Assembly (NCBI RefSeq): GCF_004345265.1
Contig: NZ_SLUM01000028.1
Span: 1 to 50,995, forward strand
Direction: 5' to 3'
DNA: 50,995 nucleotides
Origin: Allofournierella massiliensis
GTDB lineage: Bacteria > Bacillota > Clostridia > Oscillospirales > Ruminococcaceae
A program made the position numbers and the translations under genes. Each line of letters begins with the position of its first letter. Within the stretch, counting starts at the first letter, position 1. The notes beneath the pieces are model-generated. The model ran no database searches and had not been told where the DNA came from. It saw nothing but the letters and a program-made list of their open reading frames with translations. Of this stretch, positions 1 through 50,995 are shown in pieces.

Positions 1-86
<86 letters not shown>

Positions 87-103
87 TTTTCTCTTTGCTT
101 TTT

Positions 104-223
104 GGTGCCCCGGAGGTGAGCGCCGCCAGTGGCGGATACAGCGAACCGGAGCGGGCTGGGCAGCGACGCAGAGCGATGCGAGAGCATATTATGCGCGAAG
201 TCAGCGCGACACGCCGCAACCGG
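104..223 (+). repeat. rRNA/tRNA-linked structured repeat, copy 1
   Basis: A ~120-base repeat starting 17 bases after the 5S gene. It is nearly identical to 465-585, with only a handful of substitutions. It contains the two blocks CAGAGCGATG (169-178) and CAGCGCGACA (202-211) that are also found in a diverged relative beside tRNA-Asn (31676-31775). A short hairpin lies between the blocks (GCAT at 184-187 with ATGC at 191-194). GCGACG (163-168) faces CGCCGC (212-217) and pairs with one mismatch. No open reading frame in it looks real. Function unknown. Confidence 0.85.
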
Positions 224-296
224 AAGAGCAGCGCAGCGGCTCGGACGACGAGTGGCAAGGTTGAATGGTTTTGCAAGGCCGGAAATTTAATAACAT

Positions 297-371
<75 letters not shown>

Positions 372-372
<1 letters not shown>

Positions 373-413
373 AACGAAGAAAGGGCACCCAGTTGGGTGC
401 CCTTTCTTCGTTT
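372..413 (+). terminator. Rho-independent terminator after tRNA-Lys
   Basis: A long inverted repeat (arms 372-390 and 395-413, loop AGTT) with A-rich and T-rich outer ends, directly after the CCA end. The stem GGGCACCC/GGGTGCCC resembles the stem of the terminator at 716-750, which suggests that the two are related copies. Confidence 0.85.
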
Positions 414-445
414 CGATGGAATTTGAGAGACTCGGACTCCATGGG

Positions 446-606
446 GCAGCTGATGCGGGCCCTGGGTGCCCCGGAGGTGAGCGCCGCCAGTGGCGGATGC
501 AGCGAACCGGAGCGGGCTGGGCAGCGGCGCAGAGCGATGCGAGCGCATGTTATGCGCGAAGTCAGCGCGACACGCCGCAACCGGATGAGTCCCTGGAAGT
601 GCACCA
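446..606 (+). pseudogene. degenerate tRNA-Lys copy interrupted by the repeat
   Basis: Bases 446-466 match the tRNA-Lys body (GCAGCTGA, then GCGGGCCC and GGG) with the anticodon loop missing. Bases 587-606 match the last 20 bases of tRNA-Lys exactly, including CCA. Repeat copy 2 sits between the two pieces, at the place of the T-loop. The simplest reading is a decayed duplicate of tRNA-Lys carrying the repeat. The exact tail match is clear; the body match is short, so the split-tRNA reading is tentative. Confidence 0.45.
465..585 (+). repeat. rRNA/tRNA-linked structured repeat, copy 2
   Basis: A near-identical partner of 104-223. Stem P1 is GCGGCG (524-529) with CGCCGC (573-578). Inside it lie block A CAGAGCGATG (530-539), a 6-bp hairpin with a three-base loop (543-548 with 552-557), and block B CAGCGCGACA (563-572). 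A second small hairpin CCGCC-AGT-GGCGG lies near the left end. Two bases after the repeat comes a copy of the tRNA-Lys 3' end. Confidence 0.85.
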
Positions 607-640
607 CAAAAAGGCAGGACGTTTGTCCTGCCTTTTTGTT
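607..640 (+). terminator. Rho-independent terminator after the tRNA-Lys tail copy
   Basis: Inverted repeat AAAAAGGCAGGAC / GTCCTGCCTTTTT with a 4-base loop, immediately after the duplicated CCA. The order tRNA tail, then terminator, is thus repeated, although the stem sequence differs from that of the first terminator. Confidence 0.8.
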
Positions 641-641
641 G

Positions 642-715
642 CGCTTCCCCCCACGGGGGCGGCTTCCCCGTTCGCGCTGCTGGCGCTCCGGTTCAGCGTA
701 CCAATTAGGATCCGG
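642..715 (-). repeat. possible degenerate inverted copy of the structured repeat
   Basis: Read on the minus strand this stretch contains GAACCGGAGCG and CAGCGCGA, both seen in copies 1 and 2, followed by a CCCCC/GGGGG hairpin. Block A is absent. It lies between two terminators and downstream of the DUF5107 remnant. The similarity is short, so it may be chance in GC-rich DNA. Confidence 0.3.
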
Positions 716-750
716 AACAAAAAGGCACCCCAATGGGTGCCTTTTTGTTT
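716..750 (-). terminator. bidirectional terminator
   Basis: Inverted repeat AACAAAAAGGCACCC / GGGTGCCTTTTTGTT with loop CAAT. It has T-runs in both directions and can serve the minus-strand DUF5107 remnant that ends at 805 as well as the plus-strand repeat region. Confidence 0.75.
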
Positions 751-804
751 GCTTGAAAGAGTTTCAGTGTATATATGCGGGAAGAGCGTATGAAAATAGA
801 AAAA

Positions 805-1098
805 TCAAAGCCCCAGAACCCTGCTTTCCGGATGGGGCATCCACACAGCGCCCGTGTGGGCGGGGTCGCTTTGCAGAACGCATGCCAGCTCCTGTTCGGC
901 CCGGTCCGTCAGACCCCGACCCAGGCAGCCCAGACCGATCAGGAAATGGCAGTGCAGCCTGTTGCGGGCGGTGAGGTTCTCTTCAAACAGCTGAAGCTCC
1001 GGGAGCGAAACGGCGAAGTAGTCGATACGCATGGTGTCGAACAGATGAGTCTCGCCGTAATCCACAAGCTGATGGAAGCACTTCAACGCTTCGCTGCT
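805..1098 (-). pseudogene. DUF5107/TPR protein, C-terminal remnant
   Basis: The minus-strand frame ending at 805 encodes about 97 residues resembling the end of DUF5107 proteins. Recognisable parts are a stretch around [20 protein letters not shown], then [19 protein letters not shown], then a TPR-like A-E-x-L-x-x-x-L-x-x-D-P end. DUF5107 proteins are large and multidomain, so nearly all of the gene is missing. The homology stops at 1098, exactly where the opposite-strand P-type ATPase homology begins, so the gene was cut by a rearrangement. The family call is from memory. Confidence 0.65.
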
Positions 1099-1959
1099 GC
1101 GGTGGAGGAGATGCTCTCCATCTGCAGCCACGCCGAGTGCGGCGGCAGCGTGCAGCCGTTGACCGGGGAGCTGCGCCGGAGCATCCTCAAGGACGTGGAC
1201 GAGATGAACGACAAGGGCTTCCGGGTGCTGGCCATTGCCCAGAAGAGCAGCCCCGCCCCGGCGGGCTCCTTCGGGGTGGAGGACGAGCGGGACATGGTGC
1301 TCATGGGCTACCTTGCCTTTCTGGACCCGCCCAAGGAATCCACCGCCGCCGCCCTGCGGGCACTGAAGGAACATGGCGTCACCGCCAAGATTCTCACCGG
1401 CGACAACGAAAAGGTCACCCGCACCATCTGCCGGCAGGTGGGTCTCGAGGTGCGGAATATGCTGCTGGGGTCGGACGTGGCCCGCATGAGCGACGCGGAG
1501 CTGGCCCGGGCGGCCCAGTCCACCGACGTGTTCGCCAAGCTCACCCCGGACCAGAAGGCCCGGGTGGTCACGGCGCTGCGGGCCAGCGGCCACACCGTGG
1601 GCTTCATGGGCGACGGCATCAACGACGCGGCCGCCATGAAGGCCGCCGACATCGGCATCTCGGTGGACACCGCCGTGGACGTGGCCAAGGAATCGGCGGA
1701 TGTGGTTCTGCTGGAAAAGGATCTGATGGTGCTGGAGCAGGGCATCATCGAGGGCCGCAAGACCTACGCCAACATGATCAAGTACATCAAGATGACCGCC
1801 TCCTCCAACTTCGGCAACATGTTCTCGGTGCTGGCGGCCAGCGCGCTGCTGCCGTTTCTGCCCATGATGAGCGTGCAGCTGATCGTGATTGCCATGAACG
1901 CGGTGTTCTGGGGCATGAAGCCCGCCGCACCCCGGCCCGAACAAAAGGAAACCGTATAA
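1099..1959 (+). pseudogene. Mg2+-type P-type ATPase remnant (MgtA-like)
   Basis: About 286 residues of a P3B-like cation ATPase: the end of the nucleotide-binding domain (from VEEMLSICS), the phosphatase-like P domain with [11 protein letters not shown] and [20 protein letters not shown], and the start of the membrane part ([20 protein letters not shown]). The actuator domain and the DKTGT phosphorylation site are missing, because the reading frame before 1099 is antisense DUF5107. The C-terminus leaves the family after PMMSVQLIV and ends within about 25 residues, so most of the last six membrane helices are also gone. The open frame runs back to 775, but that part has no matching homology. 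It cannot pump ions in this form. Confidence 0.8.
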
Positions 1960-1998
1960 AAAAGCAGCCGCCCCGAATTTTTGGGGCGGCTGCTTTTG
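1959..1998 (+). terminator. bidirectional terminator between ATPase remnant and tetR
   Basis: Arms AAAAGCAGCCGCCCC (1960-1974) and GGGGCGGCTGCTTTT (1983-1997), with T-runs on both strands. It separates two convergent genes. Confidence 0.88.
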
Positions 1999-2003
1999 GT
2001 ATA

Positions 2004-2582
2004 TCAGGCGTGGGGGTAAAAATCGCTCACCGTGTTGGTCACCAGCCGGAAGGTGAGCTGGGCCATGTGCTGGGGGCTTTCCTCGCAGCCCCGGCTCAGC
2101 CAGTCCTTGATCAGGCCCACGCCCCCGGCCACGCAGTAGGCGTAGGTGTATTTCAAATCGTCCATCCGCTCGGGGAAGGCCTCGCGCAGCGCGGCCAGGC
2201 TGTAATGGGAGAGCATCTCCTCAATCCGGTGCAGGAAGGCAATGTCGCCGTGAGGGCCCAGCAGAGCGGCGCAGATCTCCCGGTTTTCAAACAGGATGGC
2301 AAAGATGTCCTCAATGAAGGGGAAGCTGTTTTCGTTGAAGGGGCTCACCGGATGGGTGCGGATGGTGTGCAGAATCTCCTCGAACAGCTCGTTCTCCACG
2401 CTTTCCAGCATGTTGTAAATATCGGTATAGTGTAAATAGAAGGTGGAGCGGTTGATGTCCACCAGATCCACCAGTTCCTTCACCGTCACCTCGTTCACGC
2501 TCTTTTCAGCCATCAGCTGGGCAAGGCCGTGGCGCAGCTGGGCCTTGGTGCGGCGGATGCGCCGGTCCGGCTTCTTTTCCAT
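2004..2582 (-). CDS. TetR/AcrR family transcriptional regulator
   Basis: A 192-residue DNA-binding regulator. A basic N-terminus is followed by the TetR helix-turn-helix (VTVKELVDLVDINRSTFYLHY, roughly residues 27-47); the rest is the helical ligand-binding and dimerisation part. The ATG at 2582 is chosen because AAAGGAAG lies 8 bases upstream; an earlier in-frame ATG at 2600 has no such site. The gene is divergent from the YhgE/Pip gene, a pairing common in Firmicutes, so it probably represses that gene and itself. The ligand is unknown. Confidence 0.9.
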   Translation of the reverse strand: MEKKPDRRIRRTKAQLRHGLAQLMAEKSVNEVTVKELVDLVDINRSTFYLHYTDIYNMLESVENELFEEILHTIRTHPVSPFNENSFPFIEDIFAILFENREICAALLGPHGDIAFLHRIEEMLSHYSLAALREAFPERMDDLKYTYAYCVAGGVGLIKDWLSRGCEESPQHMAQLTFRLVTNTVSDFYPHA

Positions 2583-2675
2583 GAATCCGCTTCCTTTCAT
2601 TTGTAAATTATTTGTGACAGTTCAACATAATGCAACGTTCTGTCTATTAATAGATACTGCGATGCAAACTGTCGG

Positions 2676-2704
2676 TTGTGTTGTTCTTCTGCACTTAGTA
2701 TAAT
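2676..2704 (+). promoter_or_regulatory. candidate promoter of the yhgE-like gene
   Basis: TTGTGT (2676-2681), a 17-base spacer, then a consensus TATAAT (2699-2704), about 100 bases before the start codon. The divergent region also holds GACAG (near 2617) and CTGTC (near 2640) as arms of an interrupted palindrome, a possible TetR-family operator. Confidence 0.5.
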
Positions 2705-2803
2705 TCTCATTGCAGTAAAAAGCAATACCGGGATGAATAAACAACACTGTGTCCTGTTTTGCTGTGCAAAGAGATTGAGGAAAGGAAGCGATTTTTTCGT
2801 TCT

Positions 2804-5689
2804 ATGCTGAAAAATGAATGGAAAAAACTGCTGAGCAACAAGCTGATGCTGGTGGTGGTGGTGGCCATCATCGCCATTCCCACCATCTACACCACCCTGT
2901 TTCTGGGCTCCATGTGGGACCCCTACGGCAGCGTGGAAAACCTGCCGGTGGCGCTGGTGAATCAGGATCAGCCGGTGGACTACGAGGGCAAAACGCTGGA
3001 TGTGGGCGCGGAGCTGGTGGATAACCTGCTGGAGGACGCCTCGCTGGACTTCCACCCGGTGAGTGCCGACGACGCGGCCAAGGGCCTTGCGGCAGGGGAT
3101 TATTATATGGTAATCACCATCCCGCAGGATTTCTCGGCCAATGCGGCCACCCTCACCGACGATCAGCCCAAGCAGATGGAGCTGAACTACGAAACAAACC
3201 CCGGCACCAACTACATCGCCTCCAAGCTGAGCGAAACGGCCATGAAGGAGATTCAGGCCAGCGTGCGGGAAGAGGTGACCAAAACCTACGCCGAAACCAT
3301 GTTTGACCAGCTCACCGAAGTGGGCGACGGCATGCAGGAAGCGGCGGACGGCGCGGGCGAAATCCGGGATGGAGCCGACAAGCTGGCGGATGGCAACAAC
3401 ACCATCCGGGAGAACCTGCAGCTTCTGGCAGACAGCACCCTTACCTTCCGCAGCGGCAGCGAGACCCTGACCGAGGGCCTTGCCCAGTATACTCAGGGCG
3501 TGCAGCAGCTGGCGGACGGCGCGAAAAAGCTGGACGACGGCGCAAAGCAGCTGAAGGACGGCGTGGATCAGCTGGGCGCTTCCGCCCCGGCGCTGGCCCA
3601 GGGCGTGGGCGCGCTGAAGGACGGCGCGGATCAGCTGGCCCAGGGCACGGCCCAGGCCAGGACCGGCAGCGACAGCCTGACCGCGGGCGCGGCGCAGGTG
3701 GACGATAACCTGAAAACCCTGAACGAGGGGCTGGGCCAGTTGCAAAGCCAGACCGCCTCTCTGCCGGATTCCGCCTCGGCGCTGGATTCCGGCGCATCCC
3801 AGGCGCTGGAGGGCGCAAAGGCCCTGCAGCAGGGCGCGCAGGGTCTGGCCGCCGGTGCGGAAAAGGCCCGTCAGGGCGCGGATGCCCTGAATCAGGGCCT
3901 GCAAACCCTGAGCGGCAAGTCCGAGGAGCTGAATCAGGGCGCGGCCCAGCTGAAAAACGGGCTGGACGCGCTGGCAGCCGCCGCGGGCGGCTCCACCGAT
4001 ATCACCGGCAGTCTGACCGCTCTGGCCGGGCAGCTGGATCAGGCGGCGCAGGCCGCGCAGGGAGTCACGGTGGCCCCGCAGGATCCCGCGGCCCTGATCC
4101 AGACCATCGCGGACAACACCGCCGCCGCTCAGACGGGCGATCCCGACGCACTGAACGCAGTGCTCACGGCGGCCAGTGAGCTGGCCAATGTGGCGCAGAG
4201 CAACTACAACGACGCAACCACCGCCGACGCGGCCCGCCAGCAGGCGGCCGGAGCCCTCAGCGGCGCGGCCGGTGCGCTGACCAATGCGGCCGGCGGTTCC
4301 GGCTCCGGCGATCTGACCGCGGCCCTCGGCCAGCTGCAGCAGGGCGCGGCTCAGCTGCAAACCGGCCTTTCCGCCTACACCGCCGGTGTGGATCAGGCGG
4401 CAACCGGTTGTGCGGCGCTGGCGGATGAAACCACCGGCCTGCCCGCTCTGAGCGCAGGGGCCGGCGAGCTTTCCACCGGCGCGGGCGATCTGGTGAACGG
4501 CCTTGCCCAGCTGCAGGGCGGCACCAGTCAGCTGGCCCAGCAGGCGCCCCTGCTTACCGGCGGCATCGCCCAGGCGGCCAGCGGCGGCGCGGCCCTGCAG
4601 CAGCAGGGCACCGCGGTGCTCCGTCAGGGCGCGGCCCAGCTGAACAGCGGTCTGGACGCACTGGTTGCCGGCAGCGGCAGCCTGAAGGACGGCATGAGCA
4701 GCCTGAACGGTCAGCTGCCCGCCCTCACCGACGGCGTGGGCCGCCTGCAGCAGGGCACCAAAGACCTGAAGGACGGCACCACTCAGCTGGTGACCGGCGC
4801 GGATACCCTGACACAGAACAGCCCGGCGCTGAACGAGGGCGCGGCCGCCCTCACCGACGGCGCGGGCCAGATCCAGAGCGGCGCCCAGCAGCTGGCGGAC
4901 GGCAGCGGCGAGCTGGCCGACGGCATCGACCAGCTGACCGACGGCGCGAATACACTGGAAAGCAGTCTGGCGGACGGCGCGGACGAAATCCGCTCCACCA
5001 ACACCGGCGACGCGGTGGTGGATATGTTCGCCGCCCCGGTGGTCACCGAGGAAACCCAGATGACTCAGGTGCCCAACAACGGGCACGCCATGGCCCCCTA
5101 CATGATGTCGGTGGCCCTGTGGGTGGGCTGCATCGCCTTCAGCCTGATGTACCCCCTCACCGAGTACGCGGGCAAGCTGAAGAGCGGCACCGCCTGGTGG
5201 CTGAGCAAGGCCTCGGTGCTGTATCCCATCGCAATTCTGCAGGCGCTGGTGATGGTGGGTGCGCTGCACGCCATCAACGGCTTTGATCCCGGCCGCATGG
5301 GCCAGACTCTGCTGGTGGCCTGCGTGGCCTCGGTAACCTTCATGTCGGTGATGTACTTCTTCACCAACCTTCTGGGCAAGGTGGGCAGTTTCCTGATGCT
5401 GGTGTTCATGGTGATCCAGCTGGCCGGCTCGGTGGGCACCTACCCGCTGGAGCTCTCCGGCTCCTTCGTGAAGTACCTGCATGACTGGGTACCCTTCACC
5501 TACACCGTCACCGCCTTCCGCCGGGCCATCTGCGCCGGCGAGGACGTGACCGGCTGCCTTGCCTATCTGGCCGTCTGGCTGGTGGTATTCACCCTGCTGA
5601 CCATTCTGGTGTTCGCGGTGCGCGCAAAGCGCATCAAGGCCGAAAAGCCCACCCTGATGGTCTGGCTGGAGGAGCACCATCTGGCCTGA
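2804..5689 (+). CDS. YhgE/Pip family membrane protein with long GA-repeat stalk
   Basis: About 961 residues. One N-terminal membrane helix (around residues 14-34, LMLVVVVAIIAIPTIY) is followed by the YhgE N-domain (GSMWDPYGSVENLPVALVNQD). A very long extracytoplasmic stalk of repeats of the type G-A-x-x-L-x-x-G (such as QLADGAKKLDDGAKQL) runs from about residue 185 to 735. About five C-terminal membrane helices follow, as in ABC-2 permeases. The family includes the B. subtilis YhgE and L. lactis phage infection protein Pip, and is associated with type VII secretion and phage adsorption. The ATG at 2804 begins the conserved N-terminus; the purine-rich stretch GAGGAAAGGAAG lies rather far upstream (~15 bases). 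Regulation by the divergent TetR is inferred. Confidence 0.9.
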   Translation: MLKNEWKKLLSNKLMLVVVVAIIAIPTIYTTLFLGSMWDPYGSVENLPVALVNQDQPVDYEGKTLDVGAELVDNLLEDASLDFHPVSADDAAKGLAAGDYYMVITIPQDFSANAATLTDDQPKQMELNYETNPGTNYIASKLSETAMKEIQASVREEVTKTYAETMFDQLTEVGDGMQEAADGAGEIRDGADKLADGNNTIRENLQLLADSTLTFRSGSETLTEGLAQYTQGVQQLADGAKKLDDGAKQLKDGVDQLGASAPALAQGVGALKDGADQLAQGTAQARTGSDSLTAGAAQVDDNLKTLNEGLGQLQSQTASLPDSASALDSGASQALEGAKALQQGAQGLAAGAEKARQGADALNQGLQTLSGKSEELNQGAAQLKNGLDALAAAAGGSTDITGSLTALAGQLDQAAQAAQGVTVAPQDPAALIQTIADNTAAAQTGDPDALNAVLTAASELANVAQSNYNDATTADAARQQAAGALSGAAGALTNAAGGSGSGDLTAALGQLQQGAAQLQTGLSAYTAGVDQAATGCAALADETTGLPALSAGAGELSTGAGDLVNGLAQLQGGTSQLAQQAPLLTGGIAQAASGGAALQQQGTAVLRQGAAQLNSGLDALVAGSGSLKDGMSSLNGQLPALTDGVGRLQQGTKDLKDGTTQLVTGADTLTQNSPALNEGAAALTDGAGQIQSGAQQLADGSGELADGIDQLTDGANTLESSLADGADEIRSTNTGDAVVDMFAAPVVTEETQMTQVPNNGHAMAPYMMSVALWVGCIAFSLMYPLTEYAGKLKSGTAWWLSKASVLYPIAILQALVMVGALHAINGFDPGRMGQTLLVACVASVTFMSVMYFFTNLLGKVGSFLMLVFMVIQLAGSVGTYPLELSGSFVKYLHDWVPFTYTVTAFRRAICAGEDVTGCLAYLAVWLVVFTLLTILVFAVRAKRIKAEKPTLMVWLEEHHLA

Positions 5690-5741
5690 CAAGGGCATCG
5701 AAATTCTTCGGTTGCTCCCCTTATCCGGTTCATTCCGGTTC

Positions 5742-5784
5742 AAATCCCCGTTTCGTGCAAAACGCACGAAACGGGGATTTTTTT
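5742..5784 (+). terminator. terminator of the yhgE-like gene
   Basis: A perfect 17-bp stem (AAATCCCCGTTTCGTGC with its complement, 5742-5758 and 5764-5780) followed by a T-run. The rest of the gap before mglB (5785-6009) is A-rich, with AAACGCAC-like repeats. Its best -10 candidate is TAGAAT at 5926-5931, and no convincing -35 was seen. Confidence 0.9.
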
Positions 5785-6009
5785 GCACGAAATGCAAAAA
5801 TGAGCAAAGGAAACCATACAAAACGCACAAAAGTATTAAAAAACAGAAAAGATTTTTGCGAAAGGAGCGAATTTTTTTTATATAAGACAGAAGATTTTTC
5901 TATCGTTTTTGCGCTTCAAAGGCGGTAGAATTTACCACAGAGAAAGCATCCTGCGGGATGCGAAAACGAACGGCAAAGAACCGAATCCAATCACAGGAGG
6001 AAAACGAAA

Positions 6010-7167
6010 ATGAAAAAGAAACTCGCGCTGCTGCTGGCTTCCGTAATGGCCATTGGTATGCTGGCCGGCTGCGGCGGTGCTCCCGCTTCCACCGCTTCCA
6101 CCGCAACCTCCGGCGGCACTTCCACCGCCACCTCCACCGAGGGCGGCACTGCCACCGCCACCAGCGACCTGCAGGTGGACGTATTCTACTATGACTTCTC
6201 CGATGTTTACATCTCCAGCGTGCGCACCGCCATGGACGAGCAGCTGAAGGCCATGGGCATCGAGCCCAAGAACTGGGATGCCGCCGGCAGCCAGCCCACC
6301 CAGACCGATCAGGTCAAGACCGCCATCACCGCCGGTTCCGACCTGCTGATCGTGAACATCGTGGAGACCTCCACCTCCGACCCCGCCAAGGACATCGTGG
6401 AAGCTGCCCGCGCTGCGGACATCCCCGTGATCTTCTTCAACCGTGAGGTTGCCGACAACGACGTGATCAACAGCTATGAGAAGTGCGCCTTCGTTGGCAC
6501 CAACGCTCCCGACGCCGGCCACATGCAGGGCGAGATGATCGGTGAGTACCTGCTGGCCAACTACGACGCAGTTGACCTGAACGGCGACGGCACCATCTCC
6601 TACGTTCTGTTCAAGGGCCAGGAAGGCAACGCCGAGGCCGAAGCCCGTACCCAGTACGCTGTGGAAGACGCCAACAAGCTGCTGACCGAGGGCGGCAAGC
6701 CCGAACTGGCTTACTACGACGCCAGCGCCACCACCAAGTACCTGGTCGACACCGCCGGCAAGTGGAGCGCCCAGGCTGCCAACGACTACATGGTTTCTCT
6801 GCTGGGCTCTTACAACGAAGGCAACAAGAACATGGTTGAGCTGATCATCTGCAACAACGACGGCATGGCCGAGGGCGCCATCTCCGCTCTGCAGAACGTT
6901 GGCTACAACAACGGCGAAGGCACCACCATCATCCCCGTGTTCGGCGTGGACGCCACCGACTCCGCCAAGGCTCTGATCAAGGCCGGCAACATGACCGGTT
7001 CCATCAAGCAGGACGCCGTGGGCATGGCTACCACCATCAACACCCTGGTCAAGAACGTGCAGGACGGCGCTGACCTGATGGCCAACACCGACCAGTTCGT
7101 GGTGGACTCCGACGTGGATAAGATCCGCGTTCCCTACCAGATGTACGACGGCACCTCCGAGGAATAA
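6010..7167 (+). CDS. mglB: galactose/glucose ABC transporter substrate-binding lipoprotein MglB
   Basis: A 385-residue periplasmic-binding-protein type 1. A lipoprotein signal with lipobox LAGC (Cys21) is followed by a Ser/Thr/Ala linker and the galactose-binding fold. MglB-like stretches include VNIVETSTSDPAKDIV, IPVIFFNRE and the calcium-loop-like DLNGDGTISYVLFKGQEGN. It would capture galactose or glucose outside the membrane and deliver it to MglAC. A strong AGGAGG lies 9 bases before the ATG. It is the first gene of mglBAC; codon use is that of a highly expressed gene. Two paralogues lie downstream (13682-14605 and 14562-15626). Confidence 0.93.
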   Translation: MKKKLALLLASVMAIGMLAGCGGAPASTASTATSGGTSTATSTEGGTATATSDLQVDVFYYDFSDVYISSVRTAMDEQLKAMGIEPKNWDAAGSQPTQTDQVKTAITAGSDLLIVNIVETSTSDPAKDIVEAARAADIPVIFFNREVADNDVINSYEKCAFVGTNAPDAGHMQGEMIGEYLLANYDAVDLNGDGTISYVLFKGQEGNAEAEARTQYAVEDANKLLTEGGKPELAYYDASATTKYLVDTAGKWSAQAANDYMVSLLGSYNEGNKNMVELIICNNDGMAEGAISALQNVGYNNGEGTTIIPVFGVDATDSAKALIKAGNMTGSIKQDAVGMATTINTLVKNVQDGADLMANTDQFVVDSDVDKIRVPYQMYDGTSEE

Positions 7168-7201
7168 TTTCTCCCCGATCCTTTGTGCCTTTGATGTAAT
7201 C

Positions 7202-7301
7202 GGCAAGGCGGGGCTGCCCACTGGCAGCCCCGCTTCGCCCTGACAAAAACCACCGCTTCGGGTGTGGCCCGAACGTCGAGCTGCGGCCGAAACGGTGGTT
7301 T
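7202..7301 (+). promoter_or_regulatory. two intercistronic hairpins between mglB and mglA
   Basis: Hairpin one pairs GGCGGGGCTGCC with GGCAGCCCCGC (about 7207-7232) and has no T-run. Hairpin two pairs AAACCACCG (7247-7255) with CGGTGGTTT (7293-7301). Such structures usually protect the upstream message and lower read-through, so MglB would be made in excess over MglA and MglC. Confidence 0.6.
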
Positions 7302-7323
7302 GTACCGCGAGAGGAGGAAAATT

Positions 7324-8823
7324 ATGGACAAGCCGGCCCTGCTGGAGATGCGAGGCATCTGCAAGGAATTCCCCGGCGTAAAGGCGCTGGACAATGTGGA
7401 CCTGACCGTCCGCCCCGGCACCGTGCATGCCCTGATGGGTGAGAACGGCGCGGGCAAATCCACTTTGATGAAATGCCTGTTCGGTATCTATCACCGGGAT
7501 GCGGGCACCATCAAGCTGGATGGCAAGGAAGTGGACTTCAAGAGCTCCAAGGATGCGCTGGAAAACGGCGTGGCCATGGTGCATCAGGAGCTGAACCAGG
7601 CGCTGACCCGCAGCGTGCAGGATAACCTGTGGCTGGGCCGCTACCCCAAGGTGGGCGGCATCATGGTGAGCGAGAGCATCATGGCCCGGGAGACCAAAAA
7701 GATCTTCGATACGCTGGAGGTCACGGTTAACCCCAAGGCCATCATGTCCACTTTGCCGGTTTCCCAGCGGCAGATGGTGGAGATCGCCAAGGCGGTTTCC
7801 TACAATTCCAAGATCATCGTGTTCGACGAGCCCACCTCCTCGCTGACGGAAACGGAAGTGGAGCATCTGTTCCGCATCATCAACATGCTGCGGGACAAGG
7901 GCTGCGGCATCATCTACATCTCCCATAAGATGGAAGAGATCCTGCGCATCAGCGACGACGTGACCATCATGCGGGATGGTCAGTGGGTGGCAACCCGCCC
8001 CGCCAAGGAGCTGACCATGGACGAGATCATCCGCCTGATGGTGGGCCGCGAGCTGACCAACCGCTTCCCCGAAAAGACCAACAAGCCCGGCGATGTGATT
8101 CTGGACGTGCAGCACATCGCAGGCAAATACACCCGCCTGAAGGACGCCACCTTCCAGCTGCGCAAGGGCGAGATTCTGGGCATTGCGGGCCTGGACGGCT
8201 CCGGCCGCACCGAGGTGCTGGAAAACCTGTTCGGCGCCATGACCCGTGAGGGCGGCACCATCACCCTGCACGGCAAGCCCATCCGCAACCGCACCCCCAA
8301 GGAGGCCATCAAAAACGGCTTCGCGCTGCTCACCGAGGAGCGGCGGGCCACCGGCATCTTCGGCATCCGGGACATCAAGGAAAACACCGTGATTTCCAGC
8401 CTGAAGGATTATCTGATGGGCGGCTTCTACTTAAACGACAAGAAGATGAAGGACAACACCGACTGGGCCATTCAGGCAATGCACATCAAAACGCCCGGCC
8501 AGCACACCCAGATCCGCTCGCTGTCCGGCGGCAACCAGCAGAAGGTAATTCTGGGCCGCTGGCTGCTGACCAAGCCCGAGATCCTTCTGCTGGACGAGCC
8601 CACCCGCGGCATCGACGTGGGCGCCAAATACGAAATTTATCAGCTGATCATCGACCTGGCCAACGAGGGCAAGGGCGTGATCATGGTATCGTCGGAAATG
8701 CCCGAGCTTCTGGGCGTGTGCGACCGGATTCTGGTGATGTCCGGCGGGCAGGTAGCCGGTGAGGTGGACGCCCGCAACACCACCCAGGAAGAGATCCTGA
8801 CCCTGGCCGCCAAGTATGTGTAA
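7324..8823 (+). CDS. mglA: galactose/methyl galactoside ABC transporter ATP-binding protein MglA
   Basis: A 499-residue protein, typical of sugar-importer ATPases with two fused nucleotide-binding halves. The first half has Walker [10 protein letters not shown] (residues 39-47), a signature-like [12 protein letters not shown] and Walker [13 protein letters not shown]. The second half has the degenerate P-loop GLDGSGRTE usual for this class, signature LSGGNQQKV and [11 protein letters not shown]. It powers import of sugar bound by MglB through MglC. The start at 7324 has GAGAGGAGG 6 bases upstream; the frame extends 20 codons earlier without such a site. Confidence 0.94.
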
Positions 8824-8840
8824 AGAGGAGGAACCGACCC

Positions 8841-9899
8841 ATGAGTAATTCCACCAAGGAACTTGCGCTGAAAACCAAGTCCATCACCCCCAAGCAGGTG
8901 GGCAATGCGCTTTTGAACAACGCCCTCATTATTATCATGCTGCTGGTAGCCGCCTATGTGGCAGTGACCCAGCCGTCCTTCCTGGCACCCAACTCGCTGA
9001 TCAACCTGCTGTCTCTGACGGCGGCGTATCTGCCGGTTGCGCTGGGCATCGCCGGATGTATCGTACTCACCGGTACCGACCTTTCCGCCGGCCGTGCGGT
9101 GGGCATCACCGCCTGTGTGGCGGCCTCCCTGCTGCAGGCCACCGATGCGGCCAATAAAATGTGGCCGAACATCGGCACCCTGCCCATCCCCCTGGTGATC
9201 CTGATCGTTGTGGCCATCGGTGCTGCCATCGGCGCCTTCAACGGCTTCTTCGTGGCCAAGTTCAAGCTGCATCCCTTCATCGTTACCCTGGCCACCCAGC
9301 TGATCCTCTACACCATCCTGCTGCTCTACGTCCAGCAGGGCAACAACAAGGGCATGGCCATTTCCGGCCTGTCTGCCGAGTACCGCAACTTTGTTGTGGG
9401 CAATCCTCCGCTGCTGAGCTTCGGCAACATCCAGATCCCCAACTATGTGATCTATGCGGTGCTGCTCACCATCCTGATGTGGTTCATCTGGAACAAGACC
9501 ACCTTCGGCAAGAACATGTTTGCCCTGGGCGCCAACGAAGAGGCTGCCCGTGTTTCCGGCGTAAACGTATTCGCCACCACCATCGCGGTGTTCGCTCTGG
9601 CGGGCGCCATGTACGGCTGGGCCGGCTTCGTGGAGTCTGCCCGTATCGCCTCCAACACCGCCAACACCGGCGTGAACTATGAGCTGGATGCCATCGCGGC
9701 CTGCGTCATCGGCGGCGTATCCTTTGTGGGTGGTATCGGTAAGATCAGCGGCATCGTCATCGGCGTTATCATGCTGCGCCTGATCTTCGTGGCTCTGCCG
9801 CTGGTGGGCATGGACCAGAACCTGCAGTATGCCATCAAGGGCGGCATCATCCTGTTCGCCTGCGCTCTGGATATGCGCAAATACCTGGTCAAGAAATAA
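8841..9899 (+). CDS. mglC: galactose/methyl galactoside ABC transporter permease MglC
   Basis: A 352-residue polytopic protein of the BPD_transp_2 (RbsC/MglC) family. It has about ten hydrophobic helices, with the conserved region GANEEAARVSGVNV, an EAA-like coupling loop, and GGVSFVGGIGKISG towards the end. It forms the channel for the mgl importer. AAAGAGGAGG lies before the ATG, and the gap to mglA is 17 bases. Confidence 0.94.
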   Translation: MSNSTKELALKTKSITPKQVGNALLNNALIIIMLLVAAYVAVTQPSFLAPNSLINLLSLTAAYLPVALGIAGCIVLTGTDLSAGRAVGITACVAASLLQATDAANKMWPNIGTLPIPLVILIVVAIGAAIGAFNGFFVAKFKLHPFIVTLATQLILYTILLLYVQQGNNKGMAISGLSAEYRNFVVGNPPLLSFGNIQIPNYVIYAVLLTILMWFIWNKTTFGKNMFALGANEEAARVSGVNVFATTIAVFALAGAMYGWAGFVESARIASNTANTGVNYELDAIAACVIGGVSFVGGIGKISGIVIGVIMLRLIFVALPLVGMDQNLQYAIKGGIILFACALDMRKYLVKK

Positions 9900-9940
9900 T
9901 CCTTTTGTGCACACGCCGCCGGGCCGCTCCGACCCGGCAG

Positions 9941-9985
9941 GAAAGGGGCGGCTGTCCGGTAAAACGGGCGGCCGCCCTTTTCCCG
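9941..9985 (+). terminator. terminator of mglBAC
   Basis: Arms AAAGGGGCGGC (9942-9952) and GCCGCCCTTTT (9971-9981), followed by a pyrimidine-rich tail. The rest of the gap to the response regulator (9986-10241) holds a promoter and a long palindrome. Confidence 0.7.
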
Positions 9986-10020
9986 TTTTCGCTGGAAAAG
10001 CAGCCAGATGCTGCCAAATA

Positions 10021-10029
10021 TGATATACT
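10021..10029 (+). promoter_or_regulatory. extended -10 promoter for the two-component operon
   Basis: TGATATACT is an extended -10 (TG-N-TATACT). No good -35 is seen. The start of transcription would fall near 10036, where the long palindrome begins, so the palindrome would be the leader of the message. Confidence 0.5.
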
Positions 10030-10034
10030 GTTCT

Positions 10035-10209
10035 AAGGCGGCACCGCACAATTTCAGGTGGTGGAGCGCGCCGGAAAATTTTTTGTGAGAGGAATCAAAA
10101 AGCGCAGGCAAGCCTTGGTGGCTTGCCGAGCATTTTTGGAAAATATCACGGAAAATTTTGGCGCGATACGCCGCCTGAGGCGTAGCCGTAAGTTGTGCGG
10201 TGGTGCCTT
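10035..10209 (+). repeat. 175-bp palindromic element in the leader of the two-component operon
   Basis: Ends AAGGCGGCACCGCACAATTT (10035-10054) and AAGTTGTGCGGTGGTGCCTT (10190-10209) are imperfect inverted repeats. Further in, GCGCCGGAAAATTTT (about 10069-10083) pairs with AAAATTTTGGCGC (about 10152-10164), and the centre is a hairpin GGCAAGCC / GGCTTGCC. The whole unit can fold into one long hairpin. It has no coding capacity. It resembles a miniature inverted-repeat element. Bases 10038-10061 match 21 of 24 bases in the pnp leader hairpin (47832-47855). Confidence 0.75.
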
Positions 10210-10241
10210 GAGAAAAACAAATAACCCTTGGAGGGGATACA

Positions 10242-11840
10242 ATGGAAGGTTACCGCATCCTGTTGGTGGATGACGAGGAAGAGCTGCGGGCGGGCATCCG
10301 CCGCCGCATCGACTGGGAGGCGCTGGGCTTTGTGCTGGCGGGGGAAGCCGCCAACGGGCAGGACGCGCTGGAGCTGGCCGAGCAGCTGCGGCCGGACGTG
10401 GTGCTCACCGACATCAAGATGCCCTTTATGGACGGGCTCACCCTCTGCCGCCAGCTCAAGACCCAGCTGCCGGCGGTGCGGCTGGTGATCTTTTCCGGCT
10501 TCGACGAGTTCGACTATGCCCGGCAGGCCATCGGCATGAACGTGTTTGAATATCTGCTCAAGCCCATCACCTCCACCGAGCTGAGCGACGTGCTGGTGCG
10601 GCTGAAAAAGGCCATGGATGAGGAGCGCGCCCACCAGAAGGATATGGAAAAGCTGCGCCGCAGCTACGAGGAAAATCTGCCGGTGCTGCGCGGGCTGTTT
10701 TACACCCGCCTGCTCAGCGGCCAGCTCAAGCCCGGCCAGATCATGGAACGGGCCGCCCGCTATGAAATCGAGCTTTCCGGCAAAAGCTGGGCGGCGGCCC
10801 GGGTTCATGTGAGCGATCTGGGCGACGACCCGGACGAGCTGATCCTGCTGTCGCTGCAGAATTTCTTTGCGGAAAACACCACGCTTTCCGGCTGCCAGCC
10901 CCACTGGTGTTTGTACGACGATGATCTGGCGGTAATCGCCGCCTTTGAGGGGAGCGCCGCCATGTACAGCCTGCTTCAGGAGCTGGAGCGGGTGCGGGCG
11001 CTGGCCGAAACCCTGCTGGGGCTGCGGCTCACCGTGGGCGTGGGCCTTGCGGTGGAAACGCCGGGCCAGCTGGCCCGGTCGGTGCAGGGGGCGAAAAGCG
11101 CGCTGGACTACCGCTCCATTCTGGGGCCGGGGAGAACCCTGTACATCGGGGATCTGGAGCCCCGGGGCGCGGTGGCCCTGCCCTTTGACGCGGCGGCCGA
11201 GCGCCAGCTGGTGAACGCGGTGAAGCTGGGCACGCCGGAAAAGGTGCGCCGCTTCACCCGGGGCTGGCTCAGTCAGGCCCGGAGCGACAGCTCCATGAGC
11301 CAGATGCAGTGCTTTTTCCTGGAGCTGGTGGCCTGCCTGATGCGCCTTGCCCGGGAGGGCGAGATCCCGCAGGAGGAGGTGTTCGGCCCCGGCTTCACCG
11401 GCGCGGTGCGCATTTCGGACTTCAGCGGCCCGGAGCAGCTGGGCAGCTGGGTGGAGGAGCGCTGCCTGCATCTGCAGGAGCTGCTGCGCCGCCAGCGCAG
11501 CTACGCCGCCGCCCGCACGGTGGACAGGGCCCGGGAATTCATTGCCGAAAACTTTTCCAACAGCGATCTTTCGGTGGAGATGCTCTGCGAGCACCTGCAC
11601 CTTTCACCGGCCTATTTTTCCACCATGTTCAAGAAGGAAACCGGCGAGAGCTTCACCGCCTGTGTGACCCGGGTGCGCATGGAGGCCGCCGCCGAGCGGC
11701 TGCGCACCACCGAGGAAAAAACCTACCTGATTGCCGAGCAGACCGGCTATCTGGACCCGAACTATTTCAGCTATGTGTTCAAGCGGTATTTCGGCACAAG
11801 CCCCTCCAAATACCGGGCCGCGGGCCAGCAGGGGCAGTAA
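10242..11840 (+). CDS. response regulator with AraC-type DNA-binding domain (YesN-like)
   Basis: 532 residues. A receiver domain is at the N-terminus (ILLVDDEEEL, phospho-acceptor Asp57 in VVLTDIKMP, then KPITSTE with the conserved Lys). A long middle region resembles those of YesN-type regulators. The C-terminal AraC/XylS domain has two helix-turn-helix units (SVEMLCEHLHLSPAYFSTMF and IAEQTGYLDPNYFSYVFKRY). GGAGGGG precedes the ATG. It probably activates mgl and gal transcription when phosphorylated by the kinase encoded next; the weak -35 at the galM promoter fits activator dependence. The target is inferred from gene order. Confidence 0.92.
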   Translation: MEGYRILLVDDEEELRAGIRRRIDWEALGFVLAGEAANGQDALELAEQLRPDVVLTDIKMPFMDGLTLCRQLKTQLPAVRLVIFSGFDEFDYARQAIGMNVFEYLLKPITSTELSDVLVRLKKAMDEERAHQKDMEKLRRSYEENLPVLRGLFYTRLLSGQLKPGQIMERAARYEIELSGKSWAAARVHVSDLGDDPDELILLSLQNFFAENTTLSGCQPHWCLYDDDLAVIAAFEGSAAMYSLLQELERVRALAETLLGLRLTVGVGLAVETPGQLARSVQGAKSALDYRSILGPGRTLYIGDLEPRGAVALPFDAAAERQLVNAVKLGTPEKVRRFTRGWLSQARSDSSMSQMQCFFLELVACLMRLAREGEIPQEEVFGPGFTGAVRISDFSGPEQLGSWVEERCLHLQELLRRQRSYAAARTVDRAREFIAENFSNSDLSVEMLCEHLHLSPAYFSTMFKKETGESFTACVTRVRMEAAAERLRTTEEKTYLIAEQTGYLDPNYFSYVFKRYFGTSPSKYRAAGQQGQ

Positions 11841-11867
11841 TCAACAGCAAAAAAAGGGGGGCAGTGT

Positions 11868-13685
11868 ATGCTGCTGCGGGCGCTTCGGGAGCTGCGAAGC
11901 CGGTTTTCCCGCTCCTACGAACGAATGAGCATCCAGCGGGTGATCTCGCTCACCTTCACGGCGGTGGCTGTGGCGGGGGCGCTGTTCATCGGCCTTTCGC
12001 TCACGCTGCGGTATTCCGCCGTGAACCAGAAGATGCAGGCGCAGGCCAGCCAGCAGGTGCTGGCCCAGGTGAACCTTTCGCTGGACAATCACCTTCGGCG
12101 GATTATGCGGGTGTCGGACACGGTGTATTACCGGCTTTTGAAAAACGCCGATCTGGCCGAGGGCCTTCCCACCGACAGCCTTTCGCTGCTGTATGAGGAA
12201 AACCGGGATTCCCTTGTGTCCATCGCGGTGTTCGATTCCGACGGCAATCTGGTCACCGGGGCCCCGCTCAGTGAGCTGAAGGCCGGGGCGGATCCGGCGT
12301 CGCAGGGCTGGTTTTCCACCGCGCTGGGCCAGATCGAGAACATCCACTTTTCCACCCCCCATGTGCAGGATCTGTTCCAGACCGCGGACGGCAGCTACCA
12401 CTGGGTGATTTCGCTGAGCCGTCAGGTGCAGCTGACCCGGGGCGGCGCCAGCGAGAGCGGTGTGCTGCTGGTGGACATGAGCTTTTCCGGTGTGGAGCAG
12501 ATCTGCCGCAACACCAGCCTTGGGGCGGACGGCTATCTGTATATTGTGGACGCCAACGGCGAGCTGATCTATCATCCCCGCCAGCAGCTGATCTATGCGG
12601 GTCTTGTGCAGGAAAACAACCTGGCTGCCTCCCGCCTGAGCGACGGCACCCACTGGGAAAAATTTCAGGGCGAGCGGCGGCAGGTGACGGTGAAAACCGT
12701 GGGCTACACCGGCTGGAAGCTGGTGGGCGTGGTTCCGGTGCAGGGGCTGGCGGTGACCACCGCCCAGTTCGTGCTGTTTGTGGCCTCGGTGCTGCTGTTC
12801 TCCATTTTCCTGCTGGTGTTCGTGAATGGGCGGCTTTCCGCCCACATCGCGGATCCCATCCGCCGGCTGGAGCAGGCAGTACGCCAGACCGGCCGGGGCG
12901 GCGAGATGCCCCAGGTGCCGGAGGAGGGCTGCTATGAGGTGCGCCGGCTGGAGCACTCCATCCGGTCCATGGTGTCCACCATGCGCCATCTGATGGACGA
13001 CATCATCCAGCAGGAGGAGGACAAGCGCCGCAGCGAGCTGGAGGTGCTGCAGTCCCAGATCAACCCCCACTTCCTTTACAACACGCTGGACTCGGTGATC
13101 TGGCTCACCGAGAGCGGCCGCTACGAGGATTCCATCCGCATGGTCACGGCGCTGGGGCGGCTGTTCCGCATCTCGCTGAGCCGGGGTAAGCGGGTGATCC
13201 CGCTGGACAGCGAGCTGGACCACGCGGGCTATTACATGACCATCCAGCGCATCCGCTACAAGAACAAATTCACCTTCGAGATCAGCCGCGAGACCGACAC
13301 CGCCGGCCTTTACTGCCTGAAGCTGATCATCCAGCCCCTTCTGGAAAATGCCATCTACCACGGCATGGCCGCCGAGGACGACGACGGCCGCATCGCGGTG
13401 CGTGTCTGGCGGGAAGGGGACGATGTGTACATTGATGTGACCGACAACGGTCTGGGCATGCTGCCGGAGGTGGCGGCCTCCCTGCTGGACGAAAGCCGGC
13501 CCCTGCCCGCCAAGGGCTCGGGCATCGGGGTGCGCAACGTGCACCGGCGCATCCAGCTGGCCTACGGGCCCCGCTACGGTCTGGAATTCTACAGTGAGCC
13601 GGACGAGGGCACCACTGCCCGCATTCATCTGCCGGTGCTCACCCAGCTGGAGGAGACCGGCGGCAAAAAGGAGGGCATGGCATGA
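11868..13685 (+). CDS. sensor histidine kinase (YesM/LytS-type, HisKA_7TM-less)
   Basis: 605 residues. First membrane helix around residues 26-48, an extracytoplasmic Cache-like sensor region to about residue 290, second helix around 295-320 (FVLFVASVLLFSIFLLVFV), a HAMP linker (ADPIRRLEQAV), then the His_kinase domain with the phospho-acceptor His401 in SQINPHFLYNTLD. The HATPase domain follows (LLENAIYHGM, DNGLGM, GSGIGVRNVHRR). It would phosphorylate the regulator encoded upstream. Its stop overlaps the next start (ATGA), so it is translationally coupled to a sugar-binding protein, which may be its signal input. Confidence 0.92.
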   Translation: MLLRALRELRSRFSRSYERMSIQRVISLTFTAVAVAGALFIGLSLTLRYSAVNQKMQAQASQQVLAQVNLSLDNHLRRIMRVSDTVYYRLLKNADLAEGLPTDSLSLLYEENRDSLVSIAVFDSDGNLVTGAPLSELKAGADPASQGWFSTALGQIENIHFSTPHVQDLFQTADGSYHWVISLSRQVQLTRGGASESGVLLVDMSFSGVEQICRNTSLGADGYLYIVDANGELIYHPRQQLIYAGLVQENNLAASRLSDGTHWEKFQGERRQVTVKTVGYTGWKLVGVVPVQGLAVTTAQFVLFVASVLLFSIFLLVFVNGRLSAHIADPIRRLEQAVRQTGRGGEMPQVPEEGCYEVRRLEHSIRSMVSTMRHLMDDIIQQEEDKRRSELEVLQSQINPHFLYNTLDSVIWLTESGRYEDSIRMVTALGRLFRISLSRGKRVIPLDSELDHAGYYMTIQRIRYKNKFTFEISRETDTAGLYCLKLIIQPLLENAIYHGMAAEDDDGRIAVRVWREGDDVYIDVTDNGLGMLPEVAASLLDESRPLPAKGSGIGVRNVHRRIQLAYGPRYGLEFYSEPDEGTTARIHLPVLTQLEETGGKKEGMA

Positions 13686-14605
13686 AGAAGAAAGGGGATA
13701 CGGCCTGGCAGATGATCGTGCTGGGCCTGCTGGCCGCCGCCATGGTGGTAAGCCTGATGATCCCTGAATCCCTGCTCACCCCCGCCGGCCCCAAACGGGT
13801 GGAGATCTCGATTCTGCTGCGGCAGGGCGACAGTGCGGTCTGGGCCACCGCCCGGCAGGGCATGGAGCAGGCCGCCGAGGATCTGGGCGCCGAGCTGCGC
13901 TTCCTCACGCTGGAGGCGGAGGAGGGTGCCGATCAGGTGGAGCTGCTGCGCCGTCAGGCAGACATGGGCGTGGACGCGGCGGTGGTCATCCCGGCGGACT
14001 GCGCGGCGCTGGAGCAGCAGCTGGACGGCTGGCAGGCCCTGCCGGTGGTCACGCTGGAATCCCAGGTGGAGGGCGCCCGGGCCTTTGTGGGCCCCAGCGA
14101 CGAGGAGCTGGGCCGGCTGCTGGCCGAACAGGCGGCCCGGGGATGCGCGGTGTCCGGTGAGGTGCTGCTCTGGAATGCCTTTCCCGGCTGCGCGGGCCCG
14201 GCCCGGCGGCTGGAAAGCGCCAAAGCCGCGCTGGAAGCGGCGGGCTATGCGCCCCGGGTGTGTGAGAAGCTCACCGCCGAACAGCTGGAGCAGGCGGACG
14301 CGGTGCTCTGCTTCGAGCCGGTGAGTCTGGAGCAGGCCGCCGCGCTGGCGGCCCAGTGTGAAACCCCGCCGCGGGTATATGGGGCGGGAGTGTCCTCCAC
14401 GGTGGTGGCCGCGCTGGAAACCGGCGACATTGCCGCCGTGGCGGCCTGGAGCGATTACGCGGCAGGCTATCTGGCGGTGAGCCAGGCGGTGAACGCCGCC
14501 CGCCGCCAGCCGGTGGAAAGCAAAACCCTGCCGGTGACGCTGGTGCAGGAAGGAGAAACCTATGATCAGGACCATCAAAAGCTGCTTTACCCGGTCTTTC
14601 CCTAA
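13682..14605 (+). CDS. membrane-anchored sugar-binding protein, PBP type 1
   Basis: 307 residues. A charged start is followed by one membrane helix (about residues 9-30, MIVLGLLAAAMVVSLMIPES) and a RbsB/LacI-like binding fold: VEISILLRQGDSAVWATARQ, VDAAVVIPADCAALEQQL, VVTLESQVEGARAFVGPSDE. It has no lipobox, so it is probably held by its uncleaved helix. It is coupled to the kinase by ATGA overlap and has no permease or ATPase partner nearby. That favours a role in ligand presentation to the kinase over transport. XylFII-LytS of clostridia is a known case of such pairing. Confidence 0.8.
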   Translation: MKKKGDTAWQMIVLGLLAAAMVVSLMIPESLLTPAGPKRVEISILLRQGDSAVWATARQGMEQAAEDLGAELRFLTLEAEEGADQVELLRRQADMGVDAAVVIPADCAALEQQLDGWQALPVVTLESQVEGARAFVGPSDEELGRLLAEQAARGCAVSGEVLLWNAFPGCAGPARRLESAKAALEAAGYAPRVCEKLTAEQLEQADAVLCFEPVSLEQAAALAAQCETPPRVYGAGVSSTVVAALETGDIAAVAAWSDYAAGYLAVSQAVNAARRQPVESKTLPVTLVQEGETYDQDHQKLLYPVFP

Positions 14606-15626
14606 GGCGGTGGCGCTGGGGCTGGCGGCTGTGCTGCTGGCCGGCTGCACCGCTGCCGGGTCGGCGGAGCCCCGCACCCTGCGGGTGGGGGTGGCGGTGT
14701 ATCTGCAATCCGATACCTTCATCGGTACGCTGGTGCAGGAGCTGGAACGGCTGGCCCAGGCCCGGGAAATCGAGGACGGAGTGAAGATCAACCTGAACGT
14801 CGTGGACGGCCGGGGCTCCCAGCTCACCCAGACCGAGCAGATCGACCGGCTCATCGCGCTGGACTACGATGTGCTGTGCGTGAACATTGTGGACCGCACC
14901 AGCGCCGCCCAGCTGATCGACAAGGCCCAGGAGGCGGACATCCCCGTGATCTTCTTCAACCGGGAGCCGGTGGCGGAGGATCTTTACCGCTGGGATCGGG
15001 TGTATTATGTGGGGGCCAAGGCGGAGGAATCCGGGGTGCTGCAGGGGCAGATTCTGCTGGACCGCTGGCTGAACCGGGAACAGCCGATGGACAAAAACGG
15101 CGACGGCATTCTGCAATATGTGCTGCTGGAGGGCGAGCCCGGCCATCAGGACGCCATGCTCCGCACCGAGTATGCGGTAAAGACCCTCACCGGCGCGGGG
15201 GTGGAGGTGGAAAAGCTGGCGGGCGACACCGCCAACTGGGATCGCAGCCAGGCCACCGCCCGGATGAGCAGCTGGATCGAGCAGTTCGGCACCTCCATCG
15301 AGGCGGTGATCTCCAACAACGACGACATGGCCCTGGGGGCCATCGACGCCTGCCAGGATCTGGGCCTCACGGAGGACGAGATGCCGGTGGTGGTGGGGGT
15401 GGACGCCACCGCCCCGGCGCTGGAGGCGGTGCGGGAGGGCACCCTCTGCGGCACGGTGCGCAACGACGCGCAGGGAATTGCCGGCAGCATGCTGGAGCTG
15501 GCCCTCGCACTGGCGAAGGGCGAGGAACCGGCGGCCAGCCTGCCCCTCAGCGATGAAAAGTACGTCTGGCTGCCCTACCAGCGGGTGACCCTGCGCCAGC
15601 TGGAGGCGGAACAGGGCGGCGTTTGA
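14562..15626 (+). CDS. galactose-binding lipoprotein (MglB-like), sensor-linked paralogue
   Basis: 354 residues with a lipoprotein signal (LAAVLLAGC, Cys29). The MglB/GGBP fold follows: DVLCVNIVDRTSAAQLIDKA, IPVIFFNREPV, the calcium-loop-like MDKNGDGILQYVLLEGEPG, and ISNNDDMALGAIDACQ. It is clearly related to MglB at 6010 but diverged. The ATG at 14562 has AAGGAG 8 bases upstream and lies inside the previous gene, giving a 44-base overlap in another frame. Last gene of the sensor operon. It may sense galactose or glucose for the kinase, or serve MglAC as an alternative binding protein. Confidence 0.86.
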   Translation: MIRTIKSCFTRSFPKAVALGLAAVLLAGCTAAGSAEPRTLRVGVAVYLQSDTFIGTLVQELERLAQAREIEDGVKINLNVVDGRGSQLTQTEQIDRLIALDYDVLCVNIVDRTSAAQLIDKAQEADIPVIFFNREPVAEDLYRWDRVYYVGAKAEESGVLQGQILLDRWLNREQPMDKNGDGILQYVLLEGEPGHQDAMLRTEYAVKTLTGAGVEVEKLAGDTANWDRSQATARMSSWIEQFGTSIEAVISNNDDMALGAIDACQDLGLTEDEMPVVVGVDATAPALEAVREGTLCGTVRNDAQGIAGSMLELALALAKGEEPAASLPLSDEKYVWLPYQRVTLRQLEAEQGGV

Positions 15627-15674
15627 ACGATTCGCCCATTCTATGGAATTTTGTATCTTGTTTTAAAAAGGATA

Positions 15675-15703
15675 TAGGAATCGGTGAAAGAGTTCGCTAT
15701 AAT
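15675..15703 (+). promoter_or_regulatory. candidate galMKT promoter
   Basis: A perfect TATAAT at 15698-15703, with only TAGGAA at the -35 position (15675-15680, 17-base spacer). A consensus -10 with a poor -35 is typical of activator-dependent promoters, which would fit control by the AraC-type regulator. Confidence 0.55.
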
Positions 15704-15756
15704 TTAAGCAGAAAAACTGGTTCGTGAAAATATTGCAAAGAAAGGACTTTTGTTGC

Positions 15757-16776
15757 ATGAAAATCTCAACAAGACCCTTCGGCACCACCCGAAGCGGCGA
15801 GGAAGTGCACTGCATCCGCCTGGAGCACGACAGCGGCATTGTGGCGGAAGTTCTGAGCTACGGTGCCATTCTGCGGGCGCTGTGGGTGCCCACCGCAGCC
15901 GGGCCGGTGCAGGTGTGCGCCGGCTACGAGACGCTGGAGGAATACGAGGCGGGCACCTGCTATCTGGGCGCGGTGGTTGGCCGGTGCGCCGGCCGCATCG
16001 ACGGCGGGCATTTTGTGCTGAACGGCACGGAATACCAGCTGCCCCAAAACCAGAACGGCAACCACCTGCACGGCGGCGTGGAGGGCTTTGACCGCAAGGT
16101 CTGGGGCATTCAGATCCTGCCCAGATACCGGGGCGTGCGCTTTTTCCGCCGGTCGGAAGACGGCGAGGAGGGCTACCCCGGTGCGGTGGAGGTGAGCGCC
16201 ACCTACCTGTTCGAGGAGGACGGCGCGCTGACCCTGCGGTTTGACGCGCTGGCCGAGGGCGACACCATCCTGTCCATGACCCATCACGGCTACTGGAATC
16301 TGGCAGGGCAGGGCAGCGTGGGCGGCCACTTGTTCACCACCCCGGCGGATCGCTTTGCCGCCATCCGGCCGGACGGCGTGCCCACCGGCGAGCTGATTCC
16401 GGTGGAGGGCACCCCCTTCGACTTCACCCGGCCCGCGGTGCTGGAAACCCGCTGGGACAACGATCACCCCCAGCTGGCGGAGGGCAGCGGCTTTGACCAC
16501 ACCTTCCTGGCGCCGGGCAAGGGGCTGCGGCCGGTGTGCCGGCTGGAATGCCCCGAAAACGGCCTGCAGCTGGATGTGAGCGCCACCATGCCGGGCATTC
16601 ATCTGTATACCGGCAACTTCCTGGAGCCGGTGCGCCGGGGTGCGGCGGCGCTGGAAGCCCAGTTTGTTCCGGATGCGCCCAACCACCACCAGTTCCCCTC
16701 GGTGGAATTGCCGAAGGGAAAACGCTGGGAACATCAGATCCAATACCGCTTTGCCTGCAACGGCGAAAGCGTTTGA
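15757..16776 (+). CDS. galM: aldose 1-epimerase (galactose mutarotase)
   Basis: 339 residues. Interconverts beta- and alpha-D-galactose in the cytoplasm so that GalK can use the alpha form. Family marks are NRCAGRI-like VVGRCAGRI, NHLHGGVEGFDRKVW, the catalytic His in MTHHGYWNLAGQG, GFDHTFL, and the catalytic Glu in YTGNFLE. The ATG at 15757 has AAAGGA about 10 bases upstream; an earlier in-frame start at 15724 would add 11 unrelated residues. First gene of galMKT, 21 bases before galK. Confidence 0.93.
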   Translation: MKISTRPFGTTRSGEEVHCIRLEHDSGIVAEVLSYGAILRALWVPTAAGPVQVCAGYETLEEYEAGTCYLGAVVGRCAGRIDGGHFVLNGTEYQLPQNQNGNHLHGGVEGFDRKVWGIQILPRYRGVRFFRRSEDGEEGYPGAVEVSATYLFEEDGALTLRFDALAEGDTILSMTHHGYWNLAGQGSVGGHLFTTPADRFAAIRPDGVPTGELIPVEGTPFDFTRPAVLETRWDNDHPQLAEGSGFDHTFLAPGKGLRPVCRLECPENGLQLDVSATMPGIHLYTGNFLEPVRRGAAALEAQFVPDAPNHHQFPSVELPKGKRWEHQIQYRFACNGESV

Positions 16777-16797
16777 ACACCACAGGAGGAAGATACC

Positions 16798-18111
16798 ATG
16801 CAGACGATGGAAAACTTTTTGCAGAAGGTGCGCGGGGGCGAGTACGACGACCGCCTGCGCCGGTTGTATGTGTTCCACGACACCGCCGAGGAGCTGGAAG
16901 CAGCCCGCGCCAAGGTGTGCCATGTGATCGAGGGCTTTGAGCAGGCCTTCCCCGGCGTGGACTGCGCCGGCGCCGCGGTGTTCAGCGGCCCGGGCCGCAC
17001 CGAGATCGGCGGCAACCACACCGACCACCAGCACGGCTGCGTGCTGTGCGGCAGCGTGAACATGGACATTCTGGCCTGCGCGGTGCCCACCGGCGACCAT
17101 TTCGTGAAGGTGGTCAGCGAGGGCTATCCCGCCCTGACCATCGACCTGAACGATCTGGCCATCCATGCGGACGAGACCAACACCTCCGCCGCCCTGATCC
17201 GCGGCGTTGCCCACGGCGTGAGCAAGGAGGACTTTGCCCTGAAGGGCTTCTGCGCCTATGTGACCAGCACCGTGCCCGGCGGCTCCGGCCTGTCCAGCTC
17301 GGCGGCGTATGAGATTCTGCTGGGCAACGTCTTCAACCGGTTCTGCTGCGAAGGCAGGCTGGACGCGGTGAAGCTGGCCCAGATCGGCCAGTATGCCGAG
17401 CGGGAGTATTTCGGCAAGCCCTGCGGCCTGATGGATCAGGCCGCCAGCTCCATCGGCGGCGTGGTGGCCATCGACTTCAACGACCCCAGCCAGCCGGTGA
17501 TCCGCAAGGTGGATTACGATCTGGCCCGCTCCGGCTACCAGCTGTACATCATCGACACCCGCTCCTGCCACGCCGACCTGACCGACGACTACGCCGCCAT
17601 CACCCGCGAGATGGGTGCGGTGGCCGCCTTCTTCGGCAAGCAGGTGCTGCGTCAGGTGGATGAGGCCGAGTTCTACGCCGCCATCCCCGCCGTGCGCGAG
17701 AAGGCCGGCGACCGGGCCGTGCTGCGGGCCATGCACTTCTTCGACGAGAACCGCCGTGCCCAGGCCCAGGCCCAGGCTCTGGCCGAGGGCGACATGGAGG
17801 GCTTCCTGGCGCTGGTGCGCGCCTCCGGCCGTTCCTCCTCGGAGCTGCTGCAGAATATCTGGTCGGTGGCCGAGCCTGCCCAGCAGGCGGTGACCCTGGC
17901 TCTGGCTCTGGCGGAACGGGTTCTGGCCGGCCGCGGCGCGGTGCGCGTGCACGGCGGCGGCTTTGCGGGCACCATTCAGGCCTTTGTGCCCCAGGATCTG
18001 GAAGAGAAGTTTGTGAGCAGCATGGAAGCGGTGCTGGGCGAAGGCGCCTGCCATGCGGTATCGGTGCGGCCGGAGGGCGGCTGCATGGTAATGAGCAGCG
18101 AAAAGGAGTAA
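16798..18111 (+). CDS. galK: galactokinase
   Basis: 437 residues, of the GHMP kinase family. Transfers phosphate from ATP to galactose, giving galactose 1-phosphate. The galactokinase signature is GRTEIGGNHTDHQHG, in place of the usual GRVNLIGEHTDYNxG form. The ATP loop is VPGGSGLSSSAAYE and the third motif VHGGGFAGTIQAF. The protein is longer than the 380-390 residues of E. coli GalK through an N-terminal extension of some 45 residues, as in other clostridial forms. AGGAGGAAG precedes the ATG. Confidence 0.93.
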   Translation: MQTMENFLQKVRGGEYDDRLRRLYVFHDTAEELEAARAKVCHVIEGFEQAFPGVDCAGAAVFSGPGRTEIGGNHTDHQHGCVLCGSVNMDILACAVPTGDHFVKVVSEGYPALTIDLNDLAIHADETNTSAALIRGVAHGVSKEDFALKGFCAYVTSTVPGGSGLSSSAAYEILLGNVFNRFCCEGRLDAVKLAQIGQYAEREYFGKPCGLMDQAASSIGGVVAIDFNDPSQPVIRKVDYDLARSGYQLYIIDTRSCHADLTDDYAAITREMGAVAAFFGKQVLRQVDEAEFYAAIPAVREKAGDRAVLRAMHFFDENRRAQAQAQALAEGDMEGFLALVRASGRSSSELLQNIWSVAEPAQQAVTLALALAERVLAGRGAVRVHGGGFAGTIQAFVPQDLEEKFVSSMEAVLGEGACHAVSVRPEGGCMVMSSEKE

Positions 18112-18118
18112 GGCAATC

Positions 18119-19615
18119 ATGACAGTGGGACAGGCAATTGCCAGCCTCGTGCAGTACGGGCTGGAGAAAAATCTGATCGAGCCCTGCGAGAAGATCTGGG
18201 CGACCAACGGCATTCTGGCCGTGCTGCGGCTGGATGCCCTGAACGAGGCCCAGCCGGTGGAGGGCGCAGCCCTGCCCGAAATCCTGAACACCCTGCTGGA
18301 CGACGCGGCCAGCCGCGGCGTGATCGACGGCGAGTCCATCACCCAGCGGGACATTCTGGACACCGCCCTGATGGCGGTGCTCACCCCGCGCCCGTCTCAG
18401 GTGATCCGCACCTTTGAGGAAAAGTACGCCGCCGGCCCCGAGCAGGCCACCGACTGGTACTATCAGTTCTCCAAGGACACCAACTACATCCGCACCGACC
18501 GGATTGCCAAGGACCTGCACTGGACCACTTCCACCGAGTACGGCGAGCTGGACATCACCATCAACCTGTCCAAGCCGGAAAAGGACCCCAAGGCCATCGC
18601 GCTGGCCAAGAGCATGCCTCAGAGCGGCTACCCCAAGTGCCAGCTCTGCGCCGAGAACGAGGGCTACGCAGGCCGGATGGATCATCCCGCCCGGGGCAAC
18701 CACCGCATGATCCCCATGACCGTGTGCGGCGAGCAGTGGATGCTGCAGTACTCCCCCTATGTGTACTACAACGAGCACTGCATCGCCCTGAACGCGGCCC
18801 ATGTGCCCATGAAGATCGACCGCAGCTGCTTTGACAAGCTGCTGGATATCGTGACCCGCTTCCCCCACTACTTTGTGGGCTCCAATGCGGATCTGCCCAT
18901 CGTGGGCGGCTCCATTCTGGCCCACGAGCACTTCCAGGGCGGCCGCTGCCTGTTCCCCATGGAGGCCGCTCCCGTGGAGCAGGAGGTCACCATCCCCGGC
19001 TTTGAGGACGTAAAGACCGGCATCGTGAAGTGGCCCATGTCCGTGCTGCGTCTCACCGGCCCGGACAAGGAGCGCATCGCCCAGCTGGCCGAGAAGATTC
19101 TCGCCGCATGGCGCGGCTACACCGATGAGGCCGCCTTCATCTTTGCCGAGACCGACGGCGTGCCCCACAACACCATCACCCCCATCGCCCGCCGCCGCGG
19201 CGCGGACTACGAGATGGATCTGGTGCTGCGCAACAACATCACCACCGAGGAGTATCCTCTGGGCGTGTACCATCCCCATGCGGAGCTGCATCACATCAAG
19301 AAGGAGAACATCGGCCTGATCGAGGTCATGGGCCGTGCCGTTCTGCCCGCCCGCCTGAAGGAGGAGCTGGCTCTGGTGGCCGAGCTGCTGGAAAACGGCG
19401 GCGACCTGACCGCCGACGAGCGCACCGCCAAGCACGCCGAGTGGGCTGAGGACATCCGCCGCCGCCACGGCGCCTTTGCCAGGGGCGAGGCCTGGCCGGT
19501 GGTGCAGAAGGAGACCGGCCTGGTGTTCGCAACCGTGCTGGAGCACGCAGGCGTTTACAAGCGGGACGAAGAGGGCCGCGCGGCCTTCCTGCGGTTCGTG
19601 GCCAGCCTGGGCTGA
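18119..19615 (+). CDS. galT: UDP-glucose--hexose-1-phosphate uridylyltransferase, type II
   Basis: 498 residues, the length of the Firmicute (type II) GalT. Converts galactose 1-phosphate and UDP-glucose to UDP-galactose and glucose 1-phosphate. Marks are YPKCQLCAENEGYAGR, the active-site region GGSILAHEHFQGGRC, and FAETDGVPHNTITPIARRR. Lies 7 bases after galK. galE, needed to regenerate UDP-glucose, is not in the window. Confidence 0.94.
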   Translation: MTVGQAIASLVQYGLEKNLIEPCEKIWATNGILAVLRLDALNEAQPVEGAALPEILNTLLDDAASRGVIDGESITQRDILDTALMAVLTPRPSQVIRTFEEKYAAGPEQATDWYYQFSKDTNYIRTDRIAKDLHWTTSTEYGELDITINLSKPEKDPKAIALAKSMPQSGYPKCQLCAENEGYAGRMDHPARGNHRMIPMTVCGEQWMLQYSPYVYYNEHCIALNAAHVPMKIDRSCFDKLLDIVTRFPHYFVGSNADLPIVGGSILAHEHFQGGRCLFPMEAAPVEQEVTIPGFEDVKTGIVKWPMSVLRLTGPDKERIAQLAEKILAAWRGYTDEAAFIFAETDGVPHNTITPIARRRGADYEMDLVLRNNITTEEYPLGVYHPHAELHHIKKENIGLIEVMGRAVLPARLKEELALVAELLENGGDLTADERTAKHAEWAEDIRRRHGAFARGEAWPVVQKETGLVFATVLEHAGVYKRDEEGRAAFLRFVASLG

Positions 19616-19641
19616 TCGGCTGCATTTTCTCTAAAGACATA

Positions 19642-19687
19642 ACAAAAACGCTGTACCCTGGTTTTTTGGGTACAGCGTTTTGTTTTT
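19642..19687 (+). terminator. terminator between galT and the chorismate mutase gene
   Basis: Strong inverted repeat around ACGCTGTACCC / GGGTACAGCGT with A- and T-runs on both sides. It can end transcription from both convergent operons. Confidence 0.9.
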
Positions 19688-19693
19688 AAAAAA

Positions 19694-19984
19694 TTATTCG
19701 CCCGCCTTGCTGCGGTCGATGATCTCCTGCTGCATGGCGCGGGAAACCGCCATCACCGCCCGGAAAAAGTCGCCGGTGTAGCCCTGCATGGCCTCGGGGG
19801 CCCGGGCGGCGGCCCGGTCGATCACCGCCTGCTCCCGCTCGGGCTGCAGCACCTGCATGCCCCGCTCCAGCTTGTAGCGGGCCACCTGCTCCACAATTTC
19901 CATCCGCTGCAGAAACAGGGCGGTGAGCTGGCTGTCCACCTGGTCAATGCGGCCGCGCAGCTCGTTCAGATCCAGCTGTTCCAT
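19694..19984 (-). CDS. chorismate mutase, AroQ class
   Basis: A 96-residue all-helical single-domain enzyme converting chorismate to prephenate for Phe/Tyr synthesis. The pattern LRGRIDQVDSQLTALFLQRM, VARYK and PEREQAV carries the Arg, Lys and Glu positions expected of AroQ active sites. It lies 5 bases after the threonine aldolase gene and is probably co-transcribed with it. The metabolic link between the two is not obvious. Confidence 0.9.
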   Translation of the reverse strand: MEQLDLNELRGRIDQVDSQLTALFLQRMEIVEQVARYKLERGMQVLQPEREQAVIDRAAARAPEAMQGYTGDFFRAVMAVSRAMQQEIIDRSKAGE

Positions 19985-19989
19985 GGCGT

Positions 19990-21015
19990 TTACTCCTTTG
20001 CGTTTGCCAGAGCGGTGAGAAAGGCCTCCACCGCTTCCGGTTTGGTGGCCCAGCTGGTCACCAGACGAATCTGGGTGTGGTCGGCGTCCGGCCGGTCGTT
20101 GACCTCCCAGTGGAAATCCTTCTCCAGCTTTTCCAGCACCCGGTTGGGCAGGATGGGAAACTGCTGGTTGGAGGGGCTGTCCGACCCGAAGGGATAGCCC
20201 AGGGCGGCAATGCCCTCCTTCAGGCGCATGGCAAGGCCGTTGGCGTGTTCGCCCACCTCAAAATACAGCCCGTCGGTGAACAGCTCCTCAAACTGGATGC
20301 CCAGCAGCCAGCCCTTGGCCAGCATGCCGCCGTGCTGCTTGATGATGTAGCGGAAGTCCGGCTTTAAGGCCGGGTTCAGGATGCACACCGCCTCACCGAA
20401 CAGCGCGCCGTTCTTGGTGCCGCCGATGTAGAAGGCGTCGCACAGGCGGCCCAGATCGGTCAGGGAAGCGCCGCCCGCGGCCAGCGCGCTGGAAAGACGG
20501 GCCCCGTCCAGATACAGATACAGGCCCAGCTCGTCGCACACGGCCCGCAACGCTTCCAGCTCGGCGGTGGTGTACACACCGCCCACCTCGGTGGTGTTGC
20601 TCACGTAGACCAGTTTGGGCTTGACCATGTGCTCATCCGGATGGGCGGCCACTGCAGCGCGCACCGCGTCCGGGGTCAGCTTGCCGCCCGGCGCGGCGGG
20701 CATGGCGATGCACTTGTGGCCGGTGGCCTCAATGGCGCCGGTCTCGTGCACGCAGATGTGGCCGGTGGAAGCGGCGATGGCCGCCTCATGGGGCCGCAGG
20801 AAGGCGCACAGGCAGGTGGCGTTGGTCTGGGTGCCGCCCACCAGAATGTGCACGTCCGCATCCGGCCGGCCGATGGCGGCGCGGATCAGCTCGTGGGCAT
20901 GTTTGGAATGAGGATCGGTGGAATAGCCGAAGTTGCCCTCCAGATTGGTGCGCACCATGGCATCCAGAATGCGGGGATGGGCGCCCTCGCTGTAATCATT
21001 GGTAAAACGATACAT
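19990..21015 (-). CDS. ltaE: low-specificity L-threonine aldolase
   Basis: About 341 residues, of the PLP-dependent fold-type I beta-eliminating lyase/threonine aldolase family. Cleaves L-threonine or L-allo-threonine to glycine and acetaldehyde. Marks are FTNDYSEGAHPRIL at the start, VGGTQTNATC, DGARLSSALAAGG, and the PLP lysine in IGGTKNGALFGE. The ATG at 21015 is preferred because GTGAGG lies about 10 bases before it; the in-frame TTG three codons earlier would sit on the ribosome site. A hairpin (AGCAGCA/TGCTGCT) lies in its leader. Confidence 0.9.
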   Translation of the reverse strand: MYRFTNDYSEGAHPRILDAMVRTNLEGNFGYSTDPHSKHAHELIRAAIGRPDADVHILVGGTQTNATCLCAFLRPHEAAIAASTGHICVHETGAIEATGHKCIAMPAAPGGKLTPDAVRAAVAAHPDEHMVKPKLVYVSNTTEVGGVYTTAELEALRAVCDELGLYLYLDGARLSSALAAGGASLTDLGRLCDAFYIGGTKNGALFGEAVCILNPALKPDFRYIIKQHGGMLAKGWLLGIQFEELFTDGLYFEVGEHANGLAMRLKEGIAALGYPFGSDSPSNQQFPILPNRVLEKLEKDFHWEVNDRPDADHTQIRLVTSWATKPEAVEAFLTALANAKE

Positions 21016-21118
21016 GTTCAGCAAACCTCACTTTTACAGCAGCATTACAGTGCTGCTTGAATGGAATAAACTATCTTTTATGATACCATTTTTTCACAGA
21101 ATGTCCACTGGCTGTCGT

Positions 21119-21147
21119 TTGTTTTTGGCGGCACTTTATGGTATACT
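21119..21147 (+). promoter_or_regulatory. candidate proBA promoter
   Basis: TTGTTT (21119-21124), a 17-base spacer and TATACT (21142-21147), about 90 bases before proB. Confidence 0.5.
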
Positions 21148-21233
21148 CTAAGTTGTATCAGTATGTTATGGCAGCGCCGCGGGCAGGATACCACCCCCAA
21201 AAAGCACACCGCGGCCGCCCAAAGGAGAAACAA

Positions 21234-22007
21234 ATGAAAGCAGTAGTCAAGGTGGGCACCTCCACGCTGGCCCACGTCACCGGTCGGCTGAACATCCGCC
21301 ACATCGAGGAACTGTGCAAGGTGCTCAGCGATCTGAAAAACGCCGGCCACGAGATCATTCTGGTGTCCAGCGGTGCCATCGGCATGGGCGTTGGCAAGCT
21401 GAGCCTGCCCGGCCGCCCGGCGGATATGCCCACCAAGCAGGCCGCCGCCTCGGTGGGCCAGTGTGAGCTGATGTATACCTACGACAAGCTGTTCACCGAA
21501 TACAACCACACCGTGGGCCAGATCCTCATCACCGGTGAGGATGTGGAGCACCCGGAGCGCAGCGTGAACCTGAAAAACACCCTCAGCCGCCTGCTGGAGC
21601 TGGGTGCGCTGCCCATCGTGAACGAGAACGACACCGTGTCCACCACCGAGATCGCCCTGGGCGACAACGACACGCTGGCCGCCATTCTGGCCCGCAGCGT
21701 GAAGGCGGATCTGCTGGTGCTGCTCAGCGACATCGACGGCCTGTTCACCGCCGACCCCCATAAGGACCCGAACGCAAAGCTGCTGAGCGTGGTGGAAAAG
21801 ATTACCCCCGAGATCGACGCGCTGGGCGGCGGCAGGGGCTCCAGCCTGGGCACCGGCGGCATGGCCACCAAGCTGCGTGCGGCCCACATCGCCACCGAAG
21901 CCGGGCTGGACATGGTCATCGCCAACGGCGCGGCCCCGGCGGTGCTGTATGATATTTTTGAAGGGGAGGCCGTGGGCACCCGGTTCCTTGCCCGGAAGGA
22001 GGCATAA
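21234..22007 (+). CDS. proB: glutamate 5-kinase
   Basis: 257 residues, of the amino-acid kinase family. Phosphorylates glutamate as the first step of proline synthesis. Marks are VKVGTSTLAH at the start, VSSGAIGMGVGKL, PIVNENDTVST, LLSDIDGLFTADP and GTGGMATKLRAA. There is no C-terminal PUA domain, as in the short form of the enzyme. The ATG at 21234 has AAGGAG upstream; the frame is open further upstream without homology. Followed 3 bases later by proA. Confidence 0.95.
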   Translation: MKAVVKVGTSTLAHVTGRLNIRHIEELCKVLSDLKNAGHEIILVSSGAIGMGVGKLSLPGRPADMPTKQAAASVGQCELMYTYDKLFTEYNHTVGQILITGEDVEHPERSVNLKNTLSRLLELGALPIVNENDTVSTTEIALGDNDTLAAILARSVKADLLVLLSDIDGLFTADPHKDPNAKLLSVVEKITPEIDALGGGRGSSLGTGGMATKLRAAHIATEAGLDMVIANGAAPAVLYDIFEGEAVGTRFLARKEA

Positions 22008-22010
22008 ACA

Positions 22011-23267
22011 ATGACCACGCTGGAGATTCTCCGCGCCGCACGGGGGGCGAAAAACGCCCTGATGCTGGCCGATTCTGACCGGAAAAACCGGGCGCTGCTG
22101 GCCATGGCCGACGCGCTGGAGCGCAGCTGCCCGGCCATCCTTGCCGCAAACGGGCAGGATCTGGAAAACGCCCGGGGCACCGTGCCGGACGTGATGCTGG
22201 ATCGGCTGCGCCTGAATGAAGAGCGGGTGGCGGGCATGGCCCGGGGCATCCGGGAAGCGGCCACCCTGCCGGATCCGGTGGGCCGGGTGCTCAGCGAAGA
22301 AACCCGCCCGAACGGCCTGCTGCTGCAAAAAGTGACCGTGCCCATGGGCGTGATCGCCATCATCTACGAAAGCCGGCCCAACGTGACCAGCGACGCGGCG
22401 GCCCTTGCCATCAAGAGCGGCAGCGCCTGCGTGCTGCGGGGCGGCAAGGAAGCGTTCCTTTCCAACAACGCCATCGTGGATGCGCTGCGCGCCGGTTTGC
22501 AGGCGGAGGGCCTGCCCGCCGAGCTGGTGAGCCTTGTGCAGGATACCAGCCGCGCCAGCGCCACCGAGCTGATGAAGGCCTCCGGCCTTGTGGATCTTTT
22601 GATTCCCCGGGGCGGCGCAGGGCTGATCCGGGCCTGCGTGGAAAACGCCACCGTGCCCTGCATCCAGACCGGCACCGGCATCTGCCACATCTATGTGGAC
22701 AAGGCCGCCGACCTGGACATGGCCCTCGCCATTGTGGACAATGCCAAGACCAGCCGCCCCTCGGTGTGCAACGCCGCAGAGGTGTGTCTGGTGCATAAGG
22801 ACGTGGCGCCCGAATTTCTGCCCCGGCTGCACCAGCGGCTGGTGGCCGACCGGCAGGCAAAGGGGCTGGAGCCGGTGGAGCTTCGGCTGGACCAGGCTGC
22901 CGCGAAGCTGATTCCCGGCACCCCGGCGGGCGAAGCGGACTTCGACACCGAGTTTCTGGCCTACACGCTGGCGGTGGCGGTGGTGGAGGACGTGCAGGCG
23001 GCCATCCGCCACATCAGTGCCCATTCCACCGGCCACAGCGAGTCCATCGTGACCGGCGACGAGGCCGCCGCTGCGGCCTTCACCGCAGGGGTGGACAGCG
23101 CTGCCGTGTATGTGAACGCATCCACCCGCTTTACCGACGGCGGCGAGTTTGGTCTGGGCTGCGAGATGGGCATCTCCACCCAGAAGCTGCACGCCCGGGG
23201 CCCCATGGGCCTGGCCGAGCTGGTGAGCTACAAGTACATCATCCGGGGAAACGGGCAGATCCGCTGA
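22011..23267 (+). CDS. proA: gamma-glutamyl phosphate reductase
   Basis: 418 residues, of the aldehyde dehydrogenase superfamily. Reduces gamma-glutamyl phosphate with NADPH to glutamate semialdehyde, which cyclises towards proline. Marks are [25 protein letters not shown], split here as [16 protein letters not shown] and AAALAIKSG, then the catalytic Cys in [19 protein letters not shown] and [16 protein letters not shown]. It lies 3 bases after proB. Confidence 0.95.
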
Positions 23268-23297
23268 CCGCCCGCACCCAAAGGAAGGAGAGCGATT

Positions 23298-24200
23298 ATG
23301 GCAAATTCCATTACCAAAGAAGAACACGAGCGCAACAAACGCCGCCGGTTCCGGCAGCTGCTGGGAGCGGTGCTCTGCCTGCTGATTCTCATCGGCGCCT
23401 TCAACGTGCTGGCACTGGCCGTCAGCGGCGTTGCCTCCCTCTTCGACGATACCGACAAAAAGCTGGAATACGAATCCCGGCTGCAGACCCTTGTGATGTT
23501 CGACCCGCTGCCCTTCGCCAGCCTGGATCAGATGGACGATTCCACCGCCCGTCTTGTGAAGGAAAGCGCGATCTGGTCGGCACTGTACACCGCCCAGCAG
23601 AGCAGCACCGGGCTGGACAACTACGAGCGTGACCCGGACACCGACGCCCTGATCATGCCCGCAGTGGATGTGGACGCGGCAATTGCCGCCCTCTACGGCC
23701 CGGACTACAAGATCGAGCACGGCAGCTTCGACGGCGTGGATATGAGCTATATCTATCTGGAGGAGCAGCAGGGCTATCTGATTCCGGTTACCAGCCAGAT
23801 GGGCCTGTACACCCCCAAGGTAGAGCAGCTGAAAAAGCAGGACGGCAAGCTGCGGGTTACCGTGGGCTATGTGCCCACCCCGGCGCTGAGCGGCGACTAC
23901 AGCATGACCACCCCCAGCGAGCCCACCAAGTATATGGATTATATCTTCGAGAAGAACGGCCGCACCTGGTACCTCACCGCGCTGGAAACCAGCGAGATGA
24001 AGCCGGCCACCAGCAGTTCCTCCACCTCCCAGCCTGCCGAGGATGCGGTGGTGCCGGAGTTTGACCCCACCAGCGCCATTGCCGACAATGCGGACAGTGC
24101 CCTGCTGGAGAGCACGGAAAGCCAGCAGGCGGATTCCACCACGGATTCCGCCGCCACCGATGAAACCGGCGAAACCGGCGAAACGGCCGAAGAGGGCTGA
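23298..24200 (+). CDS. membrane-anchored protein of unknown function
   Basis: 300 residues that I do not recognise. A basic start (HERNKRRRFRQ) leads into one membrane helix (about residues 21-45). An acidic extracytoplasmic domain of some 200 residues follows (MSYIYLEEQQGYLIPVTSQ and YVPTPALSGDYSMTTP within it). The last 70 residues are a low-complexity Ser/Thr/Glu/Asp tail with ETGETGE repeats. It follows proA by 30 bases with AAGGAAGG before its ATG, so it may share the proBA transcript. The tail could be a wall spacer, but no sorting motif is seen. Confidence 0.75.
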   Translation: MANSITKEEHERNKRRRFRQLLGAVLCLLILIGAFNVLALAVSGVASLFDDTDKKLEYESRLQTLVMFDPLPFASLDQMDDSTARLVKESAIWSALYTAQQSSTGLDNYERDPDTDALIMPAVDVDAAIAALYGPDYKIEHGSFDGVDMSYIYLEEQQGYLIPVTSQMGLYTPKVEQLKKQDGKLRVTVGYVPTPALSGDYSMTTPSEPTKYMDYIFEKNGRTWYLTALETSEMKPATSSSSTSQPAEDAVVPEFDPTSAIADNADSALLESTESQQADSTTDSAATDETGETGETAEEG

Positions 24201-24219
24201 GCCCTTCCGATGTAAACAA

Positions 24220-24259
24220 CAAAAACCCCCGCATGGTTTTTCCATGCGGGGGTTTTTTC
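24220..24259 (+). terminator. terminator between convergent genes
   Basis: Arms AAAAACCCCCGCATGG and CCATGCGGGGGTTTTTT. T-runs on both strands, so it can end both the proBA transcript and the HAD phosphatase gene. Confidence 0.9.
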
Positions 24260-24269
24260 GCGTATGGGG

Positions 24270-25046
24270 TTACGGGGTGGGGATGTCGCCCACGCCGGAA
24301 AGCACCAGCCGGGGCCGGAAGGGGAACTGCTCAAGATTCTCCCGACGGGTCACGCCGGAAAGCACCAGAGCGGTGTCCATGCCGGATTCGATGCCGGCAA
24401 TCATGTCGGTGTCCATCCGGTCACCGATGATCACGGTATCCTCCGAGTGAACGCCCAGCAGCCGCAGGCCGGTGCGCATCATCAGAGGGTTGGGCTTGCC
24501 CACAAAATAGGGAGTCTTGCCGGTGGCGGCCTGAATGGGAGCCACCAGACTGCCGCAGGAGGGGATCACTCCATCCTCGGCCGGATCCACCAGATCGCTG
24601 TTGGTGGCCACCAGCTTGGCGCCCCGGTTCACAAAGTTGATGGCCTTCACAATGTGTTCGTAGCCGTAGTTTTCGGTTTCGCCCACAATCACGAATTCCG
24701 GATCCACGGTATTGATGGTGATGCCTGCGTCATACAAAGCGTTCATCAGCCCGTGGTCGCCGATCACATAGGCGCTGCCGTTCGGTGACTGGCTCCGGAT
24801 GAAGCTGGCGGTGGCCAGGGCGCTGGTGTAGAAATGGCTCTGGTCCACATCCAGCCCCATGCGGGCCAGCTTCTGCTGGTATTCCCTGGGCGAAAGATCG
24901 CTGGAATTGGTCAGAAACAGAAAGTTCTTGTTTTCCCGGTAGAGCCAGTCCACGAATTCCTTCACACCGGGCAAAAGCCGGTTGCCGTGGTAGATCACGC
25001 CGTCCATATCGCAGATGAAGCCCTTTTTGCTGCGCAGCTGTTCCAA
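24270..25046 (-). CDS. HAD-IIA family phosphatase (NagD-like)
   Basis: About 258 residues. Sugar-phosphate/nucleotide phosphatase type with the HAD motifs FICDMDGVIYHG (nucleophile Asp), FLTNSS, and GDRMDTDMIAG. A C2 cap lies in the middle. The start is uncertain. AGGAGG lies 9 bases before a TTG at 25046 and 3 bases before a GTG at 25052; the frame is open to 25118, but that part has no family similarity. TTG is preferred for spacing. Substrate unknown; p-nitrophenyl phosphate-type and sugar-phosphate substrates are usual for the family. Confidence 0.85.
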   Translation of the reverse strand: MEQLRSKKGFICDMDGVIYHGNRLLPGVKEFVDWLYRENKNFLFLTNSSDLSPREYQQKLARMGLDVDQSHFYTSALATASFIRSQSPNGSAYVIGDHGLMNALYDAGITINTVDPEFVIVGETENYGYEHIVKAINFVNRGAKLVATNSDLVDPAEDGVIPSCGSLVAPIQAATGKTPYFVGKPNPLMMRTGLRLLGVHSEDTVIIGDRMDTDMIAGIESGMDTALVLSGVTRRENLEQFPFRPRLVLSGVGDIPTP

Positions 25047-25226
25047 AATCACATGCCTCCTCGGTAAAATGCCCGGTTCCGGCGGGGGCAGCGGAGTGCC
25101 GGCGGGCGCATTGAACATGATTCGTATCTATTGTACTCTGGAATGACTGGCAGCGCCAGTGCCAAATCATAAAATGTATAAAATTCGGCAGAAAATACAG
25201 AAAATTCACTTTGGAAGACAAATCGC

Positions 25227-25262
25227 AAAAAAGCCCCGACTCCCAGCGGGAGTCGGGGCGAA
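25227..25262 (-). terminator. terminator of the metG-tatD operon
   Basis: Stem GCCCCGACTCCC / GGGAGTCGGGGC, followed on the minus strand by a run of T (plus-strand A at 25228-25233). Confidence 0.88.
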
Positions 25263-25275
25263 AACGGGCAGATAC

Positions 25276-25500
25276 TCAGCGCAGCTCGATGGTGTAATCG
25301 AAGCCGTACTCGGCCTTCAGCGCGTCCACCTTGTCCTGGCAGTCCTCAATGAAGGTGGGGGTGTAAACGCTCTTGCCCTCCTTCTTGTAGTCCTCCAGAA
25401 TCTGGTTCAGCTTGCCCCAGGCTTCGTCCTGGCGGGCCTGATCCATATCCTCGGGGAAGGAGATCAGAAATTCACGGTGCTTGGGAATACGAGCTTTCAT
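25276..25500 (-). CDS. small protein of unknown function
   Basis: 74 residues (MKARIPKHREFLISFPED at the start, DALKAEYGFDYTIELR at the end), probably alpha/beta and soluble. AGGAGG lies before the ATG, and codon use is like that of its neighbours. It lies 30 bases after tatD and is followed by a terminator, so it is the last gene of the metG operon. I do not recognise the family. Confidence 0.75.
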   Translation of the reverse strand: MKARIPKHREFLISFPEDMDQARQDEAWGKLNQILEDYKKEGKSVYTPTFIEDCQDKVDALKAEYGFDYTIELR

Positions 25501-25530
25501 AATAACGGTTCCTCCTGAAATCGTGTTTGT

Positions 25531-26322
25531 TTATATGCCGAACAGCCGTTTGGCGTTTTCGGTGGTTGCTGCAAAGATCACATCCGGATCCACGCCCCGG
25601 ACTTCGGCCAGAAATTCGCCGGTGTGGGCGATCAGGCCGGAATCACAGCGCCGACCCCGGCAGGGCTCCGGCGCCATGTAGGGGCAGTCGGTCTCCAGCA
25701 GAATGCGCTCCAGCGGAAGGGCAGCGGCGGCCTTCACCGCCCGCTTGGCCCCCTTGAAGGTGAGCGCCCCGCCAAAGCCGATGTACATGCCCTGCTCCGC
25801 CAGCATCAGCGCGTCCTCGGCGCTGCCGGAAAAGCAGTGCACCACGCCCCTGGGTTTATACTGCTTCAATAGGGCGTATACATCTGCGTGAGCCTTCCGG
25901 TCATGCACAATGATGGGCTTGTCCAGCTCCAGCGCCAGCTTCAGATGAGCTTCGAACAGCTCCAGCTGGGCTTCCTTCGGGATGGGCCAGTGGTAGTCCA
26001 GCCCACACTCGCCCACAGCCACCGCCTTCGGGTGGTCAAACAGGGGCTTGATGGCCGCAAGCTCCGCCGCCCAGTCGCCGCCGAAGCGGGTGTTGGTGGA
26101 GGTGTCCTCCTCGATGATGCTTTCCGGGTGGATGCCCAGCGCCGCATACATATAGGGGTACTGGTCGGCCAGCGCAAGGCTGGCACGGCTGGAATCGTAG
26201 TCGGTGCCGCAGTCCACCACACCAACCACGCCCCGGCCGGGCAGCTCGCTCAGCAGAGCAGAGCGATCCTCGTCGAACTGGTGGCTGGTGTAATGGGCAT
26301 GGGTGTCAAAAATGGAGTACAT
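25531..26322 (-). CDS. tatD: TatD family metal-dependent hydrolase
   Basis: 263 residues, with a TIM-barrel nuclease/hydrolase fold. Metal ligands are seen in FDTHAHY (HxH), VGECGLDYHW (Glu), a later His in IIVHDRKAH, the His in VVHCFSG, and Asp in LLETDCPYMAP. TatD proteins act as 3'-5' exonucleases or DNases in some bacteria. It starts 10 bases after metG, with GAGGAAG before the ATG. The metG-tatD order is widespread in Firmicutes. Confidence 0.94.
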   Translation of the reverse strand: MYSIFDTHAHYTSHQFDEDRSALLSELPGRGVVGVVDCGTDYDSSRASLALADQYPYMYAALGIHPESIIEEDTSTNTRFGGDWAAELAAIKPLFDHPKAVAVGECGLDYHWPIPKEAQLELFEAHLKLALELDKPIIVHDRKAHADVYALLKQYKPRGVVHCFSGSAEDALMLAEQGMYIGFGGALTFKGAKRAVKAAAALPLERILLETDCPYMAPEPCRGRRCDSGLIAHTGEFLAEVRGVDPDVIFAATTENAKRLFGI

Positions 26323-26332
26323 GCGCGCTTCC

Positions 26333-28330
26333 TCAGTGGATGGCGCTGCCGGGCTTCACATCGTCCGGGAAGAATACCACGGATGCACCGCCGTCCGGCA
26401 TGTCGGCAGCCATGACCATGCCCTCGCTCACATACTTGCCCTTCATCATGGGCCGGGGAGCCAGGTTGGCCACGATGCCCACGTTGCGGCCGATCAGATC
26501 CTCGGGCTTGTACCACTTGGCAATGCCGGAAAGGATGGTGCGCTCCCGCTCGCCGTCGAACAGGGTCATCTTCAGCAGCTTCTTGCTCTCCTTCAGGTTC
26601 TCGCAGGTGAGCACCTTGGCCACACGCAGCTCCACCTTGCAGAAGTCGTCGATGGTGATCTCGGGCAGATGCTCGATGGGCTCGGCAGCTTCCTCAGCGG
26701 CAGGGGCAGCAGCGGCGGCAGCCTTGGCGGCTTCCTCCTCCGCGGCCTTGCGCTTGGCCTCCTGCTCGGCGGCCAGCTCAGCCAGCTCCTTGGCGGCATC
26801 GATGCGGGGGAACAGGGCCTCGCCCTTGTGTACGGTGTATTCGGTGCGGGCGCCGAAGGTGAGGGCGTCGAAGGTCAGCTCGCTCTCGGCAAGGCCCAGC
26901 TGCTCGGCCATCTTGCCGGTGGTGTTGGGCAGGAAGGGGGTGAGCAGGATGGCGCTCATGCGCAGGGATTCGCACAGGTTGTACAGCACCATGGCCAGAC
27001 GGGGCTTGTTGGTTTCGTCCTTGGCCAGCGCCCAGGGAGCGGTCTCGTCAATGTACTTGTTGGCGCGCTGGATGGCCTTGAAGATCTCCTGGGTGGCCTG
27101 AGGAATCAGCAGATCGTCCATGCAGGCGGTAACCTTGGCGGGCATGGCGTTCACGGTGTCCATCAGATCCTGATCGAAGTCGCCGGCTTCGCGCTCGGCG
27201 GGCAGGGTGCCGCCGAAGTATTTCTCGATCATGGCCACGGTGCGGCTGAGCAGGTTGCCCAGGTCGTTGGCCAGGTCGGAGTTGATGCGGCTGATCAGCG
27301 CCTCGTTGGAGAAGATGCCGTCGTTGCCGAAGGGAATCTCACGCAGCAGGAAGTAACGGATGGCGTCCACGCCGTAGCGCTCGCACAGAACCACCGGATC
27401 CACCACGTTGCCCTTGGACTTGCTCATCTTGCCGCCGTCCAGCAGCAGCCAGCCGTGGCCGAACACGCGGCCGGGCAGGGGCAGATCCAGCGCCATCAGC
27501 ATGGCGGGCCACAGAATGGTGTGGAACCGCAGAATCTCCTTGCCCACCATGTGGATGGTGGCAGGCCAGAACTTGTCGTAGTCGGAGTACTTCTCGTTGC
27601 CGTAGCCCAGAGCGCTGATGTAGTTACTCAGCGCGTCCACCCACACATACATGGTGTGCTTCTGGTCAAAGGGAACGGGGATGCCCCAGGGCACGGTGGT
27701 GCGGGAAACGCAGGTGTCCTGCAGACCCTGATTGATGAAGGAGATCATCTCGTTCTTGCGGCTCTCGGGCTGGATGAACTGGGGATTCTCCTCATACAGC
27801 TTCAACAGGCGGTCGGCGTATTTGCTGGTCTTGAAGAAGTAAGCCTCTTCCTCCGCATCGTACACCTCACGGCCGCAGTCGGGGCACTTGCCGTCCACCA
27901 GCTGGCTGTCGGTCCAGAAGCTCTCGCAGGGCTTGCAGTAATGGCCCTTGTAGACGCTCTTGTAGATGTCGCCCTGATCGTACAGCTTCTGGAAGATCTT
28001 CTGGCAGCTTTCGATGTGGTAATCATCGGTGGTGCGGATGAACCGGTCGTAGCTGATGTCCAGCAGCTTCCACAGGTCCTTCACGCCGCCTTTGCCCTCC
28101 ACGATCTCGTCCACATACTGCTTGGGGGTCACGCCCTTGGCAGCGGCCTTGTCCTGGATCTTCTGGCCGTGCTCGTCGGTGCCGGTGAGGAACATGACGT
28201 CCTTGCCCTGCATCCGCTTGAAGCGGGCCAGCGCATCGCAGGCCACGGTGGTGTAGCTGTGGCCGATGTGCAGCTTGTCGCTGGGGTAGTAGATGGGGGT
28301 GGTAATGTAATAGGTGTTGTTCTGGCTCAT
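26333..28330 (-). CDS. metG: methionine--tRNA ligase
   Basis: 665 residues. Charges tRNA-Met. HIGH motif at residues 21-24 and KMSKS near residue 300. A zinc knuckle is visible in CKPCESFW and CPDCGREV, an anticodon-binding domain follows, then an Ala/Glu/Lys-rich linker and a C-terminal tRNA-binding (Trbp111/EMAP) domain around FCKVELRVAKVL for dimerisation. AAAGGAT lies before the ATG. No T-box leader is seen in the 49 bases to the acetyltransferase gene. Confidence 0.96.
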   Translation of the reverse strand: MSQNNTYYITTPIYYPSDKLHIGHSYTTVACDALARFKRMQGKDVMFLTGTDEHGQKIQDKAAAKGVTPKQYVDEIVEGKGGVKDLWKLLDISYDRFIRTTDDYHIESCQKIFQKLYDQGDIYKSVYKGHYCKPCESFWTDSQLVDGKCPDCGREVYDAEEEAYFFKTSKYADRLLKLYEENPQFIQPESRKNEMISFINQGLQDTCVSRTTVPWGIPVPFDQKHTMYVWVDALSNYISALGYGNEKYSDYDKFWPATIHMVGKEILRFHTILWPAMLMALDLPLPGRVFGHGWLLLDGGKMSKSKGNVVDPVVLCERYGVDAIRYFLLREIPFGNDGIFSNEALISRINSDLANDLGNLLSRTVAMIEKYFGGTLPAEREAGDFDQDLMDTVNAMPAKVTACMDDLLIPQATQEIFKAIQRANKYIDETAPWALAKDETNKPRLAMVLYNLCESLRMSAILLTPFLPNTTGKMAEQLGLAESELTFDALTFGARTEYTVHKGEALFPRIDAAKELAELAAEQEAKRKAAEEEAAKAAAAAAPAAEEAAEPIEHLPEITIDDFCKVELRVAKVLTCENLKESKKLLKMTLFDGERERTILSGIAKWYKPEDLIGRNVGIVANLAPRPMMKGKYVSEGMVMAADMPDGGASVVFFPDDVKPGSAIH

Positions 28331-28379
28331 TTTCTTCTATCCTTTCATAACGGGGCCGCGAATGGAACGGTCCCGGGAT

Positions 28380-29000
28380 TTACAAATTCTCCCACTGGGA
28401 AAAATCAATGGGCTTGCCGTGGTCGTAGGTGGTAAGATCCTTCTCGTCGATGGGGCGCACCACCCGGCAGGGGGTGCCGAAGGCCACCACGTTTGCGGGA
28501 ATGTCCCGGCTGACCACGCTGCCCGCGCCGATCACCGAGTTTTCCCCGATGGTCACACCCGGCAGGAGGATGCAGCCCGCGCCGATCCACACGTTTTTTT
28601 CAACGGTCACCGGCTTGTTGTACTGGGCCGCCAGCCGGCGCAGGCCCGGGTGGATGGGATGGGCGGCGGTGGAGATGGTCACATTGGGGCCGATCATCAC
28701 ATTGTCGCCCAGATAAACGTGGGTGTCGTCCACCAGCGTCAGGTTGAAGTTTGCATAAACATTGTTGCCCAGATGGGTGTAGCGGCCCCAGTTGGCGTTG
28801 AAGGGCGGCTCAAAAAAGCAGTTTTCGCCCACCTCGGCAAAGATGCGGGGCAGAAGGGCCTGATGGCCTTCCATGTCCCGGGGGTCCAGCTGGTTGTACT
28901 GGTGAATCAGCGCCCGGCATTCCATCTGCTCGCGGAAAAGCTCCGGGGAGTTGCAGCTGTAAAGCTCGCCGGTGTGCATGCGGGGTTCCAGTTCTGCCAT
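28380..29000 (-). CDS. sugar O-acetyltransferase (maltose/galactoside acetyltransferase type)
   Basis: 206 residues. N-terminal Mac domain (MAELEPRMHTGELYSC), then the left-handed beta-helix with hexapeptide repeats (NVWIGAGCILLPGVTIG, SVIGAGSVVSRDIP) and the catalytic His region TISTAAHPIHPGLR. Transfers acetyl from acetyl-CoA to a sugar; the substrate cannot be told from sequence. The ATG at 29000 has AAGGAG 8 bases upstream; a GTG three codons earlier is less likely. It lies 33 bases after the racemase gene, probably one transcript. Confidence 0.9.
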   Translation of the reverse strand: MAELEPRMHTGELYSCNSPELFREQMECRALIHQYNQLDPRDMEGHQALLPRIFAEVGENCFFEPPFNANWGRYTHLGNNVYANFNLTLVDDTHVYLGDNVMIGPNVTISTAAHPIHPGLRRLAAQYNKPVTVEKNVWIGAGCILLPGVTIGENSVIGAGSVVSRDIPANVVAFGTPCRVVRPIDEKDLTTYDHGKPIDFSQWENL

Positions 29001-29033
29001 GGAAAACACTCCTTTTTTCGGTGTTCAGGGTGC

Positions 29034-29744
29034 TTAAAAACCAATGGGGGTCTTGCCGCAGGCCAGCAGGGTTTCCTCGGCCAGCACCTCGGTGCTGTCG
29101 ATGAAAAAGTCGTCCAGCCCTTCGTCCCGCTTGATGAGCGAAAGCTCGGTGCAGCCCAGCACCGCCTTTTCGCAGCCCGCGGCACGCAGCTCGGCGGCGA
29201 TCTCCATGAAAATCTTCATGTCGGCCCGCTGGCCCTTTTTGATCTGGTCGTAGATGATGTTCATCAGCTGGGTCTGGCGGGGCAGGGAAGGAATGGCAAA
29301 ATCGATGCCCTCGGCCCGGCACATGCGCTGGTAGGTGCAGCTGCCCACGGTGCCGCTGGTGGCAAGAATGCCCAGCCGGGTGCAGCCCTGCGCCTTGGCG
29401 TGCTGCACGGTCAGCCGCACCATGTTCAGGATGGGCACCGGCAAACTGCGGGCCAGCCGGTCGTAAAAATAATGGGCGGTGTTGCAGGGGATGGCCAGAA
29501 TGGTGGCCCCGTATTTCACCAGCATCTCCGCGTCCCGCTCCATCTGGGCGAAGGGATCGTCCTCGCTTTCGCCCAGAATGTAGGCGGTGCGATCCGGAGT
29601 GGAAGCCCGGCTGGAGATCACGATGTCCAGGTGATCCTGATCACACTGGGCGGGGGTGTGCTCGGTGAGCATCTGATAGAAATACACGGTGCTCATGGGG
29701 CCGAGCCCACCCAAAATACCCAAAACGGGATGTTCGTTCTGCAT
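29034..29744 (-). CDS. aspartate/glutamate racemase family protein
   Basis: About 236 residues. Two-cysteine, cofactor-independent racemase fold: GILGGLGPMSTVYFY at the start, first catalytic Cys in AIPCNTAHYFY, second in AVLGCTELSLI. Probably makes D-aspartate or D-glutamate for the cell wall or for export. The ATG at 29744 is chosen because a promoter -10 lies just before the alternative TTG at 29801, which would be leaderless. The start remains somewhat uncertain, as the ribosome site is weak. Confidence 0.85.
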   Translation of the reverse strand: MQNEHPVLGILGGLGPMSTVYFYQMLTEHTPAQCDQDHLDIVISSRASTPDRTAYILGESEDDPFAQMERDAEMLVKYGATILAIPCNTAHYFYDRLARSLPVPILNMVRLTVQHAKAQGCTRLGILATSGTVGSCTYQRMCRAEGIDFAIPSLPRQTQLMNIIYDQIKKGQRADMKIFMEIAAELRAAGCEKAVLGCTELSLIKRDEGLDDFFIDSTEVLAEETLLACGKTPIGF

Positions 29745-29808
29745 GGCCTGATTCCACGCCCCTTTGCTCAGATTGGCGGGCAGAACAGCTGCCGCCTGCA
29801 ATTTATTT

Positions 29809-29837
29809 ATTATATCACCTTTGCGCCCTCAATACAA
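29809..29837 (-). promoter_or_regulatory. promoter of the racemase-acetyltransferase operon
   Basis: On the minus strand: TTGTAT (29837-29832), a 17-base spacer, and consensus TATAAT (29814-29809). The transcript would start near 29802. Confidence 0.7.
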
Positions 29838-29841
29838 TTAC

Positions 29842-29902
29842 AAGGCGGTGGCAGCCGGTGGGGAAAAGGCGGTGGCAGCCGATGGGGAAAATGCGGCGGT
29901 GC
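29842..29902. repeat. 24-base tandem repeat, about 2.5 units
   Basis: The unit AAGGCGGTGGCAGCCGGTGG plus GGAA recurs at 29842 and 29866 with one change; a degenerate third unit begins at 29890. It lies between the racemase promoter and the terminator of the large RNA candidate. Confidence 0.7.
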
Positions 29903-29908
29903 AGACAC

Positions 29909-29945
29909 AAAAAACCGCGGGATGCCGGACACGGCACCCCGCGGA
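29909..29945 (-). terminator. terminator of the large non-coding RNA candidate
   Basis: On the minus strand the stem CCGCGGGGTGCC / GGCATCCCGCGG (29944-29933 and 29926-29915) is followed by six T. It is a textbook Rho-independent terminator with no protein gene in front of it. Confidence 0.88.
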
Positions 29946-30819
29946 GAAGTCATTCAGTACATTGGTCTGCCCTCGATTTAGATGGATTTAAAACGCTTCA
30001 TCAATACGACTTTCTCGTCATACATATCGATTCACGTTCCTTTGCCATATACCGGCAGGCTTTGTCGCTTCACATTGCCTGCATCCCTGGTGGTCTACGG
30101 GCAAACATTCAGCACATTGGCGTTATCCTCATTTCGTACGATTTGATAAACTCAGATTTCAAAGCGCCTTGAAATGGTACGCGAAACATTGCTTAGTACA
30201 TTGGACTCAAAGCCTCTTCTGGTTTGATTCGGATGAAAAGAAACATATCAAAAAAGGATTTCTACCGTTTTATTGCTCTGGTTTGCTGGTGATCAAAGCC
30301 GTTTACTTGGATGGATTTGGTCGAATGCGTCTTGTGGTTCCGTTACTGTTGTTCGGCTTCCATGGCTTAAAAGAGGTTGCAGACAAGACCTAAACTCAAC
30401 TTTTATTTCCTTGGTGCGAAGTGATTCAGAACACTCGCATCGCTCTTGCTCCATACCAGGCTAAAATACCAATTTCCTCACATCAAACGATGCTTTAACC
30501 GTTTTTGGTACGATCCATCGGGATCAAATCCACTTTCGGTTTTTTTATAAAAACTGCTTGTTGGGCAGGGATGGGATCTACACGCTATTTGAATCTTATT
30601 CCGAAAATCCAAAACCTTTTTGGGTGTCGCCGTCTGGTTTTTCACTGTTGCTACAGGTTCTTTTGGAATCATTCTCCTTCGACCTGCGGTTTTTTCCGAT
30701 CCATCGATCCTGGAAATACCGGATCATCCGGTTCATTTGATTCATTTGGAATCCTGTGTTCCAGCTTGGCCTTTGGCATTCAAGAAATCATCTTGCTGTG
30801 AAAAAGTGATTTCGGGGAT

Positions 30820-30870
30820 TCAGCGGCAGGTCCCATCCTGCCAGATCTGGCCGGGTTCTTCAATTACCAT
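30820..30870 (-). CDS. possible 16-residue peptide inside the large RNA
   Basis: Near the 5' end of the RNA candidate, an ATG at 30870 opens a 16-codon frame (MVIEEPGQIWQDGTCR) behind AAGGAGAGCAGGA. It is too short for codon statistics. It could be a leader peptide or chance. Confidence 0.2.
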   Translation of the reverse strand: MVIEEPGQIWQDGTCR

Positions 30871-30975
30871 GATGGTCCTGCTCTCCTTTCTTTCCTCGTT
30901 GCGGCTCTTCCTGTTATTCTGAACAGGTTGCCTAGAGTTTCTTGACCTTGGTTTTATCTCCCTTGGTGTGTCTAT

Positions 30976-31004
30976 AATATACCACACAAAAAGCCCGGTG
31001 TATA
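30976..31004 (-). promoter_or_regulatory. promoter of the large RNA candidate
   Basis: Minus strand TATACA (31004-30999), 17-base spacer, TATATT (30981-30976). The start would be near 30969. Confidence 0.55.
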
Positions 31005-31052
31005 TTGACAAATTAGATATACTTATGATGTATTATTTGTATATTTGTTGCA

Positions 31053-31082
31053 TTGAAAAATGCGGGGATTTGGTGCTATAAT
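31053..31082 (+). promoter_or_regulatory. promoter of a candidate very small RNA
   Basis: TTGAAA (31053-31058), 18-base spacer, consensus TATAAT (31077-31082). A terminator-like hairpin begins only 13 bases after the -10. Confidence 0.6.
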
Positions 31083-31088
31083 AAAAAT

Positions 31089-31134
31089 GTTGGAGTGCAT
31101 CCCGGCATCCTTGCTGTGGGTGCACTGTTTTTTT
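31089..31134 (+). ncRNA. candidate ~46-nt RNA (promoter plus terminator)
   Basis: From the predicted start, a short 5' piece leads into the stem GTGCATCCC / GGGTGCAC (31095-31103 and 31118-31125, one bulge) and then seven T. Nothing lies between promoter and terminator, so the product would be little more than the hairpin. The gap from here to the tRNA promoter (31135-31232) is A-rich with no clear feature. Confidence 0.4.
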
Positions 31135-31232
31135 GCAGCCGGGGCAAGCGAAAAGCCGCTGCTATTTAATGTATTATATATAGGGGGAGAAAAAAGCCTG
31201 CAAAAAACTTCAAAAAAATTTTCAAAAATCTG

Positions 31233-31261
31233 TTGACAAACCGTATATCCGGGGGTATAAT
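31233..31261 (+). promoter_or_regulatory. consensus promoter of the tRNA cluster
   Basis: TTGACA (31233-31238), exactly 17 bases, TATAAT (31256-31261): a perfect sigma-A consensus, with an A-rich upstream stretch like an UP element. The start would be about 12 bases before tRNA-Glu. Confidence 0.92.
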
Positions 31262-31279
31262 GATGAAGCTGTCAGATGT

Positions 31280-31354
31280 GGCCCGTTGGTCAAGCGGTCA
31301 AGACGGCGGCCTCTCACGCCGCAAACGGGAGTTCGATTCTCCCACGGGTCACCA
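31280..31354 (+). tRNA. tRNA-Glu (anticodon CUC)
   Basis: 75 nt with encoded CCA. The acceptor stem GGCCCGT pairs with ACGGGTC. The anticodon stem GCGGC/GCCGC holds the loop CTCTCAC, anticodon CUC. First gene of the Glu-Lys-Asn cluster. Confidence 0.97.
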
Positions 31355-31359
31355 TATAT

Positions 31360-31435
<76 letters not shown>

Positions 31436-31440
31436 TTTGT

Positions 31441-31516
31441 TCCTCCTTAGCTCAGTCGGTAGAGCATGCGGCTGTTAACCGCAGGGTCGTTGGTTCGAGC
31501 CCAACAGGGGGAGCCA
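31441..31516 (+). tRNA. tRNA-Asn (anticodon GUU)
   Basis: 76 nt with CCA. The acceptor TCCTCCT pairs with AGGGGGA using one G-U pair; loop CTGTTAA, anticodon GUU. Last gene of the cluster. Its 3' 31 bases recur at 31781-31811. Confidence 0.97.
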
Positions 31517-31517
31517 G

Positions 31518-31555
31518 AAAAAAGCGCATCGGGTAACCGGTGCGCTTTTTCTTTT
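31518..31555 (+). terminator. terminator of the tRNA cluster
   Basis: AAAAAGCGCATCGG / CCGGTGCGCTTTTT followed by a T-rich tail, directly after the CCA of tRNA-Asn. Confidence 0.88.
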
Positions 31556-31675
31556 GCAAAGCGGCAACGACACTATGCGTTAATAGCCGCAAGAACCGGC
31601 GGGGTGCAATAAAGCAAAACCGATTGAACAGGCAAAACGGCGCAGGGCGGCTGTTACCTTTGCCGGAGCCGATCT

Positions 31676-31775
31676 GAGCCCAGTGGGCGATGCAGCGAGG
31701 CGGAGGCGGGCCCGGAAACAGAGCGATGTGCCGCGGGCCGCTGGCCCGTGGTGCAGCGCGACAATTTCCGGGCTC
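31676..31775 (+). repeat. rRNA/tRNA-linked structured repeat, diverged copy beside tRNA-Asn
   Basis: Shares with copies 1 and 2 the left blocks CCAGTGG, ATGCAGCGA and CGGAG, block A CAGAGCGATG (31719-31728) and block B CAGCGCGACA (31754-31763). The stems are kept but their sequence is changed. P1 is GCCCGGAAA (31710-31718) with TTTCCGGGC (31765-31773). The inner hairpin is CCGCGGGCC (31731-31739) with GGCCCGTGG (31743-31751). A tRNA-Asn tail copy follows. Bases 31556-31675 before it hold nothing I recognise. Confidence 0.7.
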
Positions 31776-31780
31776 GGAAT

Positions 31781-31811
31781 GGTCGTTGGTTCGAGCCGGG
31801 CAGGGGGAGCC
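31781..31811 (+). repeat. copy of the tRNA-Asn 3' end
   Basis: 28 of 31 bases match 31485-31515 (variable loop to acceptor stem, last CCA base lost). The three changes are adjacent, in the T-stem 3' arm (CAA to GGG). Confidence 0.9.
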
Positions 31812-31848
31812 GGGGCGGGCGGCGTGCTCACTCAAAAAGCAACCGAAT

Positions 31849-31890
31849 AAAAAGCGTACCGGTCAATGAACGACCGGTACGCTTTTTGTT
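31849..31890. terminator. bidirectional terminator after the tRNA-Asn tail copy
   Basis: AAAAAGCGTACCGGTC / GACCGGTACGCTTTTT. The stem is similar in plan to the tRNA-cluster terminator at 31518, as if copied and diverged. It also serves the diguanylate cyclase gene ending at 31889. Confidence 0.85.
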
Positions 31891-32767
31891 ATGTGTTCTG
31901 CGTCTGCATTTCGGCGGGGACATGAAGGCGGAAGCTGTTTTTCTGGGTTCGCTTGCTTTCATACATGGCCTGGTCGGCGGCCAGATGCAGCGCCGCGTAG
32001 TCCGGCTGCACCGGCGGCGAAAGCGCCACGCCGATGCTGGCCTTGACCGGGCCGTTCAGTTGAGGCAGGGAAATTCGTTCCAGATGGGTCAGGATCATCT
32101 GTGCGCGCCGGGCCATCAGATCCGGGTCCAGCGGGCTTTCCAGAAATACCACAAATTCGTCGCCGCCCACCCGGGCTACAATGTCTCCCGCCCGGAACAG
32201 GTGCTTGAGCACGTCGCTCACCGCAACCAGCACCTGATCGCCCACCGAGTGGCCCAATGTGTCGTTGATCTGCTTGAAATCATCCAGATCAATCATGAAC
32301 AGCACGCCGCCGCCCACCTTTTTCAGTCGGCGGGAAATCATCTCTTCGGCGCTGCGATTATAGACCCCGGTGAGCACATCCATACTGGCCCGGCGCAGCA
32401 GATCCTGCTCCCGGTCAAATCGTTCGGTGATGTCGGTGAGCTTGCCCACGATCCGCCCGCCGGCCCCGCGAACGCCTTTCAGCGCCTTGCAGCGGCATAA
32501 ATAGACCCAGATCTGCCCATCCTGCCCCAGAAAGGCCACCTCTGCCTTGATCACCGGCCCGCCGGGCCGGGCTGCCCGCAGCAGACGGCGCAGCTTGTCC
32601 GCTGCTTCGGTCAGGCCCCGGCCGCCTGCGTCGCCGCGCAGGGGCAGCAGATCCGGCAGCCCCAGCACCGCCGGCGCTGCGGGTGTGAATTCCAGGCGGG
32701 CAGAATCGCAATCGTATTCAAACAGAAGGGTATCGGTGAATTCCTTTAGAACATTCGTCACATTCAT
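31889..32767 (-). CDS. diguanylate cyclase (PAS-like sensor plus GGDEF domain)
   Basis: 292 residues, no membrane helix. An N-terminal PAS-like part (about residues 20-120, with FLGQDGQIWVYLCRCKAL) is followed by a GGDEF domain with an intact GGDEF signature near residue 203. The inhibitory I-site RAGD lies five residues before it. Expected to make cyclic di-GMP from two GTP with product inhibition. The ATG at 32767 has AGGAG 9 bases upstream; an earlier ATG at 32833 precedes the promoter -10. Divergent from an XRE regulator. Confidence 0.9.
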   Translation of the reverse strand: MNVTNVLKEFTDTLLFEYDCDSARLEFTPAAPAVLGLPDLLPLRGDAGGRGLTEAADKLRRLLRAARPGGPVIKAEVAFLGQDGQIWVYLCRCKALKGVRGAGGRIVGKLTDITERFDREQDLLRRASMDVLTGVYNRSAEEMISRRLKKVGGGVLFMIDLDDFKQINDTLGHSVGDQVLVAVSDVLKHLFRAGDIVARVGGDEFVVFLESPLDPDLMARRAQMILTHLERISLPQLNGPVKASIGVALSPPVQPDYAALHLAADQAMYESKRTQKNSFRLHVPAEMQTQNT

Positions 32768-32804
32768 GGGGTGTGTCTCCTGATGAAAAAGGATATTTTC
32801 TCCT

Positions 32805-32833
32805 ATTATACGGCATGGATTCCCCCAAAGCAA
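32805..32833 (-). promoter_or_regulatory. promoter of the diguanylate cyclase gene
   Basis: Minus strand TTGCTT (32833-32828), 17-base spacer, consensus TATAAT (32810-32805), 38 bases before the start codon. Confidence 0.7.
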
Positions 32834-32847
32834 GGAAAATATGAATT

Positions 32848-32865
32848 ATTTAGTGTATGCTAAAT
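32848..32865 (+). promoter_or_regulatory. palindromic operator candidate upstream of the XRE gene
   Basis: ATTTAG-TGTATG-CTAAAT is a perfect 6-bp inverted repeat with a 6-base centre, just upstream of a possible -10 TATACA (32870-32875). It is suited to a dimeric XRE repressor acting on its own gene. Confidence 0.5.
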
Positions 32866-32928
32866 GCGTTATACATCATTTATCGGAAAAGCTGTGCAGA
32901 ATAAAATAATGATAAAAGGTGATGTGTT

Positions 32929-33294
32929 ATGCGAAAGACCCGAGAATGCAGCAATCTGAAAACCCTGGGAGCAGACATCAAGGCCGCACGGCATGCCCTG
33001 CGGCTGACCCGGCGCGCTCTGGCCGAGCAGCTGGGCATTGATCCGCGCTATCTGGCCAACATCGAAAACAGCGGCAGTTTGCCCAGCCTGCCCATTTTCT
33101 ATGAGCTGGTGCGCATCTGCAAGCTGCCGCCGGAACGCTACTTTTTTGAACAGCAGGAAAACCAGCCCAGCGAGCAGCGCCGCCGCGTGAGCCAGAAGCT
33201 CACCCTGTGCAGCGAGGAATTTCTGCCGGTGGTGGAGGGTGCGCTGGACGGTGCGATCCAGGTGCAGGAGAATCGCATCGAGCAGGAGGAGTGA
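32929..33294 (+). CDS. XRE family transcriptional regulator
   Basis: 121 residues. N-terminal helix-turn-helix (IKAARHALRLTRRALAEQLG and IDPRYLANIENSGSLPSL, about residues 18-56), then a short helical C-terminal part (CKLPPERYFFEQQENQ) that probably dimerises. AAAAGGTGAT precedes the ATG. Single-gene unit with its own terminator. The target is unknown; the upstream palindrome and divergent cyclase gene are candidates. Confidence 0.88.
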   Translation: MRKTRECSNLKTLGADIKAARHALRLTRRALAEQLGIDPRYLANIENSGSLPSLPIFYELVRICKLPPERYFFEQQENQPSEQRRRVSQKLTLCSEEFLPVVEGALDGAIQVQENRIEQEE

Positions 33295-33327
33295 CCGCTG
33301 CGGAAAAACGCTCTTTGCTGAAAAAAG

Positions 33328-33369
33328 CGGAATTGTTCTTGAATGGGGAACAATTCCGCCCTTTTTTTG
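33328..33369 (+). terminator. terminator of the XRE gene
   Basis: GCGGAATTGTTC / GAACAATTCCGC with a 7-base loop (TTGAATGG-like), followed by a run of seven T. Confidence 0.9.
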
Positions 33370-33378
33370 CAAAAAAGC

Positions 33379-33429
33379 AGCGGCGGGGCCCCTTTGCGTC
33401 TTGACGAAGCGGCCCCGCCGCTTTAATAT
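33379..33429 (+). promoter_or_regulatory. glyS promoter built into a GC-rich hairpin
   Basis: A perfect 12-bp inverted repeat (AGCGGCGGGGCC 33379-33390, GGCCCCGCCGCT 33411-33422). The -35 TTGACG (33401-33406) is in its loop, and the 3' arm fills the 17-base spacer. The -10 TAATAT (33424-33429) starts two bases after the arm. Confidence 0.75.
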
Positions 33430-33510
33430 TAGATATGTTACGGGCAACCCCCGGTCCGCGGGGGAAAAACAAGCGGCGGCGCAGCCAGCGTCGCGGTAAG
33501 GAGTATGAAG

Positions 33511-34926
33511 ATGAAAAACAGCGAAAAGAATTTCGACACCATTGTGGCCCTGTGCAAAAACCGGGGCTTTGTGTATCCGGGCAGCGAGATCTACGGCGGC
33601 CTGGCCAACAGCTGGGACTACGGCCCCCTGGGCGTGGAGTTCAAGAACAACGTGAAGAAGGCATGGCTGAAAAAGTTCGTGCAGGAGAACCGCCTGAACG
33701 TGGGCCTGGACGCCGCCATCATCATGAACCCCCAGACCTGGGTGACCACCGGCCATGTGGCTGGCTTCTCCGACCCTCTGCTGGACTGTAAGAGCTGCAA
33801 GGCCCGCCACCGTGCCGACAAGCTGATCGGCGACGTGCACCCCGAGGTGAACGTGGACGCCATGAGCTTTGAGGAGATGGATGCCTTCATCAACGAGCAT
33901 GAGGATGTGGTCTGCCCCGTGTGCGGCAAGCACGACTTCACCCCCATCCGTAAGTTCAACCTGATGTTCAAGACCGCCATCGGCGTCACCGAGGACTCCT
34001 CCAGCACCTGCTACCTGCGTCCCGAGACCGCCCAGGGCATCTTCGTGAACTTTGCCAACATCCAGCGCACCACCCGCCGCAAGCTGCCCTTCGGCGTGTG
34101 CCAGGTGGGCAAGGCCTTCCGCAACGAGATCACCCCCGGCAACTTCACCTTCCGTACCCGCGAGTTCGAGCAGATGGAGTGCGAGTTCTTCTGCAAGCCG
34201 GACACCGATCTGGAGTGGTTCGCCTACTGGAAGGACTTCTGCAAGAACTGGCTGCTGAGCCTGGGCATCAAGGAGGAGAACCTGCGCCTGCGTGACCACG
34301 AGCCCGCCGAGCTGGCCTTCTACTCCCGCGCCACCACCGACATCGAGTACGCCTTCCCGTTCACCGACTGGGGCGAGCTGTGGGGCATTGCCGACCGCAC
34401 CAACTACGACCTGGGCCGCCATCAGGAGGCCAGCGGCAAGAGCCTGGAGTACTTCGATCCCGACACCAACGAGCACTACATCCCCTATGTGATCGAGCCC
34501 TCTCTGGGCGCCGACCGTGTGGCTCTGGCCTTCCTGTGCGAGGCTTACGATGAGGAAGTGCTCACCGACGACAAGGGCAAGGAGGACAAGCGCGTGGTTC
34601 TGCGCCTGCATCCCGCCCTGGCTCCCTACAAGGCCGCCGTGCTGCCCCTGTCCAAGAAGCTGGGCGAGCAGGCCATGCCCATCTGGCAGGAGCTGAGCAA
34701 GTACTTCATGGTGGACTACGACGAGACCGGCTCCATCGGCAAGCGTTACCGCCGCCAGGACGAGATCGGCACCCCGCTGTGCATCACCGTGGACTTCGCC
34801 ACCTTCGGCAGCGACACCGAGGAAGGCGACGGCTGCGTGACCATCCGTGACCGCGACACCATGGAGCAGGTTCGTCTGCCCATCAGCCAGGTCAAGGACT
34901 ACATCGAAAAGAAGATTCAGTTCTAA
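33511..34926 (+). CDS. glyS: glycine--tRNA ligase, dimeric type
   Basis: 471 residues, single-subunit alpha2 type (GlyQS/GRS1). Class II motifs are seen: [18 protein letters not shown] at the start, motif 2 in [22 protein letters not shown], motif 3 in [12 protein letters not shown]-terminal anticodon-binding domain follows. A CxxC pair (CKSC, then CPVC) in the insertion may bind zinc. The ATG at 33511 has AAGGAG 7 bases upstream; the ATG at 33505 is too close to it. Codon use is strongly biased, as in highly expressed genes. Confidence 0.95.
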
Positions 34927-34944
34927 AGAGACTGTATGGAAATC

Positions 34945-34982
34945 AGGCGGGGCTTTTAAAGCCCCGCCTTTTTCGCTATAAT
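34945..34982 (+). promoter_or_regulatory. glyS terminator overlapping the aminopeptidase promoter
   Basis: AGGCGGGGC (34945-34953) / GCCCCGCCT (34961-34969), then five T: the glyS terminator. A consensus TATAAT (34977-34982) follows; the base position of the -35 (TTTTAA, 34954-34959) falls in the hairpin loop with a 17-base spacer. One element appears to end one gene and start the next. Confidence 0.65.
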
Positions 34983-35050
34983 AAAGGCAATTGTGAAATG
35001 CAGAGCCGCAAGAGCCTGCAAAAATTTCAGAAAAAGCGAGGAATGAAGCA

Positions 35051-36289
35051 ATGAATCAGGAACTGCTGAACAAATATGCCGCCTTCACCGTGCAGGTGGG
35101 CGTGAACGTGCAGAAGGGCCAGACCCTTATCATCCGCTGCCCGGTGGAGGGCGCTTACTTCGGCCGCGCCTGCATGGAAGCCGCCTACAAGGCCGGCGCC
35201 CGGGACGTGGTCATCCGCTGGGAGGACGAAAAGGCCGCCCGCATCCGCATGGAGCTGGGCGAGGAGGAAGCCCTGAGCGAGACCAAGCCCTACGAGCTGC
35301 GCAGCTATCTGGATTACGCCGAGAGCGAGGGCGGCTGCTGCCTGCTGGCCATCCATGCCTCCGACCCGGAGATCTTCAAGGGTCTGGACACTGGCAAGAT
35401 CAACCGGGTGAGCCTGGCCAAGCAGGAGGCTATGAAGTCCTGGCGGGAATACACCATGAAGGACCGGGTGCAGTGGTGCGTGGTGGCCATCCCCACCCCG
35501 GCCTGGGCCGCTTCCGTGTTCCCGGGCCTTGACGAGGACGAAGCCCAGGAGAAGCTGTGGAGCGCCATCTTCGACGTGTGCCGGGTCACCGGCGGCGACC
35601 CGGTGAGCGCCTGGAAGGAGCATGTGGCCAAGACCAGCGCCTGCCGCGACAAGCTCAATGAGCTGCAGCTGGAGAGCATCCACATGACCAGCGCCAACGG
35701 CACCGACCTGACCGTGGGTCTGGCCGAGGGCCACACCTGGGAGGGCGCCTGCAGCAAGGCCGAAAACGGCGCGGTGTTCATCGCCAACGTGCCCACCGAG
35801 GAGGTGTTCACCGCACCCCACCGGGAGCGGGTGAACGGCGTGGTCAAGGGCACCAAGCCCTATGTGTACAACGGCCAGCTGATCGAGGGCTTCTCGGTCA
35901 CCTTCAAGGACGGCGTTGTGGTGGATTACTCCGCCGAGAAGAACGCCGAGCTGCTGGGCCAGCTGCTGGACAGCGACGAGGGCGCCCGCCGCATCGGCGA
36001 GATTGCTCTGGTGCCCGCCTCCAGCCCCATCAACCGCAGCGGTCTGCTCTTCTACAACACCCTGTTTGACGAGAACGCCGCCTGCCACATCGCCTTCGGT
36101 GCGGGCTACCCCACCACCGTGAAGGGCGGCGCGGCCATGACCACCGAAGAGCTGCTGGCCTGCGGCGTGAACGATTCCGCCATCCACGAGGACGTGATGG
36201 TGGGCGCGGAGGACATGACCATCACCGGCCTGACCAAGTCCGGCGAGACCGTGACCATCTTCGAAAACGGCGAGTGGGCCATCGGCTGA
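35051..36289 (+). CDS. aminopeptidase, M29 (AmpS/PepS/AmpT) family
   Basis: 412 residues, full family length. Cytoplasmic metallo-aminopeptidase that trims peptides. Family regions are VGVNVQKGQTLIIRCPVEG near the start, ANVPTEEVFTAPHRERVNG (metal-binding Glu), CHIAFGAGY (His) and AIHEDVMVGAEDMTI (His/Asp). GAGGAA precedes the ATG. It stands alone between the glyS terminator and the membrane-protein genes, and may be co-transcribed with the latter (30 bases apart). Confidence 0.93.
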   Translation: MNQELLNKYAAFTVQVGVNVQKGQTLIIRCPVEGAYFGRACMEAAYKAGARDVVIRWEDEKAARIRMELGEEEALSETKPYELRSYLDYAESEGGCCLLAIHASDPEIFKGLDTGKINRVSLAKQEAMKSWREYTMKDRVQWCVVAIPTPAWAASVFPGLDEDEAQEKLWSAIFDVCRVTGGDPVSAWKEHVAKTSACRDKLNELQLESIHMTSANGTDLTVGLAEGHTWEGACSKAENGAVFIANVPTEEVFTAPHRERVNGVVKGTKPYVYNGQLIEGFSVTFKDGVVVDYSAEKNAELLGQLLDSDEGARRIGEIALVPASSPINRSGLLFYNTLFDENAACHIAFGAGYPTTVKGGAAMTTEELLACGVNDSAIHEDVMVGAEDMTITGLTKSGETVTIFENGEWAIG

Positions 36290-36319
36290 ATGAATTTTTC
36301 ACACAAAGGAGGGGCGCCT

Positions 36320-38131
36320 GTGGAAAACACAGCGGCCGTGAAACGATGGGGCGCAGCGGCGGGGCTGGCCTGGCTGAGCAGCCTGGCCTTCTCGCTGGAT
36401 GTGCTGGACCCGGTGGCCCGGGCAAAGGAGCAGACGGTGGAGGGCGTGGCCCTCACCGTGCTGCTGGCGGTATTTTACCACTGGGCCATGGAAAAGACCC
36501 CGGCGGACAGCCGGCAGCAGCGGCGGATGCTGCCGCTGGCGGCGCTGCTGGGCCTGTTCACTCTCACCGGCCTGAGCATGGAAGCCAGCGACAGTCTGGC
36601 CTTCCTGTATTCCGGGCTGGTCTGCCTTGCCAAGGCCGCGGCGGTCTGGGCGGGGTATGCGGTGCTGATCTATTTCTGCCTGCGGGCGGTGTTTTACGGG
36701 CTGGACCGGCTGGCCGCTTCCCCCGGCCGCAGCCGGAAGGGGCCGGGCTGGCTGAAAACGGCCAGTCCCAAAACCGTGCTTTGCAGCATGGGGGTGATTC
36801 TGCTCTGCTGGCTGCCCTACTACATCTGCCTGTTTCCCGGCGCGTCCAACAGCGACACCTGGTGGCAGCTGGAGCAGGTGACCGGCGCCCAGCCGCTGAA
36901 TGCGGGCCATCCGCTGCTGCACACCTTTTTGCAGAGCGGGCTGATTCTGGCGGGCAAAACCCTGCTGGGCAGCTGGAACGCCGGGGTGTTTCTGGCGGTG
37001 CTGGTGCAGAGCCTGTCCATGGCGGCGGTGCTGGCGTACAGCGTGCATTTTCTGGTGCGGCTGAACGTTCGGCCCGTTCTGCTGGGTCTGCTGCTGGCAC
37101 TGTATGGCCTTGTGCCCACCTTCCCACGGTCTGCCACCATCCTGATGAAGGACACCCCCTACAGCTTTTCGGTGCTGCTGTTCACCGTTCTTGTGCTGGA
37201 GGCGGTGCTGCTGCCCCAGCAGTTTGCCGCGAAGCGGTATAAAAAGCCGCTGGCGGCGCTGGCAGCCTTTCTGGTGTGCACCATGCGCTACAACGGCCCG
37301 GTGCTGCTGATCGGCGTACTGCTGTTCTCCGGCCCGGCGCTGTGGAAAACGGCGAAAAGCAGCCGGGCCCGGGCGGCGCTGGCCGCATGGCTGGTGCTGC
37401 CGCTGGTGCTGGGCTACGGCATCTCCGCCGGGCTGAAAGCACTGCCCGGCGTGGAGCAGGCTAACCCCAACGAGACCCTGAGCGTGCCGCTGCAGCAGAC
37501 CGGCCGCTTTGTGCGGGATTTCGGCGATGAGGTCACCGACGAGGAGCGCGAAGTCATCGACCGGGTGGTGCAGTACGATCAGCTGGCCGAAGTCTATACC
37601 CCCTGGCTGGCGGATCCCATCAAGTCCTACATCAACCGGGAGGACGCCACCGACGCGGATCGGGCAGCCTACCGGCAGGTCTGGATGGCCCAGACGCTGC
37701 GCCATCCGGTGAACGCGCTGGAGGCCTTTGTGAACCTGAACTACGGCTGGGTGTATCCCGGCGTGACCAATCCCTGCTGGAGCTACAGCCCGGTGGCGGA
37801 CAACGACTATGTGACCCGCCCGGCGTTGCTGGACCGGCTGGAAGCGTTGCTGGACAAGGCGGATTTTGCCTTCCTTTTGCCGGTGACCAGCTGGTTTGAA
37901 AATCTGGGCCTTGCGGCCTGGGGTCTGCTGGCGCTGGGGGCCTGGCTTTCGGTCCGGCGGGTGAAGGGCCTGGGCGGCGCGCTGAGCATGCAATATCTGA
38001 CGCTGCTCATGTGCCTGTTCGGCCCGGTGTTCTTCGGCCATGGCCGCTATGGCTGGCCGCTTTTGTTCTGCTGGCCGGTGCTGCTGGCGGCGGCGATCTT
38101 CGCGGCGCGCAGAAACGGGGGCCGCGCATGA
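36320..38131 (+). CDS. DUF6020 family polytopic membrane protein
   Basis: 603 residues with about 12-14 hydrophobic helices. After the fourth or fifth helix it has PGASNSDTWWQLEQVTG and NAGHPLLHTFL, the extracytoplasmic signature typical of DUF6020, followed by FPRSATILMKDTPYS. The arrangement resembles glycosyltransferases of the GT-C kind (such as ArnT or PMT), so a role in surface glycan building is possible but unproven. GTG start at 36320 with AAAGGAGG 7 bases upstream. Overlaps the next gene by ATGA, so the two are coupled. Confidence 0.8.
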   Translation: MENTAAVKRWGAAAGLAWLSSLAFSLDVLDPVARAKEQTVEGVALTVLLAVFYHWAMEKTPADSRQQRRMLPLAALLGLFTLTGLSMEASDSLAFLYSGLVCLAKAAAVWAGYAVLIYFCLRAVFYGLDRLAASPGRSRKGPGWLKTASPKTVLCSMGVILLCWLPYYICLFPGASNSDTWWQLEQVTGAQPLNAGHPLLHTFLQSGLILAGKTLLGSWNAGVFLAVLVQSLSMAAVLAYSVHFLVRLNVRPVLLGLLLALYGLVPTFPRSATILMKDTPYSFSVLLFTVLVLEAVLLPQQFAAKRYKKPLAALAAFLVCTMRYNGPVLLIGVLLFSGPALWKTAKSSRARAALAAWLVLPLVLGYGISAGLKALPGVEQANPNETLSVPLQQTGRFVRDFGDEVTDEEREVIDRVVQYDQLAEVYTPWLADPIKSYINREDATDADRAAYRQVWMAQTLRHPVNALEAFVNLNYGWVYPGVTNPCWSYSPVADNDYVTRPALLDRLEALLDKADFAFLLPVTSWFENLGLAAWGLLALGAWLSVRRVKGLGGALSMQYLTLLMCLFGPVFFGHGRYGWPLLFCWPVLLAAAIFAARRNGGRA

Positions 38132-39276
38132 ATCAGCGCTATCTGCGGCCCGCCGGCGCGGATCTTTTCCGGGTGCTGGCGGTGGGCATGGTGGGCGCGT
38201 TCCATTTCTGGCAGCAGAGCTGGGTGGGGCTGCCCGGGCTGGATTTTCTTGCCCGCAGCGGCGGCGCCTGGGTGGACGGTATGATCCTGCTTTCCGCCTT
38301 CTGCCTGTATCTGCCTTATGCCCACGCCTGGGCACAGCGCAGCCCCTTTCCCGGCTGCCGGGGCTTCTGGCGGCGGCGGGCGGTGCGCATTCTGCCGTCC
38401 TATTATGCGGCGGTGCTGGTAAGCGCCGCGGTGCAGGCGGCGGCCCACCGGCCCGACCGGGACTTCTGGCTGGACGTGGGCAGCCACCTGTTTCTGATCC
38501 CCACGCTGGTGCCCCAGGGCTATGTGCACTGCCGTACCAACGGCGCGCTGTGGACCGTGGGGGTGCTGGTGCTGTTCTATCTGCTGTTTCCGCTGCTGGC
38601 CCGGGCGTTTTACGCCTGGCCTTTGCCGGTGCTGGCGGGCCTGTGCGCTGCGCAGGAACTGTATGCCCGCTGCCGGGTGCTGCCCATGCAGGGGGTGGAA
38701 TACAGCATGCGCTTCAACCAGCTGCCCGCCTTTTTCGGGGTGATCGGGCTGGGCTTTGCCGCCGCGCAGGCGGTGGCCCTGCTGGCGCCCGGGCAGACCC
38801 GGCGCCGGGAATGGGCCTTTGTGCCGGTGGCGCTGGCGGGGCTTGCGGGCGCGGTGTGGGTGCTGCGCCGCATCGCCTACTGGCAGGATGGCCCCCATGG
38901 TCAGCTGGTCTGGCGGCTGCCGCTGGCGGTCTGCTTTGCGGTCTGCCTGATCGGGCTGTGCCTGGGCCCCCGGCTTCCCGGGGCAGGGCTGTGGGCGGCG
39001 CTCAGCGCCATCAGCTACAATTTTTATATCTGGCATCAGTGGCTGGCGGTGCGCATCAAGTATGATCTGCGCATTCCTCCCTGGCAGGGGGAAACGCCCC
39101 CCAACCAGCTGGGGCAAACCGGCTGGATGTACACTTATCTGGTGCTGATCTGGGCGGTGGCTCTGGTCGCTGCCTGGCTGGCCACCCGGTTCATCGAGCA
39201 GCCGGCGGCACGGTGGCTGCGGGTGCTGGCCGGGCTGGAACCCGCAGCCCCCAAAGCGGCCGGCGTGCCGGCCTGA
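38128..39276 (+). CDS. acyltransferase 3 family membrane protein (OafA/WecH-like)
   Basis: 382 residues, about ten membrane helices. N-terminal helix with R and H as in the family (ADLFRVLAVGMVGAFHFW), GAWVDGMILLSAFCLYLP, FWRRRAVRILPSYY (the R-x-R-I-x-P-x-Y motif), and YNFYIWHQ near the end. Would move acyl groups, often acetyl, onto a surface sugar or peptidoglycan. Coupled to the DUF6020 gene, so both probably decorate one envelope glycan. Confidence 0.9.
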   Translation: MNQRYLRPAGADLFRVLAVGMVGAFHFWQQSWVGLPGLDFLARSGGAWVDGMILLSAFCLYLPYAHAWAQRSPFPGCRGFWRRRAVRILPSYYAAVLVSAAVQAAAHRPDRDFWLDVGSHLFLIPTLVPQGYVHCRTNGALWTVGVLVLFYLLFPLLARAFYAWPLPVLAGLCAAQELYARCRVLPMQGVEYSMRFNQLPAFFGVIGLGFAAAQAVALLAPGQTRRREWAFVPVALAGLAGAVWVLRRIAYWQDGPHGQLVWRLPLAVCFAVCLIGLCLGPRLPGAGLWAALSAISYNFYIWHQWLAVRIKYDLRIPPWQGETPPNQLGQTGWMYTYLVLIWAVALVAAWLATRFIEQPAARWLRVLAGLEPAAPKAAGVPA

Positions 39277-39310
39277 ACCGTTCGCCGCTGGGAAACTTTC
39301 CCTGCGGGGC

Positions 39311-39339
39311 TTGCAAAGCCGGACCGGATATGATATAGT
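39311..39339 (+). promoter_or_regulatory. promoter of the rimP-nusA-infB operon
   Basis: TTGCAA (39311-39316), 17-base spacer, TATAGT (39334-39339). A leader of nearly 90 bases follows, with the GC-rich stretch GGGCCGCAAGGCCC that can form a small hairpin. Confidence 0.75.
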
Positions 39340-39433
39340 AGCTAGTGTAAGAATAAGGTTTGAATGGAGAGTGGGCCGCAAGGCCCGCTCTTCTTGCTTG
39401 TTTGGGCAAAATATGCAATGGGAGGTTTTGCAG

Positions 39434-39925
39434 ATGGCAAAAGCAAAAGGCGGCCAGAACACGGTGCAGCAGGTGGAAGCCCTGGTGCGCCCCGTGATCG
39501 AGGGCATGGGCCTGATTCTGTGGGACGTGCGCTTTGAAAAGGAAGGGCCGGACTGGTACCTGCGGGTGCTGATCGATCCCGCCGGCGAAGGCCCCCTGGA
39601 CATGAACACCTGCGAAGCGGCCAGCCGGGCCATCGACCCGGTGATCGACGCCGCTGATCCCATCGACCAGGCCTATTTCCTGGAGGTGGGTTCCCCCGGG
39701 CTGGGCCGCCGGCTCACCCGGCCGGAGCATTTTGCCCGTTATCTGGGCCAGAAGATCGCCGCCCGCCTCATCCGGCCGGACGAGAGCGGCAACCGGGAGA
39801 TCGCGGGCCTGCTGCGCGGCATCGAGGGCCAGACCGTGACGGTGGAAACCGAAAACGGCCCGGTAAACTTCGAGCTGGCAGCTGCCAGCTTCGTGAAGCT
39901 TTGCGACGACGAGGACCTGTTCTAA
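39434..39925 (+). CDS. rimP: ribosome maturation factor RimP
   Basis: 163 residues, needed for 30S subunit assembly. RimP_N (VEALVRPVIEGMGLILWDVRFEKEG, LRVLIDPAGEG) with the mark VGSPGLGRRLTRPEHFARYLG and an SH3-like C-terminal domain. The ATG at 39434 has GGGAGG 8 bases upstream; the frame is open earlier but within the leader. First gene of the nusA operon, as in most bacteria. Confidence 0.95.
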   Translation: MAKAKGGQNTVQQVEALVRPVIEGMGLILWDVRFEKEGPDWYLRVLIDPAGEGPLDMNTCEAASRAIDPVIDAADPIDQAYFLEVGSPGLGRRLTRPEHFARYLGQKIAARLIRPDESGNREIAGLLRGIEGQTVTVETENGPVNFELAAASFVKLCDDEDLF

Positions 39926-39974
39926 ACCGGTTTTTATAGATTAGAGCCAGACAAATTGGAGGAGATCGAAAAAA

Positions 39975-41060
39975 ATGAATGCAGAATTTTTTGAAGCGCT
40001 GACCATGCTGGAAAAAGAGCGTGGCCTGACCGCTGAATACCTGATCGAGAAGATCAAGGCCGCCATCGTGATCGCCGTGAAGAAGGATTACGAGGTGGAG
40101 GACGAGAACGTGCTGGTGGAGATCGACACCGTGACCGGCAAGTTCAATGTGTCTCTGGTGCGCGACATTGTGGAAGAGGTGGAGAACCCCCACACCCAGC
40201 TCACTCTGGAGGAGGCCCAGGCCATCCGCAAGACCTACAAGATGGGCCAGCGCGTGGTGACTCCCCTCAAGACCAAGGACTTCGGCCGCATTGCCGCCCA
40301 GACCGCCAAGCATGTGATCCGTCAGGGCATCCGCGAGGCCGAGCGCAACCAGCTGTTCAACGACATGCAGGGCAAGGCCCACGAGATCGTGACCGCCCGC
40401 GTGACCCGCGTGGATCCCGATCGCGGCCTGGTGGCTCTGGACATGGGCAAGGGCGAGGCCATTCTGCCCCGCTCCGAGCAGGTGCCCGGCGAGGAGTTCT
40501 TCGAGGGCCAGCATGTGCAGGTCTATGTGAAGGACGTTGTGGTCACCGAGCGCGGCCCCCGCGTGATCATCAGCCGCACCAGCGAGCAGCTGGTCAAGCG
40601 CATGTTCGAGATGGAAGTGCCCGAGATCTTCGACGGCACCGTGGAAATCCGCGCCATCAGCCGTGAGGCCGGCGTGCGCACCAAGATGGCCGTCTGGAGC
40701 AAGGACGAGAACATCGACCCCGTGGGCGCCTGCATCGGCGCGCACGGCGCCCGCGTGGGCAAGATCGTGGAGGAGCTGCACGGCGAGAAGATCGACGTGG
40801 TGCGCTGGAGCGAGGACGTGAGCGAGTTCATCAGCGCCGCTCTGAGCCCCGCCAAGGTGGTCAAGGTGGAGATTCTGGAAGGCGATAAGAAGGCCTGCCG
40901 CGTCACCGTGCCCGACCATCAGCTGAGCCTGGCCATCGGCAACAAGGGCCAGAACGCCCGCCTGTGCGCCCGTCTGACCGGCTACAACATCGACATCCGC
41001 CCCGAGAGCGGCTACTACGGCGAGGAGGAAGAGCAGCCCGCTGCTTCCAGCGAGGAATAA
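39975..41060 (+). CDS. nusA: transcription termination/antitermination factor NusA
   Basis: 361 residues, the size of Firmicute NusA without the C-terminal repeats of proteobacteria. N-terminal RNA-polymerase domain (FFEALTMLEKERGLTAEYL), S1 domain (about residues 135-205), KH1 and KH2 (VDPVGACIGAHGARV; LAIGNKGQNARLCARLTGYNI), acidic tail YGEEEEQPAASSEE. Controls pausing, termination and rRNA antitermination. Codon use strongly biased. Confidence 0.96.
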   Translation: MNAEFFEALTMLEKERGLTAEYLIEKIKAAIVIAVKKDYEVEDENVLVEIDTVTGKFNVSLVRDIVEEVENPHTQLTLEEAQAIRKTYKMGQRVVTPLKTKDFGRIAAQTAKHVIRQGIREAERNQLFNDMQGKAHEIVTARVTRVDPDRGLVALDMGKGEAILPRSEQVPGEEFFEGQHVQVYVKDVVVTERGPRVIISRTSEQLVKRMFEMEVPEIFDGTVEIRAISREAGVRTKMAVWSKDENIDPVGACIGAHGARVGKIVEELHGEKIDVVRWSEDVSEFISAALSPAKVVKVEILEGDKKACRVTVPDHQLSLAIGNKGQNARLCARLTGYNIDIRPESGYYGEEEEQPAASSEE

Positions 41061-41103
41061 GCCCTTCGCCCCAACAATCAACGGAAAGGAGCGTCCCACC
41101 GCG

Positions 41104-41382
41104 ATGCAACAACGTAAGATCCCGCTGCGCCATTGCCTTGGCTGCAACGAGTCCAAACCGAAAAAGGAGCTGGTGCGCGTCGTGCGCAGCCCGGAAGGGG
41201 AGATCTCTCTGGATCTTGTGGGCAAAAAGCCCGGCCGGGGCGCTTACCTTTGCCCCAGCGCCCAATGCCTGGCCAAGGCCCGCAAGGCCAAGCGGCTGGA
41301 GCGCGCGCTGGATACCCAAATTCCGCCCGAGGTATACGAAAGCATCGAGCGCGAAATAGAAGGAGCCGAGCGTGGAGAATAA
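41104..41382 (+). CDS. rnpM: YlxR/RnpM family RNA-binding protein
   Basis: 92 residues (DUF448). HCLGCNESKPKKELVRVVR, GRGAYLCPSAQC and a Lys/Arg-rich end. In B. subtilis the homologue binds and modulates the RNase P RNA. Sits between nusA and ylxQ as usual. AAAGGAG lies about 11 bases before the ATG. Confidence 0.93.
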   Translation: MQQRKIPLRHCLGCNESKPKKELVRVVRSPEGEISLDLVGKKPGRGAYLCPSAQCLAKARKAKRLERALDTQIPPEVYESIEREIEGAERGE

Positions 41383-41695
41383 ACAAAAACTGTTGTCGGC
41401 TGTTTCCCTGTGCCGCAAGGCCGGCAAGCTTGTGATGGGCTTTGACGCGGTGCGCGAGAGCGTGATGAGCGGCAAGGCGTGGCTGGTGCTGCTGGCGGCC
41501 GACGTGAGCGACGGCACCGCCAAGCGGATGGCCCGCACCTGCGAGGACATCACCGAATGCCGCCGGATGCCCCTCACCCAGCTGGAGCTGTGCGGCATAA
41601 GCTACAAGAAAGTGGGCGTGTACAGCGTGCTGGACGAACATCTGGCCAACCTGTGCAGCCAGTACCTGGCGGATGAAAAGGAGGAAAACGAATGA
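41372..41695 (+). CDS. ylxQ: YlxQ, L7Ae-type RNA-binding protein
   Basis: 107 residues with an L7Ae/L30e fold ([33 protein letters not shown]). Probably binds K-turn-like RNA; role in the ribosome unclear. GTG start at 41372, overlapping ylxR by 11 bases with AAGGAG 6 bases upstream. Its stop overlaps the infB start (ATGA). Confidence 0.9.
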
Positions 41696-44007
41696 CCATT
41701 AAATATAAAGTGAGCGATGTGGCGAAGGACCTGAACGTCCCCGCCAAGCAGATCGTGGACCTGCTGGCCCAGAAGGGCGGCGATGTGAAAAAGACCGGCG
41801 CCAACCTGACCGAGGAGGAAGTGAACCTGGTGTTCGAGCATTTCACCCAGGCCAACGCCGAGGCCAGCCTGGATGCCTATCTGGACAGCGCACCCAAGCC
41901 CCAGCCCAAGGCCAGCGAGGTGCTGAAGAAGGCCGACGGCACCGTGGTGGAGATGAACAACAATAAGAAAAAGGCCGATAAGAAGAAGGCCGAAGCCAAG
42001 CCCGAGCCCGTGAAGCGCGAGGTTGTGACCAAGGTTGTGGACACCCGCACCGTGGACGTGAACCTGGACCGCTTCAACGAGAAGTTCGACGAGCTGGCTT
42101 CCACCAAGAACGTGGAGAACCGCCGCAAGCCCCAGCCTGCCGGCAACAAGCAGAAGTTCTCCAACAACCGCAACAAGAAGGGCCAGAATTTCCCCAAGCG
42201 CCGCGAGACCGAGGCCGAGCGCCTGCAGCGCATCCAGCTGGAAAAGGCCCGCAAGGCCCAGCTGAAGGTGCAGATCCCCGAGGAGATCACCGTGGGCGAG
42301 CTGGCTACCCGCCTGAAGCAGACCGCCGCCAACGTGATCAAGAAGCTGATGGGTCTGGGCGTAATGGCCAGCGTGAGCGAGGTCATCGACTTCGATACCG
42401 CCAGCCTGATTGCCGATGAGTTCGGCGCCAAGGTGGAAAAAGAGGTGCATGTGAGCATCGAGGAGCGCCTGTTCGAGCAGGACGAGGATCCGGAAGAGAG
42501 CCTGCAGGAGCGCCCGCCCGTTGTGGTGGTTATGGGTCACGTTGACCACGGCAAGACCAGCATTCTGGACGCCATCCGCAAGAGCCATGTGACCGCGGGC
42601 GAGGCCGGCGGCATCACCCAGCACATCGGCGCTTACCAGGTTACCGCCGACGGCAAGGTCATCACCTTCCTGGACACCCCCGGCCACGAGGCCTTCACCA
42701 GCATGCGTGCCCGCGGCGCCAACCTGACCGACATCGCGGTTCTGGTGGTTGCCGCCGACGACGGCATCATGCCCCAGACCGTTGAGTCCATCAACCACGC
42801 CAAGGCCGCCGGTGTTTCCATCATCGTGGCCATCAACAAGATGGATAAGCCCACCGCCAACCCCGACCGCGTGATGGAGCAGCTGACCCAGTACGAGCTG
42901 GTTCCCGAGCAGTGGGGCGGCGACGTGATCTGCGTGCCCGTGTCCGCTCTGACCGGTGCCGGCATCCACGACCTGCTGGAGAACATCAACCTGGTGGCCG
43001 AGGTCAAGGAGCTGAAGGCCAACCCCGACCGCCGCGCCAAGGGCGCCGTGATCGAGGCCCGTCTGGACAAGGGCCAGGGCCCCGTTGCCACCATTCTGGT
43101 GCAGAAGGGCACCCTGCATAAGGGCGACTGCGTGATCGCCGGCACCGCCGTGGGCCGCGTGCGCACCATGAAGAACGACAAGGGCCAGTTCATCGAGGAA
43201 GCCGGCCCCTCCACCCCCGTGGAGATCACCGGTCTGACCGAGGTTCCCAGCGCGGGCGACCTGTTCGACGCGGTTGCCGACGAGAAGCTGGCCCGCGAGC
43301 TGGCCGACAAGCGCGCCGCCGAGGAGAAGGAGCGCCAGTTCAGCAGCTACCAGAAGGTCACTCTGGATAACCTGTTCAGCCAGATCGCCGAGGGCGAGCG
43401 CAAGCAGCTGGACATCATCGTCAAGGCGGACGTACAGGGCAGCGCCGAGGCCGTGAAGCAGAGCCTGGAGAAGATCTCCAACGACGAGGTTCGGGTCAAG
43501 GTCATCCACGCGGGCGTTGGCGCCATCAACAAGTCCGACGTGATGCTGGCCAACGCCGGCAACGCCATCATCATCGGCTTCAACGTGCGCCCCGACCCCG
43601 TGGCCAAGGAGGAAGCCGCCCAGTGCGAAGTGGAAATGCGCATGTACCGCGTGATCTACGACGCCATCAACGACGTGACCGACGCCATGAAGGGCATGCT
43701 GGCCCCCAAGATCCGCGAAGTGGAGCAGGGCCGTCTGGAAGTTCGTCAGGTTTACAAGATCAGCAGCGTGGGCCTGGTGGCCGGCAGCTATGTGCAGGAA
43801 GGCAAGATCACCCGCAACAGCAAGATCCGCGTTGTGCGTGACGGCATCGTCATCACCGAGGACGAGATCGCCAGCCTGCGCCGCTTCAAGGACGACGTGA
43901 AGGAAGTGGCCCAGGGCTACGAGTGCGGCGTTACTCTGGAGAAGTTTGCCGACATCAAGGAAGGCGACATCTTCGAGGCCTACATCCTGGAAGAGTACCG
44001 GGATTGA
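41692..44007 (+). CDS. infB: translation initiation factor IF-2
   Basis: 771 residues. IF2_N at the start ([21 protein letters not shown]), a Lys-rich linker, a second IF2_N, then the GTPase domain with GHVDHGKTS (G1), DTPGHEAF (G3) and NKMDKP (G4), and domains II-IV with [15 protein letters not shown]. Brings initiator tRNA to the 30S subunit. Coupled to ylxQ. Confidence 0.96.
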
Positions 44008-44029
44008 TTGATTCAACAGCGAACCGGAT

Positions 44030-44067
44030 GGCTGCCGCCCGAGGTCAGAAGGCTTCGGGCGGCAGCC
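44030..44067 (+). promoter_or_regulatory. intercistronic hairpin between infB and rbfA
   Basis: Perfect 13-bp stem GGCTGCCGCCCGA / TCGGGCGGCAGCC (44030-44042 and 44055-44067) without a T-run. It may stabilise or pause the message inside the operon. Confidence 0.6.
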
Positions 44068-44093
44068 GCCCATAAGAACAAGGAGAAAGAGCT

Positions 44094-44450
44094 ATGGCAA
44101 ACCCGAAAAATCAGGGCCGCCTGGCCCAGGATATGAAGCGGGAAGTGATCGGGATCATCAGCCAGATGAAGGATCCCCGGCTGGAGGGCGGTCTGCTGAC
44201 CGTGACCCGGCTGGACGTGACCCCGGATCTGGATGTGGCGAAGGTCTATGTGAGCGTGATGGGCAAGCCCGAGGGCGCCGCCGAGGTGGTCAAGGCCCTG
44301 AACAAGGCCAGCGGCCATGTGCGCACCGAGATTTCCCGCCGGATGCATATCCGCAAGGCCCCCCGTTTTGTGTTCGCGCAGGACGATGGCGCGGCCTACG
44401 CGGCTCACATCAACGAGCTGCTGGCGGGGCTGAACAAGGGCAGGGAATAA
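44094..44450 (+). CDS. rbfA: ribosome-binding factor A
   Basis: 118 residues, type II KH fold. LAQDMKREVIGIISQMKDPR, VTRLDVTPDLDVAKVYVSV, LNKASGHVRTEIS, RKAPRFVF. Needed for 16S 5'-end maturation and cold growth. AAGGAG before the ATG. Confidence 0.95.
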   Translation: MANPKNQGRLAQDMKREVIGIISQMKDPRLEGGLLTVTRLDVTPDLDVAKVYVSVMGKPEGAAEVVKALNKASGHVRTEISRRMHIRKAPRFVFAQDDGAAYAAHINELLAGLNKGRE

Positions 44451-44481
44451 ATGCCCCATATCGTGAAAAGAGGAGAACGTC

Positions 44482-45465
44482 ATGAGTGAGATCTTAGACC
44501 TGCTGGCCGTCATCGGCCGCCTTCTGCGGGCGGAGAACGTGTTGATCCTGTGCCACAAAAACCCGGATGGCGACACCATCGGCAGCGCCGCTGCCCTGAT
44601 GCACGCCCTCAGGCGTTTGGGCAAGGAAGCGGCGGTGCTGTGTGCGGATCCCATCCCCAGCCGCTATTCCTATATGGAGATCGAGCTGTTCCAGGGGCAG
44701 TTCGAGCCGGGCTATGTGGTGGCCGTGGATGTGGCCAGCATTCAGCTGTTCGGCGACGCACTGGCAGAATATCTGGACCGCATCGATCTGTGCATCGACC
44801 ACCACGGCTCCAACAGCGGCTATGCGGACGCTTTGCTGCTGGATGCCCAGGCCGCTGCCACCTGCGAGATCATGTACGACATCATCAGCGCCATGAACGT
44901 GGAGATCACCCCCTGCATCGCCCGGTGCCTGTACACCGGCCTCTCCACCGACACCGGCTGCTTTCTGTTTTCCAACACCACCGTCAAATCTCACCAGCTG
45001 GCCGCAAAGCTCATGGAGGCCGGCGTGGATGTGGCGGAGCTGAACATGATCCTGTTCGAGAGCAAGTCCAAGGCCCGTATGGCCATCGAGCGCACCGCGC
45101 TGGAAAATCTGGAATACCACTTTGAGGACCGCTGCGCCCTCATGTCGCTCACCCGCGAGCAGATCGCGGCCAGCGGCGTGGCAGCCAACGAGCTGGAGGA
45201 CATTACCAGCCTGCCCCGCAAGATCGAGGGCGTGCAGGTGGGCATCACCCTGCGCCAGCTGCCCCAGGGCAGCTACAAGATCAGCGTGCGCACCACCGCC
45301 GAGGTGGACGCCTGCGCCATTGCCAAGCGGCTGGGCGGCGGCGGCCATTCCCGGGCTGCGGGCTGCGAGCTGGAAGGCAATCTGGACAACGCCAAGGCCG
45401 CCATTCTGGCCGAGGTGGAGCGGGAGCTGAAACGGGCGGATGCGGCCGCCCAGGAACAGGAGTAA
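44482..45465 (+). CDS. nrnA: bifunctional oligoribonuclease/pAp phosphatase NrnA (DHH family)
   Basis: 327 residues. DHH motifs: CHKNPDGDTIGSA, VAVDVAS, CIDHHGSN; DHHA1 end with GGGGHSRAAGCE. Degrades nano-RNA to mononucleotides and dephosphorylates pAp. The location between rbfA and truB is the usual Firmicute order. GAGGAG before the ATG. Confidence 0.94.
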   Translation: MSEILDLLAVIGRLLRAENVLILCHKNPDGDTIGSAAALMHALRRLGKEAAVLCADPIPSRYSYMEIELFQGQFEPGYVVAVDVASIQLFGDALAEYLDRIDLCIDHHGSNSGYADALLLDAQAAATCEIMYDIISAMNVEITPCIARCLYTGLSTDTGCFLFSNTTVKSHQLAAKLMEAGVDVAELNMILFESKSKARMAIERTALENLEYHFEDRCALMSLTREQIAASGVAANELEDITSLPRKIEGVQVGITLRQLPQGSYKISVRTTAEVDACAIAKRLGGGGHSRAAGCELEGNLDNAKAAILAEVERELKRADAAAQEQE

Positions 45466-45469
45466 CCCC

Positions 45470-46345
45470 ATGAATGGCATTTTAATCGTGGACAAACCCT
45501 CCGGCTGGACCAGCTTCGACGTGATCGCAAAGCTGCGGGGCATTCTGGGCACCCGGAAGCTGGGCCATTCCGGCACGCTGGATCCCATGGCCACCGGTGT
45601 GCTGCCGGTGTTCGCCGGGGGCGCGTCCAAGGCGGTGGATATGCAGCCGGATCACACCAAGGCCTACCGGGCTCTGATCCGTTTCGGCATTGCCACCGAT
45701 ACCGGCGACGTGACCGGCGCCGTGCTGCGCAGTGAGCAAACGGCCGTCACCGAAGAGCAGCTGCGGGCGGTTCTGCCCCGCTTTACCGGTGACATCATGC
45801 AGACTCCGCCCATGTATTCGGCGGTGAAGGTGAACGGCTCGCCGCTCTACAAGCTGGCCCGGCAGGGCGTGACTGTGGAACGCAAGGCCCGCCCGGTGAC
45901 CATTCACCGGCTGGAAGTGACCGGCAGGGAAGGCGAGCAGGACTTCGTGCTGGAGGTGGACTGCAGCAAGGGCACCTATGTGCGCACGCTGGTGGAGGAT
46001 CTGGGCGAGGCGCTGGGCGTTCCCGCCACACTGGCGGGGCTGCGGCGCACCCGGGCCGGCGTGTTCGGTCTGGAGCACAGCCACACGCTGGAAGAGATTC
46101 AGGCAGCGAAGGACGAAAACCGGCTGGAGGAGCTGCTGCTCCCGGTGGAAACGGTGTTCGCCCATCTGCCCCAGCTCACCGTCTCGCCGGGCAACACCGC
46201 CCGCCTGCTGAACGGCGCGCCCTGCTACCGCATCAAGGCGGAAGACGGCGTTTACCGTCTGCAGGGGCCCGAAGGCTTTCTGGGCCTGGGCCGGGTGACG
46301 GATTCCATTTTAAAAACCGAGAAACTTTTTGTGGAAAGGACGTGA
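45470..46345 (+). CDS. truB: tRNA pseudouridine(55) synthase
   Basis: 291 residues. GILIVDKPSGWTSFDVIAKL, then the catalytic Asp in GHSGTLDPMATGVLPV, QTPPMYSAVKVNG, and CSKGTYVRTLVEDLG. Makes the universal pseudouridine of the tRNA T-loop. Starts 4 bases after nrnA with AGGAG upstream. Confidence 0.95.
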   Translation: MNGILIVDKPSGWTSFDVIAKLRGILGTRKLGHSGTLDPMATGVLPVFAGGASKAVDMQPDHTKAYRALIRFGIATDTGDVTGAVLRSEQTAVTEEQLRAVLPRFTGDIMQTPPMYSAVKVNGSPLYKLARQGVTVERKARPVTIHRLEVTGREGEQDFVLEVDCSKGTYVRTLVEDLGEALGVPATLAGLRRTRAGVFGLEHSHTLEEIQAAKDENRLEELLLPVETVFAHLPQLTVSPGNTARLLNGAPCYRIKAEDGVYRLQGPEGFLGLGRVTDSILKTEKLFVERT

Positions 46346-46351
46346 ACCGCC

Positions 46352-47284
46352 CTGAAGGTTTATACAACATTGCAGGCGCTGGAAGCGGACCTGACCGCCA
46401 GCCGGGGGAGCAGCGTCGCCCTCGGCTTTTTTGATGGCGTTCATCTGGGCCATCAGGCGGTAATTCGTGCCGCCGCCGAGGATGCGGCGCAGAACGGCTG
46501 CTCCACGGCGGTGTTCACCTTTCAGCTGCCGCTGAACAGCACCATGAAGGGCGGCCGGCTGCAGAGCGAAGCCGAGAAGCACCGGGTCATGGCGCAGCTG
46601 GGCGTGGAGCACTGCATGGAGCCCCCCTTCGAGGACGTGTGCGGTTTCAGTCCGGAAGAATTCGTGGAAAAGATCCTGCACCGGGGCTTCAAGGCCCGGG
46701 CGGTGTTCTGCGGCGACAACTTCACCTTCGGCAAAAAGGCCGCTGGCAACGTGGAGATGCTGCGTGAGCTCTGCGCGCCGCTGGGCATCCGGGTGCAGGT
46801 TGTGCCCATGGCCACCTACGAGGGCCAGCTGGTCAGCTCTACCCGCATCCGGGCGGCGCTGGCCGGGGGCGATATTCCGGCGGTGAACGCCATGCTGGGC
46901 CGGCCCTATCGCATCGACTTTGCGGTGCGCCACGGCAAGGGTCTGGGCCGCACGCTGGGCTTCCCCACCATCAACCAGATCTATCCCACGGGCTTTGCAG
47001 AGCCGAAATACGGCATCTACATCACCCGGGTGAAGGTGAACGGGCAGTGGTATGCGGGAGCCACCGGCTTCGGCACCCGCCCCACCGTGAACACCACCGG
47101 CGAGGGCGCCACCTGCGAGACCTTTATCCCGGATTTTTCCGGCCAGCTTTACGGCGAGGAGCCGGAGCTGGAATTCTATGAGTACATCGCCCCCAGCCGC
47201 AAGTTCGACACGCTGGAGGAGCTGACCGCCTGCGTGAACGACGCGGCGGCAAAGGCCAAGGCGTATTTTGCGGCCAGAGGCTGA
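46352..47284 (+). CDS. ribF: bifunctional riboflavin kinase/FAD synthetase
   Basis: 310 residues if begun at a CTG. N-terminal FAD synthetase (VALGFFDGVHLGHQAVI, STRIRAAL), C-terminal riboflavin kinase (GRTLGFPTINQIYP, TVNTTGEG). Makes FMN and FAD. The frame opens just after the truB stop and has no ATG or GTG before the conserved region. The candidates are CTG at 46352, giving the family-like start (M)KVYTTLQAL 11 bases after AAAGGA, and TTG at 46370, which lacks a ribosome site. CTG is preferred but unproven. Confidence 0.92.
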   Translation: MKVYTTLQALEADLTASRGSSVALGFFDGVHLGHQAVIRAAAEDAAQNGCSTAVFTFQLPLNSTMKGGRLQSEAEKHRVMAQLGVEHCMEPPFEDVCGFSPEEFVEKILHRGFKARAVFCGDNFTFGKKAAGNVEMLRELCAPLGIRVQVVPMATYEGQLVSSTRIRAALAGGDIPAVNAMLGRPYRIDFAVRHGKGLGRTLGFPTINQIYPTGFAEPKYGIYITRVKVNGQWYAGATGFGTRPTVNTTGEGATCETFIPDFSGQLYGEEPELEFYEYIAPSRKFDTLEELTACVNDAAAKAKAYFAARG

Positions 47285-47311
47285 GCGCCTCCGCGAAAAT
47301 AATCCGGAAAA

Positions 47312-47354
47312 CCACAGCCCGCGGCTTGATTTTTGCCGCGGGCTGTGGTATAGT
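47312..47354 (+). promoter_or_regulatory. rpsO promoter built into a GC-rich hairpin
   Basis: Perfect 14-bp inverted repeat CCACAGCCCGCGGC (47312-47325) / GCCGCGGGCTGTGG (47335-47348). The loop begins with the -35 TTGATT (47326-47331), the 3' arm ends the 17-base spacer, and the -10 TATAGT (47349-47354) follows at once. It may also end ribF transcription, although no T-run is present. Confidence 0.75.
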
Positions 47355-47360
47355 TAATAG

Positions 47361-47459
47361 GCTACCATGGCCCAGTATGGGGTGTATGCTCTGCATCAGA
47401 GCGCCTCGATTGCCCCACACCTGGTCATTGGCAAATATTTAGAAAACGAGGTATTCACA
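47361..47459 (+). promoter_or_regulatory. rpsO leader, possible S15 autoregulatory site
   Basis: About 100 bases of leader with GCTCTG/CAGAGC hairpin, and a second stem made of CCTCG with CGAGG and ATTGCC with GGCAA that closes near the start codon. S15 represses its own message through leader structures in several bacteria, but these differ between groups, so this is only a candidate. Confidence 0.4.
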
Positions 47460-47717
47460 ATGGAAGCCAAGAAGACTATCATCGAGTCCGCTCGCGTTCA
47501 CGAGACCGATACCGGTTCTCCCGAGGTGCAGGTTGCCCTGCTGACTGCTCGCATCAACCACCTGAACGAGCACCTGAAGAACAACACCCACGACCATCAC
47601 AGCCGTCGTGGCCTGCTGAAGATGGTTGGCCGCCGCCGCAACCTGCTGGCCTACCTGAAGAAGAAGGACATCGAGCGTTATCGTGCCCTGATCACCAAGC
47701 TGGGCCTGCGTAAGTAA
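47460..47717 (+). CDS. rpsO: 30S ribosomal protein S15
   Basis: 85 residues. Conserved [40 protein letters not shown] and [13 protein letters not shown]. Binds 16S rRNA in the central domain early in 30S assembly. The ATG at 47460 fits the family length; the frame is open upstream within the leader. AAACGAGG lies upstream. Paired with pnp downstream. Confidence 0.95.
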
Positions 47718-47723
47718 TCAAAC

Positions 47724-47762
47724 GCAAAAAAGGCAGGCGGTTTTCGAACCGCCTGCCTTTCC
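47724..47762 (+). terminator. terminator of rpsO
   Basis: AAAAAAGGCAGGCGGTT / AACCGCCTGCCTTT with a short loop. Read-through into pnp is plausible, because no clear pnp promoter is seen downstream of it. Confidence 0.85.
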
Positions 47763-47800
47763 CTGTATTTTTTTGCCAAAACAGAAATGCCGTGTGTGCA

Positions 47801-47879
47801 TTAGCGGTAAATCGAACGTTTTGCCCCAGGAGCGGCACTGCGCAATTGCAGGTGGGCGGAACGCTGGATTTATTGCTAA
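47801..47879 (+). promoter_or_regulatory. long hairpin in the pnp leader
   Basis: Arms 47801-47826 and 47854-47879 pair over 26 positions with four G-U pairs and two mismatches. The top carries GCGGCACTGCGCAATTGCAG, itself partly palindromic. It lies 60 bases before the pnp start. E. coli pnp has a long RNase III-cleaved leader hairpin used for autoregulation, and this one could serve alike. Confidence 0.6.
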
Positions 47880-47938
47880 AGCCACAGGGCCTTTCTGATG
47901 GGATATTCAATTCAAATGATCAATCAGGAGGTAACATT

Positions 47939-50077
47939 ATGGCTTTGGAATTTGCATCCAAGCGTGAGGAATTCACCAATTTCAAAACCTTCGAAATGGA
48001 ACTGGCCGGCCGTCCGCTGGTGGTTGAGACCGGCAAGATGTGCGGTCTGTCCAACGGCAGCTGCCTGGTTCGCTACGGCGAGACCGTGGTTCTGTGCAAC
48101 GTGACCATGAGCGAGAAGCCCCGCGACGGCATCGACTTCTTCCCTCTGAGCGTGGACTTTGAGGAGAAGCTGTACGCTGTGGGCCGCATCCCCGGCAGCT
48201 TCATGCGCCGTGAGGGCCGCCCCGGCGAGAAGGCCATCCTGACCAGCCGCGTGGTGGACCGTCCCATCCGTCCTCTGTTCCCCAAGACCATGCGCAACGA
48301 CGTGTGCGTGACCATGACCGTGATGAGCGTGGATCAGGACTGCAGCCCTGAGATCACCGGCATGATCGGCACCTCCATCGCGCTGTCCATCTCCGACATT
48401 CCCTGGGCCGGCCCCATCGGCGGCGTGTTCATGGGTCTGGTGGATGGCCAGCTGGTGGTCAACCCCACTCTGGAGCAGCGCGAAGTCAGCGACCTGCAGC
48501 TGACCGTTGCCGCCACCGAGAAGAAGATCGTGATGATCGAGGCCGGCGCCAACGAGGTGGACGAGGTCACCATGCTGAACGCCATTAAGGCCGCTCATGT
48601 GGAGATCAAGAAGATCATCGAGTTCATCAACGGTATCGTTGCCCAGATCGGCAAGCCCAAGAAGGAATTCCAGGACATGGATCTGGATCACGACCTGTTC
48701 GAGGAAGTAAAGGCCGAGTTCCTGGACGACTTCAAGGCCGCCATGGACACCGACGACAAGAACATCCGCGACGCCCGCCTGCTGCCCATCCGGGAGAAGC
48801 TGGAAGAGAAGTATGCCGAGCAGTGGGGCGACGGCACCATCGAAGAGCTGATGTACAAGATGCAGAAGTTCGTGGTGCGCCGCTGGCTGCTGGATGAGGG
48901 CAAGCGTGTGGACGGCCGTGGCATCAACGAGATCCGTCCTCTGGCTGCCGAGGTTGGCCTGCTGCCCCGCGTACACGGCAGCGGCATGTTCACCCGCGGC
49001 CAGACTCAGGTTCTGACCATCGCCACTCTGGGCTCCACCAAGGACAGCCAGCTGATGGACGACCTGGGCACCGAGCAGTACAAGCGCTACATGCACCACT
49101 ACAACTTCCCGCCCTACTCTGTGGGCGAGGCCCGCGCACCCCGCAGCCCCGGCCGCCGCGAGATCGGCCACGGCGCTCTGGCGGAGCGTGCTCTGGTTCC
49201 CGTGCTGCCCAGCATGGAGGAGTTCCCCTACACCCTGCGTCTGGTGAGCGAGGTTCTGTCCTCCAACGGTTCCACCAGCCAGGCTTCCATCTGCGGCAGC
49301 ACTCTGGCCCTGATGGACGCGGGCGTGCCCATCAAGGCCCCCGTTGCCGGCATCTCCTGCGGCCTGATCACCGAGGGTGACCGCTGGATGACCATGCTGG
49401 ACATCCAGGGCGTGGAGGACTTCCACGGCGATATGGACTTCAAGGTGGGCGGTACCCACAAGGGCATCACCGCCATCCAGATGGACATCAAGATCGACGG
49501 CCTGACCTACGAGATCATCGAGGAAGCCTTCGAAAAGTGCCGCAAGGGCCGTCTGTTCATTCTGGACGAGATCATGCTGCCTGTGATCCCCGCTCCCCGC
49601 GCCCAGCTGAGCAAGTACGCTCCCAAGATGCTGAGCATGGTGATCCCCGTGGATAAGATCAAGGACGTGATCGGCAAGGGCGGCAAGGTCATTCAGGATA
49701 TCTGCGCCAACTGCAACTGCAAGATCGACGTGGAGGAGGACGGCCATGTGTTCGTTTCCGCCATCGACATCGACGACGCAAACCGTGCCATCCACACCAT
49801 CAAGACCATCGTGGAGGACCCCGAGGTGGGCGCCATCTACAAGGGCCGCGTGACCCGTCTGATGAACTTCGGCGCGTTTGTTGAGATCGCTCCCGGCAAG
49901 GAAGGCCTGGTGCACATCTCCAAGCTGGACTCCAAGCGTGTTGAGCGCGTGGAGGACGTTGTGGCCGTGGGCGACGAGCTGATCGTCATGGTCACCGAGA
50001 TCGACCAGCAGGGCCGCATCAATCTGAGCCGCAAGGACGCTCTGGCCGCCATCGAGGCCAAAAAAGCCAAGGGCTGA
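47939..50077 (+). CDS. pnp: polyribonucleotide nucleotidyltransferase (PNPase)
   Basis: 712 residues. Two RNase PH domains with a helical linker: FMRREGRPGEKAILTSRVVDRPIRPLF (split as FMRREGRPGEKAIL and VVDRPIRPLFP) and FPPYSVGEARAPRSPGRRE. The KH domain (VIGKGGKVIQDICANCNCKI) and S1 domain (YKGRVTRLMNFGAFVEIAPG) follow. Degrades RNA phosphorolytically. AGGAGG 6 bases before the ATG at 47939; the open frame before it is leader. Confidence 0.96.
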   Translation: MALEFASKREEFTNFKTFEMELAGRPLVVETGKMCGLSNGSCLVRYGETVVLCNVTMSEKPRDGIDFFPLSVDFEEKLYAVGRIPGSFMRREGRPGEKAILTSRVVDRPIRPLFPKTMRNDVCVTMTVMSVDQDCSPEITGMIGTSIALSISDIPWAGPIGGVFMGLVDGQLVVNPTLEQREVSDLQLTVAATEKKIVMIEAGANEVDEVTMLNAIKAAHVEIKKIIEFINGIVAQIGKPKKEFQDMDLDHDLFEEVKAEFLDDFKAAMDTDDKNIRDARLLPIREKLEEKYAEQWGDGTIEELMYKMQKFVVRRWLLDEGKRVDGRGINEIRPLAAEVGLLPRVHGSGMFTRGQTQVLTIATLGSTKDSQLMDDLGTEQYKRYMHHYNFPPYSVGEARAPRSPGRREIGHGALAERALVPVLPSMEEFPYTLRLVSEVLSSNGSTSQASICGSTLALMDAGVPIKAPVAGISCGLITEGDRWMTMLDIQGVEDFHGDMDFKVGGTHKGITAIQMDIKIDGLTYEIIEEAFEKCRKGRLFILDEIMLPVIPAPRAQLSKYAPKMLSMVIPVDKIKDVIGKGGKVIQDICANCNCKIDVEEDGHVFVSAIDIDDANRAIHTIKTIVEDPEVGAIYKGRVTRLMNFGAFVEIAPGKEGLVHISKLDSKRVERVEDVVAVGDELIVMVTEIDQQGRINLSRKDALAAIEAKKAKG

Positions 50078-50125
50078 GCCTGAACGCCCCGCAAGGGAAG
50101 GCAAGCTGCATCTTTGAAACAGAAC

Positions 50126-50163
50126 AAAAGCCCGCTCCGGCTGCTGCCGGAGCGGGCTTTTCC
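50126..50163 (+). terminator. terminator of pnp
   Basis: AAAAGCCCGCTCCGG / CCGGAGCGGGCTTTT with a short loop, shortly after the stop codon. Confidence 0.9.
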
Positions 50164-50205
50164 ACTGTGAAACAGGAAAAGAAAACGGGGGAGGAGAGAA
50201 GTTCT

Positions 50206-50859
50206 ATGAAAACGGTACAAAAACGCCTGCTGCGCCGCTATCTGCTGCTTTGTATTGGGCTGGTGATCATGGCCTTTGGGGTGGCCTTTTCCATCAAGGG
50301 AGGGCTGGGCACTTCGCCCATTTCCAGCCTGCCCTATGTGCTCAGTCTGTTTACCCCGCTCACCGTGGGCACTGCCACCATCGCCATGCACATCACGCTG
50401 ATTCTTTTGCAGATCCTGCTGCTGCGCCGCAATTATGAGCTCATCCAGCTGATCCAGCTGCCGGTGGCGCTGGTGTTTGGCACACTCACCGATGGGGCTG
50501 TCTGGGCCATTCAGGGCATCGCTGTTCAAGGCTATGCGGCCCGTTGGCTGGTGTGTGCCGTGGGCATTCTGCTGGTGGGCGTGGGCGTGAGCTTTGAGGT
50601 TACCGCGGGTGTGGTCACGCTGGCAGGCGAGGGCATGGTGCTGGCGGTATGCCGGGCATTCGGCACGCCCTTCCCCAAAACCAAGGTCGGCTTCGACGTG
50701 ACGCTGGTGGTCATTGCCAGCGTGCTTTCGCTGCTGTTTCTGCACCGGCTGGAAGGCGTGCGGGAAGGCACGGTGGCCGCGGCCATACTGGTGGGCATGG
50801 TGGCCAAACAGGTGAACCGGCCCATGCAGCGCTTTTCCCGGCGTTTTCTGGAAGCATGA
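50206..50859 (+). CDS. YczE/YyaS/YitT-like integral membrane protein
   Basis: 217 residues, five or so hydrophobic helices. FGVAFSIKGGLGTSPISSLPYVLS at the start (written here as GLGTSPISSLPYVLS) and GEGMVLAVCRAFGTPFPKTKVGFD in the second half are typical of the YczE group. Function unknown; probably a small transporter. The ATG at 50206 has GAGGAG upstream. Confidence 0.8.
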   Translation: MKTVQKRLLRRYLLLCIGLVIMAFGVAFSIKGGLGTSPISSLPYVLSLFTPLTVGTATIAMHITLILLQILLLRRNYELIQLIQLPVALVFGTLTDGAVWAIQGIAVQGYAARWLVCAVGILLVGVGVSFEVTAGVVTLAGEGMVLAVCRAFGTPFPKTKVGFDVTLVVIASVLSLLFLHRLEGVREGTVAAAILVGMVAKQVNRPMQRFSRRFLEA

Positions 50860-50874
50860 ACCGGAACAGATAAA

Positions 50875-50951
50875 AAACCGGAGAGCAGACTGCTCTCCGG
50901 TCAGCCTGTAGAAAAACCTGCTTTGGCAATCAGGCCAGAGCAGGTTTTCTG
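50875..50951 (+). terminator. tandem hairpins after the YczE-like gene
   Basis: CCGGAGAGCAG / CTGCTCTCCGG (about 50878-50900) without a T-run, then AAAACCTGCT / AGCAGGTTTT (about 50915-50949). The last 44 bases of the window hold nothing identifiable. Confidence 0.6.
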
Positions 50952-50995
50952 TTTGAAAACAAGAAGACAGGTGGAAAAAGCAGTGAAATGTCAGG

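Follow-up and report, generated by a model that had tools for sequence, protein, structure and literature searches.

Two-codon minigenes, which comprise an AUG, one further codon and a stop behind a Shine-Dalgarno (SD) sequence, are exemplified by lambda bar, where inhibition by the minigene is accompanied by drop-off of peptidyl-tRNA. Single minigenes disturb or couple translation, and bacteria use HPF and other proteins to park their ribosomes. Leader-peptide attenuators carry a short open reading frame (ORF) with an SD near a terminator, and MgtL has an E-P N-terminus.

Titles among the references of PMC10192219 document inhibition by minigenes and drop-off of peptidyl-tRNA, and excerpts of PMC8708949 describe two-codon minigenes that are single or paired in leaders or genes (the LEE1, ycbK, and axe-txe leaders) as well as leader mini-ORFs that protect or couple messages. 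D/E-rich N-termini (D/E runs) destabilise ribosomes according to an excerpt of PMC9718836. GOLLD and ROOL are presented as large RNAs, and raiA RNA is named, in an excerpt of PMC12286853.

Here, we describe a locus in a 50,995-nucleotide stretch of the Allofournierella massiliensis genome (contig NZ_SLUM01000028.1; hereafter the window), in which an initial annotation had proposed a large structured non-coding RNA. Comparison of sequences indicates that the window RNA very probably belongs to a class of RNA units found in its order. Members of the class comprise a promoter-like start, a short ORF, and one to six SD-preceded minigenes of two or three codons in the context A..CC[A/G]AUG, and this anatomy of a minigene-array RNA is well supported.

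Results

Boundaries and Structure of the RNA Unit

The RNA unit lies on the minus strand (Table 1), and its conserved span in the alignment extends from 5' of the -10 to the terminator inclusive, with a variable middle. We infer that it is a transcript in its own right and that it is translated. The scan of the minus strand identified an extended -10, whose column reads TATA(T/G/A)T in relatives, and a weak -35 (9/12 matches); these features and the 13-pair hairpin with its T run bear out the promoter and terminator that had been placed at the two ends. The AT-rich island in GC-rich DNA was also confirmed, with a GC content (200-base windows) of 0.395–0.48 at 30000–30999 versus 0.56–0.66 at 29000–29899. 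The longest ORF fully within the unit on the minus strand encodes 64 aa, in keeping with the absence of a credible protein frame, although the conserved short ORFs had been overlooked. The claim of no coding capacity fails because very short ORFs with SDs (one of 15–16 codons and several of two codons) are kept across genera. Conservation of a frame, which had been named as evidence against a non-coding RNA, was thus found for very short frames but not for an ordinary protein gene.

Table 1. Positions of predicted features of the RNA unit in the window.
Feature	Position	Strand	Remarks
RNA unit, ~1063 nt, predicted start to terminator end	29909..30971	-	Homologue conservation; start predicted from the -10
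Extended -10, hexamer TATATT, TG one base upstream (TGTGGTATATT)	30976..30981	-	Promoter scan; weak -35
SD of the 16-codon ORF, AAGGAG	30883..30888	-	12 nt 5' of its AUG
16-codon ORF, MVIEEPGQIWQDGTCR	30820..30870	-	E-P motif kept across genera
SD of minigene 1, GAGG	30213..30216	-	
Minigene 1, AUG UAC UAA	30193..30201	-	Context AGTCCA
SD of minigene 2, GAGG	30127..30130	-	
Minigene 2, AUG UGC UGA	30109..30117	-	Homologues UGC UAA, UGG UAG, UGG UAA
GTTTGCCC, 3' of minigene 2	30099..30106	-	Predicted pairing with 29972-29965 (SD and spacer of minigene 3)
SD of minigene 3, GAGG	29971..29974	-	
Minigene 3, AUG UAC UGA	29954..29962	-	Stop 9 nt 5' of the terminator stem
Intrinsic terminator hairpin, 13 pairs	29915..29944	-	T run 29914-29909

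RNAalifold predicted 72 pairs in an alignment of 11 members, 13 of them with a double change. For 58 chosen pairs in nine helices, 96.9% of cells were paired compared to 38.5–48.7% in slid versions, and double-change cells numbered 39 versus 16.0 in shuffled and at most 8 in slid versions, with the structure derived from the same alignment of the 11 related sequences. Further pair types in these sequences numbered 30 versus 30.2 in shuffles, 328 of 500 of which reached 30, and no double changes were detected in a rumen set of five RNAs. Covariation thus lends the helices modest support, and the many local stems that had been proposed are borne out in part. The predicted GTTTGCCC helix is paired in 97.7% of cells in the 11 sequences, with no double changes. 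A conserved start-stop AUG UGA at 30070–30075 (-) lies in a conserved hairpin (GCAGGC..GCCUGC), has no clear SD, and is absent in G132.

Two-Codon Minigenes

The three window minigenes share the fixed A..CC[A/G]AUG context. Unbiased figures come from eight representatives found by BLAST: the window RNA (win), G005, G277, G026, G132, G115, G018a, and G018b. In these, an SD followed by AUG, codon, and stop occurs 17 times in sense and 0 times in antisense, compared to a mean of 0.74 (sd 0.87, max 5) in 500 dinucleotide shuffles of the same sequences; G018a and G018b contribute one minigene each, numbers that were equalled by 35 and 36 of the 500 shuffles and are individually not significant. CC occupies -3/-2 in 17/17 minigenes and A occupies -6 in 16/17. 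Among long-ORF starts of the same DNA, taken from mechanical ORFs with a minimum of 120 codons on either strand and not from annotated genes, CC was present in 22/157.

A wider set of 34 RNAs, many closely related and some found via a pattern requiring CCAATGTACTRA, yielded 73 unique minigenes with one or two codons after the AUG, 93% of them with A at -6, 97% with C at -3, and 96% with C at -2. The second codon is UAC in 46, with 17 other codons sharing the remaining 27, and the stops are UGA (37), UAA (30), and UAG (6). The use of all three stops together with the variation of the second codon indicates that the start and the stop are the kept features. Where A..CC[ACG]AUG occurs, a stop stands as the third codon in 56/75, many of the RNAs having been found by a stop-ending pattern. 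G214 and G267 carry six and five minigenes, respectively, with UAC, CAG, GUU, AUC, GGC, and ACC as second codons. Minigene 2 reads UGC UGA in the window and G026, UGG UAG in G277, UGG UAA in G156, and UGC UAA in G005, where neither an SD nor CC was recognised. A looser pattern matched nine sites in the window's own genome, three of them within the window RNA, and one in the reversed control.

Longer pairing with the 16S tail was rejected as the cause of CC at -3/-2, as its effect is slight (mean duplex energy of -9.8 kcal/mol for minigenes versus -8.1 for shuffled spacers and -9.0 for ordinary starts). Simple minigenes do not account for the strict A..CC context.

The 16-Codon ORF and E-P Peptides

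Counterparts of the 16-codon ORF comprise 15–16 codons and are preceded by AAGGAG or AAAGGAG, with a weaker SD in G018a. They encode MVIEEPVQFWQDGTCR in G003, MVREEPKHFGQGGSCR in G277, MVKEEPKHFRQGGSCR in G026, MSNTEPVQQWQARGR in G132, MKIEEPVQFWQVCAD in G115, and MFSDTTPAQNGRLGSC and MFSDTTPAQQRRLGYC in G018. First ORFs of more distant arrays start MATEPNHFSS, MAVDPVHFSS, MKTGAEPVSI, MELEPNQTST, MASEPQSECI, and MDSEQFQSAV. The peptide begins MxxE(E)P in most groups, a start that we take to resemble the N-terminus of MgtL, and the E-P peptides show synonymous codon changes. Proline is encoded by CCC, CCG, or CCA and the acid by GAA, GAG, or GAT. Peptide length ranges from 8 to 25 codons among relatives and the sequence is very divergent. 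The peptide ORF of the rumen RNAs (MDIEEPIH) is last, not first; the first ORFs in g16 and g63 lack E-P, and no first ORF was recognised in g143. Each G018 copy (L047, about 4700–6040) also contains, as judged by eye, an 11-codon ORF that starts AUG UAC (MYQHFKDFREI and MYRILKYLLEF).

Taxonomic Distribution and Relation to Known RNA Families

The homologue search that had been suggested recovered relatives in the genus, the family, and other genera. Blastn matched the RNA unit once in its own genome and in 6/7 genomes of the genus, own counted, with full-length identities of 95% (G004 and G002), 94% (G003), and 71% (G006) and as three pieces in G005; it was not found by blastn in G001, an 88%-complete genome of the genus. 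Matches were obtained in 19/297 family genomes, 16 of which are considered credible because those in G079, G229, and G241 extend over just 26–35 nt and contain no family motif, and these three were rejected as members. Length among relatives ranges from 0.39 to 1.9 kb, and in G018 the RNA is present twice in tandem (512 and 507 nt), both copies having a promoter-like start and a terminator.

A search with the pattern GAGGN{4,9}CCAATGTACTRA identified 42 sites in 27/396 family genomes and 0 in the reversed control. The G271 match (L072) was rejected as a member since, by eye, it resembles a transposase gene. Within the order, 16/346 genomes matched (control 1), and 8 of these 16 were among 298 genomes from outside the family, affiliated with families f18, f19, and f22, in which arrays are present. 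Elsewhere in the taxonomic class, outside the order, 1/371 genomes matched versus 3 with the reversed control, and there is therefore no sign of the RNA class there by this pattern. Because other second codons escape the pattern, genome counts that rest on it are minimum values. L095 and L199, with a single minigene each, were left out of the members.

The 3'-end motif was detected in 23 stretches of genome contigs, 7 of them named Lachnospiraceae, and relatives named in such contigs include Gemmiger sp. An50, An87, An194, and An120, several Candidatus Fournierella, and one Candidatus Faecalibacterium. Five of these seven, the rumen loci L082, L092, L094, L097, and L098, have in common a 392–394-nt RNA with M-G-N, M-Y, and MDIEEPIH ORFs. 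Both other families of the order and rumen genomes named Lachnospiraceae thus contain related RNAs, whose minigenes number one to six. The window RNA was unmatched in 50,697 phage and 72,556 plasmid records. The minigene pattern occurred at 51 loci in viral contigs, at one site apiece, and the strict motif was found 54 times on both strands, which is hardly above the sites that retrieved these viral loci.

Rfam models at gathering level matched only tRNA and 5S rRNA in the whole window, and a search of 29800–31300 with E up to 5 returned one unlikely match and none to GOLLD, ROOL, OLE, or HEARO. No Rfam family was detected on the RNA itself at 14 relatives' loci; the families at the loci tested were only tRNA, 5S, RNase P, T-box, and 6S. 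These results argue against the distant membership in the GOLLD/ROOL group that had been envisaged and agree with the statement that the sequence fits no named class. The suggestion of a large RNA, perhaps of a new class, is upheld with respect to the conserved ~1.06-kb unit, its promoter-like and terminator ends, and some covarying helices, but the RNA is not simply non-coding.

Genomic Context and the 3' End

Genes for tRNA-Glu, -Lys, and -Asn are located at 31280–31516 (+). ARAGORN searches of 17 relatives' regions revealed that tRNA genes adjoin the RNA in G002–G004 only; they lie ~2.8 kb away in G006 and several kb away in G115, G193, and G250, and none were identified in the other 10 regions. 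The proposed divergence from a tRNA cluster therefore describes the window and G002–G004 but not the other loci, and the tRNA neighbourhood of the RNA is incidental.

Several other features were observed on the plus strand. The segment 31053–31133 contains a promoter-like TTGAAA-18-TATAAT followed directly by a hairpin (31105–31123) and a T run, and is a candidate for a tiny divergent terminated transcript; similar layouts with different hairpins were seen by eye at other loci. Positions 31781–31812 resemble, by eye, the 3' part of tRNA-Asn (31441–31516) and may perhaps be a decayed copy of it or an old integration scar. The window starts with the 3' part of a 5S rRNA gene (1–87) and tRNA-Lys (297–372).

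Downstream of the RNA in the window, an Asp/Glu racemase gene and the methionyl-tRNA synthetase gene metG are encoded on the same strand (Pfam, window only), and a 24-nt GC-rich repeat in two tandem copies (29842–29889) lies between the RNA terminator and the racemase gene. Racemase and metG are also downstream in G005, G006, G026, G132, and G052 (G052 by eye). The downstream ORF differs between groups and is on the opposite strand in G277, G156, G214, L082, and L097. A downstream gene conserved on the same strand was not found across the neighbours of 19 members, where genes differ and are often on the opposite strand. In G172, six two-codon minigenes follow a gene whose 174-aa product has both HPF domains (L075 566–1090), and the HPF domain was detected in 44/60 family genomes; linkage to HPF as a rule was rejected because 0/30 other HPF loci scanned, of the 44 found, carry the minigene motif. 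The array is absent in G172's genus mate. A DUF1292 gene is located divergently upstream in Ruminococcus-like members, including L073, L074, and L077, and in these three loci 6S RNA genes are near the arrays.

An intrinsic terminator is located close 3' of the last short ORF in most members. This ORF ends either 4–11 nt ahead of the terminal stem or within it in 24/34 RNAs (G214 and G267 with an assumed UUG start). In G115, G193, and G250, an ORF encoding MKPII with a very close SD ends 7 nt before the stem, as judged by eye after rejection by the script. The last short ORF is at least 42 nt from the end hairpin in 7/34 RNAs (G149, G137, G390, G172, G507, G596, and G583), the ends of the G596 and G583 RNAs being arbitrary cuts.

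Discussion

It is quite possible, if short of probable, that these RNAs form a new class on which ribosomes repeatedly initiate and abort, such that the product would be the act of translation and not a protein. Every ORF of the RNA would be expected to abort, because peptidyl-tRNA drops off at two-codon minigenes in E. coli and ribosomes are destabilised by acidic N-termini. Compared with D/E runs, the E-P start with its one or two acids is a weak candidate for such a destabiliser. Initiating ribosomes would be drawn into repeated futile two-codon cycles on the RNA. A mechanism of the sink or sensor kind is possible but not probable: as a sink, the RNA would leave fewer free ribosomes or less initiator tRNA or tRNA-Tyr, and as a sensor, it could report ribosome or tRNA supply via refolding near the terminator, through the last ORF. 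More tentatively still, the chain of minigenes, usually together with an acidic-proline leader peptide, may function by abortive translation to throttle or monitor translation. Also counted against this reading are the HPF linkage, which is a single case, the E-P motif, which is missing in g16 and g63, the lack of a recognised first ORF in g143, the lone minigene in each of G018a and G018b, and the strict A..CC context.

The position of the last short ORF close to or inside the terminal stem in 24/34 RNAs, with three more by eye, would also fit a long regulated 5' leader, in which a ribosome on that ORF masks the stem and sets read-through into downstream genes. The same-strand racemase and metG genes in the window, G005, G006, G026, G132, and G052 point the same way. 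However, the downstream ORF varies by group and is reversed in five members, and the last ORF is distant from the hairpin in 7/34 RNAs (two with arbitrary ends), so we regard a leader or attenuator as unlikely. GOLLD, ROOL, OLE, or HEARO in distant, phage-related form would account for a length of about 1 kb, AT-richness, and the tRNA genes near the RNA in the window, but is highly improbable given that the search with E up to 5 listed none of the four, that the ORFs are conserved, that lengths in relatives range from 0.39 to 1.9 kb, and that the window RNA had no match in the phage and plasmid records.

The very strict flanks (A at -6, CC at -3/-2), the preference for UAC (46/73), and the modest covariation would be compatible with a structural or protein-binding RNA in which A..CCAAUGUACURA recurs as a site for binding and the frame is a by-product. 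The G115 and G018 RNAs in fact close with similar strings (ACTCCAAT and AAACCAAT) in which the AUG is absent at that place, but these strings sit inside AUG-started ORFs (MKPII and MTPII). Moreover, joint changes of the second codon and the stop leave the frame short, and the SD is kept, which makes a binding motif rather improbable. We give equally little credence to an mRNA whose product is the short E-P peptide and whose minigenes protect or pace the message. The peptide motif is kept in several genera, and a six-codon mini-ORF shields an mRNA from RNase E in an excerpt of PMC8708949, yet the peptide is highly variable in both sequence and length, is last in the rumen RNAs, and is lost or unrecognised in g16, g63, and g143.

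If repeated abortive translation is the function, these RNAs would provide gut and rumen bacteria with an RNA-based control over their supply of ribosomes or tRNA. The anatomy alone implies that a seemingly non-coding RNA can be a polycistronic message with ORFs below gene-finder size, and the minigene-array RNA offers start-site ribosome profiling a convenient test case.

We found no precedent for an RNA with a conserved series of two-codon minigenes in the open-access literature searched, and no mention of Ruminococcus, Faecalibacterium, or Lachnospira-type hosts was seen in excerpts of two genome-wide non-coding RNA surveys. The window RNA resembles GOLLD and ROOL in being large and in having tRNA genes near it, but differs in its lack of an Rfam match, its conserved short ORFs, its chromosomal loci, and a tRNA adjacency that is not general. 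One array 3' of an HPF gene recalls raiA-motif RNA, although this is one case and there is no Rfam match. With leader-peptide attenuators such as MgtL, the window RNA shares a short SD-led ORF near a terminator and an E-P N-terminus, whereas the downstream gene is not conserved and the tandem G018 copies have their own promoters. The likeness to two-codon minigenes extends to the AUG, the single codon, the stop, and the SD, and release of peptidyl-tRNA would be expected in both; however, known minigenes are single or paired, whereas those described here form a conserved series on an RNA of their own in a fixed A..CC context.
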